From an uncultured Bacteroidota bacterium (GTDB lineage Bacteria > Bacteroidota > Bacteroidia > UKL13-3): a stretch of 64,000 nucleotides of DNA. The stretch spans positions 1-64,000 of the forward strand of contig CAISCU010000043.1 of assembly GCA_903883965.1 (NCBI GenBank), written 5' to 3'. Position 1 is the stretch's first letter. Each line of letters opens with the position of its first letter. Positions 1 through 64,000 of the stretch are shown here, in pieces. The notes beneath the pieces are model-generated. The model ran no database searches. It had not been told where the DNA came from and saw only the letters and a list, made by a program, of their open reading frames with translations. The position numbers and the translations under genes are program-made.

Positions 1-58
1 CTCCGAAAATTTCTTCAGCAAGGGCTTTAATTGGGTTTTCCTCTTTCTGCTTTTTCAT
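1..58 (-). CDS. N-terminal fragment of an unrecognised protein (runs off the left edge)
   Basis: An ATG at 58 (minus strand) opens a reading frame that stays open to the window edge, giving 19 residues that begin MKKQKEENPIKALAEEIFG. It lies 94 bp downstream of the fic stop codon on the same strand, so the two could be co-transcribed. The fragment is charged and probably helical. It is too short to assign a family and no function is proposed. Confidence 0.4.
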   Translation of the reverse strand, partial: MKKQKEENPIKALAEEIFG

Positions 59-152
59 GATGTAATGGTTTTATAAAATTAATTCTTTTACCTATTACAT
101 CTACCTTTTAGTAACTTACACAAAAATCTTTACTCCCTCTAGGTTCTGTTAT

Positions 153-1280
153 TTATTTGTCTATTTTAGGTATTCTGATTTTCTTCGGACTTACAACAGT
201 GTAATTTGTTTTCTTTCCACTGTCTTCTGATCTAAACATTTCTTTTGCGACTAAATCTTGTAAATCTCGTAAAGCTGTGTCTAACGAGCAATTGGCAAGT
301 TTGGCGTAAGTTGATGTTCTTAAAAATCCAAGCTCTTTGCCATAATTGTCATACAAATAATTGATTACAAGTCGTTGTCTGTCGTTAATGTTTGTTAATT
401 TGTGCTTGTCCCAAAAGTGAGCTTTGTCTAAAATGATTTCTAAATTTTGTTCACTTGCCAATAACGCTCTTTCAAAACAACCTAAAAACCATTCTAAATA
501 TGGCGTGATGTCTGATGTTCCTTTTTGTATTTTTTCAATAATGCTGTTATATTGTTTATGCTCTTTGAAGATTTGGTTGGATAAGCTATAAAAACGAATT
601 TTACTATTATCGCTTTTTGCTAAATACATATCTAAAATTGCTCTCGCTATTCTTCCGTTGCCGTCATCAAATGGGTGAATGGTAACAAACCAAAAGTGAG
701 CAATGATTGATTTCAAGACGAAATCCAAACTTGTCTCACCATCCAACCAAATTAAAAACTGTTCCATTTCGTGTGGGACTCTGTCGGCAGATGGGGCTTC
801 AAAATGTATTTTTTCTCTGCCAAAAGCCCCTGAAACTACCTTCATTCCACCTGAACGATATTTGGCAACATCTATTTGCTGATAACCACTAAAACCAGTC
901 TGAAAAAGTGAATGATGCCAACCTAAAAGGCGGTTTGTTGTAAGTGGTTTGTCGAAATTTTGTGTAGCATCTAATATGACATCAACAATGCCTTCAATGT
1001 TTCGTGGTGTCTTTACAAAATCAGCATTTTCAATACCTAATTTTCGAGCAATTGATGAGCGAACAAGTTCGGGACTTAAAAACTCTCCTTCTATTCTTGA
1101 GGTATCTACAACATCTAAAATCAGCGATTCCAAAGTGGCTCGTTCAATAAAATCAAAACCTAAAGTTTCCATACGACCCAATAAACGTCCTTGTAAATGT
1201 CTTACAGAGGCCAAAACAGGCGATAACTTTTCGCTGTCCCAAACAAAGTTTGTCCAATTTTCTCTATTGTGTATGTACAT
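153..1280 (-). CDS. Fic family protein (probable AMP-transferase)
   Basis: Fic-fold enzymes usually transfer AMP from ATP to a hydroxyl group on a target protein; some act as toxins and others tune chaperones or topoisomerases. The catalytic loop HPFDDGNGRIAR is intact at about residues 201-212. An N-terminal inhibitory-helix motif of the [S/T]xxxE[G/N] form (TSRIEG, about residue 59) puts it in the self-inhibited class with the inhibitory helix ahead of the Fic core. The C-terminal third reads like a winged helix, which suggests DNA binding or autoregulation. The N-terminus (MYIHNRENWTNF) resembles the DUF4172-type segment seen before such Fic domains, so ATG 1280 is chosen; an ATG immediately upstream (1283) is equally possible, and the longer in-frame extension is not supported. 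Its first 16 or so codons and the upstream DNA recur at 3752-3894. Confidence 0.9.
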   Translation of the reverse strand: MYIHNRENWTNFVWDSEKLSPVLASVRHLQGRLLGRMETLGFDFIERATLESLILDVVDTSRIEGEFLSPELVRSSIARKLGIENADFVKTPRNIEGIVDVILDATQNFDKPLTTNRLLGWHHSLFQTGFSGYQQIDVAKYRSGGMKVVSGAFGREKIHFEAPSADRVPHEMEQFLIWLDGETSLDFVLKSIIAHFWFVTIHPFDDGNGRIARAILDMYLAKSDNSKIRFYSLSNQIFKEHKQYNSIIEKIQKGTSDITPYLEWFLGCFERALLASEQNLEIILDKAHFWDKHKLTNINDRQRLVINYLYDNYGKELGFLRTSTYAKLANCSLDTALRDLQDLVAKEMFRSEDSGKKTNYTVVSPKKIRIPKIDK

Positions 1281-1376
1281 CATTACCACCGCAGAATATG
1301 CGGTTAAAATAGTGGTTTTACACCGCAAATCCATTTTTTGCTGCTAAAATCCTCGATTTTGAGGTTATCTGTTGTT
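1234..1376. repeat. Left copy of a ~143-bp direct repeat (5' end of fic plus upstream DNA)
   Basis: Aligned by eye with 3752-3894 at a constant offset of 2518 bp, with no gaps and about six mismatches. It holds the first fic codons, a short palindrome CCGCA-GAATA-TGCGG at 1289-1303 just before the fic start, and a second small hairpin CCTC-GATTTT-GAGG at 1351-1364. Similarity stops abruptly at both ends. The palindrome sits where an operator or leader hairpin for fic would be. Confidence 0.9.
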
Positions 1377-1428
1377 TGGGGTTAGACCGTTTCGCTTGCA
1401 ACGAATTTAATCTATGATACTTTTATTT

Positions 1429-1488
1429 TCAGATCTTGTCTCCAGCCACAAACCAAAGAAAGGTGTGGGTATCTAAAAGATATTCCAT
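1429..1488 (-). pseudogene. Truncated PIN-domain (VapC-like) toxin remnant
   Basis: The ATG overlaps the stop codon of the VapB-like gene by one base (TAATG), the usual coupling of antitoxin and toxin. The frame encodes only MEYLLDTHTFLWFVAGDKI before a TGA. This matches the first strand and helix of PIN-domain toxins, whose first catalytic aspartate lies in the LLDTH motif; a full protein is about 130 residues. The remaining acidic residues are missing, so it cannot be an active RNase. The break lies about 50 bp from the end of the left direct repeat, consistent with loss by recombination there. Confidence 0.75.
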
Positions 1489-1694
1489 TACATGTATTCC
1501 TTAAAAATCTCTAATGGGTTATCAAAGTTGGGAGATAGTTGAATTTTACCTTTTGCATATCCAAATTCTCTAGATTTTACTGGAGCCTTTTTCTTGTTTT
1601 TTAATTTAAGAAAAGCAACAAAATCAGCCACTTTCTTTTTTAAGGAAATGGGTAGTGATTCAATTTCTATTTCAAATGGTGTATTGGACATCAT
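1488..1694 (-). CDS. VapB-like antitoxin, DUF2281 family
   Basis: A 68-residue protein whose C-terminal half carries the family signature FGYAKGKIQLSPNFDNPLE followed by FKEYM, typical of DUF2281 proteins that precede PIN toxins. The N-terminal half is a short amphipathic stretch (LPISLKKKVADFVAFL) as in these antitoxins. In family members the C-terminal tail wraps the toxin and the N-terminus makes the dimer and binds DNA; that is family knowledge. Its toxin partner here is reduced to 19 codons, so the gene is probably an orphan antitoxin. Confidence 0.75.
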   Translation of the reverse strand: MMSNTPFEIEIESLPISLKKKVADFVAFLKLKNKKKAPVKSREFGYAKGKIQLSPNFDNPLEIFKEYM

Positions 1695-1878
1695 TCAAAA
1701 TTGGAGAAGAAAATAGTTTTTTTCATCTAAAATTTAATCGGCTTTAACATGCTGTAAGGGTTGTTTTTATCTACCCAAAAAACTTGCAAGCTTGCGCGCA
1801 AAGTGTTCAAATGAGTTCAGTTTTATAAGCACTCCAAACCATTGACAATAGCAAGGTAACAAACCATTATAAATAGCC

Positions 1879-1934
1879 AATATATTATCTATTTTAAGAA
1901 TTAAACACTATATTTGTATAATATATTAGCTATT
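1879..1934 (+). promoter_or_regulatory. Candidate HipB operator pair
   Basis: Two near-identical 15-mers, AATATATTATCTATT (1879-1893) and AATATATTAGCTATT (1920-1934), differ at one base and start 41 bp apart, about four helical turns. They flank the -7 element at 1909-1916, and the second abuts the hipB start codon. Each contains the self-complementary core AATATATT, and the left one extends to a loose palindrome AATAG...CTATT from 1872. The layout fits autorepression by HipB; the operator role is inferred. Confidence 0.55.
1909..1916 (+). promoter_or_regulatory. Bacteroidota -7 element (TATATTTG) of hipBA
   Basis: TATATTTG matches the TAnnTTTG consensus. It ends 18 bp before the ATG at 1935, which decides that start over an in-frame TTG at 1914 that lies inside the promoter element itself. 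Confidence 0.6.
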
Positions 1935-2225
1935 ATGACAAAGTTTAGTGTAGAAAAAACCACATCTGATATATTAAAAGAATTGGCACTCAAACACAAA
2001 GTATTGAGAAAGCAGGCAGGATTTACCCAAAGCGAATTGGCCAAACGCTCTGGTGTATCATTGGGCAGCATCAAACGATTTGAAAATACTGGACAAATCT
2101 CTTTAGAATCATTACTCCAATCTGCTCAAATACTCAATTGTATCAGTGATTTTGATTTGATTCTCAATTCAAATTCCAATTTGAAAGCTATTGACAAACT
2201 TTTTAGCGATAGAACCAAAATTTAA
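1935..2225 (+). CDS. hipB: HipB-like antitoxin, XRE-family regulator
   Basis: A 96-residue protein with a helix-turn-helix of the XRE/Cro type at about residues 29-50 (FTQSELAKRSGVSLGSIKRF). HipB-type antitoxins bind the HipA kinase and repress their own operon. The stop codon is 2 bp from the hipA start, the standard hipBA arrangement. Paired 15-bp repeats around its promoter are likely its operators. The ATG at 1935 is chosen because the earlier TTG lies in the -7 element. Confidence 0.85.
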   Translation: MTKFSVEKTTSDILKELALKHKVLRKQAGFTQSELAKRSGVSLGSIKRFENTGQISLESLLQSAQILNCISDFDLILNSNSNLKAIDKLFSDRTKI

Positions 2226-2227
2226 AG

Positions 2228-3457
2228 ATGGATTTTATAAAAAAAATTATTGTTTCCATTCAATTCCATCAAACTGAAATTGAACTGGGTGAATTGGTAA
2301 GCGAAGGGCCTGATATTTATTTTAAGTATTACACCGATTTTATTGCAAAGGGTTTGGAAATATCTCCATTGAAACTGAAACTTAACAATGAAATTCATAA
2401 AGCCGATGCCAAACCTTTTGATGGTTTATTTGGTGTATTTGCAGATTCATTACCTGATGGTTGGGGCACATTGTTATTAGACAGAGCCTTAACTGCAAAG
2501 GGTATTGATATAAGCAATATTACCATGCTTGACCGATTGGCATTTGTGGGCAGCAAGGGTGCGGGAGCATTAAAATACAAACCCGCAATAAACCATGAAA
2601 ACCAAAAAGAGTGGGCGTTTGAACTAGACGATATTGCAAAATCAGCAAACCAAATTCTGTCTGGAACTGATTCAGAAATACTAGATACATTGTATGCATT
2701 AGGAGGCCCTTCAGGAGGTGCCCGCCCTAAAATTTTAGTGGGTTACAACAAGCACACAAAACATATTATGGGTTATGAGAATGAATTGCCAATGGGTTAT
2801 GAACATTGGCTTATTAAATTTCCCTCTTCTTCTGATAGACCCGACATTGCCAATATTGAATATGCGTATTATAAGATGGCACTAGATGCTGGAATTGAAA
2901 TGAGCGAGAGCAAATTATTTGAAGGCAAATCTGGAAAGACCTATTTTGGCACAAAACGCTTTGACAGAATTGGAAATAAGCGCTTGCACATGCATTCAGC
3001 AGCTGGCATGATGCACGACAATTATAGACTCAGTCAATTGGATTATGGAAATATGATGGATTGTGCTTTCAGACTTGAAAGGGATGTTCGTGCTTATGAA
3101 AAAATATTGCGACTAGCTGCTTTTAATGTTTTTGCCCACAATAGAGATGACCACAGTAAAAACTTTGGCTTTTTAATGGATGAAAATGGACAATGGAAAC
3201 TTGCTCCAGCTTATGACCTAACTTTTTCTAGTTCTGCGCATGGCATGCATAGCACAATGGTTAGCGGAGAAAGTGCCAATCCTAGCAATGCACATTTATT
3301 GGAATTGGCCAATTATTTTAAAATCAAAAACGCACACAATATTATTGACCAAGTTAAAGCTGTAATTTATAATTGGAAGGCGTATGCTAAACAATGCAAT
3401 GTAAGTGCCAATTCTAGAAATAAAATAGAAAAAGTAATTGGCAAAAAGCAAAGCTAA
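2228..3457 (+). CDS. hipA: HipA-family serine/threonine kinase toxin
   Basis: A 409-residue HipA-like kinase. In E. coli HipA phosphorylates glutamyl-tRNA synthetase and causes growth arrest; the target here is unknown. The N-terminal subdomain (FDGLFGVFADSLPDGWG) is present, followed by a glycine-rich loop GGPSGGARPK at about residue 159, the ATP-contacting LIKFP strand, the catalytic loop HNRDDHSKNF at about 304, and the metal-binding aspartate in PAYDL at about 328. Every motif needed for kinase activity appears intact and the length is normal. Pairing with hipB at a 2-bp gap shows a complete toxin-antitoxin module, bracketed by the 143-bp direct repeats. Confidence 0.9.
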   Translation: MDFIKKIIVSIQFHQTEIELGELVSEGPDIYFKYYTDFIAKGLEISPLKLKLNNEIHKADAKPFDGLFGVFADSLPDGWGTLLLDRALTAKGIDISNITMLDRLAFVGSKGAGALKYKPAINHENQKEWAFELDDIAKSANQILSGTDSEILDTLYALGGPSGGARPKILVGYNKHTKHIMGYENELPMGYEHWLIKFPSSSDRPDIANIEYAYYKMALDAGIEMSESKLFEGKSGKTYFGTKRFDRIGNKRLHMHSAAGMMHDNYRLSQLDYGNMMDCAFRLERDVRAYEKILRLAAFNVFAHNRDDHSKNFGFLMDENGQWKLAPAYDLTFSSSAHGMHSTMVSGESANPSNAHLLELANYFKIKNAHNIIDQVKAVIYNWKAYAKQCNVSANSRNKIEKVIGKKQS

Positions 3458-3751
3458 GAGAGTACAATACAAACCCAGTTTTATGTTTTATTCTATTTAG
3501 TCGGCATTTAATCAATAACCCAACAGTAACAAAATATGTTAAAGACCTTTCTGAGTGAATCAATTGTAATTTTGGGCGTTCTTGGTAAGCTGATTGTTCA
3601 ACGATTCTTTTAAACTAACAAAATCAGAGCGTACAAAAATAACATACGCGTATGAAATGAGCAGTTCTGAGGTAAGAATTAATGTAGCAAGAATAGATTC
3701 TGACATTCAATTACCATATCCAAAATTGGTAAAACCAAATACATTATAAAA
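3458..3751. other. Gene-poor stretch between hipA and the right repeat, possible gene remnants
   Basis: No complete gene is supported. On the plus strand a 30-codon frame (3657-3749, beginning MSSSEVRINVARIDSDIQLP) loosely resembles the start of trimeric dUTPases and stops 2 bp before the repeat, so it may be a cut-off gene start. The resemblance is weak and unproven. The rest shows only scattered short frames. Confidence 0.35.
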
Positions 3752-3801
3752 CTATCCCAAACAAAGTTTGTCCAATTTTCTCTGTTGTGTATGTACATCA
3801 T
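3752..3801 (-). pseudogene. 5' remnant of a second fic gene
   Basis: From the ATGs at 3801/3798 the minus strand reads MMYIHNRENWTNFVWDS, identical to the start of the intact Fic protein, then leaves homology at the repeat edge and reaches a stop soon after. Only the upstream region and about 17 codons survive, so no product is expected. Confidence 0.8.
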
Positions 3802-3894
3802 TACCGCCGCAGAATATGCGGTAAAAATAGTGGTTTTACACCGCAAATCCATTTTTTGCTGCTAAAATCCTCGATTTTGAGGTTGTGTGTTGTT
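3752..3894. repeat. Right copy of the ~143-bp direct repeat
   Basis: Matches 1234-1376 with about six substitutions and no gaps, in the same orientation. It contains the CCGCA-GAATA-TGCGG palindrome (3807-3821) and the start of a fic frame. Together with the left copy it brackets a 2.37-kb segment carrying the vap remnant and hipBA. Confidence 0.9.
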
Positions 3895-3972
3895 TTCTGA
3901 GTTAGATTTTAGGCTCTAAAATACTCTGCCGCAAAAGCAGTTTGACATCATTTACTAAACCCCATAAAAAGT

Positions 3973-4389
3973 TTAAAACGCAATAAAAGTAAACTCATAA
4001 TCACCTACCGTTGAAAAGAGCTTGAGTTGGGTTTCAGTAATTTCAACGGTGTAATTTGCAGAACCATCTATGGTTAAGGTTTTTTCGTCTGAAGACAAGC
4101 TCCAGGTACTTCTTTTATCGCTGGTTAAATTGGAACATTTTACACGAGAGGCAATGAACTGATAAGTACCGTTGCTTGAAAACAGGTAATAATCGTCTTT
4201 CTCACAATCTTGCAAAGCGGTTTCTATGCCATTGTGTTTAAAAGTTGACCAAGCCCAGTTATGAGACACTAATATACTTTTCTTTGACAGAACTGTGGTT
4301 TCCTTTTCGCAAGCAATAATTAATAAAAACACAGAAACAACTATTACCGCATAAAAGCGGTTTAAAATTTGTTTGACACGCATGCTCAT
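3973..4389 (-). CDS. Small lipoprotein, lipocalin-like fold possible
   Basis: A 138-residue protein with an N-terminal hydrophobic segment ending in a lipobox (LLIIAC, Cys about 27), so it is probably exported and lipid-anchored. The mature part has W, Y and F at spacings typical of small beta-barrel lipocalin-like lipoproteins of Bacteroidota (NWAWSTFKHNG, YYLFSSNGTYQF, STWSLSSDEKTLTI). Such proteins usually have unknown ligands. A second in-frame ATG at 4383 is an alternative start. A TATATTTG element on the minus strand at 4455-4462 could serve it, with a leader of about 60 nt. Confidence 0.7.
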   Translation of the reverse strand: MSMRVKQILNRFYAVIVVSVFLLIIACEKETTVLSKKSILVSHNWAWSTFKHNGIETALQDCEKDDYYLFSSNGTYQFIASRVKCSNLTSDKRSTWSLSSDEKTLTIDGSANYTVEITETQLKLFSTVGDYEFTFIAF

Positions 4390-4535
4390 ATAAAAATAAA
4401 TAGCTTAAGCTGATGAATTTAGATTGTAGTTGAATGAATACTGATCCACTCATACAAATATAAATCAATCTGAATATAACAGACTATTCCTGATATTCGA
4501 TAAGTATTAGGTAGTTTTAGCAAGGTGTTGTGAAA

Positions 4536-5117
4536 TCATTGATTTTTATTCCTGTAAAACAAATGCATCATTACAAAATGAGGCAAACTGATACTGGCCA
4601 AAAATATAAAAAAATAGGCCAACAGATGACTCATTTTACTGTGATTTGCTATGTAAATGAAAGCGATAAAAATAAATACAGCAGCAATGGTGAAAGGAAA
4701 GGCTTTTCTATATAAAATTAGATTGGGTAATTTTAATTCGATTTGAATATGATTCCAAGCATTAACACTGTGTTGAGCTATAAAATAAAGGCCAAACGCC
4801 AAAGGTAGAGGGGTTAAAATGCCTAACAATAAAATAAACAATAAGCCTCTGTATTTATACAAATTTTGTGACAAGCCAATTAAGATCAAAACCAAAAAAG
4901 AGGCTGTTGCAAAATACATTGAATAGGCCTGCAGATTCATAGTAAGTTCTACCGAAAATTTAAACTTACTAATAATTGAAACCAGTTCAATAGACTCTAA
5001 AACATGTGTTGAAATGATAAATGTTAAAACAGATGCACCCAGTAATGTTGATACCAGATAATGCTTAACAGGGGAAAGCTTGAGATTGGGGTGAAAAATA
5101 AATTGTAACCCTAACGT
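4536..5117 (-). pseudogene. 5'-truncated Brp/Blh-family beta-carotene dioxygenase-like membrane protein
   Basis: Brp/Blh enzymes cleave beta-carotene to retinal, the chromophore of rhodopsins; they are ~280-320-residue membrane proteins with histidine iron ligands. Here an open frame from 5117 to 4536 encodes about 193 residues resembling the C-terminal part: hydrophobic segments, a PLPLAFGLYFIAQHS motif with its histidine, and a closing SLPHFVMMHLFY. An in-frame TAA at 5118-5120 precedes it and no ATG occurs until the MNLQAYSMYF position (4940), inside a membrane segment. The N-terminal half with its ligands is absent, so it is probably a decayed gene. DNA upstream to 5368 shows no missing half. 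Family assignment is by eye. Confidence 0.5.
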
Positions 5118-5368
5118 TTATTTTAAAAAACCAATCCTCTTTTAAAAAATTATATCATGAAAAGGCATTTAGTGATAACTCATTTTTGAATAAACATGTC
5201 TATTTATAAAAATGAATTTTGTTTACTTAACGTAATAACTGTAGAGAGTAGGCAATAGATAATCATTACAATCAAGGCCAATGGTATCAATGGTAATTTT
5301 ACTGATCATTGGCTTACACCAAAACCAGCATCAATTTTAGTCGATAAAAACTTGGTAATTGATGGTAC

Positions 5369-6703
5369 TTAATGCGCAATGATTAACCTGCGAAGGGTTT
5401 CTTGTGTGCCTGATTTTATTTTAAGTATATAAATCCCATCTTTGAGTCCAGAGCCATCTACCGTAACGTTTTTTGTATGTGTATTGACTGCTTGTAGGAT
5501 TTTACCATTTAAATCCATCAAACCAATTTCATAAAACCCTTTTTGTTCAAATTCAATCTGAATCATTCCTTCTGCGGGGTTTGGATACAATTTTAATTGC
5601 AATTGGTTTTCAATTTCTGGGTTGCCATTGGCTAGCCTTTTGGCACTGGCTGTTCTGCAATTTTCAAAATTGCGCATCAAATCAAAATAATCACCATTTT
5701 CGAATGAAAGTGTTTGCTCACTTGTCTTTAATCCACTTAACAAAGAAACACCAACAATACTATTGCCTGGGTTATAAAAGAATGTCCTAGTTTGCGGATC
5801 AATGGCACTGCCTGCATTCAGGCTATAGCCTCCCAATGTTACAGCATTTGGTGAGAGTATATTAACCAATCCGGTATTTGGATTGATCCTTGCCAACCTT
5901 ACAGTTGATGAATCGAGTTGCTCAACTGAATCGGACGGGTTAACTGGGTTTGGGTAATAGGAAAAATAATTTTTACGAACCAATCCATACAAACTATTGT
6001 CTATACAGCTGTAGCTGAAATTATCAAAGATACCGCCTCCGGGTACACTGATCTCTGCCTTGCTAAATACATTTCCACTGTATAAATCTAAGCCTATTAA
6101 ATGGGAGCCTGTCGAAAAATAGTAAACCATTTGATAAGGATCTATAGCACTACCCGCTAAGGCATAACCAGGCGCAATGGAATTTGGAGAAATCTGATTG
6201 ATTTGACCTGTTTTGTTATCAATATTGGCTAAATAAACCTCTCCTGCATAATTGCCCGTAACGGGGTCGTACAAAACCCTTCTGGCCAAACCATATAAAG
6301 TGCTGTCTGAATGGCAGAACCTAAAATTATCAAAATAACTACTGGCCATTGCGTTAGAAATAGGAGTACTGTTAATCATTTGTCCGTTTTGCAAATCAAA
6401 TGTATTGAGGTTTTTTTGTCCAATAAAAACAAATGTATTTTCAAATGGATTCAGTGCAGCGCCAGTCAGGTTTACTAAATCGTTGTATTGTTCTTGGCCA
6501 ATATTTGAAACAAAACCTTTTGTGGTATTGAGTTCACCCAAACGAATGGTGACTGAATCAAAACGTTCATAAGGAGTGAATGTGGTGTCAAGCGGATCGT
6601 TTACTAGGGTGTAGAAGTTCTTTCTTACAATTCCATATAATTTTTGACCCATCGCTTCAAACTGAACCAAGAGTATGCAAACAAGGAATATTAAATGTTT
6701 CAT
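5369..6703 (-). CDS. Secreted repeat protein with type IX secretion C-terminal sorting domain
   Basis: A 444-residue protein with a signal peptide (MKHLIFLVCILLVQFEAMGQ). Three related segments follow, each with a YG(I/L)(V/A)R core, a phrase about tracked relations and results (INQISPNSIAPGYAL, VNILSPNAVTLGGYSL) and a GSAID motif, suggesting a beta-propeller-like fold. The last ~70 residues form a typical T9SS type A sorting domain: LYPNPAEG at about residue 372, GLMDLNGKIL, and GIYILKIKSG before a basic tail. In Bacteroidota such proteins cross the outer membrane through the Por machinery and are attached at the cell surface or released. Function is unknown. It lies behind the LruC gene on the same strand but after that gene's terminator. 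Confidence 0.85.
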   Translation of the reverse strand: MKHLIFLVCILLVQFEAMGQKLYGIVRKNFYTLVNDPLDTTFTPYERFDSVTIRLGELNTTKGFVSNIGQEQYNDLVNLTGAALNPFENTFVFIGQKNLNTFDLQNGQMINSTPISNAMASSYFDNFRFCHSDSTLYGLARRVLYDPVTGNYAGEVYLANIDNKTGQINQISPNSIAPGYALAGSAIDPYQMVYYFSTGSHLIGLDLYSGNVFSKAEISVPGGGIFDNFSYSCIDNSLYGLVRKNYFSYYPNPVNPSDSVEQLDSSTVRLARINPNTGLVNILSPNAVTLGGYSLNAGSAIDPQTRTFFYNPGNSIVGVSLLSGLKTSEQTLSFENGDYFDLMRNFENCRTASAKRLANGNPEIENQLQLKLYPNPAEGMIQIEFEQKGFYEIGLMDLNGKILQAVNTHTKNVTVDGSGLKDGIYILKIKSGTQETLRRLIIAH

Positions 6704-6775
6704 AATTTATGATACAATTTAATGGTTAAAAAGTTTGATTAAAAATGGTTGAACAAATCTAACCAAGTTCATAAA

Positions 6776-6807
6776 AAAAGCTGATACCCTTTCGAGTATC
6801 AGCTTTT
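6776..6807 (-). terminator. Rho-independent terminator of the lipoprotein-LruC operon
   Basis: Perfect 12-bp inverted repeat, AAAAGCTGATAC and GTATCAGCTTTT, with an 8-nt loop, 24 bp after the LruC gene stop. On the minus strand the stem runs into a T stretch. Confidence 0.85.
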
Positions 6808-6831
6808 CTCTATTCATTCATTTTCTAGCGT

Positions 6832-9705
6832 TTATTTAGAAAATATTTTGCTGTTGTTTCTGTATGATGGCAAGTCTAAGTACCAATCAGTATTGGTTGT
6901 TCCGCCACTGGTTGCCCAGTTTGAAAAGTTCAAATACACCTGTGTGAAATCTGATTTCTCTGTAGCTTGTGGTATTGATTGGCCAATATTCAATGCCCAT
7001 GGCAATCCACTTGCTGTTTTGTAATACGTTTCCATTGATGGATTGCTCGCATCTTGCTTTTGTCCAAAATAACTAAGGTTGGCTTTTGAGCTTGGTACTC
7101 TATTTGGCAAGTGTACTTCTTTGCCTCTTTCTTGTCCTACAATTAAGTAGGGGTTAAAAATAGATGAACTAAAATCAGCTATTGAAATAGGTGTTTCTTC
7201 TACTGCAAAAACCCCATTTTCAGCAAATTTTATTGTGATGGTGGTAGTATCCACGCCAACATTGGGTGCATCTGCTTCTACGTTTACAAAGGCAAATCCT
7301 GCGCTGTGTGGTAGTAAATCTTGGGCGTTTTTAATGACTACAATGTTGGCTGTTGTTTGGGCAGCTTCGGTTCCATTTGAACTGATGGTTGTATAACCAA
7401 TATTATCGGTTTTTGCTCCTGTTACTGATATGATTTTACTAGCTGCAATACCATCCAATTGGAAGGCAAAACCATTGGCCAAACCTCCGCCTACTGCTTT
7501 GGTGTAAAAAGTATACTTGGCTTCTACTACTTGGTTCGATGCGTTGGTTACCACATTAAAGTTGTAATCCAATACCAAGTCATTGAAATCATAATCGCCA
7601 GTTGATGGCCACAAATCTTCAAATAACAATGTGCCATTGCCTTCTGCTGGGTAAGTATTATTGAATGCTTTATAGGCGTCGTTTGGATAGTCGTCAGATG
7701 CATCATCTACGCCGTCGTTGTCTGTGTCCGGACCGTTTTCAGATACTGGTGAGTTTGTTGTTCTGTTTGCTGTTGTTTTATAGCTATTGGCATACACATA
7801 TTCTGATGAACCTTCATTGTATTCAATAACAGTAAAATAGTAAGTTTGACCACCGGTTAAACCTGTTACATTAACAGTGCTACCCGTGCCATTATAAACA
7901 ACTGTTCCTGTGCCAATTTCACCTCCCGTTCCAAAAACTGTATTGGCAGTGTAGTTGATTCCGTTGGTAGGGTTTGTAGATACTGCTGAACTTAGGTTTG
8001 CAATGACAATTCTATTAGACCCATTTCCATTAGTCCAGCTCAATGTTAAACCAGTTTCTGTAACTGATGAAAAACTAATATTGGTAGCGCCTAATGTTGG
8101 TGCAGAGGTACTAGGAGTAACTGTTGCATTCGTGCTCAATCTGTTTGTTACTGCATAGTAAGTATTGCTCATTTCATAAAAATATTCATTCATTTCATAT
8201 ACATGAAAATAGTAGTTTCCAGTTGTTTCCAAATTGGTGATTGCTACACTATTCTCAGTTCCATTATATACTACAAAGCCTCCACCCACACTGGTTCCTG
8301 AACCATATATTGTATTGCCAACATAAGACCTAGAATCGGTACTGGTTGAAAAATCTGTGGCATTAATAGCTCTTGGTAAAGAATCTTTTCGGGCTATTAC
8401 AATTCTTCTATTTCCACTTCCATTTGTCCATGAAAAAGTTAAACCATTTGTAGTAATATTTGAAAAAACAGGACTAAATGCGCCAGTAGTTGGTGATAGT
8501 CTTTCAGGAGCTTTCATGCAAAAGGTAAAAGGTGTGGTATTAAAAATTGCAGTACCAGCAGCCAAATCACCATTGAACTCAAATACATCTACACAATAAT
8601 TATCACCCGCTGTAATTCTTGTTAAGTTGAAATTTCTGCCCATGGCATCTAAAGTATTCATGATATAGTTATTTCCCACCTTCCAATTCAACGCTGGACT
8701 TATACTAGCACTATAAGCGTTGTAAACAGTATTGTTACTTGGAATTGAAATTGGATCAGAACTCAATCTAGAAACCACTATTCTTCCATCTCCATTACCT
8801 GTGCTACCAAAACTTCCTAGCATAATTGTAGAGGGTGCATAGTCATGGTATAGGGTTATTGAGCCAGATGAAATAACCGTTGGTGCAGCCAATGCTATAG
8901 TAGCTGAACTTGTACTTAATCTCAATGCAGTTGGATTGCTGTAATCATATACATATTCCGCATTCAAATAATTGTACTCATATACATGAAAATAGTAATT
9001 TGAAGAAGGCGTTAAATTGGTGATATCAACTGTGTTTAAGGTACCATTGTAAACAATAAAACCATTTCCTATGGCATCTCCTGAACCAAAAGCAGTATTA
9101 TAGATACCTCCAAAATTGGCGTATTCGGGAACAGTATTGGGAGCAGCATCCTTACTCGCTATTACCAATCTTCTGGTACCATTTCCGGGTGTCCAACTAA
9201 AGGTCATGGATTTATACTTAATTTTTGTAAAGCTTGGGCTGCTTGGGCCAACAGTTGGAACTGCTGGTAAGGTGGTTTGGCTGGTACTTAATCTGATATC
9301 AGCGGGTGTAGTTGTATTCACTTCATACACACCACTAGTGAGTCTGTATTCATAAATATGAAAATAAATGGTTGTACCAAAGTCTAAATTGGTAAGATTC
9401 ACAAAAGAACCCGAACCATTGTAAACTACTTTGCCATTACCAATACTTGTTGCCGTAAAATAATTAGGATTTCCTGCAATTGCATAGTCAGAACTTGAAA
9501 GCACTGCAGTAGGAGCAGCATTGGGGCTTGCAATAACAATCCTTCTATTTCCATTACCCGCAGTCCAGGCTAGCCTGAAAGAGGTAGGAGCAATGTTAGT
9601 ATAAACCGGGTTGCTTGGAGCAACAGTTGGAACAGCTGCGAATGTGTTTAAACTGATTAATAACCATAAAAAGGTTATGCCAACTATTTTTTTCATTTGT
9701 GTCAT
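6832..9705 (-). CDS. Large secreted LruC-domain protein with five fibronectin-like repeats
   Basis: A 957-residue protein with a signal peptide (ITFLWLLISLNTFA). Residues ~25-650 hold five diverged ~125-residue units with WTxGNGxRRxVIA, FGxGxxIGxGxxVYNGT and YYFHVYEYN motifs, a fibronectin type III-like module common in Bacteroidota surface proteins. A calcium-binding-like DTDNDGVDDASDDYP stretch at ~660 leads into an LruC domain (FEDLWPSTGDYDFNDLVLDY). LruC-domain proteins are surface or matrix proteins of unknown role. No T9SS tail is evident. It starts 5 bp after the lipoprotein gene, so the two form an operon; a second ATG (9696) is an alternative start. The repeats produce spurious frames on the plus strand. 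Confidence 0.85.
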   Translation of the reverse strand: MTQMKKIVGITFLWLLISLNTFAAVPTVAPSNPVYTNIAPTSFRLAWTAGNGNRRIVIASPNAAPTAVLSSSDYAIAGNPNYFTATSIGNGKVVYNGSGSFVNLTNLDFGTTIYFHIYEYRLTSGVYEVNTTTPADIRLSTSQTTLPAVPTVGPSSPSFTKIKYKSMTFSWTPGNGTRRLVIASKDAAPNTVPEYANFGGIYNTAFGSGDAIGNGFIVYNGTLNTVDITNLTPSSNYYFHVYEYNYLNAEYVYDYSNPTALRLSTSSATIALAAPTVISSGSITLYHDYAPSTIMLGSFGSTGNGDGRIVVSRLSSDPISIPSNNTVYNAYSASISPALNWKVGNNYIMNTLDAMGRNFNLTRITAGDNYCVDVFEFNGDLAAGTAIFNTTPFTFCMKAPERLSPTTGAFSPVFSNITTNGLTFSWTNGSGNRRIVIARKDSLPRAINATDFSTSTDSRSYVGNTIYGSGTSVGGGFVVYNGTENSVAITNLETTGNYYFHVYEMNEYFYEMSNTYYAVTNRLSTNATVTPSTSAPTLGATNISFSSVTETGLTLSWTNGNGSNRIVIANLSSAVSTNPTNGINYTANTVFGTGGEIGTGTVVYNGTGSTVNVTGLTGGQTYYFTVIEYNEGSSEYVYANSYKTTANRTTNSPVSENGPDTDNDGVDDASDDYPNDAYKAFNNTYPAEGNGTLLFEDLWPSTGDYDFNDLVLDYNFNVVTNASNQVVEAKYTFYTKAVGGGLANGFAFQLDGIAASKIISVTGAKTDNIGYTTISSNGTEAAQTTANIVVIKNAQDLLPHSAGFAFVNVEADAPNVGVDTTTITIKFAENGVFAVEETPISIADFSSSIFNPYLIVGQERGKEVHLPNRVPSSKANLSYFGQKQDASNPSMETYYKTASGLPWALNIGQSIPQATEKSDFTQVYLNFSNWATSGGTTNTDWYLDLPSYRNNSKIFSK

Positions 9706-9710
9706 GCTGT

Positions 9711-10100
9711 TTATTTTATATTGAAGCTAATCTTGTTTGAACTGGTACTGAATTCTTTTTGAGTTCCAGCAAAAACTACTTTCATGGTTTTGATATGTGC
9801 AGGCACTTCAATTGAAGTAGAAAATTGCTCCTTAGCACTATGAAGCTTTTTGAAATAGACTACACCTGATGCATCAACTATCTTTAATACCGATTTTCTA
9901 TTGTCGTTTAAAAGAGGTTGAATTTGAACATGGATGAGATTGTTGGTAGCCCATTTGAAATTTTGAGGCGTTTTCATTTCTGCAAATTTTACCGCAGTAG
10001 TGGAGCCCTTTTCCTCTTTCACAATTTCTTGTTTTCGGCAACTGTAAAGACCCAACTGAAGTAAGCAAGCAGCGGTCAGGATTGTTTTGGTGTATTTCAT
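9711..10100 (-). CDS. Small lipoprotein preceding the LruC protein
   Basis: A 129-residue protein. The start at 10100 is preferred over an upstream in-frame ATG (10139) because it places a proper lipoprotein signal (MKYTKTILTAACLLQLGLYSC) at the N-terminus. The rest is predicted beta-rich with no family recognised. The 5-bp gap to the LruC gene and the shared terminator suggest the pair works together, perhaps as periplasmic or surface partner, which is an inference. Confidence 0.7.
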   Translation of the reverse strand: MKYTKTILTAACLLQLGLYSCRKQEIVKEEKGSTTAVKFAEMKTPQNFKWATNNLIHVQIQPLLNDNRKSVLKIVDASGVVYFKKLHSAKEQFSTSIEVPAHIKTMKVVFAGTQKEFSTSSNKISFNIK

Positions 10101-10341
10101 CGATGACAATTTTACCCATCGTTGATAAAACAATGCCATAAATATAAATAAGTATATAAATGGCTGTAAAACTGAAACTTAAGGCAATATTATTTTGACA
10201 CTTTAAATTGGTGTTTTATCCCTGTTTGGGACTGGTTGTGTTTGTTTTCTAATTTTGGGAAACTCCATGAAACACATTTTCACAATCAATTTTTACCTAG
10301 AAGCTTGTAGAATTCGGGTAAATAAAGTTGAATTTTTAGAA

Positions 10342-11691
10342 TTAATTGTTGCTAATGAAGTGGTAATCTTTGAGCCTACTTTTCCAGCTTTGAGTACCCG
10401 TATGAATTTGGGCATTCAATAGGTTCAACAAACTGTACAAACCAAAATAGGTTCTATTGATGTACAAGGCATGCTGCGAACCCCTACCCACTTTAGACTT
10501 TTTCAATTCTTCTATTTTACTCACCTCTTCAGCCATTGCATAAATCTGATTGATGTAAGCATCGTTGCCAAAATCAAATTCAGCATCATCAAAAGGTTTG
10601 CGAAGAAGTGTAGTCATTTTTACAAAAGCATCGGTTATCACTTGTTGCACTTCTGCGCTGTCGTTATCCGTGATAATTTCCTGTTGCAACATAATTTTCC
10701 TGATAATTGAATTGTCTTGAACAATTTCGGGTATCAATAACGCAAAATAATTCAAGTAGAAATCTTCAGGAATTTCTTTGACACAACCAAAATCAATCAC
10801 CCCCAATTGGCCATCTGTTTGCATGATAAAATTTCCTGGGTGTGGATCGGCATGAACGGCTTTGAGTTCATGAACCTGGGTATTATAAAAATCCCACATG
10901 GCTTGTCCAATCTGATTTTTGATTGCTTGAGACGGGTTTGTACTCAAAAACTTATCTAGGTGAAAACCCGACAGCCAATCCATTGTCAATACCCGTTTTG
11001 AGGAGAATGCTTTGTGGTAATTTGTAAAAACTAAATTGGGTATGTTTTTACAAGCCTGGGTTATTTCTATGCTTCTGTTTAGTTCTAACTCATAATCTGT
11101 TTCTTCAAGCAATTTGGTTTCTACTTCTTGAATGTATTTTTCAAGTTCATTTTCATTCATATCCAACAAGCGGAATGCAATGGGCTTCACAATTTTTAAA
11201 TCACTTTTAATACTTTCTGCAACGCCTGGATACTGAATTTTAACTGCCAAGAGCTGCCCATTTAAGCTTGCTTGATGGACCTGTCCAATACTGGCCGCAT
11301 TGGCTGCTTTCATGTCAAAACTATCAAATAAATCTTGAGGGGTTTTACCAAATGTTTTGACAAATGTTTGAACTATCAGCGGACCCGATAAAGGCGGGGC
11401 ACTGTATTGTGCCATCTGAAATTTGTTGGTATACTGCTTGGGGAGTATGTTCTTTTCCATGCTCAGCATTTGGGCAACCTTGAGCGCACTCCCTTTGAGT
11501 TCGCTCAAGGCATTGTACACATCATTGGCATTGTTTTCATGCAACTCGTCTTTGCTCAAAGATGGGTCAACTATTTTTTTAGAATAGTGCTTAATATAGT
11601 TGCCACCAATTTGAGCACCTGTTTTTACAAATCGCATGGCTCTCTGAACCTTGGTACTTGGAATGCTGTTTTGCTCCGATAAGGTTTCCAT
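10342..11691 (-). CDS. AarF/ABC1/UbiB-family atypical kinase
   Basis: A 449-residue member of the UbiB/Coq8 family, linked in other organisms to isoprenoid quinone biosynthesis and lipid handling by ATPase activity. The alanine-rich nucleotide loop (ANAASIGQVHQA), the VAIK-like lysine (LAVKIQYPG), the HADPHPGNF catalytic loop and the VIDFGCVKE metal-binding motif are present. The N-terminal family motif KxGQ reads KVAQ here (about residues 71-74), a glycine to alanine change in a motif that normally guards the active site. The start is 2 bp after the TetR gene, so the two are co-transcribed. Confidence 0.85.
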   Translation of the reverse strand: METLSEQNSIPSTKVQRAMRFVKTGAQIGGNYIKHYSKKIVDPSLSKDELHENNANDVYNALSELKGSALKVAQMLSMEKNILPKQYTNKFQMAQYSAPPLSGPLIVQTFVKTFGKTPQDLFDSFDMKAANAASIGQVHQASLNGQLLAVKIQYPGVAESIKSDLKIVKPIAFRLLDMNENELEKYIQEVETKLLEETDYELELNRSIEITQACKNIPNLVFTNYHKAFSSKRVLTMDWLSGFHLDKFLSTNPSQAIKNQIGQAMWDFYNTQVHELKAVHADPHPGNFIMQTDGQLGVIDFGCVKEIPEDFYLNYFALLIPEIVQDNSIIRKIMLQQEIITDNDSAEVQQVITDAFVKMTTLLRKPFDDAEFDFGNDAYINQIYAMAEEVSKIEELKKSKVGRGSQHALYINRTYFGLYSLLNLLNAQIHTGTQSWKSRLKDYHFISNN

Positions 11692-11693
11692 GC

Positions 11694-12320
11694 TTATTTG
11701 TTTTGAAATAAAAACTTTCCAAAATCAAGTGCGGCGTCTAGGGGGCTTTTACCCAACAAGTCCATGGCTAAATTCACGCTCTTTTCAATAGCAGCATCTG
11801 TTTTCTCAAATGATGGGCTGGTATCATCTGTCCAAAACTTTAACACAAATAAAAAATTCAACCAGAGCCCTTCGGCATATTTACTGTCTATGAACTTGCG
11901 CTCTTGAATTTCGTTTGATGCAATGCCTGTTGTTAATATAGGCTGAATATGGGCCAAAAATACCTGGTGCAATCCTTTTAAATAGGCTGGCCACTGAAGG
12001 CTGGGCTTCCAATCTCGGGTTTTTAAATACTGAACAAAACTCCTATTAGGTTTTAAATCTTCTATAAAAGTATAAAAAATGGCCAATACTTTTTCTCTTG
12101 AGCTGTAGGTGTTCCAAGGTTCACTTTGAGTACATTTTTGCATGCATTCTTCAAACCAAACCTGGTAAATTTCACTTTCCAATGATGCTAAGCTGGAAAA
12201 ATAATTATAGAAATCCAGCTCTGTCATACCCAAGTGTTTGGCAAACAAATACACACTTTGAGGTTGGCTATTGTGTTCGAGGGTATATTGAATATAGGAT
12301 TGTATTAATTGGGTTTTCAT
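11694..12320 (-). CDS. TetR/AcrR-family regulator paired with the UbiB-type kinase
   Basis: A 208-residue all-helical protein. The first ~45 residues fit a TetR DNA-binding domain (SVYLFAKHLGMTELDFYNYF as recognition region) and the rest a ligand/dimer domain rich in tryptophan and phenylalanine (LKTRDWKPSLQWPAYLKGL). It precedes the UbiB-type kinase by 2 bp. TetR-kinase pairs of this kind occur in other Bacteroidota, so it probably controls the kinase operon or senses a lipid or quinone-related ligand; that is inference. Confidence 0.75.
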   Translation of the reverse strand: MKTQLIQSYIQYTLEHNSQPQSVYLFAKHLGMTELDFYNYFSSLASLESEIYQVWFEECMQKCTQSEPWNTYSSREKVLAIFYTFIEDLKPNRSFVQYLKTRDWKPSLQWPAYLKGLHQVFLAHIQPILTTGIASNEIQERKFIDSKYAEGLWLNFLFVLKFWTDDTSPSFEKTDAAIEKSVNLAMDLLGKSPLDAALDFGKFLFQNK

Positions 12321-12425
12321 GCATAGAAAACATTCAAAACCAATTTATGTTTTAAGAGCATCAAACCATAAGTATTTGGCACTTAAAAAACACCTTACAA
12401 TGAGCTGTCCAACATAAATGATTGT

Positions 12426-13844
12426 TTAACGGAATTGTTGAATTAACGCTATTTCTTCTTCAGGATAACTCAACAAAGTTTGCATATTTTGCGTATCAAG
12501 CACAGCAAAGTCTTCTTCAAACAGCAACAAAAATTGCGCATTGGTATCAATTGGAGACCTTTCAAGTTTGGGCAACCAATTTAAACCTTGGGTTTCTTGG
12601 TAAAAATTAAAGCTGGGACTGAATTGCCAATTGGCAGAAAAATCAAGCACTTCATTGCTTTTGCTGTAAGTAGCAAGTGTAGCCAAAATTTCATCTGTAT
12701 GGCAATCATAAGGTATTTCTCTGAATCGTTTAGGTTGGGTTGCGTTGATGGTATGAAAATACAACAAGCCAACAAAACCGATTGAAAAAGTCAAATACAC
12801 GGGCTTCAAAGGAATAATGGTATAAATGAACAACAAGAAATAGGCAACAGTCATCATAAAAACAATGGTCAAGAATAAGCCTGTGCGTTTAATGGGATAC
12901 AAACTGCCAGTTAATACATGATTGAGGTAAACCAATACACAAGAACAAACCAAAAAATACAAAAGTGTTGTCCATATTTTATAGTGGGTATTGTTGCGCA
13001 ATTGTTTAAAACCAAAAAGCACCAAAGCAAATACAACCATACCAGGAACCATCCATGTCCAAAGCCTTAAAAAGTAGGGATTGAGCGAATAATTTTGATC
13101 GTAAATTAAACACCACAGTTGGTCGTTTAATACATTTTCTATAAAACCCGTATTTCCTCCAAAATAAAGTTGCTTAGCTGAACTTAACTGTATAAATACA
13201 TGTCCCAAATACACCAATGACAAAAGAGGAAACAAATAAGTTTTGAGTAAATTATAAATTTGCCAGTGGTTTGGTTTGCGGATGTTTTGTAACAAATGTA
13301 AACTCAACAATGAGAACCAAAAATAAACCAAATTAAAGTTGGCCAATAAGGCAAGTGTTGCAAACTGAACTGCCCATATTTGCTGCTTACTCCCTACTTC
13401 ATGCTTGAGATACAGATAACAAGTCATTGCAAGCAGAGAAAATGAAAAAGCATAGCCTCTGGCCATTGAAAAAAAATCAAGCAAATAAGGGCTACAACAA
13501 GGTATCAAAAACAAGAAGCCTATCAAGTATTTTTCTTTGGTTTTAAACAGTTGGTATAAGCTCCAAACAAACAAACCAAACGAGGCCCAAGACAACATTC
13601 TTAAAAATCCTGGATGACTCAAACCCATTGCATAAATGCCTTTCATAAATAGGGTATTGAACAAATGGTTATTGGCACTCACCTCTTCTTTAAATGCAAG
13701 TATTTCTGGAATTGATTTACTTGAGTACACCTCAAAACTAAAAGCTTCATCATGTGTAAAGGGAGCTTGAAACGATTTAGTTACTACCAAACCAAGCAAT
13801 ACCAATGCTGGAATAAAAATGGCATATTTAAATTGCTTAAACAC
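12426..13844 (-). CDS. Polytopic membrane protein, GT-C glycosyltransferase-like
   Basis: A 472-residue protein with about ten membrane spans. The first extracytoplasmic loop carries THDEAFSF, an acidic motif placed as in GT-C/GT39-type transferases, which take sugar from a lipid-phosphate carrier. A soluble ~80-residue C-terminal part follows the last span (FREIPYDCHTDEILATLATY). Substrate and acceptor cannot be read from the sequence. It starts 25 bp after the PaaD-like gene, which could place them in one transcript without implying shared function. Confidence 0.65.
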   Translation of the reverse strand: MFKQFKYAIFIPALVLLGLVVTKSFQAPFTHDEAFSFEVYSSKSIPEILAFKEEVSANNHLFNTLFMKGIYAMGLSHPGFLRMLSWASFGLFVWSLYQLFKTKEKYLIGFLFLIPCCSPYLLDFFSMARGYAFSFSLLAMTCYLYLKHEVGSKQQIWAVQFATLALLANFNLVYFWFSLLSLHLLQNIRKPNHWQIYNLLKTYLFPLLSLVYLGHVFIQLSSAKQLYFGGNTGFIENVLNDQLWCLIYDQNYSLNPYFLRLWTWMVPGMVVFALVLFGFKQLRNNTHYKIWTTLLYFLVCSCVLVYLNHVLTGSLYPIKRTGLFLTIVFMMTVAYFLLFIYTIIPLKPVYLTFSIGFVGLLYFHTINATQPKRFREIPYDCHTDEILATLATYSKSNEVLDFSANWQFSPSFNFYQETQGLNWLPKLERSPIDTNAQFLLLFEEDFAVLDTQNMQTLLSYPEEEIALIQQFR

Positions 13845-13869
13845 TTATAACACCAACTAATGCTATCTA

Positions 13870-14355
13870 TTAAACAACAGGCTTAAATTGTTCAAATGCT
13901 TGCAAACAATTGTTGCAATAGTGCAAGCTCCTGCACAAGGTTGGCCCAAAAGGCGATTTCATTTCTACATTGTTGCTGCCACAAAACGGGCAACAAATTT
14001 CAGTTAACAAGGCTTCAGTAATTTCTCCTTGGTGTTTGGGTGGAGGTGCTAAACCATGTTTTTTTAAACACAGCAAACCCCTTTCCGTAATTTTATTACT
14101 ATCCCAAGGTTTGTCAAATGTGGTTTGTACAATAGGTTCTTGAATGCCTATTTTTATTAACTGCTCCCTTACCATCTCTTCCATCATAGCAATTGCAGGG
14201 CAGCCCGTAAACGTGGGAGTCATTTCTACAAATACGCTATTTTCACTTCTCACTTCTACTTTGGTAATAATACCCATATCTACCATAGAAAGTGTAGGTA
14301 TTTCTGGATCGTTAACCAATTGAAGTGCCTCCCAAATTTCCTGTTCAGTTTTCAT
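13870..14355 (-). CDS. paaD: PaaD-like Fe-S assembly/oxygenase accessory protein
   Basis: A 161-residue protein with a MIP18-type domain (LVNDPEIPTLSMVDMGII, TPTFTGCPA with the conserved Cys) and a C-terminal four-cysteine ribbon (CPFCGSNN ... CNNC). This combination is that of PaaD/PaaJ, which serves the phenylacetyl-CoA epoxidase complex, probably in iron or Fe-S centre maturation. No paaA, B, C or E gene is in the window, so it stands alone here. The true start is ATG 14355; an open frame continues upstream only because it reads the repeat-rich tail of the helicase gene in another phase. Confidence 0.8.
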   Translation of the reverse strand: MKTEQEIWEALQLVNDPEIPTLSMVDMGIITKVEVRSENSVFVEMTPTFTGCPAIAMMEEMVREQLIKIGIQEPIVQTTFDKPWDSNKITERGLLCLKKHGLAPPPKHQGEITEALLTEICCPFCGSNNVEMKSPFGPTLCRSLHYCNNCLQAFEQFKPVV

Positions 14356-14375
14356 TTGCAATTGCTTTAAAACAA

Positions 14376-14408
14376 AAATAGCCGGAATGTTGAACATTCC
14401 GGCTATTT
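14376..14408 (-). terminator. Rho-independent terminator after the DEAD-box helicase
   Basis: Perfect 16-bp inverted repeat AAATAGCCGGAATGTT / AACATTCCGGCTATTT around one central base, 14 bp after the helicase stop and followed on the minus strand by a T-rich run. It separates the helicase from paaD. Confidence 0.9.
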
Positions 14409-14422
14409 GATTTATGATCTTC

Positions 14423-16312
14423 TTATGACCTTCTTCTTCTTGAGCTACCTTCTGAGCTGCTGCGTCTTTCGCCTCCAAATCCGCCACCGCCAGAACGACG
14501 GTCGCCACCTCTATCAGAACCACCGCTGCGTCTTTCACCACCGCCATAACTTCTGCCCGATGACTCTCCGCCACCATAGCTACGTCTTTCTCCACCACCG
14601 CTGCGTCTTTCGCCGCCGCCATAACTTCTGCCAGATGATTCTCCACCACCATAGCTTCTGCCGCCGCCACTTCTTCCATAGCCGCTTCCGCCTCCACTCG
14701 ATTTGTCACCTGAAAGTTCAGCTCTAACACTTCTACCCGCATATTGTTGTCCGTTTAGGGCAGCAATAATTTGTTGTGAGTGTTCTGGTAAAGCATCTAC
14801 AAAACTGTAAACACCGCTTACGTCTACACGCAAATCTTTCCAACTCACATTCGATGCATCTGCAACCCAATCTTTAAAGCTGCGAATATCAAAACCATCT
14901 TTTTTGCCTAAGCTTACAAAAATTCTAGAACCTTTGTAACCTCTTGTAGAACCATCTTTTCCGGCCGATCCTTTGTCAAAACCTGATGCATTTAAATCTG
15001 GTTCATTCATAAAGTCAACAGAAAAACGTCTCAACTCTAAAGAAAGTATTTTTTGAACCAATTCTTTGGTGTCTAACTCCATCAAAGCATCAACTGCCTT
15101 TTGAACTTGTACATCAAAAATATGTTCTTCAATTTCAGTATTAATGATTGTATCGGTAAATGCCAACAATTTCTTGTCTCTTACTTCTTGTGCAGAAGGA
15201 ATCATGATTTTCTCGAACTTTACATTGCTAATGCGTTCGATGTCTTTTAAACGACCGCCTTCACGCATGTTTAACAAGGTAAATGAAACACCCGTTTTAC
15301 CTGCACGTGCTGTTCTACCACTTCTGTGTGTATAGTTTTCAATTTCATCAGGTAATTGGAAGTGAATAACATGGGTTAAACCTGTAACATCAATTCCCCT
15401 AGCAGCTACATCAGTTGCCAACAAAATTCTGATGGCATGGTGACGAAACCTGTTCATCACTTTTTCTCTTTGTGCTTGGCTTAAATCACCGTGCAAACAA
15501 TCTGCGTTGTAACCATCTTTGATCAATTTGTCACTAACTTCTTGTGTTTCATTTTTGGTTTTACAAAAAATGATTGCATAAATGTTGTCGCTGTTAAAGT
15601 CTACATAACGTTTTAATGCAGCATACTTGTCTTTTGCATGAATGGTTGCATACTGGTGTGTAATGTTGGCATTACCCGAATTGCTTTTACCTACAGAAAG
15701 TTCAACAGGATCTTTCATGTACCTGTTGGCAATGTTTCTGATTTGTTTAGGCATAGTTGCACTGAACAAACAAACGCGCTTTTCATCGGGCGTATGCCCC
15801 AAAATAAATTCTACGTCTTCTTCAAAACCCATGTTGAGCATTTCATCAGCTTCGTCCAAAACCACATATTTTACATGTTTAATTTGAACAGCTTTACGCT
15901 CCATAAGGTCCATCAGTCTTCCTGGTGTTGCAACAACAATCTGAGCACCTCTTTTAAGTTCAGAAACCTGGCGCTCAATGCTGCTTCCACCGTATACAGA
16001 TACAATGTTGATGCCTGGTTTAAATTTTCCGTACGCAGTTAAATCTTTGCTAATTTGAACGCAAAGTTCTCTGGTTGGACAAATAATTAGAGCTTGTACA
16101 AATTTACTTTGTGGCTCTATGAGTTGAATAATCGGAACGCCAAATGCGGCGGTTTTTCCGGTGCCCGTCTGGGCTAAACCCAAGATGTCTCTCTCTGTTT
16201 CCAAATAAACAGGTATTGACTGTTCTTGGATGGCTGTGGGGTTCTCAAACCCCAATTCCTGAATCGCATTCAGGATGAGCGTGTCTACGCCCAATTCACT
16301 AAAATTTTTCAA
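14423..16312 (-). CDS. DEAD-box RNA helicase with DbpA-type RNA-binding domain and RGG tail
   Basis: A 629-residue ATP-dependent RNA helicase of the DeaD/CsdA type, which helps ribosome assembly and RNA decay, often in the cold. All core motifs are visible: Q motif region, AQTGTGKT, PTREL, TPGRL, DEAD, SAT, ATDVAARGID and HRSGRTARAG. After the core comes a DbpA-like RNA-binding domain (RIFVSLGKKDGFDIRSF). The last ~110 residues are arginine-glycine-serine-tyrosine repeats (SYGGGESSGRSYGGGERRSGG), a disordered RNA-binding tail encoded by short repeated DNA units. A terminator follows and a TATCTTTG element lies upstream. Confidence 0.95.
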   Translation of the reverse strand: MKNFSELGVDTLILNAIQELGFENPTAIQEQSIPVYLETERDILGLAQTGTGKTAAFGVPIIQLIEPQSKFVQALIICPTRELCVQISKDLTAYGKFKPGINIVSVYGGSSIERQVSELKRGAQIVVATPGRLMDLMERKAVQIKHVKYVVLDEADEMLNMGFEEDVEFILGHTPDEKRVCLFSATMPKQIRNIANRYMKDPVELSVGKSNSGNANITHQYATIHAKDKYAALKRYVDFNSDNIYAIIFCKTKNETQEVSDKLIKDGYNADCLHGDLSQAQREKVMNRFRHHAIRILLATDVAARGIDVTGLTHVIHFQLPDEIENYTHRSGRTARAGKTGVSFTLLNMREGGRLKDIERISNVKFEKIMIPSAQEVRDKKLLAFTDTIINTEIEEHIFDVQVQKAVDALMELDTKELVQKILSLELRRFSVDFMNEPDLNASGFDKGSAGKDGSTRGYKGSRIFVSLGKKDGFDIRSFKDWVADASNVSWKDLRVDVSGVYSFVDALPEHSQQIIAALNGQQYAGRSVRAELSGDKSSGGGSGYGRSGGGRSYGGGESSGRSYGGGERRSGGGERRSYGGGESSGRSYGGGERRSGGSDRGGDRRSGGGGFGGERRSSSEGSSRRRRS

Positions 16313-16335
16313 AGTACTTTATTAAAAATGAGCGG

Positions 16336-16343
16336 CAAAGATA
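16336..16343 (-). promoter_or_regulatory. -7 element (TATCTTTG) of the helicase gene
   Basis: On the minus strand TATCTTTG fits TAnnTTTG and ends 23 bp before the helicase ATG (16312). No clear -33 TTTG is seen at standard distance, so support is moderate. Confidence 0.45.
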
Positions 16344-16498
16344 CGACAATATTTCGTAATCCCTTGAAAATGATAAATAAAGTTACAAATAAATCGGTTT
16401 TTAACCCCCTTTTTGAATGGGCATATACAAAATTACATGCCTTTTGATTTTTTAAACATGCATATTGGTTTCTATGAAATTATAAGCATCTTTGCACC

Positions 16499-16644
16499 AC
16501 TTATCCAGAAAGACGGAGGGATTAGGCCCTGTGATGTCTTGGCAAGTTACAAAAGTAATAGTGCCAATACCTATCCTACAATTAGGAGCTGATAAGCAAC
16601 ACTAGGTGAAATACCCTGATTCTGCTTGGCTTTCCGGATTAAGT
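16499..16644 (+). promoter_or_regulatory. SAM-I (S-box) riboswitch upstream of metH
   Basis: The S-box core is readable: closing stem ACTTATCC with GGATTAAGT, then CAGAAAGACGGAGGGATTAG, GGCCCTGTGATGTCTTGGCAA and GTGCCAATACCT in the standard order. S-box RNAs bind S-adenosylmethionine and switch methionine genes off. The closing stem ends 15 nt before the ATG of the first metH gene and there is no room for an intrinsic terminator, so control is probably at translation start. A possible promoter lies just upstream (CATCTTTG near 16488). Confidence 0.92.
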
Positions 16645-16659
16645 TGTTAATTAAAAAAC

Positions 16660-17673
16660 ATGAATATTGAACAACTATTAGCAAAGCGTGTATTGGTGTT
16701 AGATGGAGCCATGGGAACCATGATTCAACGCCACCATTTAGAAGAACAAGATTTTAGAAATGCTGCATTGGCAAATCATCCGTACCCATTAAAGGGTAAC
16801 AATGATTTACTTTCTATAACCAGACCCGAAATCATCAAAGACATTCACAGGCAATATTTTGAAGCAGGTGCAGATATTTGTGAAACCAATACCTTTAGTG
16901 GTACCACAATTGCGCAAGCCGATTATCACCTGGAACACTTGGTATATGAACTCAATTTCGAATCTGCTAAAATTGCCAAAGAAGTTGCCAGTGAGTTTAC
17001 TGTTTTAAACCCCGATAAACCTAGGTTTGTAGCTGGTTCAATTGGGCCAACTAACAGAACCGCCTCTCTTTCACCTGATGTGAATGACCCAGGATATAGA
17101 GCAGTTACTTACGACCAATTGGTTACCGCATACAAGCAACAAGTAAAGGCTTTAATAGATGGGGGAGTTGATTTGTTATTGGTAGAAACCATTTTTGACA
17201 CCTTGAATGCAAAAGCAGCCCTATTTGCCATTGAAGAGGTTTTTGAAGAAGTCAATTGTCGCATGCCAATTATGGTAAGTGGAACCATCACCGACGCATC
17301 GGGTAGAACCCTTTCTGGGCAAACAACAGAGGCTTTTTTAATTTCAGTATCACATATACCATTGTTAAGTATAGGTTTAAATTGTGCATTGGGTGCAGCA
17401 GCCCTAAGGCCATACCTACAAATACTTTCAGGCAAATCTGATTTTCATATCAGTGCGCATCCAAATGCTGGTCTTCCCAATGAAATGGGACAATACGACG
17501 AAAGTCCTGCATACATGGCTGAACAAATAGAAGTGTTTTTAAAAGAAGGTTTGGTGAATATTATAGGAGGTTGTTGCGGCACCACACCCGATCACATTAA
17601 AGCCATAGCAGAAGTAGCTGCTAAATATGCTCCAAGAGCAATTGAAAACGCACAGGCATCAGACAACAAATAG
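16660..17673 (+). CDS. metH: Methionine synthase, N-terminal part (homocysteine methyltransferase domain)
   Basis: A 337-residue stand-alone homocysteine S-methyltransferase domain, the first module of cobalamin-dependent methionine synthase. The zinc ligands are present: Cys in GLNCALGA (about 240) and the CysCys pair in GGCCGTTP (about 304). The start [13 protein letters not shown] is typical of the module. It ends in a TAG 9 bp before the second metH gene, which supplies folate, B12 and activation modules. The gap contains no disrupted coding sequence and both reading frames are clean, so this is a true two-gene enzyme and not a sequencing frameshift. Expression is under the SAM-I riboswitch. 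Confidence 0.93.
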
Positions 17674-17682
17674 CATTCACAC

Positions 17683-20349
17683 ATGAAAAAAGATTATACA
17701 TTAAAGCTTTCAGGATTGGAGCCACTAGTGGTTACTCCAGAATCAAACTTTGTGAATGTGGGCGAAAGAACCAATGTAACAGGGTCGGCAAAATTTCTTC
17801 GTCTCATCAAAGAAGGGAATTTTGACGAAGCATTGGCTGTAGCCAGAGAACAGGTAGAAGGAGGAGCCCAAATCATTGATGTAAACATGGATGAGGGCAT
17901 GCTAGATGGCGTAGAAGCGATGACCCGATTTTTAAACTTGGTAGCCGCAGAACCAGATATAGCAAGGGTTCCTGTAATGATTGATTCTTCTAAATGGCCA
18001 ATTATTGAAGCCGGTTTAAAAGTGGTTCAAGGAAAATGTGTGGTAAATTCTATTTCGCTCAAAGCAGGTGAAGAAGAGTTTATTTATCAAGCCAAATTAA
18101 TTAAGCGCTATGGCGCTGCGGTTATTGTAATGGCTTTTGATGAGCAAGGTCAGGCTGATAATTATGAAAGAAGGATTGAAATATGTAACCGCGCTTACCG
18201 CATTTTAGTTGATAAAGTTGGTTTTTTTCCAGGCGATATCATTTTTGATCCGAATATTTTTCCAGTTGCCACAGGAATGGAAGAACACAACAACAATGCT
18301 GTTGATTTTTTCAATGCCACCAAATGGATCAGAGAAAACCTAGAAGGAGCACATGTAAGTGGTGGCGTATCTAATGTCTCTTTCTCTTTTAGAGGAAACA
18401 ATTCGGTAAGAGAGGCCATGCATGCGGCATTTTTATACCATGCCATTCAACATGGCATGGACATGGGTATTGTAAACCCAAGTATGCTAGAAGTGTATGA
18501 TGACATTCCCAAAGATTTATTGGAACACGTTGAAGATGTATTGCTCAACAGAAGACCCGATGCCACCGAAAGATTACTCAGCTTTGCCGAAACTGTAAAA
18601 CAAAAAGGCAAACAAGAAAAAGTAGATGAAGCCTGGAGAAGCAAAACTGTAGAAGATAGATTGAGTTATGCCTTGGTAAAAGGTATCGTTGATTACATTG
18701 ATGCAGATACAGAAGAAGCCAGACAACAGTTTAGCAGGCCACTTGAAGTAATTGAGGGACCATTGATGGCTGGTATGAATGTGGTTGGCGATTTATTTGG
18801 TTCGGGTAAAATGTTTCTACCACAAGTAGTTAAAAGTGCAAGGGTGATGAAAAAAGCGGTAGCTTACCTGATGCCTTTTATGGAAGAAGAGAAGCTAAAA
18901 AGTGGTCAAACCAGCAATTCACAAGGTAAAATTTTAATGGCAACCGTAAAGGGCGATGTGCATGATATTGGCAAAAACATTGTTGGGGTGGTGCTTGCCT
19001 GCAATAATTTTGACATCATAGATATGGGTGTAATGGTTCCAACAGAAAAAATCATTGCCAGAGCCATCGAAGAAAACGTAGATGTTATTGGCCTAAGTGG
19101 TTTAATTACACCTAGCCTTGACGAAATGGTAGGGGTTGCCAAAGAAATGGAAAGAGCGGGCTTAAAAACACCCTTATTGATAGGTGGTGCCACAACCAGT
19201 AGGGTTCATACGGCTGTTAAAATTGATCCGCATTACAGCGGATCTGTGGTGCATGTGGTGGATGCCAGTAAAAGTGTGCCCGTAGTACAAAAATTAATTG
19301 GAAAAGAGGCTGGCCCTTTGTTTCATCAAAACATCAAAGAAGATTACGCAAAGTACCGCGAAGAATACGCAAATAGACAAAGAGAAAAGAAATATTTAAG
19401 TATTGAACAAGCACGAAAATTTGATGTAAAAGTGAACGTACAAAATATTGTAAAACCTAGCTTTACTGGCACAAGGGTGTTTGAAAACATTAACCTCGAA
19501 ACACTCAAAGCTTACATTGATTGGACCCCGTTTTTTCAAACATGGGAACTGGCTGGTAGGTACCCTCAAATATTGAACGATGAAGTGGTGGGCAAAGAGG
19601 CAACTAAATTGTTTTCGGATGCCAATGAAATGCTCAATCAAATTATTACAGAAAAAACACTTCAAGCAAATGCAGTAGTTGGATTTTGGCCAGCAAACAG
19701 GGTGGGTGATGATGTAAAATTAACGGTTTCTGAAAATACCACCATGCTGCATTTTTTAAGACAACAAAACGAAAAAGCAAGTGGTCAAACATACAGCTGC
19801 CTTGCAGACTTTGTTGCTGAAGACGGTCAAAACATTACAGACTATATGGGTGGTTTTGCGGTAACTGCAGGTATTGGTATTGAAAAACTCATTGCTGCAT
19901 TTGAAAAAGACCATGACGACTACCACAGCATTATGGTGAAAGCCATTGCTGATAGGTTAGCGGAAGCACTTGCTGAATACATGCACGAATTGGTGAGAAC
20001 CCAATTGTGGCCTTATGCTCCAGAAGAAAGTTTAAGTAAAGCAGATTTAATCAAAGAACAATACCAAGGTATCAGACCTGCACCCGGTTATCCGGCTTGC
20101 CCAGATCATACCGAAAAAACAACTTTGTTTAATTTGTTAGATGCAGAAAATACAATTGGCCTGAAATTAACCGAAAGTTTTGCCATGTATCCAACAGCTG
20201 CCGTTTGCGGGTATTATTTTTCGCATCCAGAAGCCAAATATTTTGGATTGGGTAAAATTCAAAAAGACCAAGTATTGGATTATGCACAAAGAAAAGGTTT
20301 GAGCGTAGAAGAGGCAGAAAAATGGCTTTCACCAAATTTGGCTTATTGA
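17683..20349 (+). CDS. metH: Methionine synthase, C-terminal part (folate, cobalamin and activation domains)
   Basis: An 888-residue protein carrying the remaining modules of MetH: a methyltetrahydrofolate-binding barrel starting at [11 protein letters not shown], a cobalamin-binding cap and Rossmann domain with DVHDIGKN (the His that ligates cobalt at about 427) plus [11 protein letters not shown] and GGATTS, and the SAM-dependent reactivation domain with [15 protein letters not shown]. It transfers the methyl group from folate via cobalamin to homocysteine bound on the partner protein. The normal single-chain enzyme is about 1,230 residues; the two genes add up to 1,225. Cotranscribed with the first part. 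Confidence 0.95.
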
Positions 20350-20366
20350 TAATCCATATTTAAAAC

Positions 20367-20396
20367 TTTGTTTTTTAATAGAATCAACTACTTTTG
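20367..20396 (+). promoter_or_regulatory. metK: Promoter of metK (TTTG-N18-TACTTTTG)
   Basis: TTTG at 20367-20370 and TACTTTTG at 20389-20396 with 18 bp between them match the Bacteroidota housekeeping promoter. The predicted transcript starts near 20400, exactly where the closing helix of the leader RNA begins. Confidence 0.75.
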
Positions 20397-20399
20397 CAC

Positions 20400-20523
20400 T
20401 GCATTCAGAATTCCCGAAATGGAATGCCAACCGAGAAAGAACACCACGGTGGTAAAACAATGCGGACTGCGAGTCAAAATGTTCAAAACCCTTTGACCAA
20501 GGTTTGTGCGGGTATTCAATGCA
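20400..20523 (+). promoter_or_regulatory. Structured leader RNA of metK, candidate SAM-responsive element of unclear class
   Basis: The 5' end TGCATT-GAAT-CCC (20400-20415, two-base bulge) can pair with GGG-ATTC-AATGCA (20510-20523), closing ~94 nt. Inside are ATTCC/GGAAT (20410-20425), GAACA/TGTTC (20439-20484) enclosing ACCA-CGG-TGGT and GACT-GCG-AGTC hairpins, and AAAcCCTT/AAGGTTT (20486-20505). GCATTC (20401-20406) can instead pair with GAATGC (20422-20427), which excludes the closing helix. The canonical S-box core seen before metH is not recognisable, so class and ligand are open. Confidence 0.6.
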
Positions 20524-20545
20524 CTAAATAGAAATAATTAAACAT

Positions 20546-21799
20546 ATGCCTTATTTATTCACTTCAGAGTCGGTTAGTGAAGGACACCCCGACAAAGTTG
20601 CGGATCAGATTTCTGATGCGCTTATCGACAACTTTTTAGCTTTTGATCCAGATTCAAAAGTTGCATGTGAAACCCTCGTTACTACCGGACAGGTAATTTT
20701 GGCCGGTGAAGTAAAATCTAAAGCTTATTTAGATGTGCAAGAAATTGCCAGGGGTGTAATTAGAAAAATTGGTTATACCAAAAGTGAGTACATGTTTGAA
20801 GCAAACTCATGTGGTATTTTATCTGCAATTCATGAGCAATCAGCAGACATTAACCAAGGTGTAGAGCGTAAGAAAAAACAAGACCAAGGTGCTGGTGACC
20901 AAGGTATGATGTTTGGTTATGCTACCAATGAAACGGAAGATTACATGCCGCTTGCTTTAGATTTGGCTCATAAAATTTTGATTGAATTGGCTGCTCTTAG
21001 AAGAGAAAACAAACAAATCAAATATTTAAGACCAGATGCCAAAAGCCAAGTTACATTGGAATACAGCGACGACAATGTGCCGGTAAGAATTGATTCAATT
21101 GTGGTTTCAACACAACACGATGATTTTGATACAGAGCCTAAAATGTTGGCTAAAATTAAAACCGATATTGTTAAAATTTTAATTCCAAGAGTAAAGGCAA
21201 AATACAAAAAGTTTGCGCATTTGTTCAACGATAAAATCAATTACCACATTAACCCAACTGGTAAATTTGTAATTGGTGGACCACATGGTGATACTGGTTT
21301 AACGGGCAGAAAAATCATTGTAGATACTTACGGTGGAAAAGGTGCTCACGGTGGTGGTGCATTCTCAGGAAAAGACCCTTCTAAAGTAGACCGCTCTGCA
21401 GCTTATGCAACCAGACATATTGCTAAAAATTTAGTAGCTGCTGGCTTGTGTAAAGAGGTATTGGTTCAGGTGAGTTACGCCATTGGTGTTAAAGATCCAA
21501 TGGGTATTTTCATTGACACTTATGGCACATCTAAAGTAAAAATGAGTGATGGAGAAATTGCCAAAATTGTAGGCAAAATATTTGACATGACTCCTTATGG
21601 AATTGAAAATCGTTTAAAACTCCGCAATCCAATTTACAGCGAAACTGCTGCATACGGACACATGGGAAGAAAGAACGAAATCAAAACCATCAAGTTCAAA
21701 GGCCCAGATGGAAAAGAAATCAGCAAAAAAGTTGAATTGTTTACTTGGGAAAAACTAGACTATGTAGACAAAGTAAAGAAAGCTTTTAAACTGAAATAG
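20546..21799 (+). CDS. metK: S-adenosylmethionine synthetase
   Basis: A 417-residue MetK, making S-adenosylmethionine from methionine and ATP with release of phosphate and pyrophosphate. The N-terminal [17 protein letters not shown], the [12 protein letters not shown] loop, [13 protein letters not shown] and [16 protein letters not shown] motifs are complete. A short lysine-rich C-terminal extension follows (about 20 residues longer than many homologues). It sits directly after metH and behind a structured leader, so regeneration of methionine and its use are controlled from one block. A strong terminator follows. Confidence 0.97.
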
Positions 21800-21819
21800 T
21801 TTTCATATAACTGTTCTTT

Positions 21820-21853
21820 AAAACAGGCTTATCTTAATGGGTAAGCCTGTTTT
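21820..21853 (+). terminator. Terminator of metK, overlapping the end of the convergent symporter gene
   Basis: AAAACAGGCTTA and TAAGCCTGTTTT form a 12-bp stem with a 10-nt loop, followed by a T run on the plus strand. The minus strand also ends in T residues, so it can act both ways. The symporter stop codon (21834-21836) lies in the loop. Confidence 0.9.
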
Positions 21854-23315
21854 TTTTGCTATTTAGCCACAACAATGTATACATGAACAACCCATTTAAC
21901 AAGAGCAATTCATAACCAAATTTATAGCCATAAAACCAATCTGCTGCATTCACATACAGGAGGTAACACAATGCTGGAGGTATAACCGAAACCAAAGGAA
22001 CCCACTTGTCGTTTACCAATCGTTTAGAAAACAAACCAAATGCAAACAAACCTAAAAGCGGTCCATATGTATAAGCAGCAATGGTAAATATGGCATCTAA
22101 AACGGAGGTCTGATTCAGTTGTCTACTCAAAACAATTGCTACCCATAATATCAAGGCAAAAACCACATGTACCAAATGACGCATATACGTTTTCTTTTTT
22201 TCTGAAATTTGTGGGTTGGTGTCAAAGCCTAAAAAATCAATGCAAAAAGAAGTAGTTAGTGTAGTCAGTACGCTGTCTGCACTGTTAAATGTGGCAGCTG
22301 TTAAACCAATTATAAAAACGAGTGCAGCAAACAAGCCAAGATGGTTCAAAGCTAACATTGGAAACACTTTATCTGTTTGTACATTTTGGGTCAATTCATT
22401 CATAGGCAATGCGATGCCTTTTGCCGAAACATATAAATAAATTAAGGCGCCCAGTGATAAAAAAAACAGGTTTACCAACAACACAATTGCTCCAAATGAA
22501 TACATGTTTTTTTGAGCTTCTGGCAAACTTTTACAACTGAGGTTTTTCTGCATCATGTTTTGATCTAGGCCAGTCATTACAATGGTAATAAAGGCGCCAC
22601 TCAAGAACTGTTTTAGGAAGTAATTTTTTTCGTGCCAATCTGTAAAGAAGACCTTAGAGTAGCTGCTGCTTGCAACTTGCTTTACACCTTCTAACACACC
22701 CCAACCCAATTGGTTAAAAATGGTATAAATGGATAAAATGACAGCCAACAACAAAAACCCAGACTGAAACAAGTCGGTCCACACCAGGGTTTTAATGCCC
22801 CCTCTATAGGTATAAACCAACATCAACAATATGATGAGGGCCACTGAAACTTCAAAAGGAATTGACCAATTATCGAACACAAAAATTTGCAAAACACTTG
22901 CTGCCAAAAACAAGCGCAAGGCTGCACCAATGATGCGTGAAATTAAAAAATAGAAAGAACCCGTTTTTTGACTGTAAGCACCAAATCTTTCGAATAAATA
23001 TGAATAAATAGAAGTCAGGTTCAATTTATAGTACAGGGGAAGTAGCAATCTGGCAATGACAAAATAGCCCACAACATAACCAAATACCATTTGCAGGTAG
23101 CCGAATTGCCCAGTTAAAATAGTGCCAGGCAAAGAAATAAAGGTAACTCCTGAAAGAGAATCGCCTATCATCCCAAAGGCCACAACATACCATGGAGATT
23201 GGTGGTTACCCGTAAAATAAGAATCGTTGTTGCTTTCTTTTGCGGTAAACCAAGAAATACTTAATAAGCCCATAAAGTAAAGGGCAATGCAAACTAAAAT
23301 AATACTAGGCGTCAT
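21834..23315 (-). CDS. Sodium:solute symporter (SSS family)
   Basis: A 493-residue transporter with about 13 membrane spans. Typical SSS features are the unfolded first loop SNNDSYFTGNHQSPWYVV, the Na+ site region GMIGDSLSGVTFISLPG, and AATFNSADSVLTTL late in the protein. Substrate cannot be told from sequence; Bacteroidota members are often annotated as carrying sugars or organic acids. The start ATG 23315 is preferred because the 39-residue extension to an upstream start lacks membrane character and sits within a possible promoter. Its last codons lie inside the metK terminator stem. Confidence 0.85.
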   Translation of the reverse strand: MTPSIILVCIALYFMGLLSISWFTAKESNNDSYFTGNHQSPWYVVAFGMIGDSLSGVTFISLPGTILTGQFGYLQMVFGYVVGYFVIARLLLPLYYKLNLTSIYSYLFERFGAYSQKTGSFYFLISRIIGAALRLFLAASVLQIFVFDNWSIPFEVSVALIILLMLVYTYRGGIKTLVWTDLFQSGFLLLAVILSIYTIFNQLGWGVLEGVKQVASSSYSKVFFTDWHEKNYFLKQFLSGAFITIVMTGLDQNMMQKNLSCKSLPEAQKNMYSFGAIVLLVNLFFLSLGALIYLYVSAKGIALPMNELTQNVQTDKVFPMLALNHLGLFAALVFIIGLTAATFNSADSVLTTLTTSFCIDFLGFDTNPQISEKKKTYMRHLVHVVFALILWVAIVLSRQLNQTSVLDAIFTIAAYTYGPLLGLFAFGLFSKRLVNDKWVPLVSVIPPALCYLLYVNAADWFYGYKFGYELLLLNGLFMYTLLWLNSKKNRLTH

Positions 23316-23466
23316 ACCTACGAAAGTATTTCTTCGTGTACAACTTAAAACAGAAAACAATCCACCAAGCACCTTTTGCGTCTTAAATTTAGACAGCTGA
23401 ATGAACTTGTAATTTTTTGCTTGTGGTTTCAATTCTTTTTAGACCTTTGTAAACTTAATTGTAACC

Positions 23467-23889
23467 ATGAGCTTAATTGTTAAACCATCGCTAATACCTG
23501 GTGCCGGAAAAGGCCTATTTACCAAAAATGCAATCAAAAAGGGTGAAATTGTAGTTGAGTACACCGGTGAAATTGTAAGCTGGAAAACTTGCCAAAAAAG
23601 AAACGAGGAACAAGAAGGTTTTGGAGGCTATTATTTTTATATCTCAGAAAAACGCTGCATTGATGCACAATACGATTTAAAAGCTTTGGCCAGATATGCC
23701 AATGATGCTGCTGGCTTTGTAAGAATTACTGGTGTTAAAAACAACTGTAAGTATGAGGTTATCAAGAACAGGGCCTACATCGTAGCAAGCAGAAACCTCA
23801 AACCGGGCGAAGAAATTTTTGTAGCCTATGGCAAAGATTATTGGAATGCGCTCAAGAAAAACGGACTAGGTCCAACGTCTAATAAATAG
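23467..23889 (+). CDS. Small SET-domain protein (putative lysine methyltransferase)
   Basis: A 140-residue protein that is almost only a SET domain: PGAGKGLFTKNAIKKGEIV, the EYTGE strand, ARYANDA where eukaryotic enzymes have RFxNHS, an NCKYEV strand and the closing GEEIFVAYGKDYW with the catalytic-tunnel tyrosine. SET enzymes move methyl groups from SAM to lysine in proteins; bacterial targets are mostly unknown. No pre-SET or post-SET cysteine clusters are present. It is divergent from the symporter and not in an operon with its downstream neighbour, which has its own promoter. Confidence 0.85.
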   Translation: MSLIVKPSLIPGAGKGLFTKNAIKKGEIVVEYTGEIVSWKTCQKRNEEQEGFGGYYFYISEKRCIDAQYDLKALARYANDAAGFVRITGVKNNCKYEVIKNRAYIVASRNLKPGEEIFVAYGKDYWNALKKNGLGPTSNK

Positions 23890-23927
23890 TAAAATCTTTA
23901 TTTATTTGAGCTACTTTCAACAATGGC

Positions 23928-23957
23928 TTTGATATTATTGTAGTTTTTATATTTTTG
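23928..23957 (+). promoter_or_regulatory. Promoter of the DUF4468 gene (TTTG-N18-TATTTTTG)
   Basis: TTTG at 23928-23931 and TATTTTTG at 23950-23957, 18 bp apart; the ATG follows 32 bp after the -7 element. Confidence 0.7.
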
Positions 23958-23989
23958 AAACCCTCATTGTTACTTAAACCAATCAGCTG

Positions 23990-24691
23990 ATGAGAACCAA
24001 CAAAATAGTATTTGCAGCAATTTGTATTTGCATGTTTCTTTCAAAAGGATTGATGGCTCAGGTTCAAGACCCAGCATCTCCAGGTTATGATTTCAGCTAT
24101 TCTGCTGATTCTACCGCTGTCACAGACTCGCAATCTGTTGAGAGTACTGCCACCCCAGAAGAGCCTAAACTATTGGCTCCAGAGTTAAGGCCTTATGAAA
24201 GAGTGGTGTTGAACATAGACACCATTACCAATTTAATCACTTATACTGGAATTATAGAACAAGAAGAAAGTGGAACCGATTCGCTCTATTTAAGAGCTAA
24301 AAGTTGGGCTGCTAAAACTTTTGGTAAAGAAATCAAACCAGAACTAGACAAGAGAAACCAAAAACTGGTTTATTTAGCAAGCATTCCTGCTTATTCATAT
24401 ACAAGCAAGTACAGCAAGAAACTCAATGGCAGGTATGAAATGCGTTTGACATTTTTAATCAAAGAGGGTCGTTACAGGTACCAGATTACCAACTTGGTTC
24501 ACGAATCTTTAAAACCTTCTTCTGGAGACAAGCCATCAAGAAACTACTTTGAATTCTATAATTCAAGCAATGTAAATGTGCGCATATACGATGCTGTTCT
24601 AAGGGCCGCCGATAGAGACATCAATTCATTGATTAAGAGCTTTACCTCTGCCATGAGAGAGCCTAAATTGGTTGATGAAGACGATTGGTAG
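23990..24691 (+). CDS. Exported DUF4468-domain protein
   Basis: A 233-residue protein with a signal peptide ending in GLMAQ. A serine/threonine/glutamate-rich linker (residues ~25-70) leads to a DUF4468 domain: RVVLNIDTITNLITYTGII, SLYLRAKSWAAKTFG and YEMRLTFLIKEGRYRYQITN. These domains have a TBP-like fold and occur in secreted Bacteroidota proteins of unknown function. Its stop lies 9 bp from the stop of the convergent FkbM gene. Confidence 0.8.
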   Translation: MRTNKIVFAAICICMFLSKGLMAQVQDPASPGYDFSYSADSTAVTDSQSVESTATPEEPKLLAPELRPYERVVLNIDTITNLITYTGIIEQEESGTDSLYLRAKSWAAKTFGKEIKPELDKRNQKLVYLASIPAYSYTSKYSKKLNGRYEMRLTFLIKEGRYRYQITNLVHESLKPSSGDKPSRNYFEFYNSSNVNVRIYDAVLRAADRDINSLIKSFTSAMREPKLVDEDDW

Positions 24692-24700
24692 TCTGCTGAA

Positions 24701-25450
24701 TTAAGCTACTACTTTAAAATAATAATCTCCAGAATTGTCTGCCATGTAAGCTTCATGAGTGAGTGGCAACAATGTTGTTTCTTTTAACACAAAAGCAGTG
24801 TAACCTAAATGAGCAAACAATTCATAAATCATTTGTTTGTTCTGCGTTGAGCTCAACTCAATTTGAATGGTTGGCTTAAAACGTTCAATGGTTTGTAACA
24901 TTTGAGGCATTAACTCGGTTTCATAACCCTCTACGTCACATTTGATATAATCTAAACGAGTTAAGTCTTTAAAGAGTTGATCAGGTATAAGCATTTGAGC
25001 TTTGTACTGAACAGCATTGTTACTTTGAGTAGCTACAATTTTGGTGAGCCCATGTCTAAATACGCCATCCATAATAGGCGTTTCAAGTGTAATTTCTTTT
25101 TCTTCAGAGCCAAGGGCACATTGGTAAAGCGTGATGTTGTTAAGTGCAAATTTTCCTGCATTTTTTAGAAAAATGCGTGAAAACAATGGCACCGGTTCTA
25201 CCGCATACACATGGCCCGATTTACCACTTAATTTTGATAACAAAACCGCATAGTATCCAACATTTGCACCAATATCAATACATACAAAACCAGGCTGAAT
25301 GAGCTGATTCAAATAGAATAATTCTGGGTATTTTTTCTTCATCATACCCAAGCCAATGAGCCTGATATATGTACTACTTACCAGTTCTAAGTATTTTTCT
25401 ATACCCAAAGCTTTTAAGAGCACAGATCTGATTTTCTTTTCTATCATCAT
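24701..25450 (-). CDS. FkbM-family methyltransferase
   Basis: A 249-residue SAM-dependent methyltransferase. The SAM-binding motif I is clear (CIDIGANVGYYAVLLSK), with EPVP as acidic loop and IKCDVEGYE as the FkbM signature. Such enzymes O-methylate sugars or polyketides, often in surface glycan pathways. The start codon overlaps the stop of the DUF4834 gene as ATGA (25447-25450), so the two are translationally coupled. Acceptor unknown. Confidence 0.85.
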   Translation of the reverse strand: MMIEKKIRSVLLKALGIEKYLELVSSTYIRLIGLGMMKKKYPELFYLNQLIQPGFVCIDIGANVGYYAVLLSKLSGKSGHVYAVEPVPLFSRIFLKNAGKFALNNITLYQCALGSEEKEITLETPIMDGVFRHGLTKIVATQSNNAVQYKAQMLIPDQLFKDLTRLDYIKCDVEGYETELMPQMLQTIERFKPTIQIELSSTQNKQMIYELFAHLGYTAFVLKETTLLPLTHEAYMADNSGDYYFKVVA

Positions 25451-25680
25451 TCGTTTACCTCTTCAAAATCAACATATTCACCCAATTTGGTGCCATTTGA
25501 AGATTTATTTTTTTCTACATTTTTATCAATGGTGATGGTTCCCTCTGGTTTTTTTGATTCATCTCTGGGTGGATAATGGTGATGGTTCACATGGTTATAC
25601 ACTTTGATTTTCAGGATTCCGCCAAATAAAAAACGAAACAGAAAATAAAACAAAAAGGAGTAGAGCAAAAACTTTATCAT
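25447..25680 (-). CDS. DUF4834-family small membrane protein
   Basis: A 77-residue protein with one N-terminal membrane helix (FLLYSFLFYFLFRFLFGG), a histidine-rich turn (NHVNHHHY) and the C-terminal family motif LGEYVDFEEV. DUF4834 proteins are a Bacteroidota family without known function. It is coupled to the FkbM gene by a 4-bp overlap. A TATTTTTG element on the minus strand at 25711-25718 could be its promoter, 30 bp from the start. Confidence 0.75.
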   Translation of the reverse strand: MIKFLLYSFLFYFLFRFLFGGILKIKVYNHVNHHHYPPRDESKKPEGTITIDKNVEKNKSSNGTKLGEYVDFEEVNE

Positions 25681-25761
25681 CTTTATTTCTTCTTAACTGG
25701 CACAAAGATGCAAAAATATCTGTTATCACCCTATAAATATTATGGGGTAACGTACTTGCAT

Positions 25762-26283
25762 TTATTGTTGCTTAAATTGAAGGCTTTTGCCATTTACACA
25801 ATACCTCAGCCCACCCTTTTCTGTTGGGCCATCATCAAACAAATGCCCAAGATGACCACCACATTTGGCGCACATAATTTCGATCCGTTGCATGCCGTGT
25901 GAATTGTCAACAGCAGTAACAATTGCCTGGTTATTTGCAGCATCAAAAAAACTTGGCCATCCACAGCCACTGTCAAATTTTTGATTGCTCTTAAAAAGAA
26001 CGGTGCCACAACCGGCACACATATAATTTCCTGTATCTAACAAGTGCTCGAAAGGGCTCGAAAAAGGGCGCTCTGTAGCTTTGTTTCTTAAAATCTGAAA
26101 AGTTGGTTCATCTAATTGTTGTTTCCATTCTTCATCTGTATGTTGCACACCAAATATGTAATCTTTTTCAATCACTTCGTGTGGATTTTTTATATTCATT
26201 TCTGAGTTGTTTTGAAATTGGTTGACTTGTCGACAAGATGGATTAAAAACAGTTGCCAATAAGAGTAAGGTAAAGCGTATCAC
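25762..26283 (-). CDS. msrB: Peptide-methionine (R)-S-oxide reductase, exported
   Basis: A 173-residue MsrB that repairs R-methionine sulfoxide in proteins. Zinc ligands CAGC and CAKC, the substrate loop SGCGWPSFF, GHLFDDGP and the catalytic cysteine in RYCVN are all present. The N-terminus has a hydrophobic segment ending in a cysteine (LATVFNPSC), so it is likely an exported or lipid-anchored form working in the periplasm; the lipobox is imperfect. It follows the FAD oxidoreductase gene after 17 bp and may share its transcript. Confidence 0.9.
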   Translation of the reverse strand: MIRFTLLLLATVFNPSCRQVNQFQNNSEMNIKNPHEVIEKDYIFGVQHTDEEWKQQLDEPTFQILRNKATERPFSSPFEHLLDTGNYMCAGCGTVLFKSNQKFDSGCGWPSFFDAANNQAIVTAVDNSHGMQRIEIMCAKCGGHLGHLFDDGPTEKGGLRYCVNGKSLQFKQQ

Positions 26284-26300
26284 AACAAATTAAACAGCTA

Positions 26301-27866
26301 TTACCTCAAGTTGTTTGCAAGTTGATTAAAAATTGCTTGAGCAACATTTTCGCCATCCATAGCAGCAGACACTATTCCACCAGCATAGCCTGCACCTTCA
26401 GCGCAGGGATACAACCCCTTAATGGCAATGTGTTCATAGCTTTCTTTGTCTCTGGGAATTCTAACTGGCGAAGAGGTTCTAGACTCTGTACCTAAAATAA
26501 CCGCATCGTTGGTTAAATAGCCCTTCATTTTTTCTCCAAATGCCCTAAAAGCACCTTGTAAACTTTTAGCAATATCTGCAGGAAGAATCTCTGATAAATT
26601 TCTGCTGACACTGCCAGGTAAATAAGAATGATCGGGTAGTGTTGAAGATATTTTATTATTTACAAAATCTTGTAAGCGCTGAGCCGGGGCCTTTAAACTT
26701 TTTTCTGCCTGCTGGAAACAGTTTTGTTCAACCATTTTTTGGTATTCCATCCCCGCCAATGGACCGAATTTTTCAAAGGCTTTTAGGTCTTTTAATTCTA
26801 CAGAAGTAACTATTCCACTATTTGCATAAGGGTTGTTTCGTTTACTCGGACTCCATCCATTCACAACTATTTCGCCAGGAGCAGTCATAGCAGGAGCAAT
26901 GATACCTCCCGGACACATGCAAAACGAAAACACACCCCTACCTCCTATTTGCTGTACAAGACTATAACTAGCTGCAGGTAAAAAGTCACTTCTATTTCCT
27001 TTGCATTTGTACTGAATTTGATCTATTAATTCTTGGGGGTGTTCTACACGAACTCCTAATGCAAAAGGTTTGGCTTCTATCAATACTTTTTTATGGTAGA
27101 GCAACTCAAAAACATCTCTTGCAGAATGGCCCGTAGCCAATATTACCTGTTCAAAATGATGTATTTCATCATTAATTGTAATGGTTTTAATTGCTGAACC
27201 CTCTATTTTTAAGTCTGTTAATTTGGCGTTGAACCGAATAATACCACCAGCTTGTTCAATGGTTGTTCGAATATTGGTAATAATACCAGGTAATTTATTG
27301 GTTCCAATATGCGGGTGTGCTTCGTATAAAATTTCCGGATTAGCTCCATGCAGTACCAATAATTGCAAAATGCGCTTTACGTCGCCCCTTTTACTGCTCC
27401 TAGTATAAAGTTTCCCGTCACTGTATGTGCCTGCGCCACCCTCTCCAAAGCAATAGTTACTTTCAGGATTGACCAAATTGTTTTTGGTAATATTGGCCAA
27501 ATCTCTTCTGCGCATTTGAACATCCTTTCCCCTTTCAAAAACTATAGGCTTCAAACCCAATTCTATACATTTCAATGCAGCAAATAAACCTGCGGGCCCC
27601 GCACCAATAATGGCGATCTCTTTGGCGTTTGAAACATTTTTAAAATTAAAATCTGGTAGTAATGGTTTTGGTGTTTCGTTCAAAAAAAGGAGTATGCTAA
27701 GGTTAACTCTTATTGGAATTCTTCTGGCATCTAGGCTTTTTCTTAAAGTAGTAAAACCAGAAATGTCTGTGGGTGTGTAACCAAAATTAGCTTGAATTCG
27801 CTTCAAAATTGCTTCTTGATCAAATTGCTCCTCTGGGCTGATCTGTAGTTGAATTTCTTTTTGCAT
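26301..27866 (-). CDS. FAD-dependent oxidoreductase (COG2509-type)
   Basis: A 521-residue flavoprotein. An ~80-residue N-terminal domain is followed by a Rossmann FAD motif IIGAGPAGLFAALKC (about 90), the family stretch CFGEGGAGTYSDGKLYTR, VILATGHSARD and a C-terminal CAEGAGYAGGIVSAAMDG. The family is widespread and annotated as uncharacterised FAD-dependent dehydrogenase. The CFCMCPGG cysteine cluster is also typical. It lies upstream of msrB on the same strand. Substrate is unknown. Confidence 0.85.
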   Translation of the reverse strand: MQKEIQLQISPEEQFDQEAILKRIQANFGYTPTDISGFTTLRKSLDARRIPIRVNLSILLFLNETPKPLLPDFNFKNVSNAKEIAIIGAGPAGLFAALKCIELGLKPIVFERGKDVQMRRRDLANITKNNLVNPESNYCFGEGGAGTYSDGKLYTRSSKRGDVKRILQLLVLHGANPEILYEAHPHIGTNKLPGIITNIRTTIEQAGGIIRFNAKLTDLKIEGSAIKTITINDEIHHFEQVILATGHSARDVFELLYHKKVLIEAKPFALGVRVEHPQELIDQIQYKCKGNRSDFLPAASYSLVQQIGGRGVFSFCMCPGGIIAPAMTAPGEIVVNGWSPSKRNNPYANSGIVTSVELKDLKAFEKFGPLAGMEYQKMVEQNCFQQAEKSLKAPAQRLQDFVNNKISSTLPDHSYLPGSVSRNLSEILPADIAKSLQGAFRAFGEKMKGYLTNDAVILGTESRTSSPVRIPRDKESYEHIAIKGLYPCAEGAGYAGGIVSAAMDGENVAQAIFNQLANNLR

Positions 27867-27977
27867 GAGTTGAGTGTTTATCCCAAAAATCCTTCACAAT
27901 ATTAATCAATCGCTTTCAAACAAATGGATTTCCACATTTGTATGAAAAAATAAAATCAACTATTGAGGTGGCTTTTT

Positions 27978-27985
27978 TACATTTG
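27978..27985 (+). promoter_or_regulatory. -7 element (TACATTTG) of the transketolase operon
   Basis: TACATTTG fits TAnnTTTG and ends 19 bp before ATG 28005. It lies downstream of the in-frame TTG at 27963, which excludes that longer start. Confidence 0.6.
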
Positions 27986-28004
27986 TTACCAAATATTAGA
28001 TTTC

Positions 28005-28856
28005 ATGAACAAATATTCGGCCCAAGAACTCGCCCAAATGTCAAGTCAAGTGAGAAGAGATGTATTAAGAATGGTTCACGGTTGTAAAAGTGGTCATCCT
28101 GGCGGAAGTTTAGGATGTGCCGATTTTTTAACCGCTTTGTATTTCAATGTGATGGACCATAATCCAAATTTTCAAATGGATGGCATCAATGAAGATTTGT
28201 TCTTCTTATCAAATGGACATATTTCACCTGTTTTTTATAGTGTTTTGGCTAGATCTGGTTATTTTCCTGTTGCTGAACTTGCAAGCTTTAGAAGGCTCAA
28301 TTCAAGGCTTCAAGGACACCCAACCACACATGAACACCTTCCGGGAATTCGGGTAGCATCTGGTTCGTTGGGCCAAGGGGTTTCTGTAGCGGCTGGTGCT
28401 GCACTTACTAAAAAATTAAACCAAGACAACAAATTGGTTTACGCTTTAATGGGTGATGGTGAGATTGAAGAAGGTCAAAACTGGGAAGCTTTTATGTTTG
28501 CAGCACACCACAAAATTGACAACCTCATTGTTACCATTGATTTAAATGGTCAACAAATTGATGGATCAACCAAAGAAGTATTGGGCATTGGAAGTGATGT
28601 GATAGAAAAATTGAAAGCTTTTGGCTGGTTGGTGCTTGAAATGGACGGACACAACCACGAGGCCATTCTTGAAACCATGAATTTAGCAAAAACAAATACT
28701 GGAAAGGGAAAGCCCATATTTATTGTCATGAGAACAGAAATGGGTTATCCAGTAGATTTTATGATGGGTAGCCACAAATGGCATGGCGTTGCACCAAACG
28801 ATAACGAACTAGCCAATGCGCTGGGTCAATTACCTGAAACTTTTGGCGACTATTAA
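28005..28856 (+). CDS. Transketolase, N-terminal subunit
   Basis: A 283-residue thiamine-diphosphate-binding half of transketolase, which moves two-carbon units between sugar phosphates in the pentose phosphate pathway. GHPGGSLGCADFLTALY, the GSLGQGVSVAAG turn and the ThDP/Mg motif GDGEIEEGQNWEA ending near IDLNGQQIDG are present. The partner half lies at 30277, beyond a VWA gene. The start at 28005 is supported by the promoter element and by the family N-terminus. Confidence 0.93.
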   Translation: MNKYSAQELAQMSSQVRRDVLRMVHGCKSGHPGGSLGCADFLTALYFNVMDHNPNFQMDGINEDLFFLSNGHISPVFYSVLARSGYFPVAELASFRRLNSRLQGHPTTHEHLPGIRVASGSLGQGVSVAAGAALTKKLNQDNKLVYALMGDGEIEEGQNWEAFMFAAHHKIDNLIVTIDLNGQQIDGSTKEVLGIGSDVIEKLKAFGWLVLEMDGHNHEAILETMNLAKTNTGKGKPIFIVMRTEMGYPVDFMMGSHKWHGVAPNDNELANALGQLPETFGDY

Positions 28857-28870
28857 GCTGTTATATTAGC

Positions 28871-30265
28871 GTGTTTAACCTTACATTTTTACGTGTTGCT
28901 TTCTTACTCATAACAAGTGCTTTGTTGTGCTGTACAGAAACTTTATTTGCACAAAAAGCAAATAAAAAACAAACAACACGAATTTTGTTTTTGTTAGATG
29001 CAAGTGGCAGTATGTATGCCAAACTAGGTAGCGATACCCGCATCAATGTTGCAAAAAGATTGCTTTCTAAGAGTATTGACAGTCTTGCTAATGAAAAAAA
29101 TGTAGAGCTTGCGCTGCGTGTATATGGACACACCTCTCCTCCTGGTGCTAGAAACTGCAAAGATACAAGGCTAGAGGTACCTTTTAGGCCAGAGAACCAC
29201 AAAGACATCATTAAAAAAATTCAGAACATCACCCCAAAAGGTACCACTTTAATTGCCCATTCTTTGTTGCAAGCCGCTTCTGATTTTCCTCAAAACGAAA
29301 ACAGCAGAAACGTCATCATTTTAATTACAGATGGCATTGAAGAGTGCCAGGGCGATCCATGCGCTGTTTCAGAGGCCCTTCAAAGCAAAGGAATTATATT
29401 AAAACCATTTATTATTGGGCTAGGCTCAACCGAAGATTTTAAAAAGGCGTTTGATTGTGTGGGCAGGTACTACGATGCAAACAGCGAGGAAGCGTTTAAT
29501 ACCGTTTTAAATGTGGTAATTTCTCAAGCACTCAACAATACAACTGCTCAAATTAACTTATTAGACATTAACAACAAACCCTCTGAAACCAATGTAAACA
29601 TGAGCTTTTACGACATGCATAGTGGCATGTTGCTCAACAACTATGTGCATACCATTAACGAGAGAGGAAACCCAGATACTGTATTGCTAGACCCTATATA
29701 CAGGTATAAAATGGTGGTGCACACATTACCACCAGTAGTAAAAGAAAACATAGAGTTGATACCTGGTAAACATACCATTATAGCAGCTGATGCACCTCAG
29801 GGCGAATTAACCATTCGGGTAGATGGTTTAACCAATTACAACAACCTACAGGCCATTGTAAAACAAGCAGGGTCTTGCCCAGTTTTGCATATTCAAGATG
29901 CATCAAACAAAGAAAAATACTTGGTTGGAAAATACGATGTAGAAGTGTTGAGTTTACCTAAAATGCTGTTTAAGGGAGTTTCCATAGACCAAAGCACAAC
30001 AACTACCATTCAACTTCCACAACCAGGTAAACTAATTGTCAACTACCAAGTACAGGATTTTTACGCCGATATTTACCAACAAATACGGGGAGAACTAATG
30101 TGGGTTTGTAAAATTCCTTCAGACAAGCGGATGCATCAATTTGTGATACAGCCAGGAGATTATAAAATTATTTACCGGTCAAAATCTAGCTACAAGAGTG
30201 CCAATACTTTTGAAAGGGGATTTAAAATTACTAGCGGACAAGCAACCAATATTATACTCAATTAA
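28871..30265 (+). CDS. Exported von Willebrand factor A domain protein
   Basis: A 464-residue protein. No ATG precedes the domain, so the GTG at 28871, 14 bp after the transketolase stop, is taken as start; it gives a signal peptide (LRVAFLLITSALLCC...LFAQ). The VWA domain runs from about 35 to 220 with an intact metal-binding DASGS motif and ITDGIEECQGDPC. VWA domains bind proteins in a metal-dependent way. The C-terminal ~240 residues are beta-rich with no recognised family. It sits between the two transketolase halves on the same strand and 11 bp before the second, an odd place for an exported protein. Confidence 0.85.
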   Translation: MFNLTFLRVAFLLITSALLCCTETLFAQKANKKQTTRILFLLDASGSMYAKLGSDTRINVAKRLLSKSIDSLANEKNVELALRVYGHTSPPGARNCKDTRLEVPFRPENHKDIIKKIQNITPKGTTLIAHSLLQAASDFPQNENSRNVIILITDGIEECQGDPCAVSEALQSKGIILKPFIIGLGSTEDFKKAFDCVGRYYDANSEEAFNTVLNVVISQALNNTTAQINLLDINNKPSETNVNMSFYDMHSGMLLNNYVHTINERGNPDTVLLDPIYRYKMVVHTLPPVVKENIELIPGKHTIIAADAPQGELTIRVDGLTNYNNLQAIVKQAGSCPVLHIQDASNKEKYLVGKYDVEVLSLPKMLFKGVSIDQSTTTTIQLPQPGKLIVNYQVQDFYADIYQQIRGELMWVCKIPSDKRMHQFVIQPGDYKIIYRSKSSYKSANTFERGFKITSGQATNIILN

Positions 30266-30276
30266 CCATTTAAGAT

Positions 30277-31233
30277 ATGAAGCATTTTGAAATTCAAAAT
30301 ACAAAAGACACCAGAAGCGGATTTGGAGAAGGACTATTAGAACTTGGAAGAAAAAATCCAAAAGTGGTAGCACTTTGTGCCGATTTAACCGGTTCACTTA
30401 AAATGGATGCGTTCCAAAAGGAATTTCCTGATCGTTTTTTTCAGGTAGGAATTGCTGAAGCAAACATGATGGGTGTGGCTGCTGGTATGACAATTGGAGG
30501 ATTTATTCCGTTTACAGGAACATTTGCAAACTTCAGTACTGGTAGGGTTTACGACCAAATCAGACAATCTATAGCCTATTCAGGTAAAAATGTAAAAATA
30601 TGCGCCTCTCATGCTGGTATAACATTGGGTGAAGATGGTGCTACTCATCAAATATTAGAAGATATTGGTTTAATGAAAATGCTTCCGGGCATGACAGTCA
30701 TTAACCCTTGTGACTTTAACCAAACCAAAATGGCAACCATTGCTATTGCCGATTACGATGGGCCAGTTTATTTGAGATTTGGAAGACCTGCAATACCTAA
30801 TTTTACATCTACAACAGAACCTTTTGTGATTGGTAAAGCCTTGATGTTAAACGAAGGTACTGATGTCAGTATATTTGCTACGGGCCACCTGGTTTGGAAA
30901 GCAATTGAAGCTGGACACCGCTTGGCAGAACAAAGTATTTCTGCTGAAATCATCAACATTCATACCATCAAACCTTTGGATGGTGCTGCTATTTTAGCTT
31001 CTGTGGCAAAAACCCGTTGTGTAGTAACAGCAGAAGAACACCAATTAAATGGTGGCTTAGGAGACAGCATTTGTCAATTGTTAGCTGCAAACCTTCCTCT
31101 TCCTGTAGAAATGGTAGGCGTCAATGACAGCTTTGGAGAAAGTGGCACGCCAGATGAATTGATGAAAAAATACGGATTAGATGCAGAGAACATAGTTGCT
31201 GCAGCCTTAAAGGCAATCAGCAGAAAAGGCTAA
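30277..31233 (+). CDS. Transketolase, C-terminal subunit
   Basis: A 318-residue protein with the pyrimidine-binding and C-terminal domains of transketolase: RSGFGEGLLELGRKNPKVV, the catalytic glutamate region VGIAEANMMGVAAGM, GEDGATHQ and the final HQLNGGLGDSICQLL. It combines with the N-terminal subunit at 28005 to one active enzyme. Many Bacteroidota keep the two halves side by side; here a VWA gene separates them. Start 12 bp after that gene indicates a common transcript. Confidence 0.93.
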   Translation: MKHFEIQNTKDTRSGFGEGLLELGRKNPKVVALCADLTGSLKMDAFQKEFPDRFFQVGIAEANMMGVAAGMTIGGFIPFTGTFANFSTGRVYDQIRQSIAYSGKNVKICASHAGITLGEDGATHQILEDIGLMKMLPGMTVINPCDFNQTKMATIAIADYDGPVYLRFGRPAIPNFTSTTEPFVIGKALMLNEGTDVSIFATGHLVWKAIEAGHRLAEQSISAEIINIHTIKPLDGAAILASVAKTRCVVTAEEHQLNGGLGDSICQLLAANLPLPVEMVGVNDSFGESGTPDELMKKYGLDAENIVAAALKAISRKG

Positions 31234-31316
31234 GCCTAACACCTTATAAAAAAATTAATTTTACTGAATTAAGCACGATTTCATGCATAAATTGGGTGCG
31301 TTCCCGTTTAAATGGT

Positions 31317-31324
31317 TAAATTTG
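31317..31324 (+). promoter_or_regulatory. -7 element (TAAATTTG) of the putative inorganic-carbon operon
   Basis: TAAATTTG fits TAnnTTTG; a TTG lies about 22 bp upstream. It ends 5 bp before ATG 31330, so the leader is very short, and it rules out the ATG at 31312. Confidence 0.5.
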
Positions 31325-31329
31325 CATTC

Positions 31330-31692
31330 ATGTTTTCACTCCGTTTTTTGTTGACCCGTCTTTCCAGAATAGCTTTTCTGGTATTGATGTTGCTAACAAT
31401 TGTACTGCTTCCGGGTGCAAAATCTCAGGTTGGGTCTAAGTTATTATGCTCACAAATCAGCAAGGAATCACAACAAACCCTAAATCCTTTCACCACACTA
31501 TCTTTCGAAGAAAACGAAGAATTGGAAGCGCAAAGCGAGTTTGGTGAACCAAGTGAAATTGCTTTAAACAATAGCATTTTTGAATTTGCAAGTTTCAAGG
31601 ATATTCTTCCTGTTGCATCACACAAACAAACTGATTTTTCAGTTCAAGGTTCCGCCCAACTTTTCATCAGGTTGAGGAAAATCTTAGTATAA
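31330..31692 (+). CDS. Small exported or membrane-anchored protein before dabA
   Basis: A 120-residue protein with a basic N-terminus and one long hydrophobic segment (IAFLVLMLLTIVLLPGA) that could be a signal peptide or anchor, followed by an acidic middle (SFEENEELEAQSEF) and a basic end. No family recognised. It is the first gene after the promoter and stops 47 bp before dabA, so it is probably in the same operon. Its role in carbon uptake is only suggested by position. Confidence 0.55.
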   Translation: MFSLRFLLTRLSRIAFLVLMLLTIVLLPGAKSQVGSKLLCSQISKESQQTLNPFTTLSFEENEELEAQSEFGEPSEIALNNSIFEFASFKDILPVASHKQTDFSVQGSAQLFIRLRKILV

Positions 31693-31739
31693 GAACTACC
31701 CTCATAAAGGCGGTTTTTATTATCAATTAATTTTTATTT

Positions 31740-34259
31740 ATGACAAATCAAGAGAATACTTCTTTTGATGAGCGCAAAGTGTTAGAAAAACTAGCACATT
31801 ATCTACCTGCACAAGCGCCATTAAAAGATTTTATACACCACAACACATTGCATGCTTTTCAACACCAAGATTTTTTTGAAGCCTGCAAAAACGCCTATAA
31901 TAGCTTGGGTTACAAAACAAGTTTGAGTATTTTTGAATATAGAACCCTATACAAAAAGGGTAAAATAAAACCCAACATCTTAAAGCACATTCTTTCTCAA
32001 TTAAATGACGAAAAAGGTGACGACTATTGGATGCACATACTCGTTAATTCTACACCAGAGTTGCCACATAAACCTCGACTAGGAAACGTTAGGAATAATT
32101 GGAAAAAACACTTCAAAATTGACTTAGACAGTTTGGTTTTCCCAATACTATTCAGGCTCATATGTAGTTACCTCGATCAAGGTATTTCTGTCTGGAATTT
32201 CCCCGTTCACAAACAAGGTTTTATTGCATCAATCAGGGAGCTTGAAAGGAATAGCTTAGTCAGTATTTTTAAATCAGAGAGAGCTAGGCAATTGTTGTTT
32301 GACAATAATTGTACAATCACCGACTTACTTTCAATTTTAATTGGAAAAGAGTCAATTTTCGAGCATTACTTATTCGACCAACAGTTTTCACATCAGGGAT
32401 GGTCCGGTATGGTGGCACAAATAGAATCAAACCCTCAAACACTTTTAGATAAAAAAGATATCTCTCTTCGAGATCTGATATTTCTGGAGCTATTAATGGA
32501 AATAGATGTCTTAGATGATCATTTTGGGGAAATTTGGGCACCACTTGGCAGTAAAATCAATGATACAATCATTGGTCTTTTTGAATATCAAGCACCCACT
32601 GAGCTTGATAATGCTCTTCAAATTTGGCAGCAAGCTTTTGAATGGTCTTTTTACAATTCTGTATTGGTTGGCATTCAGCAAACTGAGAATTTGAGCTTAG
32701 GTTCTAACACAAAACCACAAATGCAATCCATTTTTTGTATTGATGACAGAGAGTGTTCTTTCAGAAGGCATTTAGAGCAACAAAACCAACAGGTTGAAAC
32801 ATTTGGAACTCCCGGTTTTTTTAATGTCGAGTTTTACTTTCAACCTGAACATGGTAAATTTTATGAAAAGGTTTGCCCAGCACCAATTCATCCTAAATTT
32901 TTAATCAAAGAATTGGAGGGACAAGGGCAAGGTAAGAAAGAGCTGCATTTTAACAAGCACGCCCATTCTTTGTTTTTTGGATGGCTCATTGCTCAAACAC
33001 TTGGACCCTGGTCTGCATTTAAACTATTATTCAATTTATTTATACCAAAAGGTAGTCCGGCCGCCGCCTCTTCTTTTAAACACATGGATCATACCTCAAA
33101 ACTTAAAATTGAGGCCGACCCAATACCCAAAACAGAAAACAACTTACAAGTTGGGTATACTGTAACCGAAATGGCTCATCGGGTAAAAGGTTTAATGAGA
33201 AGTATAGGACTTATAGCAAATTTTTCGAATTTGGTATATGTGGTGGGGCACGGATCAAGTAGTGTCAACAATCCTTATTATGCGGCTTATGATTGTGGTG
33301 CCTGCTCAGGTAGACCAGGAAGCGTGAATGCAAGGGTGTTCTGTTTTATGGCAAACCATCCTCAGGTGAGAGAAATCTTAAAAACTGATGGCATTCATAT
33401 TCCAGAAACTACCCTTTTTATTGGAGTGCTTCACGATACAGCAAGTGATGAAATGGTATTTTATGATGAAGAAAGTGCAATAGAACACCATTCAAATCAA
33501 CATACTCAAAACAAAATACACTTTCAAAATGCGCTATCTTTAAATGCAAAAGAACGCTCAAGAAGACTCGCTTCTACCTCAACAGAAGGTAATGCAAATC
33601 AAGTTCATGAGCGAATGAAAAAAAGAGTGGTTTCTTTGTTTGAACCTCGCCCTGAGCTCAATCATGCCACCAATGCACTATGTGTTATTGGAAGAAGGGC
33701 GCTTACTTCAAGTTTATTTTTAGACAGGCGCGCATTCTTAAATTCTTACAATTACAAAATAGACCCCAATGGAGATGTATTACTAACCATCATCAGACCA
33801 GCTGCTCCCGTTTGCGGTGGAATCAACCTAGAGTATTATTTCTCTCGGGTAGATAACCATAAATTGGGTGCAGGAACCAAGTTGCCGCAAAATGTAATGG
33901 GCTTATTTGGCTTGGCAAATGGATCGGATGGAGACTTAAGGCCGGGTTTACCCTCTCAAATGATTGAAATGCACGACCCATTAAGACTTTTGATGATTGT
34001 AGAACATTTTCCAAATGTGGTTCTAGATGTCATTCAAAGAGAACCGGCAACATATGAGTGGTTTCAACACAATTGGATTAATTTAGTAGCAATTGACCCA
34101 CAAACCAAACAACTTTACTTGTTTAAAAAAGAAAAGTTTGTTCCATACATGCCTATTGATGAAAAAATAAAAGAAGCCTCAGGACTTGAGGGTTTATTTG
34201 TTTCTTCTGATGACAACTTAGATGTTATGAAACTAAAAATGGAGGTTCAACATGGATAA
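31740..34259 (+). CDS. dabA: DabA-like inorganic carbon transporter subunit (DUF2309)
   Basis: An 839-residue DUF2309/DabA protein. In proteobacterial DAB complexes DabA is a carbonic-anhydrase-like zinc protein that, driven by an ion gradient through DabB, turns CO2 into bicarbonate in one direction. The zinc set is conserved: Cys333 and Asp335 in FCIDDREC, His504 in VGHGSS and Cys519 in YDCGACSG, with the same 2- and 15-residue spacings as characterised DabA. The N-terminal PLKDFIHHNTLHAF is typical. It overlaps dabB by 8 bp. Confidence 0.93.
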   Translation: MTNQENTSFDERKVLEKLAHYLPAQAPLKDFIHHNTLHAFQHQDFFEACKNAYNSLGYKTSLSIFEYRTLYKKGKIKPNILKHILSQLNDEKGDDYWMHILVNSTPELPHKPRLGNVRNNWKKHFKIDLDSLVFPILFRLICSYLDQGISVWNFPVHKQGFIASIRELERNSLVSIFKSERARQLLFDNNCTITDLLSILIGKESIFEHYLFDQQFSHQGWSGMVAQIESNPQTLLDKKDISLRDLIFLELLMEIDVLDDHFGEIWAPLGSKINDTIIGLFEYQAPTELDNALQIWQQAFEWSFYNSVLVGIQQTENLSLGSNTKPQMQSIFCIDDRECSFRRHLEQQNQQVETFGTPGFFNVEFYFQPEHGKFYEKVCPAPIHPKFLIKELEGQGQGKKELHFNKHAHSLFFGWLIAQTLGPWSAFKLLFNLFIPKGSPAAASSFKHMDHTSKLKIEADPIPKTENNLQVGYTVTEMAHRVKGLMRSIGLIANFSNLVYVVGHGSSSVNNPYYAAYDCGACSGRPGSVNARVFCFMANHPQVREILKTDGIHIPETTLFIGVLHDTASDEMVFYDEESAIEHHSNQHTQNKIHFQNALSLNAKERSRRLASTSTEGNANQVHERMKKRVVSLFEPRPELNHATNALCVIGRRALTSSLFLDRRAFLNSYNYKIDPNGDVLLTIIRPAAPVCGGINLEYYFSRVDNHKLGAGTKLPQNVMGLFGLANGSDGDLRPGLPSQMIEMHDPLRLLMIVEHFPNVVLDVIQREPATYEWFQHNWINLVAIDPQTKQLYLFKKEKFVPYMPIDEKIKEASGLEGLFVSSDDNLDVMKLKMEVQHG

Positions 34260-36120
34260 TTTATTGCCCATTTTTGTCTTATTGCCGGTATTGGCTTTTT
34301 TACTGAGCCTATTCATTCCAGGAAAAGAAGAAGGTGCTTTGTCAAAAATTGCATTTACAATGGCGGGCCTTCATTTGCTTTTAACTATGGTTTTTATAGG
34401 GTTTTGGCTTGGAAATGGGGCGCCCACTTTGAATATCAAAGAAATTGTACTGTTCCAAAATGGAGATTACGAGTTTTTTATTGATTTGTATTTTGATGCA
34501 GTAACAGCCGTATACCTCTTTGTGGGTGCTGCTTTGTGTTTTTTAGTAACACTGTACAGTCGATATTATTTACACAGAGAAGAAGGATACAAGCGTTTTT
34601 TCAATACCATTCTTTTCTTTTACTCTGGTTATGTTTTAACTGTTATTGCCGGTAATTTAGAAACCTTGTTTATTGGTTGGGAAATTCTGGGCATTACTTC
34701 CTTTTTACTGATTGCTTTTTACAGAGATCGTTATTTACCAGTTAAGAATGCAGTAAAGGTTTTTTCAGTATACAGGATTGGTGATATTGGAATTATCTTA
34801 ACCATGTGGATGTGTCACCATTTGTTTCACGAAAACATCACTTTCCTTAAGTTGAGCAACCACGATGTTGTCAGTGAACACCTTCAAAGTCACTCATTTG
34901 TTGGTGTGTTCATTGCTGTAATGATTCTAATTGCTGCTTCCGTTAAGTCGGCACAATTGCCTTTTTCATCATGGTTACCAAGAGCCATGGAGGGCCCAAC
35001 GCCTTCTAGCGCTATTTTTTATGGGTCACTTTCTGTTCATATTGGTGTATTGTTACTGCTTAGAACTTATCCTATTTGGGAATATCAATATTCGGTGAGA
35101 ATTGCATTTGGTTTATTGGGGCTCGTTACTGCACTCATTGCTTCTGTAATTGCAAGGGTTCAATCTTCTATTAAAACGCAAATTGCTTACGCTTCAATAG
35201 CTCAAATTGGCCTTATATTTATTGAGGTTTCTTTTGGATTTACTCTCTTGGCCTTATACCATTTTGCAGGTAATGCATTTTTAAGAACCTATCAATTATT
35301 AATATCTCCTTCTGTTGTTACTTATAAAATAAGGGAACAATTTTACCATTTCAAGCCAAGAACCAAAACCATTGAAGATAGCTGGCCAAAAAGAATCGAG
35401 TACACGCTTTATACACTCAGTTTAAAAGAATGGAACCTCGACTCTATGATGTACAAATATTATTGGAACCCATTCAAATTTATTGGTAATAAATTAAATT
35501 TCTTGAACGCTAAAAACGCATTGTTATTTTTTATTCCAAGCTATTTATTGGCATTTAGTTTGTCTTTTTTTCAAAATGAAATTCCAACTTATGTCCACCA
35601 CTATTTGGCTGAAATTTTTGCTTTCATTGGCCTACTTCTTGTACTCAAAGCATTTACCGAAAGAAAAAACGCCCTCTTAAGTTGGATTTTAGTACTCATG
35701 AATCATTTATGGGTAGCGCTTGCTATTTCTTTCAATGAAAAATTTGACCTACATGAATACTTATTCTATTTGGGAGGAATTGTGGTTACTGGAGGGGTTG
35801 GTTTATGGGTACTATTACGCTCCGAAAAACTAGAAGGCAGCATTGGTTTGAACCAGTTTCACGGACATGCCAAAAAACACCCCATTCTTGCTCTTACCAT
35901 GTTAATAGCCTGTTTGGGTGTATCTGGTTTCCCCATTACACCAAGTTTTATTGGTGAAGACATTATTTTTAGCCATATCAAAGAAAACCAAATTGTTTTA
36001 GCTGTTATGGCTTCGTTTAGTTTCATTATTGATGGTATTGCACTCATCAGAATTTATGCGCGTGTGTTTTTGGGGCCACACACCAAATCGTTTGAAAACA
36101 TGCCCTATCGTTCATCTTAA
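34252..36120 (+). CDS. dabB: DabB-like proton/sodium-conducting membrane subunit
   Basis: A 622-residue, NuoL/MrpA-related membrane protein with about 15 spans. The antiporter core is visible: GWEILGITSFLLIAFYRDR, the lysine-bearing helix SVKSAQLPFSSWLPRAMEGPTP and YASIAQIGLIFIE. In DAB complexes this subunit supplies ion flow that powers DabA. The start lies within the last codons of dabA and has an unusually good ribosome site for this phylum, GGAGG at 34241-34245. A long hydrophilic loop (about residues 350-430) separates the core from the last helices, and the protein is somewhat longer than proteobacterial DabB. Confidence 0.9.
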   Translation: MDNLLPIFVLLPVLAFLLSLFIPGKEEGALSKIAFTMAGLHLLLTMVFIGFWLGNGAPTLNIKEIVLFQNGDYEFFIDLYFDAVTAVYLFVGAALCFLVTLYSRYYLHREEGYKRFFNTILFFYSGYVLTVIAGNLETLFIGWEILGITSFLLIAFYRDRYLPVKNAVKVFSVYRIGDIGIILTMWMCHHLFHENITFLKLSNHDVVSEHLQSHSFVGVFIAVMILIAASVKSAQLPFSSWLPRAMEGPTPSSAIFYGSLSVHIGVLLLLRTYPIWEYQYSVRIAFGLLGLVTALIASVIARVQSSIKTQIAYASIAQIGLIFIEVSFGFTLLALYHFAGNAFLRTYQLLISPSVVTYKIREQFYHFKPRTKTIEDSWPKRIEYTLYTLSLKEWNLDSMMYKYYWNPFKFIGNKLNFLNAKNALLFFIPSYLLAFSLSFFQNEIPTYVHHYLAEIFAFIGLLLVLKAFTERKNALLSWILVLMNHLWVALAISFNEKFDLHEYLFYLGGIVVTGGVGLWVLLRSEKLEGSIGLNQFHGHAKKHPILALTMLIACLGVSGFPITPSFIGEDIIFSHIKENQIVLAVMASFSFIIDGIALIRIYARVFLGPHTKSFENMPYRSS

Positions 36121-36132
36121 AATTTAATCATT

Positions 36133-37731
36133 ATGACAAATCAAAAAATATCAATTTCATATTTAAGCAATAGCCTAAAAACACATTGGAAGGCCGATTT
36201 AAGCGCTGGTTTTATTATCTCACTCATTGCATTGCCACTTTGCTTGGGTATTGCTATGGCAAGTGGTCTGCCTCCAATGGCTGGTTTAATAGCCGGAATT
36301 GTAGGTGGTCTTTTTTTAAGTTTAACAGGTGGGTCCTACCTTACCATCAACGGACCAGCAGCAGGATTAGCCGTAATTGTACTTACCAGCATTGAGGGCT
36401 TTAAACAATTAGCTCCAGCTGGTTTAACTCCTGAACAAATAGAACTTTTTGCTTACCAAAACACCCTTGCTGTTGGTTTGGCTTGTGGTGTTTTACAAAT
36501 TTTATTTGGCTTTGCTAAGGCTGGAATACTAAGTAGTTTTTTTCCTTCATCAGTAGTACACGGAATGCTTGCAGCTATTGGCATCATGATTTTTTCAAAG
36601 CAATTTCATGTGGCATTGGGTGTGAAACCCGAAGCAAAAGAAATGTTAGAAATCATAGCGGCAATTCCATCAAGTATCATGCACTTGAACCCGCATATAG
36701 CCATTATTTCATTGATTAGTTTAATCATTCTAATTGGTCATCCTCATGTTAAAAATAAATATATTAAACTCATTCCCGCACCTCTGGCTGTAATAATTAT
36801 TGCCATTCCTTTGGGACATTATTTTAACCTAGAGTCTGAAACCAAATACTTGGTATCTGTACCTGAACGTATTTCAGATGGAATAGTTCTGCCCGATTTT
36901 AGTAATATTTTCACTCCGTTTGCCATTCAAATGATTGTCACCTATTCTTTGGTAGCAAGTTTGGAATCTTTGTTAACAGCCGCTGCAATAGACCGTTTAG
37001 ACCCAGAAAAACGAACATCTGATTTTAATAGAGAGTTGTTTTCAAAAGGAGCTGGCAATATTTTATCAAGCTTTTTAGGTGGCTTGCCAATCATTGCTGA
37101 AGTTGTTAGAAGCTCGGCCAATATTAACAACGGTGCTAAGTCTCCCTGGGCAAATTTCTTTCACGGATTGTTTCTGTTGATTTTTGTGGTGTTCTTAGGT
37201 GGTATTATTCATCAAATTCCGCTTTCGGCTCTAGCAGCTATGCTAATGGTTACTGGTTACCGATTGGCTTCGCCTCAATCATTTATCCAGACTTACCGAA
37301 TTGGCAAAGAACAATTAGCTATTTTTATTGCAACCATCATTTTTACCATTGCTGTTGATTTGTTGGTGGGTATTCTTGCTGGAATTGTAATTAAATTATT
37401 GATCCATGTTTTCAATGGTTTACCAATTAAAAGTATTTTCAAGCCCTTCTTAACCATCAACAAAACCAATGACGATACTTACCGAGTAGAGGTTTTATAT
37501 TCTGCTGTTTTTAGCAACTTTATTGGATTCAAAAAACAATTGATGAGCCTACCAAAGGGCAAAAACATTGAGATCAATTTTGAAAACGCAATGTTGGTTG
37601 ATCACTCAGTAATGGAAAACCTACAAGAAATTAAAATCAAATATGAGGAAGCGGGTGGATCGTTTAAAATTATTGGACTAGAAAACCACAAAAGCCTTTC
37701 TCCATACAAATCCTCTGGAAGAAAAAAATAA
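36133..37731 (+). CDS. SulP/SLC26-family anion transporter with STAS domain, probable bicarbonate carrier
   Basis: A 532-residue SulP protein. The transmembrane core begins LSAGFIISLIALPLCLGIAMASG and holds the family stretch INGPAAGLAVIV; the cytoplasmic C-terminus is a short STAS domain with the conserved LVDHSVMENL. SulP carriers move sulfate, bicarbonate or other anions, usually with Na+ or H+. Position 12 bp after dabB and before a porin gene argues for bicarbonate here, as for cyanobacterial BicA; substrate is inferred from context. Confidence 0.88.
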   Translation: MTNQKISISYLSNSLKTHWKADLSAGFIISLIALPLCLGIAMASGLPPMAGLIAGIVGGLFLSLTGGSYLTINGPAAGLAVIVLTSIEGFKQLAPAGLTPEQIELFAYQNTLAVGLACGVLQILFGFAKAGILSSFFPSSVVHGMLAAIGIMIFSKQFHVALGVKPEAKEMLEIIAAIPSSIMHLNPHIAIISLISLIILIGHPHVKNKYIKLIPAPLAVIIIAIPLGHYFNLESETKYLVSVPERISDGIVLPDFSNIFTPFAIQMIVTYSLVASLESLLTAAAIDRLDPEKRTSDFNRELFSKGAGNILSSFLGGLPIIAEVVRSSANINNGAKSPWANFFHGLFLLIFVVFLGGIIHQIPLSALAAMLMVTGYRLASPQSFIQTYRIGKEQLAIFIATIIFTIAVDLLVGILAGIVIKLLIHVFNGLPIKSIFKPFLTINKTNDDTYRVEVLYSAVFSNFIGFKKQLMSLPKGKNIEINFENAMLVDHSVMENLQEIKIKYEEAGGSFKIIGLENHKSLSPYKSSGRKK

Positions 37732-37735
37732 GCTG

Positions 37736-39043
37736 ATGAGAAAATTATTTTTATGCTACTTATTGGTATTGGGGTTTGGGCAAATGGGGTTTGGGCAAAA
37801 CAAAAATACCGATGAGTTAAAATTCAACCTTAACGAAAGTGCTTCAAATTACCTAAAGCTAAACATTACCACACAAATGTGGCTGAGGTATGGAGAAAAC
37901 AATCCAGGAAGCTTACAAAATAATCAACCCGTAGAAAACAACTTTGATGTTGGAATCAGACGCACAAGGCTTCAGCTTTTTGGTATGATCAACGAAAAAA
38001 CATTTCTCTACACACAAATGGGAATCAATAATTTTGGCGTAAACAGTAGTAGAAAACCTGGCCTGTTTTTTCATGACATTGTTGGTGAGTATCACTTAAG
38101 TAAGTGCTCTTTACACTTGGGAATGGGGTTGAGTGGCTGGGGAGGATTATCCAGATTCTCCTCTCCTGCAGTTTCAAGTATCATGGGAACAGATGCACCA
38201 TTGTTTTTACAAACTACCAACGATGTATCTGATCAGTTTTTAAGAAAACTAGGCATTTACGCAAAAGGTAAAATGGGTAAATTAGATTACCGCCTTATGC
38301 TCAGCTCTCCAATGACAATTAAATACGCAACTGGAGTTAATGTAATTAGCACCCAATCAGATTTTTCTTTAAAACCAGCCTCTGTGCAAAGTAGTGGCTA
38401 TATAATGTACCAGGTATTAGATGAAGAAAGCAACCTCACACCTTATACTATTGGAACTTATTTGGGTAAAAAACGGGTGTTAAATTTTGGTACTGGATTT
38501 CAATTCCAAAAAAACGCCATGTGGCATTTGTCTGATACTACTAAAAAAGACACCCTATCTGAACCATTATTAAATATTGCAGTTGATGCATTTTATGATG
38601 CACCTTTGGGTAAATCTGGAGCAGCAATCAGTTTGTATGCAGCATATGTAAAAACCAATTTTGGCAAAAACTACTTGAGAAACAATGCAGCCATGAATTT
38701 GTCGGATGCCGTGTTGACTGGAAGTAACAACGGAAGTGGTCCAGGAACAGCATGTCCAATGTATGGAACCGGAAATGTGTTCTATTTACAAGGAGGGTAT
38801 CTGCTTCCCAATCAAAACAATTATGGTTTTAGATTAATGCCTTATTTCACACTCATGCACGCACAGTACGATAAATTAAATGAAGCAACGAATGTATTTG
38901 ATTTAGGTTTGAATGTATTTTTAAAAGAACACAAAACCAAAGTGTCTTTCAATTACCAAAACAGGCCAGTATACAACAACTCAAATTGGAAGGTCCAAGA
39001 GCGCCTTGGACTTTTTACCATGCAGCTGCAACTAGCTATTTAA
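37736..39043 (+). CDS. Outer-membrane porin-like beta-barrel protein
   Basis: A 435-residue protein with a signal peptide (LFLCYLLVLGFGQMGFGQ) and alternating, aromatic-ended strands such as NYLKLNITTQMWLRYG, GIRRTRLQLFGMIN and KTKVSFNYQNRP, as in the phosphate-selective porin OprO/P superfamily. The start is 4 bp after the SulP stop, so it ends the operon and likely lets the transported anion cross the outer membrane. It is convergent with metG with only 2 bp between stops and no terminator seen. Confidence 0.75.
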   Translation: MRKLFLCYLLVLGFGQMGFGQNKNTDELKFNLNESASNYLKLNITTQMWLRYGENNPGSLQNNQPVENNFDVGIRRTRLQLFGMINEKTFLYTQMGINNFGVNSSRKPGLFFHDIVGEYHLSKCSLHLGMGLSGWGGLSRFSSPAVSSIMGTDAPLFLQTTNDVSDQFLRKLGIYAKGKMGKLDYRLMLSSPMTIKYATGVNVISTQSDFSLKPASVQSSGYIMYQVLDEESNLTPYTIGTYLGKKRVLNFGTGFQFQKNAMWHLSDTTKKDTLSEPLLNIAVDAFYDAPLGKSGAAISLYAAYVKTNFGKNYLRNNAAMNLSDAVLTGSNNGSGPGTACPMYGTGNVFYLQGGYLLPNQNNYGFRLMPYFTLMHAQYDKLNEATNVFDLGLNVFLKEHKTKVSFNYQNRPVYNNSNWKVQERLGLFTMQLQLAI

Positions 39044-39045
39044 AT

Positions 39046-41118
39046 TTATTTAATCTCTGAGCCGGGTTCTATTCCCTGCTCAGGGATGATACTAACTAGT
39101 TTGTTTTTTCCATCACCCGCCATTAACAACATCCCTTGAGATTCAACCCCTCTAATTTTGCGTGGAGCCAAATTTACAATTACAGCAACATGCTTACCAA
39201 GCATCATTTCGGGTGTGTAGAATTCAGCAATTCCAGATAAAATTGTTCTTTCTTCAAAACCCAAATCAACCTGCAGTTTCAGTAGTTTATCCGCTTTGGG
39301 AACTCTTTCAGCTGCTGTTACCAACCCAACCCTTAAATCAATTTTACTAAAATCGTCAAAACTAATTTCAGGTTTAACAGCACTCTGTTCAGGTGTAACT
39401 ACTGGAACTTGAGTTCTTTTTTGATTGAGTTTTTGTATTTGTACTTCTACCAATTCGTCTTCTATGGGTTTGAATAAAATTTCTACATTTCCAAGAGCAC
39501 TACCTGGCAATACAATATGATGTGCATTTAAACCGTTCCAAGAAAGATCATTAACGCCAAACATAGCTGCCAACTTTTGAGCTGTTTTAGGTAAAAAAAC
39601 CTGGGCTGAAATAGCCAACTTAGCACACAATTGAACAGCATCAAACAATATTGTTTTTACTGTTTCTGGATCGGTTTTGATAAGTTTCCAGGGCTCTGTT
39701 TCTGCTAAAAATTTATTACCTGCCCTAGCAATATTCATCCAATCTGCTTGCGCATCTCTAATTTTAACCAGATTAAGGTTGTTCTCCATGTTTGTCAACG
39801 ACTCATTTACATCTGTTGTAAGCGTCTGTTTTGCTTTTAAATACAGCTCGTTGGTACATGCATTTGGGGTGGGCACATTGCCCTCATAAAATTTCTGACA
39901 CAAAACAGCTACACGGTTTACAAAGTTACCAAAAATGCTTACCAATTCACTATTTACACGTGTTTGGTAATCTTTCCAAGTAAACTCAGAATCTTTGGTT
40001 TCTGGAGAAATGGAAGTTAAAACGTAGCGTAACTCGTCTTGTCTGTCTGGCAAATCAGTTAAATATTCATGTAGCCAAACTGCCCAGTTTTTACTGGTAG
40101 AAATTTTATCGCCCTCTAAATTAAGAAACTCATTTGCAGGAATATTTTCGGGTAGATTAAAGTTCCCATGTGTCATCAACATCATAGGAAATATGATTGC
40201 ATGAAATACGATGTTATCCTTGCCAATGAAATGGATCAATGCCGTTTCGTCATTGTTCCAATAACTTTCCATTTCATCTAGTCTACCTTCTTGTTTGAGG
40301 TATTCTTTAGTTGCGCTGATGTAACCAATTGGCGCATCAAACCAAACATACAAAACTTTTCCATCGGCATCTGGCAATGGAACTGGCACCCCCCAATCCA
40401 AATCCCTGGTCATGGCTCTTGGTTGAAGGCCTTCACTGAGCCAACTATTGCATTGACCCTTGATATTGCTTTTCCAAGTATCAATCCTTTCGATGTAATT
40501 TTTAAATTCTGCAGATTCTTGAATGGCGCCCATTGGCAAAAACCAGTTTTTAGTTTCTTTTAAAACCGGTTTGTTTCCACTTAAGGTTGATGTTGGATTG
40601 ATCAACTCAGTGGCATTTAATGTGGTGCCACATTTTTCACACTGGTCTCCGTATGCACCAGCACTAGCGCACTTAGGACAGGTTCCAGTAATATACCTGT
40701 CGGCTAAAAATTGCTGTGCGGACTCGTCGTAGAATTGTGAGGTGATTTCTTCTTTAAATACCCCTTTATCATATAGTTTTTTAAAAAATGCTTGAGCGGT
40801 TTCCTTGTGGGTTTCAGAACTGGTTCTTCCGTAGTATGAAAAATCAATTCCAAAATCTGCGAAGGCTTGCTTCATAATTTGATGGTATTTATCTACTACC
40901 TGTTGGGGGCTAATAGATTCTTTTTTTGCTTTAATGGTAATGGGCACACCATGTTCATCACTTCCACATATAAAAAGAACATCTTTTCCTTTGGCTTTGA
41001 GGTATCGAACATAAATATCTGCAGGCAAATAACATCCAGCAAGGTGTCCAATGTGAACTGGGCCGTTTGCATAAGGTAAAGCTGCAGTAATCAGGTATTT
41101 GTTGAACGCTTTGGTCAT
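39046..41118 (-). CDS. metG: Methionyl-tRNA synthetase
   Basis: A class I aminoacyl-tRNA synthetase that charges tRNA-Met. The HIGH motif is in GPVHIGHLAG near residue 20, two zinc knuckles read CPKC and CEKC, the KMSKS loop is the variant KISTS, and the C-terminus has the EMAP/Trbp111-like tRNA-binding domain (FSKIDLRVG, KADKLLKLQVDLG). 690 residues is normal for the two-domain form. ATG 41118 is chosen; the longer frame would need a TTG inside a TATTTTTG element (minus, 41125-41132), which if used would give an almost leaderless mRNA. Confidence 0.96.
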   Translation of the reverse strand: MTKAFNKYLITAALPYANGPVHIGHLAGCYLPADIYVRYLKAKGKDVLFICGSDEHGVPITIKAKKESISPQQVVDKYHQIMKQAFADFGIDFSYYGRTSSETHKETAQAFFKKLYDKGVFKEEITSQFYDESAQQFLADRYITGTCPKCASAGAYGDQCEKCGTTLNATELINPTSTLSGNKPVLKETKNWFLPMGAIQESAEFKNYIERIDTWKSNIKGQCNSWLSEGLQPRAMTRDLDWGVPVPLPDADGKVLYVWFDAPIGYISATKEYLKQEGRLDEMESYWNNDETALIHFIGKDNIVFHAIIFPMMLMTHGNFNLPENIPANEFLNLEGDKISTSKNWAVWLHEYLTDLPDRQDELRYVLTSISPETKDSEFTWKDYQTRVNSELVSIFGNFVNRVAVLCQKFYEGNVPTPNACTNELYLKAKQTLTTDVNESLTNMENNLNLVKIRDAQADWMNIARAGNKFLAETEPWKLIKTDPETVKTILFDAVQLCAKLAISAQVFLPKTAQKLAAMFGVNDLSWNGLNAHHIVLPGSALGNVEILFKPIEDELVEVQIQKLNQKRTQVPVVTPEQSAVKPEISFDDFSKIDLRVGLVTAAERVPKADKLLKLQVDLGFEERTILSGIAEFYTPEMMLGKHVAVIVNLAPRKIRGVESQGMLLMAGDGKNKLVSIIPEQGIEPGSEIK

Positions 41119-41176
41119 AAGCTTCAAAAATAATCAGAATCCTTATAAAATTAGCAAATGAGCAGAATAAAGCCGC

Positions 41177-42415
41177 CTATGCGTTTTGAGAGAGATTTGC
41201 AGCTGCAGTTCCAGCAATGTAACCGGTAGTCCATGCTGCTTGAAAATTAAAACCACCTGTTACCCCATCTATATCAATCACCTCACCAGCAAAATACAAG
41301 CCTTTAACCTTTTTGCTTTCCATCGTTTTAAAGTTGATGTCTGACCTAGCAATACCCCCACACGTAACAAACTCTTCTTTAAAAGTAGTTTTTCCTTCAG
41401 CCCAATACCTATCATACAAGACCGAGATTATAAACTTGTTTAATGCTTCCTTTGAAACCTCTTGCCAACTGGCATTTTCTTGAATACCAGACTTGTTTAA
41501 CAAATAAACTAATAGCCTTTTAGGAAGTTGAAAGGGTAAGCTGCCTTGCATTTGCCTAGATGGGTTGGCCGCTTTCAAATTCATCAATTCTTGCCTAAGT
41601 GAATCTTCTGATTTGCCCTGCAACCATTTTATTTCCAATTCAAAGCAATATGCTTTTTCAGCTAAAAAACGAGCTGCAAATGCAGAACTTTTTAAAACAG
41701 CAGGCCCACTCAAACCCCAATGCGTAATTAAAATAGGGCCGAAAGTTTCTATTTTGGTTCCTATGATTTTCAACTGAACGGGGTCCATACTGATACCACT
41801 CAAAGCGCGTAAATCTTGGTCTTTGATATTAAAGGTAAACAAAGACGGAACAGGAGCTATAATTTCGTGTCCAAGGTCTTTCAACCAAGTCAAGCCTGTC
41901 TCTTTTGGAGAACCACCACTGGCAACTACAACCTTATTTGCAACTAAAAGTTGGTTATTAGAAAGCTGAATTTCAAACAATCCATCAACTTGTTTCGATA
42001 TTGAAACAACACTGCTATTTAACATTACCCGAACACCAGCCCTTTGTGCAGCTCTTTCTAACGCATCAATTATTGTTTGGGAATTATTTGATTGTGGAAA
42101 AACCCGGTTGTCTGGCTCTATTTTTAATGCAACACCCCTCTCTTCAAACCAATTCATGGTATCTTTGGGTTGAAACCGACTAAATGCTCCCCTCAGTTCT
42201 TTTTCGCCCCTTGGATAATTTAAGCTCAAGGTTTTGGGTTCAAAACAAGCATTCGTAACATTACACCTTCCACCCCCAGAAACACTTACTTTTTGGAGGG
42301 TTTTACTAGTCTTTTCTATGATAAAAACCTCGTTATCAGGATTAGCCTCTGCACATGTTATGGCAGAAAAATAACCGGCTGCACCAGCACCTATAACTAC
42401 AACTTTATTGTTCAA
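41177..42415 (-). CDS. HI0933/BaiN-family flavoprotein
   Basis: A 412-residue FAD protein. Motifs are VIGAGAAGYFSAITCAE, the family signature VSGGGRCNVTN, and the C-terminal GLYFAGEVIDIDGVTGGFNFQ with AWTTGYIAG. Family members are annotated as NAD(P)/FAD-dependent or aminoacetone oxidases; the BaiN name comes from a gut bile-acid enzyme, but the general substrate is unclear. It ends 58 bp before metG on the same strand and is divergent from the DUF2723 gene. Confidence 0.88.
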   Translation of the reverse strand: MNNKVVVIGAGAAGYFSAITCAEANPDNEVFIIEKTSKTLQKVSVSGGGRCNVTNACFEPKTLSLNYPRGEKELRGAFSRFQPKDTMNWFEERGVALKIEPDNRVFPQSNNSQTIIDALERAAQRAGVRVMLNSSVVSISKQVDGLFEIQLSNNQLLVANKVVVASGGSPKETGLTWLKDLGHEIIAPVPSLFTFNIKDQDLRALSGISMDPVQLKIIGTKIETFGPILITHWGLSGPAVLKSSAFAARFLAEKAYCFELEIKWLQGKSEDSLRQELMNLKAANPSRQMQGSLPFQLPKRLLVYLLNKSGIQENASWQEVSKEALNKFIISVLYDRYWAEGKTTFKEEFVTCGGIARSDINFKTMESKKVKGLYFAGEVIDIDGVTGGFNFQAAWTTGYIAGTAAANLSQNA

Positions 42416-42638
42416 TTTTGCTTTTTGAATTTAATGCTTACAAAGAAAGCTGTTTACAAGGTGTATTCAAACTCAAACAAACCATTTCAAATGTGAAATA
42501 AATAGCGGCATTTAATAGAATCTACTATTTGTCTACTCGTTTAAAATATTTATGTTTGCTTTGGTGTCCACAAATCTTTTGGGTGAAATACTTGAAGCAC
42601 TTTGGGTGTCGTTCGAATTTGTAATTTAATTATGCATA

Positions 42639-45600
42639 ATGAATAAATATTCTTTTTTTAACAACCTATTGGGATGGCTCTTATTTGCTGTTTCACTAGC
42701 AACTTACACACTTACACTTGAGCCTACAGTTAGTTTTTGGGACTGTGGTGAGTTTATTTCAGCATCATACAGACTTCAAATTTGTCACCCTCCAGGAGCT
42801 CCATTGTTTTTGATGATTGGTCGTTTGTTCTCATTAATGGCTGGAGCAGATGTGTCAAAAGTTGCATTTTGGGTAAACATGGTATCGGCAGTAACCAGTG
42901 CACTTACTGTCATGTTCATGTTTTGGACCATCACCCATTTGGCTAAAAAAATATTGGTTAAAAATAGCAGCCAAGAGAGCTGGCAATCAATTGCTATTTT
43001 GTTTGCTGGGATTGTTGGAGCACTCACTCTAAATTTTTCAGATACCTTTTGGTTTTCAGCGGTTGAGGCTGAGGTTTACGCCTCATCAAGCTTTTTCACT
43101 ACACTTACTTTTTGGTGTATTTTAAAGTGGGAAAACGTCTCTCACGAGCAGGGTTCAAATCGTTGGTTGGTGTTAATTGCTTATTTAATTGGATTGGCAA
43201 TTGGCGTCCATTTGTTGAACTTATTGGTTATTCCAGCCATCGTATATGTGGTATATTTTAAACAAAATAAATTTCAAACAGCAGGCTTTTTAAAAGCAAC
43301 AGCTGTGGCGGTATTGGCAATTGGTATAGTACAATTTGGTATTATTCCGGGGCTTCCTGGTATTGCAACCAAACTCGACTATTTGTTGGTTAATTCAATG
43401 GGCTTAAGTTATAACAGCGGAGCATTATTGATGGTTGCGCTAATTGTTACCCTTTGCGCTGCTGCCCTTTCTTATACCCATAGCAAAAATGCGCTTAGTT
43501 TGTATATTGCCATTGGCGCTTATTTGGCTTTGGCGCTATCTACACTCATTATCAATGCAAGCATAGCAGGTATTTTATTCTGGGCAATACTTACATTTAG
43601 CATTTACTTTTTTGTTTTCAAAAGAGAGGCGTCCATGCAATTTGTCAATACCCTTGTATTGTGTTTCTCATTTGTGGTGATCGGTTATTCTTCTTACAGC
43701 ATGATTATCATTCGTTCGTTGGACAATCCTCCAATTGACATGAATGATCCAGAACAACCATTTTCATTGTTGAGTTATTTAAACCGCGAACAGTATGGCG
43801 AAAACCCATTGGTTTATGGTCAATACTTTTATGCAAAAGTAATTGATATTAAAAAGGGTCCTATGCAATACGCAAAAGGATCAGACGGAAAATATGTTGA
43901 AACTGGCGAAAAACTAGAGCGTGTTTACGATCCTAAAGACTGTACTATTTTTCCTAGAATGTGGGCCGATAGAGCCGATTACGTAGCTGCATACCGCGAA
44001 TGGGAAAAAATGCCTGGTGAGAAAAAAGCAACATTTAGTAAAAACGTTCACTTCTTATTTAGTTACCAATTGGGCTTTATGTATTGGAGGTATTTCTTTT
44101 GGAATTTTATAGGCAGACAAAATGACGAACAAGGTTATGGAGATGTTCTAAGAGGAAATTGGCTTTCTGGAATTAAGTTTATCGATGAAAGCATGCTAGG
44201 GCCAATCTCACAGGCTCCAGATAGTATTAAAAACAACAAAGCGCACAACACCTACTTCTTTTTACCTTTAATTTTGGGGATCATTGGATTGGTTTACCAC
44301 TTCAAAAAAGCAAAAGAAGATGCAATTGTTGTATCCACCTTGTTCTTGTTTACGGGTTTCTTTATTATTCTTTATTTAAACTTTCCTGCTCACCAGCCAA
44401 GAGAAAGAGATTATGCTTACGTGGGTTCTTACCAAACATTTATGATTTGGATAGGGCTTGGTGTATTGGCTTTGGTGGAATGGTTTGGTAAACGAATGAA
44501 TAAAAATGTGGCAGCAGCAGGAGCTGGAATATTAGCTGTTGCAGCTGTTCCAGTTCTAATGGGGACCCAAAACTGGGACGACCACAACCGCTCAAACAGG
44601 TATACTGCGCTTCATTTTGCAGAAGACTATTTAAATTCTTGTGACAAAGATGCCATCTTATTTACCAATGGCGATAACGATACTTATCCATTGTGGTATG
44701 CTCAAAATGTAGAAGGCATACGTTCAGATGTAAGGGTCATTAATTTAAGTTTATTGAATACCGATTGGTATGCAGATGGGCTCAAAAGGCCTGCCTATGG
44801 TAGCCTTCCGGTTAACTTTAGCATGACTCCAGATAAATACAAACAGGGCACTAGAGATTATGTAGTTTACTACGAAAATCCAGAATTGGCTCAACGCTAC
44901 GGCATCAATAACACAGATTTCTACAACCTTTCCAATATCATTAGCTTTATGAGTGATGACAACGACCCAATGGGTGCTGTTCAAACTCAAGGTGGAGAAT
45001 CATTAAGGTATTATCCAACTAAAAAGTTCTTTTTAAAGGTTGATAAAAATGCTTGCTTAAAAAATGGGGTAGTTAAACCAGAAGATGCGCCTTTAATGGT
45101 AGACAGCATCAAGTGGGAAATAGGAAACCAAACCCTCATGAAGGCCGACTTAATTTTATTAGATATCATTGCTAGCAACATCAATACCAGACCCATTTAC
45201 TGGGCAATAACTACTGGTAGCGACGTGTATTTGAATTTACAACCCTATTTCCAATTGGAGGGTTTAACTTATCGTTTGGTGCCTGTTCTCAACACTTTTA
45301 CGCAAGACGGAAATACCGGACGAATCAATACCAATATTTTGTATGACCATTTAATGAATAAATTTAAGTGGGGCAATATGGAAGCAGAAGGCGTTTACCT
45401 TGATGAAACCATTTTAAGACAAACCAAAAACTTTAGAAACATCTTCTTCAGATTGTCTGAAGCACTCACAATGGAAGGCAAAAAAGATTCAGCTGTAAAA
45501 GTAATTGATTACTGCTTAAAAGTACTTCCAAAAGACCAAGTACAATATGATGTTTTTGTGGTGAGATTAATTGAGGCCTATTACGCTGCTGGCGCTAAAG

Positions 45601-45818
45601 ACAAGGCGGTTGCGTTAAGCAAAGATCTGTTTGGTTTCTTTGAAGAAAGGGCAAAATATTTCCTCACATTCAAGGATAAAAAGGGACAGGTGAAACCAGA
45701 ATTAGAAGACCACATGCAAATCATGAATTACCTGGTTCAAATGGCAGAATTTAATCAACAAAAGGCTTTGAACGAAGAATTAAAAACAAGAATTGGAAAA
45801 CTTCAGGCCGGTCAATAA
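42639..45818 (+). CDS. DUF2723 membrane protein, TMEM260-like O-mannosyltransferase candidate
   Basis: A 1,059-residue protein. About 12 membrane spans in the first half carry the GT-C signature region LEPTVSFWDCGEFISASY and HPPGAPLF. The extracytoplasmic part contains NFPAHQPRERDYAYVGSY and NGDNDTYPLWYAQ, conserved in the family. The C-terminus is helical with TPR-like character (KDSAVKVIDYCLKVLPKD). The human relative TMEM260 transfers mannose to proteins, so protein O-glycosylation in the periplasm is a reasonable guess. It is followed by rlmB after 13 bp. Confidence 0.85.
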   Translation: MNKYSFFNNLLGWLLFAVSLATYTLTLEPTVSFWDCGEFISASYRLQICHPPGAPLFLMIGRLFSLMAGADVSKVAFWVNMVSAVTSALTVMFMFWTITHLAKKILVKNSSQESWQSIAILFAGIVGALTLNFSDTFWFSAVEAEVYASSSFFTTLTFWCILKWENVSHEQGSNRWLVLIAYLIGLAIGVHLLNLLVIPAIVYVVYFKQNKFQTAGFLKATAVAVLAIGIVQFGIIPGLPGIATKLDYLLVNSMGLSYNSGALLMVALIVTLCAAALSYTHSKNALSLYIAIGAYLALALSTLIINASIAGILFWAILTFSIYFFVFKREASMQFVNTLVLCFSFVVIGYSSYSMIIIRSLDNPPIDMNDPEQPFSLLSYLNREQYGENPLVYGQYFYAKVIDIKKGPMQYAKGSDGKYVETGEKLERVYDPKDCTIFPRMWADRADYVAAYREWEKMPGEKKATFSKNVHFLFSYQLGFMYWRYFFWNFIGRQNDEQGYGDVLRGNWLSGIKFIDESMLGPISQAPDSIKNNKAHNTYFFLPLILGIIGLVYHFKKAKEDAIVVSTLFLFTGFFIILYLNFPAHQPRERDYAYVGSYQTFMIWIGLGVLALVEWFGKRMNKNVAAAGAGILAVAAVPVLMGTQNWDDHNRSNRYTALHFAEDYLNSCDKDAILFTNGDNDTYPLWYAQNVEGIRSDVRVINLSLLNTDWYADGLKRPAYGSLPVNFSMTPDKYKQGTRDYVVYYENPELAQRYGINNTDFYNLSNIISFMSDDNDPMGAVQTQGGESLRYYPTKKFFLKVDKNACLKNGVVKPEDAPLMVDSIKWEIGNQTLMKADLILLDIIASNINTRPIYWAITTGSDVYLNLQPYFQLEGLTYRLVPVLNTFTQDGNTGRINTNILYDHLMNKFKWGNMEAEGVYLDETILRQTKNFRNIFFRLSEALTMEGKKDSAVKVIDYCLKVLPKDQVQYDVFVVRLIEAYYAAGAKDKAVALSKDLFGFFEERAKYFLTFKDKKGQVKPELEDHMQIMNYLVQMAEFNQQKALNEELKTRIGKLQAGQ

Positions 45819-45831
45819 GCGCCCATACAAC

Positions 45832-46593
45832 ATGGGCAAATCAGCCGATCAACTTATTTATGGCCCGCACGCATTGATAGAATCAATTCGTGCGGGCGTT
45901 GATATTACAAAAGTAATGGCCATTCGAGGCTCGTTTGGTCAACTGCTCGACGATGCCATCAAAGCATGTAGAGAAAGTGGTATTCCGGTGCAATTTGTAC
46001 CTAGAGAACGATTCGATTTTATCAGAGAAAAAAACCACCAGGGAATTTGTGGTTTTATTTCACCCATCAGTTACCACCAACTCGATTTGTTAATTCCAAA
46101 ATTGTTTGAAGAGGGCAAAGACCCCTTTTTGCTAATTTTGGATAGGGTAACTGACGTGAGAAACCTAGGGGCAATTGCCAGAACCGCATACTGTGCCGGT
46201 GTAGATGCCATAGTTATACCCAAAACAGATGCTGCACCAGTCAACGAAGATGCCATTAAAACATCAGCTGGTGCGCTGCTTAAAATACCAGTTTGTAGAG
46301 AGGCGCACCTCAAAACCACCATGGAGTATTTAAATCAATCGGGGTTTAACACCATTGCATGCACCGAAAAAGCAAAAGACCGCTTGAGTCAAACAGACAT
46401 GAGTGGCCCCATTGCACTAGTCATGGGAAATGAGGAATCGGGCATTTCTCCAGAATTATTAAAACGTTGTACGTATTTGGCTAAAATCCCTATGGATTTT
46501 GGTGTCAGTTCGCTCAATGTATCTGTAGCGGCTGGCATAGCAATGTATGAAGCACTAGAGCAGAGAAGACCATCTCGAACATTAGAAGAATAG
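45832..46593 (+). CDS. rlmB: 23S rRNA 2'-O-ribose methyltransferase, RlmB/TrmH type
   Basis: A 253-residue SPOUT enzyme. The N-terminal substrate domain begins LIYGPHALIESIRAG; the knotted SAM domain has LDRVTDVRNLGAIARTA, LVMGNEESGIS and SSLNVSVAAGIAMYE. RlmB methylates G2251 in 23S rRNA. ATG 45832 is preferred over an upstream TTG that would overlap the DUF2723 gene. The start codon lies in the 3' arm of a small hairpin GCCCAT-acaac-ATGGGC (45821-45837), which may tie translation to passage of ribosomes on the upstream gene. Confidence 0.92.
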   Translation: MGKSADQLIYGPHALIESIRAGVDITKVMAIRGSFGQLLDDAIKACRESGIPVQFVPRERFDFIREKNHQGICGFISPISYHQLDLLIPKLFEEGKDPFLLILDRVTDVRNLGAIARTAYCAGVDAIVIPKTDAAPVNEDAIKTSAGALLKIPVCREAHLKTTMEYLNQSGFNTIACTEKAKDRLSQTDMSGPIALVMGNEESGISPELLKRCTYLAKIPMDFGVSSLNVSVAAGIAMYEALEQRRPSRTLEE

Positions 46594-46602
46594 GCCTTAA
46601 AC

Positions 46603-47286
46603 CTACTCTTTAATGAATTTTTCTAACAATATTCCTTTGTCTGAAATGGCGGACAATATATAAATACCGTTTGCCAAATGGGCAACATCAATGGTATTGT
46701 TTAAAGCCAATCCTTCAGCTACAATTCTACCACTTAAATCAGTAATTTTATACTGATTGCAGCTTACTCCTTCAACCGTTAAACTAGTTGATGTGGGAAC
46801 TGGATAAAGTTTATAATCATGCACACTCAGTTTGGGCAAACCAATACCCGTTCCATCATAATCAATAATGATTCGCAAGGTTCTTTGCTTAAACATCAAA
46901 GCATTGGTATCTACTCCTATTAAATTAGTGAGTGCAATAATAAAATCTTTTTTACCCCAGAACTTTGAGTCAGCAACGGGATTGATTTTGAACTTTTTTC
47001 TATTGCTGCCATTGTATATGGTTGTACCAATTGGAAATTTGTACTGCTGAGAAGAAAAATTATAGTGAACACCATTGAGTGCAGATCCATCAATACTAGA
47101 AATTGTGGCACCTACTTGTGAGTCTAACGTATCATTATTGGGTGTGAATACTACCAACTCAAAAGCTGAAGAGGTGTCTGTATTAGAAAAATTATCATAG
47201 CCTTGAACCGCAAATCCAAACTGAACTTGTGCGTTTGCGAAGAGGCTGGTTAAAAATAAAGCACTAACAATCAATATTTTTTTCAT
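46603..47286 (-). CDS. Secreted protein with type IX sorting domain
   Basis: A 227-residue protein with a signal peptide (ILIVSALFLTSLFANAQ). The middle ~120 residues are beta-rich with a GSALNGVHYNF element resembling Calx-beta modules. The C-terminal ~75 residues are a T9SS type A sorting domain: YKLYPVPTSTSLTVEG, YKITDLSGRIV and LANGIYILS. It should be exported through the Por system and placed on the surface. Function unknown. Convergent with rlmB, 9 bp between stops. Confidence 0.85.
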   Translation of the reverse strand: MKKILIVSALFLTSLFANAQVQFGFAVQGYDNFSNTDTSSAFELVVFTPNNDTLDSQVGATISSIDGSALNGVHYNFSSQQYKFPIGTTIYNGSNRKKFKINPVADSKFWGKKDFIIALTNLIGVDTNALMFKQRTLRIIIDYDGTGIGLPKLSVHDYKLYPVPTSTSLTVEGVSCNQYKITDLSGRIVAEGLALNNTIDVAHLANGIYILSAISDKGILLEKFIKE

Positions 47287-47369
47287 GCGTTTGTTATTTT
47301 GTAGCGGGGCAATCCCAAATACTTATTTACAAGTTTAATAAAATTATTTGATGAATTTGGATATACGAA

Positions 47370-48968
47370 CTATCTAATTTTAATTTTTTGTCCTTGGCTG
47401 ATTGTATCTGTTAAATTTGAGTTCAACTCCATTAATTCTTTGGTTGTTTTACCATATTTTCTAGCTACAGAATACAGGGTTTCTCCTTGTTGAACCTCAT
47501 GGTAAAATGTTTCCTGGCTCGGCTCTTTACTTGCATTAGGAACCACAACCAACACTTGACCTATTATAATTTGTGCGTTATTTAGATTGTTTGTTGCCAT
47601 TAAGTCTTCAAGGGTAATTCCATAAGTATTTGCTATAGCATAGAGTGTTTCTCCAGCTCTTACGGTATGAATTCCAGGAACCCTTTGTGGTTCTTTGGTG
47701 TCTGCAGTTTTAATGGCAGGATTGATAATCAGTTTTTGCCCAACCTCAATACTATCCGTTAGCAGCGCATTTATAAATTGAATGGCATCAACTCTTACGC
47801 CATACTTTTTACCTATACCAAAAAGGGTTTCTCCCTTTTGAACTGTGTGAAAAAAGCTGAGGTTTTCTTTAAAATCATGTAATGAGTCTGTGCTGGTATT
47901 TTCGTTGATCTCAATTGGCTTTGCTGTTTGGATATTTTGAATAGGGTTGTCTGTTACAGTTTCAGTATATACAATTTTGGCAGCGGTTGTATCTGCTAAA
48001 ACAACTGGAATTGTAGGTAATTGTATCATTTTGGGTGGGCTGGTTCTCGTTTCGTTGAGTTGAACAAACTCACCCAGAGCGGGCTCTTGTCCTTCTTGTA
48101 GTAGGTTTTTCTCTAATAATTTATCGAGTCTAACGGCATAGTGTTGAGCTATCCAATGCATGTTTTGCCCAGCAGTAACAATATGTACGAGGGTTTCAGA
48201 TTTATTTTTCTTTTGCTTGATATAAACAGTATCACCCGGCTTACACACTGCATCTTTTTTAAGGTCATTGTACCTGTATACTTGAAAAACTTTTAGATCA
48301 AAATCGAGTGCAATTTCAGCATAGCTTTGACCCAGCTTAGCAACTACTCCGGGCACACCATTTACCATAATTTGTTTGCCAAAATCCTTTTGCTCTTCTA
48401 GTTTATTGGCAACGATTGATTCATTTTCTTTGGTGCTTGCTTTTTCTTTATCAAACCTTTGCAGGTTGTGTCTTTCAATGAAAGTAACCAATAGTTCTGC
48501 ATATTGTGGATTGGTGGCGTATCCAGCTCTTTTTAAACCTTTGGCCCACTCTACATAGTTGGTGGGATCTAAGTCAAAAAGAAAGGCATACCTGCTGTTT
48601 CTCATTAAAAAGGCAGAGTGGTCTTCATAGCTTTCTGCAGCGTGTTTGTATTTTCTAAAACACTCATTAGGAGCATCGTCATCCTCATAAATAGTTTCAC
48701 CCGTCCAGGTTGACTTACATTTGATCCCAAAATGATTGTTTCCCTCAACCGCCAGCCTGCTATTTCCGTTTCCGCTTTCCAAAATACCCTGAGCCAAAGT
48801 AATACTTGCTGGAATTTTATTCCTGTGCATTTCATCAACTGCAAGTGCCGAATATTTCTCAATGTATTGTTCTACTGTGATTTTAGCCAACGGAATAGTT
48901 GAGTTTTCTTGAGAAAAAACCCTTGAAGTCAATAAACAAAAGAAAAGAAGTGTGAATCTGTTTTTCAT
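47370..48968 (-). CDS. Exported N-acetylglucosaminidase with four LysM domains
   Basis: A 532-residue peptidoglycan hydrolase. After a signal peptide (LLFFCLLTSRVFSQ) comes a GH73-type glucosaminidase domain with the catalytic glutamate in LAQGILESGNG and AVEGNNHFGIKC, ending near ERHNLQRFD. Four LysM modules follow, a divergent one (HIVTAGQNMHWIAQHY) and three classical (HTVQKGETLFGIG, HTVRAGETLYAIA, HEVQQGETLYSVA), which hold the enzyme to glycan strands. Likely role is wall remodelling or daughter-cell separation. TAnnTTTG-like elements occur upstream (48979-48986 and 49004-49011, minus). Confidence 0.92.
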   Translation of the reverse strand: MKNRFTLLFFCLLTSRVFSQENSTIPLAKITVEQYIEKYSALAVDEMHRNKIPASITLAQGILESGNGNSRLAVEGNNHFGIKCKSTWTGETIYEDDDAPNECFRKYKHAAESYEDHSAFLMRNSRYAFLFDLDPTNYVEWAKGLKRAGYATNPQYAELLVTFIERHNLQRFDKEKASTKENESIVANKLEEQKDFGKQIMVNGVPGVVAKLGQSYAEIALDFDLKVFQVYRYNDLKKDAVCKPGDTVYIKQKKNKSETLVHIVTAGQNMHWIAQHYAVRLDKLLEKNLLQEGQEPALGEFVQLNETRTSPPKMIQLPTIPVVLADTTAAKIVYTETVTDNPIQNIQTAKPIEINENTSTDSLHDFKENLSFFHTVQKGETLFGIGKKYGVRVDAIQFINALLTDSIEVGQKLIINPAIKTADTKEPQRVPGIHTVRAGETLYAIANTYGITLEDLMATNNLNNAQIIIGQVLVVVPNASKEPSQETFYHEVQQGETLYSVARKYGKTTKELMELNSNLTDTISQGQKIKIR

Positions 48969-49096
48969 GTGATACCTACAAATTTAACCCTATTGACAGA
49001 AGCCAAAAATATAGCGCCAAAAGGTTTTGCCTTGCTTTGCCAACAATGTACAGTATATTGTTCAATAGATACTGATTGGACTTTGCTGATAAAAGC

Positions 49097-49104
49097 TATT
49101 TTTG
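49097..49104 (+). promoter_or_regulatory. -7 element (TATTTTTG) of the dsbD operon
   Basis: TATTTTTG matches TAnnTTTG and ends 22 bp before ATG 49127. The other in-frame ATG (49115) would leave almost no leader. Confidence 0.55.
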
Positions 49105-49126
49105 TAAAAAACTAATGCCCATATTC

Positions 49127-51160
49127 ATGAGTAGAATATTAAAATATGGTTTCCTCATTTTGTTGCTTTTTGTTGTTGATAGTGTAAGTGCACAGCTCAA
49201 GCAAAAACCAAGCTGGAAAATTACAATCAGTCCAGAAAACCCAAAAATTGGAGATGTCGCAGAAATACAATTAAAAAGCCCAATTGAAAAGGATTGGTAC
49301 ATGTATTCTAATGATTTCAGTGAAGATGTTGGCCCGGTAGTCGCACAAATCCAATTCAAGAAAACCAATGAGTTTGAATTGATAGGAAAAACCCAAGCAA
49401 AAGGTAACCACAAAAAGTTCGATGATGTTTTTGGAGGAGAGGTTTCAACCTTTACCAAAGAAGCTGTTTTTGTTCAAAAAATAAAGGTATTAAAAGACAA
49501 TCCAAACATCAAGGTTAGCCTTGAATTTCAAGAGTGTTCTCAAGTAACAGGAATGTGCGTGTTGTTTGAAGACGAATTGAACCTGCGCGTCAAAACTACA
49601 AAAACCGAATCTAATGAGGCTACGGCACCCGTTAAAAATGTGGCTACAAATATAGATACAGCCCAAGCCACTGAAGTGAATACAAAACCCGCTGTTGAAA
49701 CAAACAACGCTATCCCAACAAAATCCGAAACCAGCTTGTTTGCGTTTTTAATATTTGCCCTAATGGGTGGGCTGGTGGCTGTGCTTACTCCCTGTGTTTT
49801 TCCTATGTTACCAATGACAGTAACTTTTTTTACCAAGAAAAGCGATACCAGGGCGTTGGCTGTAAAACGCGCGCTTGGTTTTGGTTTGAGTATAGTAATC
49901 ATTTACTCATCATTGGGGTTGGTTTTTTCTTTATTAGGGTTGGGCCCAGACTTTGGAAATTGGTTAAGTACAAGTTGGGTTCCAAACATTTTATTCTTCG
50001 CCATTTTTATGGTTTTTGCGGCAAGCTTTTTGGGCTTATTCGAAATCACACTTCCCCATTCTTTTGTGAACCAAATAGACTCCAAAAGTAATATGGCTTC
50101 TTTTGCTGGTGTTTTTTTTATGGCATTTACTCTTGTGTTGGTTTCTTTTAGTTGTACCGGTCCAATAGTTGGCAGTCTGCTTATTGAGGCGGTTGGTGGC
50201 GCCATTGCAAAACCACTATTGGGTATGGCAGCTTTTGGTGCTGGTTTGGCTTTACCATTTACGCTTTTTGCCATATTTCCTTCATGGATTCAAGGATTAC
50301 CTAAATCGGGTGGCTGGTTAAATTCTGTTAAAGTGGTATTGGGATTTTTGGAGCTAGCACTGGCATTTAAATTCTTATCTATTCCCGACCAAACTTATCA
50401 TTGGGGCTTGCTAGACAGGGATGTTTACCTTGCTATATGGATTGCAATATTTACTTTAATGGGCTTGTACTTGATAGGCAAACTTAGGTTGAGTCACGAT
50501 GGCGAAAGTCAAACTATAGGCGTTCCAAGGTTGTTTTTGGCCATAGCCACTTTTAGCTTTGTAGTTTATTTAATTCCTGGAATGTGGGGAGCGCCACTAA
50601 AAGGATTGTCGGGGTACTTGCCTCCAATCGAAACGCTAGATTTCAAACCAAATGTTGGTGGTTCAGAACAAGCAGAACCTGGTCAATCTCACAAAGGCAG
50701 TAAATACCAAAATATTTTTAAACTGCCACATGATATTGATGGTTTCTTTGATTATAAAGAGGCACTGTCCTATTCAAAAAAAGTACAAAAGCCTATTTTT
50801 ATTGATTTTACTGGACACGGATGTGTAAACTGTAGAGAAATGGAGGCAAATGTTTGGAGCGACCCTGAAGTTTTAAAACTCCTAAAAAACGAATTTGTGG
50901 TACTTGCACTTTACGTAGATGACAAAACCGAATTGCCCGAAAACGAGTGGTATATGAGCAAATATGATAGCAAAGAAAAAAAGACCATCGGAAAACAAAA
51001 CTTTGATCTTCAAATTACAAAGTTCAATGCAAATGCTCAGCCCTATTATGTGATTTTAGATGCGAACGAAAAAATGCTAACTCAGCCAAGGGCCTATGAT
51101 TTAGACATTCCCCGTTTCGTACAATTTTTAAAAGATGGAATCAAAAACTACCAGCACTAA
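49127..51160 (+). CDS. dsbD: Thiol:disulfide interchange protein DsbD
   Basis: A 677-residue membrane reductase that passes electrons from cytoplasmic thioredoxin to periplasmic proteins. A signal peptide ([15 protein letters not shown]) and an N-terminal immunoglobulin-like domain come first; its ECSQVTGMC pair is the reactive site. Eight membrane spans follow with the cysteines in TPCVFPMLP and [10 protein letters not shown]. The C-terminal thioredoxin domain has CVNC at residues 566-569. All three cysteine pairs are present. ATG 49127 gives the best signal peptide; ATG 49115 is an alternative. gmhA begins 5 bp later. Confidence 0.93.
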
Positions 51161-51165
51161 TTTAT

Positions 51166-51738
51166 ATGAAAAGCAACATTAAAAAACATTTTGAGGAAGC
51201 CCAATCTGTCATAGAAAAATTCCTTGCCGATGATACCAATTTCGAAAAAATAGAAACAGCTTTGGCTTTAATGGTACAAAGTATCAAAGGTGGTGGTAAA
51301 ATATTGTCTTGCGGTAATGGGGGAAGTATGTGTGATGCCATGCATTTTGCTGAAGAATTAACGGGTAAATACAGAAATGATAGGCCTGCTATTGCGGCCA
51401 TTTCAATGAGCGATGTGAGTCATATGGCGTGTGTTGGAAACGACTATGGATATGATTTTGTGTTTAGTCGTTATTTGGAGGCTGTAGGTAAAAAGGGCGA
51501 TGTGTTGTTGGCAATATCAACTTCTGGTAACAGTAAAAATATAATCAATGCCATTGAGGTGGCAAAAAAAATGGGGGTTTTAGTAGTTGGATTAACTGGT
51601 AAAGATGGGGGTAAAATGGCCAATCTTTGCGATGTTGAAATACGGGCTCCACATAGTGATTATGCCGATAGGGCTCAAGAAATTCACATCAAAGTCATCC
51701 ATTCTTTGATTGATGGAATAGAAAAATCATTGTTTTAA
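51166..51738 (+). CDS. gmhA: Sedoheptulose-7-phosphate isomerase (SIS domain)
   Basis: A 190-residue SIS protein that makes D-glycero-D-manno-heptose 7-phosphate, the first step to lipopolysaccharide core heptose. [16 protein letters not shown], the [13 protein letters not shown] loop, [11 protein letters not shown] and the helical EIHIKVIH motif are those of GmhA, including the histidine and glutamate used in catalysis. Other heptose genes are not in the window. It lies between dsbD (5 bp) and an amino acid permease (12 bp). Confidence 0.9.
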
Positions 51739-51750
51739 TACGTTTGCCCT

Positions 51751-53463
51751 ATGAAATTTGCCTCGCTGTTCCGAAAAAAAAACATTCAACAAATTCTTGA
51801 AGAACAGGGGCAACTTAATAGCTCCGGTAAGGGACTCACCAAAACACTTGGTGTAAAGGATTTGGTGGCAATGGGTATTGCCGCAATCATTGGTGCCGGT
51901 ATTTTCTCAACCATTGGAAATGCCAGTTTTAATGGGGGGCCTGCTGTAATTTTACTTTTTGTTTTTACTGCGTTTGCCTGTGGATTTTCTGCACTTTGTT
52001 ATGCCGAGTTTGCTTCAGTCATCCCAATTAGTGGCAGTGCATATACTTATGCCTATCTGGCATTTGGTGAATTCATTGCATGGATAATTGGATGGGCCTT
52101 AATTGTGGAATATGCAATTGGAAATATTGTAGTAGCAATCAGTTGGAGCGACTATTTTACTGGTTTAATGGATGGCATTGGACTTCACATACCCGAACAC
52201 TTTACAATGGATTATTTCAGTGCTAAAAGTGGTTATGAAGAAGCAAATACTTTGTTAAAAAGTGGTGGACTTGTTTTTGAAAAGCTTTCGTCCATTCAAC
52301 AACAAGCATATACAGCTTGGGTAAACGCCCCTGCTATAGGGGGATTAAAACTGGTAGCTGATTTACCTGCTTTGTTCATTGTTTTAGCCATTACGGCTTT
52401 AATATATAGGGGGGTAAAAGAAACCAAAATAGCCTCTAACATCATGGTGCTCATTAAACTTTCTGTCATTGTATTGGTTATTGTTGTGGGGGCTTTTTAT
52501 GTAAATCCTGATAACTGGAGCCCCTTTGCTCCCAATGGATTAAAAGGTGTTTTAATGGGTGTTAGTTCTGTCTTTTTTGCTTATATCGGGTTTGATGCAC
52601 TTGCAACTACAGCCGAAGAATGCAAAAACCCCAGAAAAGACCTTCCAATTAGTATGATTGTTTCATTACTTGTTTGTACGGTTTTATACATTTTTATTGC
52701 CTTGGTATTAACCGGACTTGTGAGTTACAAGGAATTGGCGGTGGGCGATCCGCTGGCATTTGTTTTTGATAAAATTGGCTTAAAGCAAATCAGTGGAATT
52801 GTTGCTGTTAGTGCTGTAATAGCAATGGCCAGTGTATTGCTGGTTTTCCAAAACGGTCAACCAAGAATCTGGATGACAATGAGTAGAGATGGGTTGTTAC
52901 CTAAAAAATTTGCCAACATACACCCACGATTTAAAACACCTACTTTTTCAACGCTGGTTACTGGTGCATTTGTTTCTATACCCGCTTTGTTCATGAATTT
53001 AAAAGAAGTAACAGACTTGAGTAGCATTGGAACCCTGTTTGCATTTGCTGCTGTTTGTGCGGGTGTTATAAAAATGGAAAGTCATGTCAATAAAAACCAT
53101 GATGGATTTAGAGTACCTTATTTTGACAGCGCCCTGTACTTGCCGGTTTTAACTGTATTGGGATTAATAAGTGGAATGGTGTTTTTGGGTGGGATAGATA
53201 CATTTATACAAACCAGCAAACAACTCGACATACCAACCATACTCACTTTGTTATTGGTATTGGGGTTGAATGTATTGGGGTTGATTTACCACTTTTCACT
53301 CATTCCAGTATTGGGATTGATCGCAAATTTTTACTTGATGACACAACTAGGTCTAAGCAATTGGATTGGCTTTGGGGTTTGGTTGGTATTGGGATTAATC
53401 ATTTATTTTGGGTATGGCTTTAGACATAGTAAAGCCGCATCTTTGCAACAAACTGAGGGCTAA
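51751..53463 (+). CDS. APC-family amino acid permease
   Basis: A 570-residue transporter with about 13 spans, close in layout to cationic amino acid (CAT) permeases. The first helix carries the substrate loop MGIAAIIGAGIFSTIG, and SGSAYTYAYLAFGEFIAWIIG and FFAYIGFDALATTAEE are classic APC motifs. A loop of about 55 residues between early helices (HFTMDYFSAKSGY) is longer than usual. Substrate is unknown. It ends the dsbD-gmhA strand run; the following TonB receptor gene starts 52 bp later. Confidence 0.88.
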   Translation: MKFASLFRKKNIQQILEEQGQLNSSGKGLTKTLGVKDLVAMGIAAIIGAGIFSTIGNASFNGGPAVILLFVFTAFACGFSALCYAEFASVIPISGSAYTYAYLAFGEFIAWIIGWALIVEYAIGNIVVAISWSDYFTGLMDGIGLHIPEHFTMDYFSAKSGYEEANTLLKSGGLVFEKLSSIQQQAYTAWVNAPAIGGLKLVADLPALFIVLAITALIYRGVKETKIASNIMVLIKLSVIVLVIVVGAFYVNPDNWSPFAPNGLKGVLMGVSSVFFAYIGFDALATTAEECKNPRKDLPISMIVSLLVCTVLYIFIALVLTGLVSYKELAVGDPLAFVFDKIGLKQISGIVAVSAVIAMASVLLVFQNGQPRIWMTMSRDGLLPKKFANIHPRFKTPTFSTLVTGAFVSIPALFMNLKEVTDLSSIGTLFAFAAVCAGVIKMESHVNKNHDGFRVPYFDSALYLPVLTVLGLISGMVFLGGIDTFIQTSKQLDIPTILTLLLVLGLNVLGLIYHFSLIPVLGLIANFYLMTQLGLSNWIGFGVWLVLGLIIYFGYGFRHSKAASLQQTEG

Positions 53464-53515
53464 TAAAACAATTTAGCCATTTTAACATTTAGTATATAAA
53501 TTATTTTACCTGAAA

Positions 53516-55906
53516 ATGAACTTGTTTCGTCAATTACCCTTCTTATTAATCTTATTGTTTTCTACAAGCATACATGCCCAGAACAAAAAATATAGCATCA
53601 GCGGTGAGGTTCGTGATGCCCAAAACGGAGAAGACTTAATAGGTGCTGTAGTATCCATTCCTTCTTTAAAAATAGGTGTTTCAACCAATGCATATGGATT
53701 TTATTCATTGAGCATAGCCCCGGGTAAATACGAATTAGAAATCAGTTATGTAGGTTACCAAACTCAAAAAATTACCCTCGATTTAAACGAGAATACCAGG
53801 TTACCCATATCATTAAAAGTAAAAGAAAGCGAACTAAATGAGGTACTTATAAAAACCGATAAGCCAGACGCTAGTAATGTGCAGTCAAACAAAATGAGTG
53901 TTGTTAAATTAGACATCAAACAGGTTAAAAAAATTCCATTGCTTTTAGGTGAGCTTGACATTGTAAAGGCGGTTCAATTGCTTCCAGGAATTCAACAAGC
54001 CGGAGACGGAAACACACTGTTTGTAGTAAGGGGGGGGAATGTAGACCATAATTTAGTTTTGTTAGACGAAGCGGTTGTTTATAATCCTTCACACGTATTG
54101 GGCTTCTTTTCAGTTTTTAATGGAGATGCCATCAAAGATTTTGAAATTTATAAAGGTGGAATTCCGGCCAATTTTGGTGGGCGTTTAGCTTCTGTATTGG
54201 ATGTTAGAATGAAAGATGGAAACAACAAACAACTTTCTGCATCGGGCGGAATAGGTTTACTCTCATCCAGGTTAACCGTTGAGGGGCCCATTGTAAAAGA
54301 AAAGGGTTCGTTTATGATTTCTGGTAGAAGAAGTTATTTCGATGTTTTTTTCCCTTTTAGCGAGGCTACAAAAGATGCAGAAGCATTCTTTGGAGACATC
54401 AACCTAAAAGCAAACATGACTTTAGGAAAAAACGACAAGGTATTTGTTTCTGGATATGCGGGAAGAGATAAATTGGGTTTTGGTAAATTTTTTGGTTTTG
54501 GCTGGGGTAATTATACCGGAACCATCAGATGGAACCACCTATACAACGACAAGCTCTTTTTTAATACAAGTTTGGTATACAGCAAATATGACTATGGTTT
54601 TGATTTGAATATTTCAGATAATTTAAATTTTAGGCGTTCCAATTTTATCAATGATTTAAACTTAAAAGTTGAAGGTAATTATTATATATCTCCTAAAAAC
54701 AGTTTGAAATTCGGTGCTAAAGCCAGTTATTTAAAATTTGAACCCGGTATCCGTACCAAAATTACTGCCACGTCAACCATCAATAATGCAAGCCTTCCGG
54801 CTAAAAGAGCCTTTGAGCAAGACTATTTTATAAGTCATAATTTACAAATCAACTCAAGAATTAGTACCGAATACGGAGCAAGACTTACCTTATTTTCAAA
54901 TATTGGTGAGGGTAGGTCAATCAATTACCTCAATGATCAAACTGTAATACTAGACAATGGGTTTTTAAAAGAGGGCACCCAACTAACCGGAAGTGCGCAA
55001 TTCACCAACTACCAATCTGGCGAAATCTACAAAACCAACTGGGGTATTGAACCAAGAATAAACCTGGTTTATTTGTTAAACTCTGGTAGCTCAATCAAAG
55101 CATCCTATAATAGAATGTACCAATACATGCATTTGATTCAAAATGTGACAGCATCTACCGGTCAGGAGTTTTGGACACCAACAGACAGGTATATCAAGCC
55201 TCAATCGGCCGATCAATTTGCTTTGGGTTATTTTAAGAACACACAAGACAATTCTATTGAATTAAGTGCTGAGGTATATTACAAATGGATGAACAATACA
55301 GTTGAACTAAGAAATGGGGCAGATATTCAATTCAATGAGGCCATCGAATCACAAGTAATTGCTGGGGTTGGAAGGGCTTATGGCATTGAACTTTTTGCCA
55401 GAAAACAAAATGGACAAACCACCGGGTGGGTTAGTTATGCACTCTCAAAATCTGAACGCAAAGCTGATTATATAAACAATGGGGATTGGTATAATTTCAG
55501 GTTCGACAGAAGACATTACCTCACGGTTGTGGTCAATCATGAATTAAGCAAAAGAATCAGCTTGGGTGCAAATTTTGTGTATGCCACGGGAGAAGCTTAT
55601 ACAGAAGCAAGTCAGCGGTATCAAATTTTGGGGTCAAGTCAGCCCTCTATTTACTATGGAGTACGCAATGGAGCAAGACTGCCAGACTATCACCGAATGG
55701 ATGTGTCTGTAACTATTAACCGCAAAAAGAAACCAAATGTGGTGTATAAAAACGAATCAAACATGGTCGTTTCAATTTACAACGTGTACGGTAGGAAAAA
55801 TGCCTACACCCTTAGTTATGAAAACGATTCATCAGGAAATCCAATCATTCAAAAATGGTACTTGTTTACTTTTGTACCCTCTATTACTTATAATTTTAAA
55901 TTCTAA
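53516..55906 (+). CDS. TonB-dependent outer-membrane receptor with carboxypeptidase-like N-domain
   Basis: A 796-residue receptor. After a signal peptide (FLLILLFSTSIHAQ) comes a CarboxypepD-regulatory-like domain (YSISGEVRDAQNGEDLIGA, YGFYSLSIAPGKYELEISYVG), then a plug domain with LLPGIQQAGDGNTLFVVRGG and a 22-strand barrel ending in aromatic FVPSITYNFKF. It imports a ligand with energy from TonB. Its partner is the DUF4249 protein instead of SusD; the stop and start codons overlap by one base (TAATG). The ligand is not known; no glycoside hydrolase is nearby. Confidence 0.93.
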   Translation: MNLFRQLPFLLILLFSTSIHAQNKKYSISGEVRDAQNGEDLIGAVVSIPSLKIGVSTNAYGFYSLSIAPGKYELEISYVGYQTQKITLDLNENTRLPISLKVKESELNEVLIKTDKPDASNVQSNKMSVVKLDIKQVKKIPLLLGELDIVKAVQLLPGIQQAGDGNTLFVVRGGNVDHNLVLLDEAVVYNPSHVLGFFSVFNGDAIKDFEIYKGGIPANFGGRLASVLDVRMKDGNNKQLSASGGIGLLSSRLTVEGPIVKEKGSFMISGRRSYFDVFFPFSEATKDAEAFFGDINLKANMTLGKNDKVFVSGYAGRDKLGFGKFFGFGWGNYTGTIRWNHLYNDKLFFNTSLVYSKYDYGFDLNISDNLNFRRSNFINDLNLKVEGNYYISPKNSLKFGAKASYLKFEPGIRTKITATSTINNASLPAKRAFEQDYFISHNLQINSRISTEYGARLTLFSNIGEGRSINYLNDQTVILDNGFLKEGTQLTGSAQFTNYQSGEIYKTNWGIEPRINLVYLLNSGSSIKASYNRMYQYMHLIQNVTASTGQEFWTPTDRYIKPQSADQFALGYFKNTQDNSIELSAEVYYKWMNNTVELRNGADIQFNEAIESQVIAGVGRAYGIELFARKQNGQTTGWVSYALSKSERKADYINNGDWYNFRFDRRHYLTVVVNHELSKRISLGANFVYATGEAYTEASQRYQILGSSQPSIYYGVRNGARLPDYHRMDVSVTINRKKKPNVVYKNESNMVVSIYNVYGRKNAYTLSYENDSSGNPIIQKWYLFTFVPSITYNFKF

Positions 55907-56703
55907 TGAGACAGTTATTTAATTTTTGTATTGCTGTTCTTCTTTTGGCTTCTTGTAAAGACCCTATCATTATTGATATCCCCAATAATAGTCCATTATT
56001 GGTTGTGGAGGGTGTGGTTTCTTCAGAGTTAGACAGTTCGTTTGTAAAGTTAACATTGAGTTCTAATTATTATGCCAGCCCTAATTACAAAATAGTAGAA
56101 AGCGCTATCGTAAAAATCAATGGTATTGACTTTATTCACAAGGGTTCGGGTGTATATAAGGCTTATGATGGATTTATTGGAAAAGTAGATTCAACCTATG
56201 AATTGAGCATTTCATATGACAATAAAACATATACTTCAACATCAACAATGGTACCTATGTTTAGAGTAGATTCCTTGTCTCAAACCTATAAACAAAAAGA
56301 AGGATTCTTACCTGCAGGAAACAGTATCAGTTATTGGGGGTTTGATAACCGCACTCCCATTAAATATACCTACTTTCAATCTGGTTTTTTTGATGCAGAT
56401 AAAGGAAAAGACTCGGTTCAATACAACCTGGTTTTGTTCGATAACAATTCCACACCACTTGGAAAAGAATATGCTTTCGAGCTTCCCTTCACCAGATTCA
56501 ATAGTGGTACCTCGTTTTTTTGCATATTCCGTTCTATTGATAAACCAATGTATGATTTCTTAAAAGAGTACACCTCACAGTCTTCTAGAGCACCTGGTCC
56601 ATTTAAACAACAACCAGCTAATTTACCCAGCAATATAAAAGGTGGCGCTGTGGGTTATTTTGCTACATACGATGTCAAAAGGTTTAGATATTTGGTAAAA
56701 TAA
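55906..56703 (+). CDS. DUF4249 lipoprotein, partner of the TonB receptor
   Basis: A 265-residue lipoprotein (lipobox LLLASC, Cys about 18) with the DUF4249 start SPLLVVEGVVSSELDSSFVKLTLS and a beta-sandwich part VKINGIDFIHKGSGVYKA. DUF4249 proteins regularly follow TonB receptors in Bacteroidota and probably sit on the outer surface to present a ligand, as SusD does. The start overlaps the receptor stop by one base. Confidence 0.88.
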   Translation: MRQLFNFCIAVLLLASCKDPIIIDIPNNSPLLVVEGVVSSELDSSFVKLTLSSNYYASPNYKIVESAIVKINGIDFIHKGSGVYKAYDGFIGKVDSTYELSISYDNKTYTSTSTMVPMFRVDSLSQTYKQKEGFLPAGNSISYWGFDNRTPIKYTYFQSGFFDADKGKDSVQYNLVLFDNNSTPLGKEYAFELPFTRFNSGTSFFCIFRSIDKPMYDFLKEYTSQSSRAPGPFKQQPANLPSNIKGGAVGYFATYDVKRFRYLVK

Positions 56704-56750
56704 ATGCGGGTTTCTTCTAAATGAATAAAGAATAGTAGATTTGCTCAGAA

Positions 56751-57440
56751 ATGAAAAAGCTCCTGTTATTTCTATATCTATTTACTTTCATAAGTATACA
56801 ACTGAAAGCACAGGAAGAAGCTGAAATTGATTCTGACACACTTTTTTATAGGGTTAAACCAGCATCAGAGGGTAAATTAAAGTTGGGCGTATGTTTGGGT
56901 GTACAAATGTCTATTCTAAGCGGAAATGAAGCATCTATGGCATTACCATTGATTGGCATTATTGGTGGAACAAGCTTCAGATATAATTTTGCAAAGAAAT
57001 TCACACTTCAACCGGCCATACAAATTGGTTTCAAGGGAAGCAGGTTTAGTCATACAGAACCAGATTATTACAATTCGCTGAAACTATTGTATTTGGAGGC
57101 TCCAATGCAATTGTTTTATACCTATCAACAAGAAGAAAAAAACCAAGTTGGTATTGGGTTTTACTTTGCTAAATTGTTGAATGCAAACTTATCAGCAAAT
57201 AGTGGTTCATTGGTATTCAATTCAAACGCATTGCCCATAAATGATTTAGATTGGGGTGGTGTAGCATCTTGGCAGTTAAAATTCCCTTATTTTTACCTGC
57301 AAACAAGTTATAAATTAGGCTTGTCTAATATCAATAATGGCCAATCTTGGCCAACCGGTGATAACGCCTCTGTCATAAAACCTGTGAATAAGGGTGGCTC
57401 CTTTTATAACCAAACATTTTCACTCCAATTAATATTTTAA
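56751..57440 (+). CDS. Outer-membrane beta-barrel protein
   Basis: A 229-residue protein with a signal peptide (LLLFLYLFTFISIQLKAQ) and amphipathic strands typical of small PorT/OmpW-like barrels (FTLQPAIQIGFKG, LLYLEAPMQLFYTYQ, FSLQLIF at the end with a C-terminal phenylalanine). Family assignment is general. A TAGATTTG element (56736-56743) just before the ATG may drive it and pyrF, and it may also be read from the receptor operon 47 bp upstream. Confidence 0.7.
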   Translation: MKKLLLFLYLFTFISIQLKAQEEAEIDSDTLFYRVKPASEGKLKLGVCLGVQMSILSGNEASMALPLIGIIGGTSFRYNFAKKFTLQPAIQIGFKGSRFSHTEPDYYNSLKLLYLEAPMQLFYTYQQEEKNQVGIGFYFAKLLNANLSANSGSLVFNSNALPINDLDWGGVASWQLKFPYFYLQTSYKLGLSNINNGQSWPTGDNASVIKPVNKGGSFYNQTFSLQLIF

Positions 57441-57444
57441 CACC

Positions 57445-58254
57445 TTGAATAAATCGAGTTTAATCAGCCAAATCAAACAAAAAAAATCATTTTTATGTGT
57501 TGGTTTAGATGCAGATCCTAATCTACTTCCCGCTCACCTAAAACTACAAAAAAATGCTGTCTTAGCTTTTAATAAAGCCATTATAGATGCAACAAAAGAT
57601 GTATGTGTTGCTTATAAAATCAATACTGCATTTTTTGAAGCACAGGGATCATTGGGCTGGGATTTAATGGCTGAAATTTTTGATTATATACCAGATAATT
57701 GCTTAAAAATTGCTGATGCAAAAAGGGGTGATATTGGCAATACAAGTTCACAATATGCAACTGCATTTTTTAATAATTTAAAAGCTGATGCAATCACTCT
57801 TTCACCATACATGGGGTTTGATTCTATAGATCCCTTTTTAACTGTAAAAGACAAATGGAGTATTGTACTGGCGCTTACATCAAATAAGGGAAGCAAAGAT
57901 TTTGAAACACTCGAATTGGCTTCTGGCGAAAGGCTTTTTGAAAGAATTGTAAAAGATTTATATAACCAATATGGTTCATCTAATTTAATGTTTGTGGTTG
58001 GTGCCACAAATGATAAAGACATTGGCATTATAAGAAAATTGGCGCCAGATGCTTTCTTTTTAGTACCAGGTATTGGTGCGCAAGGAGGAAGTTTAAAAAG
58101 CGTATGTGAATACGGATTAAACAAAGAAATAGGCCTACTAGTAAACGCTTCTAGGTCTATTATTTATGCCGGTTCAGGTGAAGATTTTGCAGAAGCAGCT
58201 CGTGCTTCTGCAAAATCAATTCAAAATGAAATGTCTTTTTACATCCCAGATTAG
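57445..58254 (+). CDS. pyrF: Orotidine-5'-phosphate decarboxylase, TTG start
   Basis: A 269-residue PyrF of the longer class, which makes UMP from OMP. Motifs are FLCVGLDADP, the catalytic DAKRGDIGNTS and the phosphate loop VPGIGAQGGS. The N-terminus MNKSSLISQIKQKKS aligns with homologues only if the TTG at 57445 is used; the next in-frame ATG is far inside the barrel, so the start codon is TTG. It begins 4 bp after the barrel-protein stop. Convergent with the deoxyhypusine-synthase-like gene, 5 bp apart. Confidence 0.93.
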   Translation: MNKSSLISQIKQKKSFLCVGLDADPNLLPAHLKLQKNAVLAFNKAIIDATKDVCVAYKINTAFFEAQGSLGWDLMAEIFDYIPDNCLKIADAKRGDIGNTSSQYATAFFNNLKADAITLSPYMGFDSIDPFLTVKDKWSIVLALTSNKGSKDFETLELASGERLFERIVKDLYNQYGSSNLMFVVGATNDKDIGIIRKLAPDAFFLVPGIGAQGGSLKSVCEYGLNKEIGLLVNASRSIIYAGSGEDFAEAARASAKSIQNEMSFYIPD

Positions 58255-58259
58255 GCTAT

Positions 58260-59234
58260 TTACCAGCCCAAAATCCAAGCAAAAATTAACGGTGCTACAA
58301 TTGTAGCATCACTTTCTACAATAAACTTTGGGGTATGAATGTCTAATTTACCCCATGTAATTTTCTCATTAGGAACAGCTCCACTGTATGATCCATATGA
58401 TGTTGTTGAGTCTGAAATTTGGCAGAAATATCCCCAAAATGGTACATCATGCCATTCTAAATCTTGATACATCATAGGTACAACACAGATTGGAAAATCT
58501 CCTGCAATCCCACCACCTATTTGAAAAAATCCTACTCCTTTTCCTGAAGAGTTGTTTCTATACCAATCAGATAGCCATACCATATACTCAATTCCACTTT
58601 TCATAGTTACGGCATTCATTTCATTCTTAATGACATATGATGCAAAAATATTACCCATTGTACTGTCTTCCCATCCTGGAACAACAATTGGAATGTTTTT
58701 TTGAGCTGCTGCTAACATCCAACTATCTTTAGGATCTATTTCATAATATTGTTCTAACTCTCCAGATAAAAGAATTTTATACATAAATTCATGAGGAAAA
58801 TAACGTTCTCCTTTTTCATCAGCATTTTTCCATACTCCATAAATATGTTTTTGAAGTCTTCTAAATGCCTCTTCTTCAGGTATACATGTATCAGTAACCC
58901 TATTGTAATGATTTTCTAATAAATCCCATTCTTCTTGAGGACTTAAATCTCTGTAATTAGGAACCCTTTTGTAATGACTATGAGCCACTAAATTCATAAT
59001 ATCTTCTTCAAGGTTAGCTCCAGTACAACTAATGATATCAACCTTACCCATTCTAATCATTTCTGCAAGCGATTTTCCTAGTTCAGCTGTACTCATAGCC
59101 CCTGCTAAAGTAATCATCATTTTACCGCCTTCTAAGAGGTGTGTTTCATAACCCTTTGCTGCATCAATCAATGCAGCTGCGTTAAAATGCTTATAATGTT
59201 TCTCGATAAACTGTGAAACTGGTCCTTTTGTCAT
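58260..59234 (-). CDS. Deoxyhypusine synthase-like protein
   Basis: A 324-residue member of the deoxyhypusine synthase family. In eukaryotes and archaea this NAD-dependent enzyme moves an aminobutyl group from spermidine to a lysine of eIF5A. The NAD-site stretches MMITLAGAMSTAELGKSL and ISCTGANLEED and the region of the catalytic lysine (TWGKL, Lys296) are conserved. Bacteria lack eIF5A, and some bacterial homologues are linked to homospermidine-type polyamine synthesis, so a polyamine role is more likely than protein modification. It follows pheS after 2 bp and is thus probably co-transcribed. Confidence 0.85.
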   Translation of the reverse strand: MTKGPVSQFIEKHYKHFNAAALIDAAKGYETHLLEGGKMMITLAGAMSTAELGKSLAEMIRMGKVDIISCTGANLEEDIMNLVAHSHYKRVPNYRDLSPQEEWDLLENHYNRVTDTCIPEEEAFRRLQKHIYGVWKNADEKGERYFPHEFMYKILLSGELEQYYEIDPKDSWMLAAAQKNIPIVVPGWEDSTMGNIFASYVIKNEMNAVTMKSGIEYMVWLSDWYRNNSSGKGVGFFQIGGGIAGDFPICVVPMMYQDLEWHDVPFWGYFCQISDSTTSYGSYSGAVPNEKITWGKLDIHTPKFIVESDATIVAPLIFAWILGW

Positions 59235-59236
59235 TA

Positions 59237-60253
59237 TTAATAGTTTTTAAATTGTGTTAAAAATCTTGAATCGTTGTTAAAATATGTTCTTAAATCTTTT
59301 ACATCAAATTGAAGCATTGCAATCCTTTCAACTCCCATACCAAATGCAAATCCTGCATATTCTTCAGGATCAATTCCATTCATCTTTAAAACATTAGGGT
59401 CAATCATGCCACAACCTAGTATTTCCAACCATCCCGAATGTTTACAAACATTACACCCCGAACCTTTACACAATTGACAACTAATATCCATTTCTGCACT
59501 AGGTTCAGTAAAAGGGAAATAACTAGGTCTGAATCTGACTTGAATTGATTCACCAAACAATTGTTGAACAAAAATATAGAGTGTTTGCTTTAAGTCTTTG
59601 AAACTAACCTTTTTGTCTATGTAAATACCTTCAATTTGATGAAAAAAACAATTTGCTCTGGCTGAAACGGCCTCATTTCTATAAACCCTACCAGGCATGA
59701 TAGCTCTAATTGGCGGGTTTTGCTTTTCCATTAGCCTTACTTGAACAGAAGATGTATGAGTTCTTAAAGCTATATCTTCATTGATAAAAAAAGTGTCCTG
59801 CATGTCTCTTGCAGGGTGATTTTTAGGAAAATTTAAAGCAGAAAAATTATGCCAATCATCTTCAATTTCAGGACCTTCATGTAATACAAATCCCAATTGC
59901 CTAAAAATAGTAATGATTCTATTTTCTATAATTGCTAATGGATGCCTAGAACCAGAAAAATCAGGTTCAGATGGTAAACTAAAATCAATTTTTTCTGACT
60001 GATCATTAACTGATTTACTGCTCATTAATTCATTTGCTTCTTCCCATTTATTCTGAGCAAATTGTTTGACTGTATTGAGCAATTGACCAATTTCCTTTTT
60101 TTGAGAGGCATCTACATCTCTAAACTGTGATACAAATTCATTGATAACACCCTTCTTACTCAAATACTTTAACCTAAAATTTTCTAGTTCGTCATTTGAA
60201 TGGATGACAATGCTTTTTATTTCCTCTACTAAATCCTGAAGTTTATCTTTCAT
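59237..60253 (-). CDS. pheS: Phenylalanyl-tRNA synthetase alpha subunit
   Basis: A 338-residue class II synthetase subunit that charges tRNA-Phe together with PheT (not in the window). A coiled-coil N-terminus for tRNA binding precedes the catalytic core with NFPKNHPARDMQDTFF (motif 2 region), PGRVYRNEAVSARANCFFHQIEG and GFAFGMGVERIAML (motif 3). The cysteine insert CQLCKGSGCNVCKHSGWLEI is normal for the type. It starts 20 bp after a TACCTTTG element and leads the DHS-like gene. Confidence 0.96.
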   Translation of the reverse strand: MKDKLQDLVEEIKSIVIHSNDELENFRLKYLSKKGVINEFVSQFRDVDASQKKEIGQLLNTVKQFAQNKWEEANELMSSKSVNDQSEKIDFSLPSEPDFSGSRHPLAIIENRIITIFRQLGFVLHEGPEIEDDWHNFSALNFPKNHPARDMQDTFFINEDIALRTHTSSVQVRLMEKQNPPIRAIMPGRVYRNEAVSARANCFFHQIEGIYIDKKVSFKDLKQTLYIFVQQLFGESIQVRFRPSYFPFTEPSAEMDISCQLCKGSGCNVCKHSGWLEILGCGMIDPNVLKMNGIDPEEYAGFAFGMGVERIAMLQFDVKDLRTYFNNDSRFLTQFKNY

Positions 60254-60678
60254 TTCTATTTCTTCAACTTTTCAAAGGTAAGTAATTTAATTCCTCTCTC
60301 ATTTCTTGTTCATCCACATCAATAAATATTATATACTTATTTACTTATATAATGTATTTATTAATGTCATGTGAATGACGTTGATTTCTTATTTTTTTCT
60401 TTCTTGACTTTATTTTACCAAGGTTTTATTTACAAATACTTAACACTATAATTATCTGTTAATCATATATTAAACTATTTAATCAACATTCAATTTTTAA
60501 TTTTTACCAAGTAAATTGACTATAACTTCCTCTCAATTTATTTGTTGGTAAATCAAGTATAAAGTACATACTTACACACACTCATTCACATTTATTTTAG
60601 TTTAAAAACTTACCTACATTTTTATACAGGTTAATTAACTAAGATATCAACAGTTTTGGGTATAAATAAACGATTCTA
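60254..60678. other. Very AT-rich intergenic region upstream of pheS
   Basis: No gene is seen in these 425 bp. The sequence is mostly A and T with short runs such as ATATTATATACTTATTTACTTATATAA split across several words. TTTACCAA occurs three times: twice as TTTTACCAAG (60413-60422, 60502-60511) and once inverted (60545-60552). One 8/9 match to the DnaA box TTATCCACA lies at 60310-60318 (TCATCCACA). The pheS promoter is at the left end. An origin or a regulatory region is possible but unproven. Confidence 0.5.
60273..60280 (-). promoter_or_regulatory. -7 element (TACCTTTG) of pheS
   Basis: TACCTTTG on the minus strand, 19 bp before the pheS ATG at 60253; fits TAnnTTTG. No matching -33 element is obvious. 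Confidence 0.5.
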
Positions 60679-62286
60679 TCATTGTTTATTCAATATACCA
60701 TCTATACTTATAGTTTGTTCAATTTCCCATAAAATACGAACACCTATTATTTCATTTAAATAATATACAGGTTCAGGATTGGTTTTGGTAAACCAATTAC
60801 CTCTATCCCATTTTTTATTCTTATTGGTGTCTGCAACTATTTTTATTTTGTATTCACCAGGGTTACAATATTTAATGATAGATTCTGCGTTTTTATCATT
60901 TAGAAAACGGTATATTTCTTCTTCTTTATCATTATTTGTTACCAAGCTAATGATAACTGGAACTTGATTTAAATTAATAATATTTAATTTAATTTCACCT
61001 GTTTGGTTACTGGAATATGTTTTAATTTCAGCTATTTTATTGCTGTTAAATTCTCCATCAACGCTTAAGAATGCTGAATCCTTTACTTGTATTTTATATT
61101 GCTTACCCTCTTCCTTGTTAAATACTATTGAAAGCATCATTGCTGATTCATTTAGTATTTGGTAGGCTAACTCTGTAGAGTCTGTAAATACTTTAATTCT
61201 ATTTTTATCTATTTTCTTACACGGATGATTTAGAAAAATTTTAACAGTATCATCCATTCGTATTGTTGCTGAAGTATTAAAAATAGGTTTTCTATTTTTA
61301 ACTTTTTTATAGTTTAATACTCTTAAAGTGTCAGTGTGAGAATTGTTTTTAGTTACAAGTACATTCACCAATGAATCTTGTATGATTTGTTCTGAGGTAT
61401 AAAAAAAAGTATCTATTTGATTAGCTCCTTCTTTGAATACTGTATTTGTAGTTCCTTTAATTTCATTTGTGTTTTTAAATGCTAATTGCTCTGGTTGATA
61501 CACTACAATAGCATAGGAATTACTGCCTATTTTACTTGATTCTAATACTTTATTTTTAGGATATAAATCGGGTTTGTTCGCTTTCAGAGTGAAGCTTTTA
61601 TTTGCTGATATATCTTTTGCTTCTTTTATAAAAGCATAGTCTTCATTGTTATCAAATTTGTTGTTTTTATTTAAATCGTTGAAACAAAATATTCTAAAGT
61701 ATTTTTTAGGTAAATTATGAATCTTAAAATTGCCAGAATCGTTAGATATAGTGTAATATTTGGGTGTTAGTTTAAACGGTATTGAATCATTAAATCCAGA
61801 AGTATCATACAATGCTATGGTATAATCCTTTAAGGGCCTATTTGTATAAGATTCAGCAATTCTACCCAATATACTATCCTCATCAAGGTGATTGCTTTTA
61901 CTAAACGAATAAGTATAATTTTTTAAAGGTAAACCTTCGTGTATATCAGTTACACTGCCACTCAGGTTAATTGAATAGGTAGCTGTTGAATCTAATTGTT
62001 GATTTTTGAACGAAATTATGAGTTGTTTTCCTTTATACTCCAATGAAAGTTTTTCTTTTATTGGGGGCGACACAATTACCTTTTCTGGACTCCTTAATTC
62101 AATGTATTCATTGAAGTTAATTAGAATATCATTTGAATTAAATTGAGTAGATTGATTAGGGGGTATTGTTTGTATTACAGTCGGGTTTTCTTCATCTTTT
62201 TTACCACCAGTAGGACTCACTATTTGTGCACATGAAACAAGTAAATTTAAGCACAAGAAAAAGACATATATCTTATTTTGCTTCAT
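60679..62286 (-). CDS. Ig-like domain lipoprotein
   Basis: A 535-residue lipoprotein (LNLLVSC lipobox). The mature N-terminus AQIVSPTGGKKDEENPTVIQ and the following Big_5-type Ig domain (ILINFNEYIELRSPEKVIVS, GSVTDIHEGLPLKNYTYSFS) match a common Bacteroidota family. A carboxypeptidase-regulatory-like part (ESYTNRPLKDYTIALYD) and two EF-like DLNKNNKFDNNEDY and DTNKNKKWDRGNW stretches follow. Likely periplasmic or surface bound; function unknown. Its start overlaps the end of the methyltransferase gene by 14 bp. Confidence 0.82.
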   Translation of the reverse strand: MKQNKIYVFFLCLNLLVSCAQIVSPTGGKKDEENPTVIQTIPPNQSTQFNSNDILINFNEYIELRSPEKVIVSPPIKEKLSLEYKGKQLIISFKNQQLDSTATYSINLSGSVTDIHEGLPLKNYTYSFSKSNHLDEDSILGRIAESYTNRPLKDYTIALYDTSGFNDSIPFKLTPKYYTISNDSGNFKIHNLPKKYFRIFCFNDLNKNNKFDNNEDYAFIKEAKDISANKSFTLKANKPDLYPKNKVLESSKIGSNSYAIVVYQPEQLAFKNTNEIKGTTNTVFKEGANQIDTFFYTSEQIIQDSLVNVLVTKNNSHTDTLRVLNYKKVKNRKPIFNTSATIRMDDTVKIFLNHPCKKIDKNRIKVFTDSTELAYQILNESAMMLSIVFNKEEGKQYKIQVKDSAFLSVDGEFNSNKIAEIKTYSSNQTGEIKLNIINLNQVPVIISLVTNNDKEEEIYRFLNDKNAESIIKYCNPGEYKIKIVADTNKNKKWDRGNWFTKTNPEPVYYLNEIIGVRILWEIEQTISIDGILNKQ

Positions 62287-63178
62287 GGTGTTTGGCTATA
62301 ACTAAAATACTAGAATAGTTTTTTGTAAAAAGTGCTATCAAATTTGATAGCATACCATTTGCGGCTCCCATTACAAACCCTAATATTTTGTTTCCCTTAT
62401 GGTATTCGCTTCTCATAGAAATATAGGGTGCATCAAACCACATTGGTTTAATTTTTACTATCTGAAACCCTGCATTTTCTAATAATAGGGCAATGCTCTT
62501 TCTATTGAAGTGATGAATATGCCTTGGTACATCAAATCCATCCCAATATTTTCCATATCTTTTTGCATCGAATGAATCTGAATTTGGAACTGCAATAAAC
62601 AATGTACCATTTTTAGATAGTATGTTTTTTAAGTCTTTCATTCTCTTATCAAGGTCATAAACATGCTCCATTACATGCCATTGAGTAATTACATCAATTG
62701 AATTGTTTTCATATCCCAATAATGCTTCTTCTCCCTTTACTGCTATCTTGAATTTATCTTTAACGTAATTACGCGCATCTTCAGAAATGTCTATTCCTTC
62801 AGCTTCAAATGTTTGATCGTCTTTAACACCCTTTAAAAAGTAACCCAGCCCACAACCTAAATCTATCAGTTTACCATTTTTGTTGTATTGTTTGATTGTA
62901 TTTAGTTTGTTTTTGATACTTATATTTCTGACTAAATCGTATAGTCTGTATGTAATACCAAACCTGTTTTTTTCATTTCCTGAATGTGAGATATAGTTTT
63001 GTGATTGGTAATATTTGCCAACCTCATCAAATAAAGGTCTTGGATTGGTAAATTTGTGTGAACATTGACCACAACTATACACATCAAATGATTCATTTGT
63101 TGCTACATAATCCTTAGAAGTATGTACATAATTTATTATTCTTCCGTCACAGATTGGACAGGCACTTAAATTTTCCAA
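62273..63178 (-). CDS. SAM-dependent methyltransferase with N-terminal zinc ribbon
   Basis: A 301-residue class I methyltransferase. Two cysteine pairs at the N-terminus (CPICDG and CGQC) form a zinc ribbon, followed by FTNPRP and the SAM site LIDLGCGLGYFLKG, then ITQWHVMEHVYDL and a hydrophobic C-terminal segment. This is the architecture of the sugar and O-antigen methyltransferases of the Methyltransf_23 group. It lies 12 bp behind mnmG and overlaps the lipoprotein gene, so all three form one operon. Acceptor unknown. Confidence 0.85.
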   Translation of the reverse strand: MENLSACPICDGRIINYVHTSKDYVATNESFDVYSCGQCSHKFTNPRPLFDEVGKYYQSQNYISHSGNEKNRFGITYRLYDLVRNISIKNKLNTIKQYNKNGKLIDLGCGLGYFLKGVKDDQTFEAEGIDISEDARNYVKDKFKIAVKGEEALLGYENNSIDVITQWHVMEHVYDLDKRMKDLKNILSKNGTLFIAVPNSDSFDAKRYGKYWDGFDVPRHIHHFNRKSIALLLENAGFQIVKIKPMWFDAPYISMRSEYHKGNKILGFVMGAANGMLSNLIALFTKNYSSILVIAKHHEAK

Positions 63179-63190
63179 TTGCTATAAATT

Positions 63191-64000
63191 TTATCGACCC
63201 AAATGTACCATTAAAATAGAAATATCTGAAGGCGAAATTCCACTGATTCTAGATGCTTGACCAAGTGTTTCGGGCTTGTGTTTATTTAATTTTTCTCGTG
63301 CTTCTATTGACAATGATTGAATAAGACTATAGTCAATTGTATTTCCAAGTTTTATATACTCAAGCTTCTTCATTTTGTTTGCCTGTTCAACCTCTTTTTC
63401 TAAATATCCTTCATATTTAATTCTTATCTCCGTTTGGAGTAAAACCTCTTCATCTATACCATCAACTATTTTATTAATAGGGTTTATGTCAATTAAATCC
63501 ATTATTCCCACTTGTGGCCTTGACACTATTTGGTCTATCTTATAATTTTGTGGTATTTCCGACGTGCTTAACTCCATTAACTTAGCATTGATGTCTTTTG
63601 GTTTTACCGAAGTTTCCTTAAAAGTCTTAATCAAATTTTCTGTTTGATTAATTTTCATATTAACTCTTTCTAAAGCTTCTTTACTTGCCAGTCCTATTTG
63701 AACCCCCTTTTCTGTTAGTCTAATATCTGCGTTATCCTGTCTCAATAATATTCTATACTCAGCTCTTGACGTAAACATCCTATAGGGTTCATCTGTTCCT
63801 TTAGTAACCAAATCGTCAATGAGAACACCTATGTATGCCTCTTCTCTACCCAACACAAGAGCTTCTTGTTGATTAATTTTTAAATGTGCATTGATTCCAG
63901 CCATTAATCCCTGACAAGCAGCCTCTTCATATCCTGTTGTTCCATTTATTTGTCCTGCAAAATATAAATGTTCAATCAGATTTGTTTCTAATGATAATTT
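63191..64000 (-). CDS. mnmG: tRNA uridine-34 modification enzyme MnmG, C-terminal part (runs off the right edge)
   Basis: The frame is open to the window edge and encodes the last 269 residues of MnmG/GidA, the FAD partner of MnmE that builds cmnm5 groups on U34 of tRNAs. [17 protein letters not shown] and QGLMAGINA mark the end of the FAD domain, [20 protein letters not shown] the conserved region after it, and the helical C-terminus ends [19 protein letters not shown]. The gene does not start at the internal ATG 63904; coding continues upstream of it. Confidence 0.95.

Follow-up and report, generated by a model that had tools for sequence, protein, structure and literature searches.

A SAM-I/IV riboswitch before metK in an uncultured Bacteroidota bacterium, with a probable P1-competing helix ahead of the start codon

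What kind of RNA precedes metK in this uncultured Bacteroidota bacterium, and how might it act on the gene? In the window, i.e., the whole stretch of 64,000 nucleotides analyzed here, a structured leader fills the gap between metH (end at 20349) and metK (start at 20546). The controlled gene (20546..21799, + strand) encodes a methionine adenosyltransferase with three S-AdoMet_synt Pfam domains and a TIGR01034 score of 517.5 bits. The first-pass annotation of this DNA regarded the leader as a possibly new or divergent SAM- or methionine-sensing class, and named a screen against known families as the refuting test. We found that this screen returns a strong match: region 20396..20491 (+ strand) is recognized as a SAM-I/IV aptamer, RF01725, with 51.2 bits against a gathering score of 41.1 and with model positions 1-99 of 99 covered (cmscan, Rfam 15), RF01725 being the best match within the SAM clan. 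Given this full-length match above the curated cut-off, the metK leader is a member of the known SAM-I/IV family and not an unassigned class, which removes one candidate for a new class of riboswitches. The view that it differs from its neighbor is, in turn, confirmed. The gene metH is preceded by a SAM-I (S-box) riboswitch (RF00162; 16498..16598, + strand, 68.4 bits) about 4 kb upstream of the metK leader; one genome thus uses, in parallel and 4 kb apart, two SAM sensors that differ in type but belong to one clan. The statement that no S-box core is visible before metK is correct as far as a full S-box is concerned, yet the SAM-contact core common to the SAM clan is present. The S-box is not seen there because SAM-I/IV has only the SAM-binding core in common with it.

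The window RNA displays the SAM-I/IV hallmarks, a P2 without an internal loop and a P4 that follows P1. In the Rfam alignment, P1 is formed by 20401-20405 with 20459-20463 (also supported by pair counts), P2 by 20410-20414 with 20421-20425 and P4 by 20465-20468 with 20472-20475. The latter two helices are also seen in relatives, among which all five P2 pairs show two-sided changes. P3, which holds the SAM-binding core, comprises 20426-20428 with 20451-20453 and 20431-20433 with 20447-20449. A PK-2-type pseudoknot connects GAACA of the P3 loop (20439-20443) with UGUUC of the 3' tail (20480-20484; all elements on the + strand); in a partner-swap test on 73 dissimilar aptamers it gave a z of -6.1, with 0 of 20,000 permutations equally good. 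In SAM-I, the bases highly conserved around the ligand are A6 U7, G11 A12, C44 A45 C47, G56 U57 G58, and A87 U88 (PMC3764141). According to the base-to-base mapping that we made against this list, their counterparts are 20403-20404, G20408 and A20409, 20428-20431, 20449-20451, and 20460-20461, respectively, with local spacings as in SAM-I and without variation in 45 homologues. Because all SAM-contact nucleotides are present, the sequence points to SAM as the most likely ligand of the metK leader.

The SAM-I/IV class dates from 2010, when RNAs of the SAM-I/SAM-IV superfamily without the P2 internal loop were described as variants (Weinberg 2010; PMC2864571); its summarized features are an unbroken P2 and a P4, with PK-1 absent (PMC6890682). 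For one member, env87, crystal structures 4L81 and 4OQU are cited in PMC8525861. The window RNA resembles SAM-I/IV (RF01725) in its unbroken P2, P4 after P1, absence of PK-1 and P3-loop/3'-tail pseudoknot, as well as in the full-length model match, SAM-contact core and metK association, and its aptamer shows no difference from this class. With SAM-I (RF00162) it shares the spacings of the SAM-contact core; however, its P2 is one unbroken 5-bp hairpin with neither kink-turn or internal loop nor P2-loop pseudoknot, and it adds the PK-2-type pseudoknot. The core and PK-2 are also found in SAM-IV, which, in contrast, possesses P2a/P2b with PK-1 and lacks P4 (PMC6890682).

The SAM-I/IV family was detected in 11 of the 58 nearest genomes, in 23 of 64 genomes sampled from the order and in 33 of 395 sampled from the class. 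Scanning 85,000 species genomes with a sequence pattern yielded at least 80 loci, which is not a census, the pattern having been derived from these same SAM-I/IV sequences; the matches listed carry Bacteroidota titles, one only that of an 'uncultured bacterium'. Altogether 42 SAM-I/IV leaders are located before metK; searches of two additional host families contributed none. Covariation, a check suggested in the first-pass annotation for metK upstream regions, supports P1-P4 in the Bacteroidota homologues. The 56-sequence model alignment has 94.5% of its cells paired, as opposed to 80.9% after shuffling; two-sided changes occur at 15 of the 20 pairs, and covariation scores 0.450 versus 0.181. 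A second, partly overlapping set of 93 distinct sequences gives 94.2% and 0.473 versus 0.199. Because both alignments were fitted to the structure, they are biased toward it. When the partners are slid by 1-3 columns, pairing falls to 27-61%.

Upstream of the aptamer, the sequence contains promoter-like elements (20367..20396, + strand), TTTG at 20367-20370 and TAnnTTTG at 20389-20396; this pair, with TAnnTTTG as the -7 element, corresponds to the Bacteroidota promoter consensus. TAnnTTTG lies 4 nt 5' of P1, a spacing kept in 34 of the 42 metK leaders compared; therefore, the RNA most likely starts at the P1 5' strand, and the earlier placement of the transcription start at the 5' end of the leader is plausible. 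No sigma-70 promoter was found in 20300-20620. Folding of 20400-20545 (MFE -33.8 kcal/mol, z -2.23; 5 of 200 shuffles equally good) reproduced the structure of the first-pass annotation, with a closing helix of 14 pairs in three blocks: 20400-20405/20518-20523, 20408-20411/20514-20517 and 20413-20416/20509-20512 (+ strand). We determined that this helix (20400-20416/20509-20523) does not belong to the aptamer and is an alternative helix, anti-P1, which takes the P1 5' strand. Since this strand is common to both, anti-P1 and P1 cannot coexist, and ligand control by mutually exclusive pairing before metK, as originally proposed, is probable, with anti-P1 and aptamer P1 as the competing helices. 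The short hairpin (20401-20406/20422-20427) initially seen as excluding the closing helix does exist as 6-bp complementarity, but it is incompatible with the aptamer helices P1 and P2. Inspection of homologues showed that they do not preserve it, and we rejected it on that ground.

Anti-P1-type helices of the same topology but other sequences, e.g., CGUAUUCCGAA/UUCGGAAUACG in L053, are located approximately 20-36 nt 5' of the start codon in most relatives, with a median distance to AUG of 31 nt; in some metK relatives the helix is short or broken. In the literature searched, outside which lies the structure paper Trausch 2014, we found no description of a P1-competing helix before the start codon. 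In folds of the growing transcript, the P1-P3 aptamer structure was the minimum at 20500, and the alternative led by 12.5 kcal/mol after 20523 had been transcribed. This succession would be expected if SAM capture preceded synthesis of the competitor.

We consider it likely that the metK leader is a SAM-I/IV riboswitch with competing P1 and anti-P1, which turns metK off with SAM by translational feedback control. RNA starting near 20400 would fold first into the aptamer, with P1-P4 and the P3-loop/tail pseudoknot, and could then capture SAM. If SAM is lacking, segment 20509-20523, next to be transcribed, would invade the 5' end of the transcript including G20408 and A20409, and dismantle P1 and P2. 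The invading strand would thereby be held off the start codon, which lies 22 nt further downstream, and translation of metK would proceed; the long closing helix is thus probably the ligand-free "on" shape. With SAM bound, P1 would remain closed and 20509-20523 would be available for pairing close to the start codon, so that translation would drop; the outcome would be feedback control of SAM synthesis. Family membership, the covarying aptamer and the conserved alternative helix are computational results; for the window locus itself, we infer which ligand is bound, that SAM turns the gene off and that control acts on translation rather than transcription, as well as masking of the start region by the freed strand. 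The predicted masking arm at the start codon is weak (-2.3 in the near-identical L015) and, therefore, we base the direction of control on what homologues show and on the feedback logic of SAM synthesis. Bacteroidota depend little on Shine-Dalgarno pairing, and the SAM-I/IV copies offer a testable model for translation switching in this group.

The same aptamer could instead control transcription (Rho-dependent or by pausing) and not access to the start codon, which we find unlikely. It would agree with the start region not being predicted to open or close between the two states at the window locus (openness of 0.61 both free and bound), but we found no intrinsic terminator in 20300-20620. Furthermore, across relatives the freed downstream strand covaries with the bases abutting AUG (own -7.80 versus swapped -4.47; reached in 0 of 20,000 permutations, or 3 of 20,000 for metK only), the effect of relatedness being lowered, not removed, in the swap tests of this analysis. 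In a further reading, which we regard as improbable, the closing helix would be chance complementarity and the aptamer would act via another platform at the window locus. Its duplex (-15.7) is matched by 18 of 5,000 dinucleotide shuffles of the downstream stretch in the window alone, and the genus-mate L011 has the anti-P1 helix in a broken version only, as chance would allow. Yet, pairing of the P1 5' strand with its own downstream stretch is far beyond chance: among 48 dissimilar loci the mean is -9.89 against -6.18 for swapped stretches (sd 0.32), with 0 of 20,000 permutations reaching the own value, and 8 of 20,000 when metK loci alone are considered. Stepping along the aptamer in 29 loci located this signal at the P1 5' end (z of -8.1 and -6.3); near the P1 3' strand and P4 it was -3.2, and elsewhere at most -2.2 in strength. 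That the leader represents a new class of RNA that senses SAM or methionine has hardly any credibility. It is indeed not an S-box whereas its metH neighbor is, but against a new class stand the full-length RF01725 match above the cut-off, the SAM-contact core and the PK-2-type pseudoknot.

Beyond this locus, we somewhat favor the reading that Bacteroidota SAM-I/IV riboswitches constitute a class-wide three-strand translational platform with a regulon of metK, small-protein families and a divergent-MetK-like operon. Three strands would compete in this platform: the extreme 5' end of the transcript (P1), another that lies about 30 nt upstream of AUG, and the AUG-abutting bases. The regulon beyond metK is a more interesting lead than the metK leader itself. 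The unexpected downstream genes direct attention to unknown proteins whose amount probably tracks cellular SAM.

Many Bacteroidota SAM-I/IV copies precede not metK but uncharacterized small-protein genes or the divergent-MetK-like operon. A second riboswitch of the family is encoded in the window's own genome (L056; contig C11, 8077-8170, minus strand, 57.6 bits) and is followed by two small genes of 122 and 83 aa (oriented 1531-2403) with no Pfam match. Three small uncharacterized protein families, of approximately 120, 85, and 136 aa, were distinguished behind Bacteroidota SAM-I/IV (examples in L056, L057, L061, and L094), with at least 27, at least 20 and at least 15 downstream genes; their representatives gave no significant Pfam or NCBIfam match. 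The operon consists of genes for a MoxR-like AAA ATPase, a protein of about 150 aa, a DUF2201/VWA metallopeptidase-like protein and a divergent MetK-like protein, which scores 138.8 bits against a TIGR01034 cut-off of 309.4. It is present in L063 (597-4868), L064 (2328-6578), L065 (515-4976) and L069 (1154-5469; all oriented coordinates), and our literature search found nothing on MoxR, VWA and SAM synthetase together.

In viral contigs, the SAM-I/IV core pattern occurs in 32 stretches (L198-L229), candidate matches that may represent riboswitches or misassigned host DNA. In L112, L123, L130, and L132, the gene immediately downstream of SAM-I/IV is N-formylglutamate-amidohydrolase-like, a surprising target for a SAM-sensing RNA; one member of this cluster has a Pfam FGase match. 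Copies may also be clustered: L033 carries two SAM-I/IV aptamers in tandem before metK, while L070 encodes three such riboswitches within 1.2 kb, each with its own small gene behind it.
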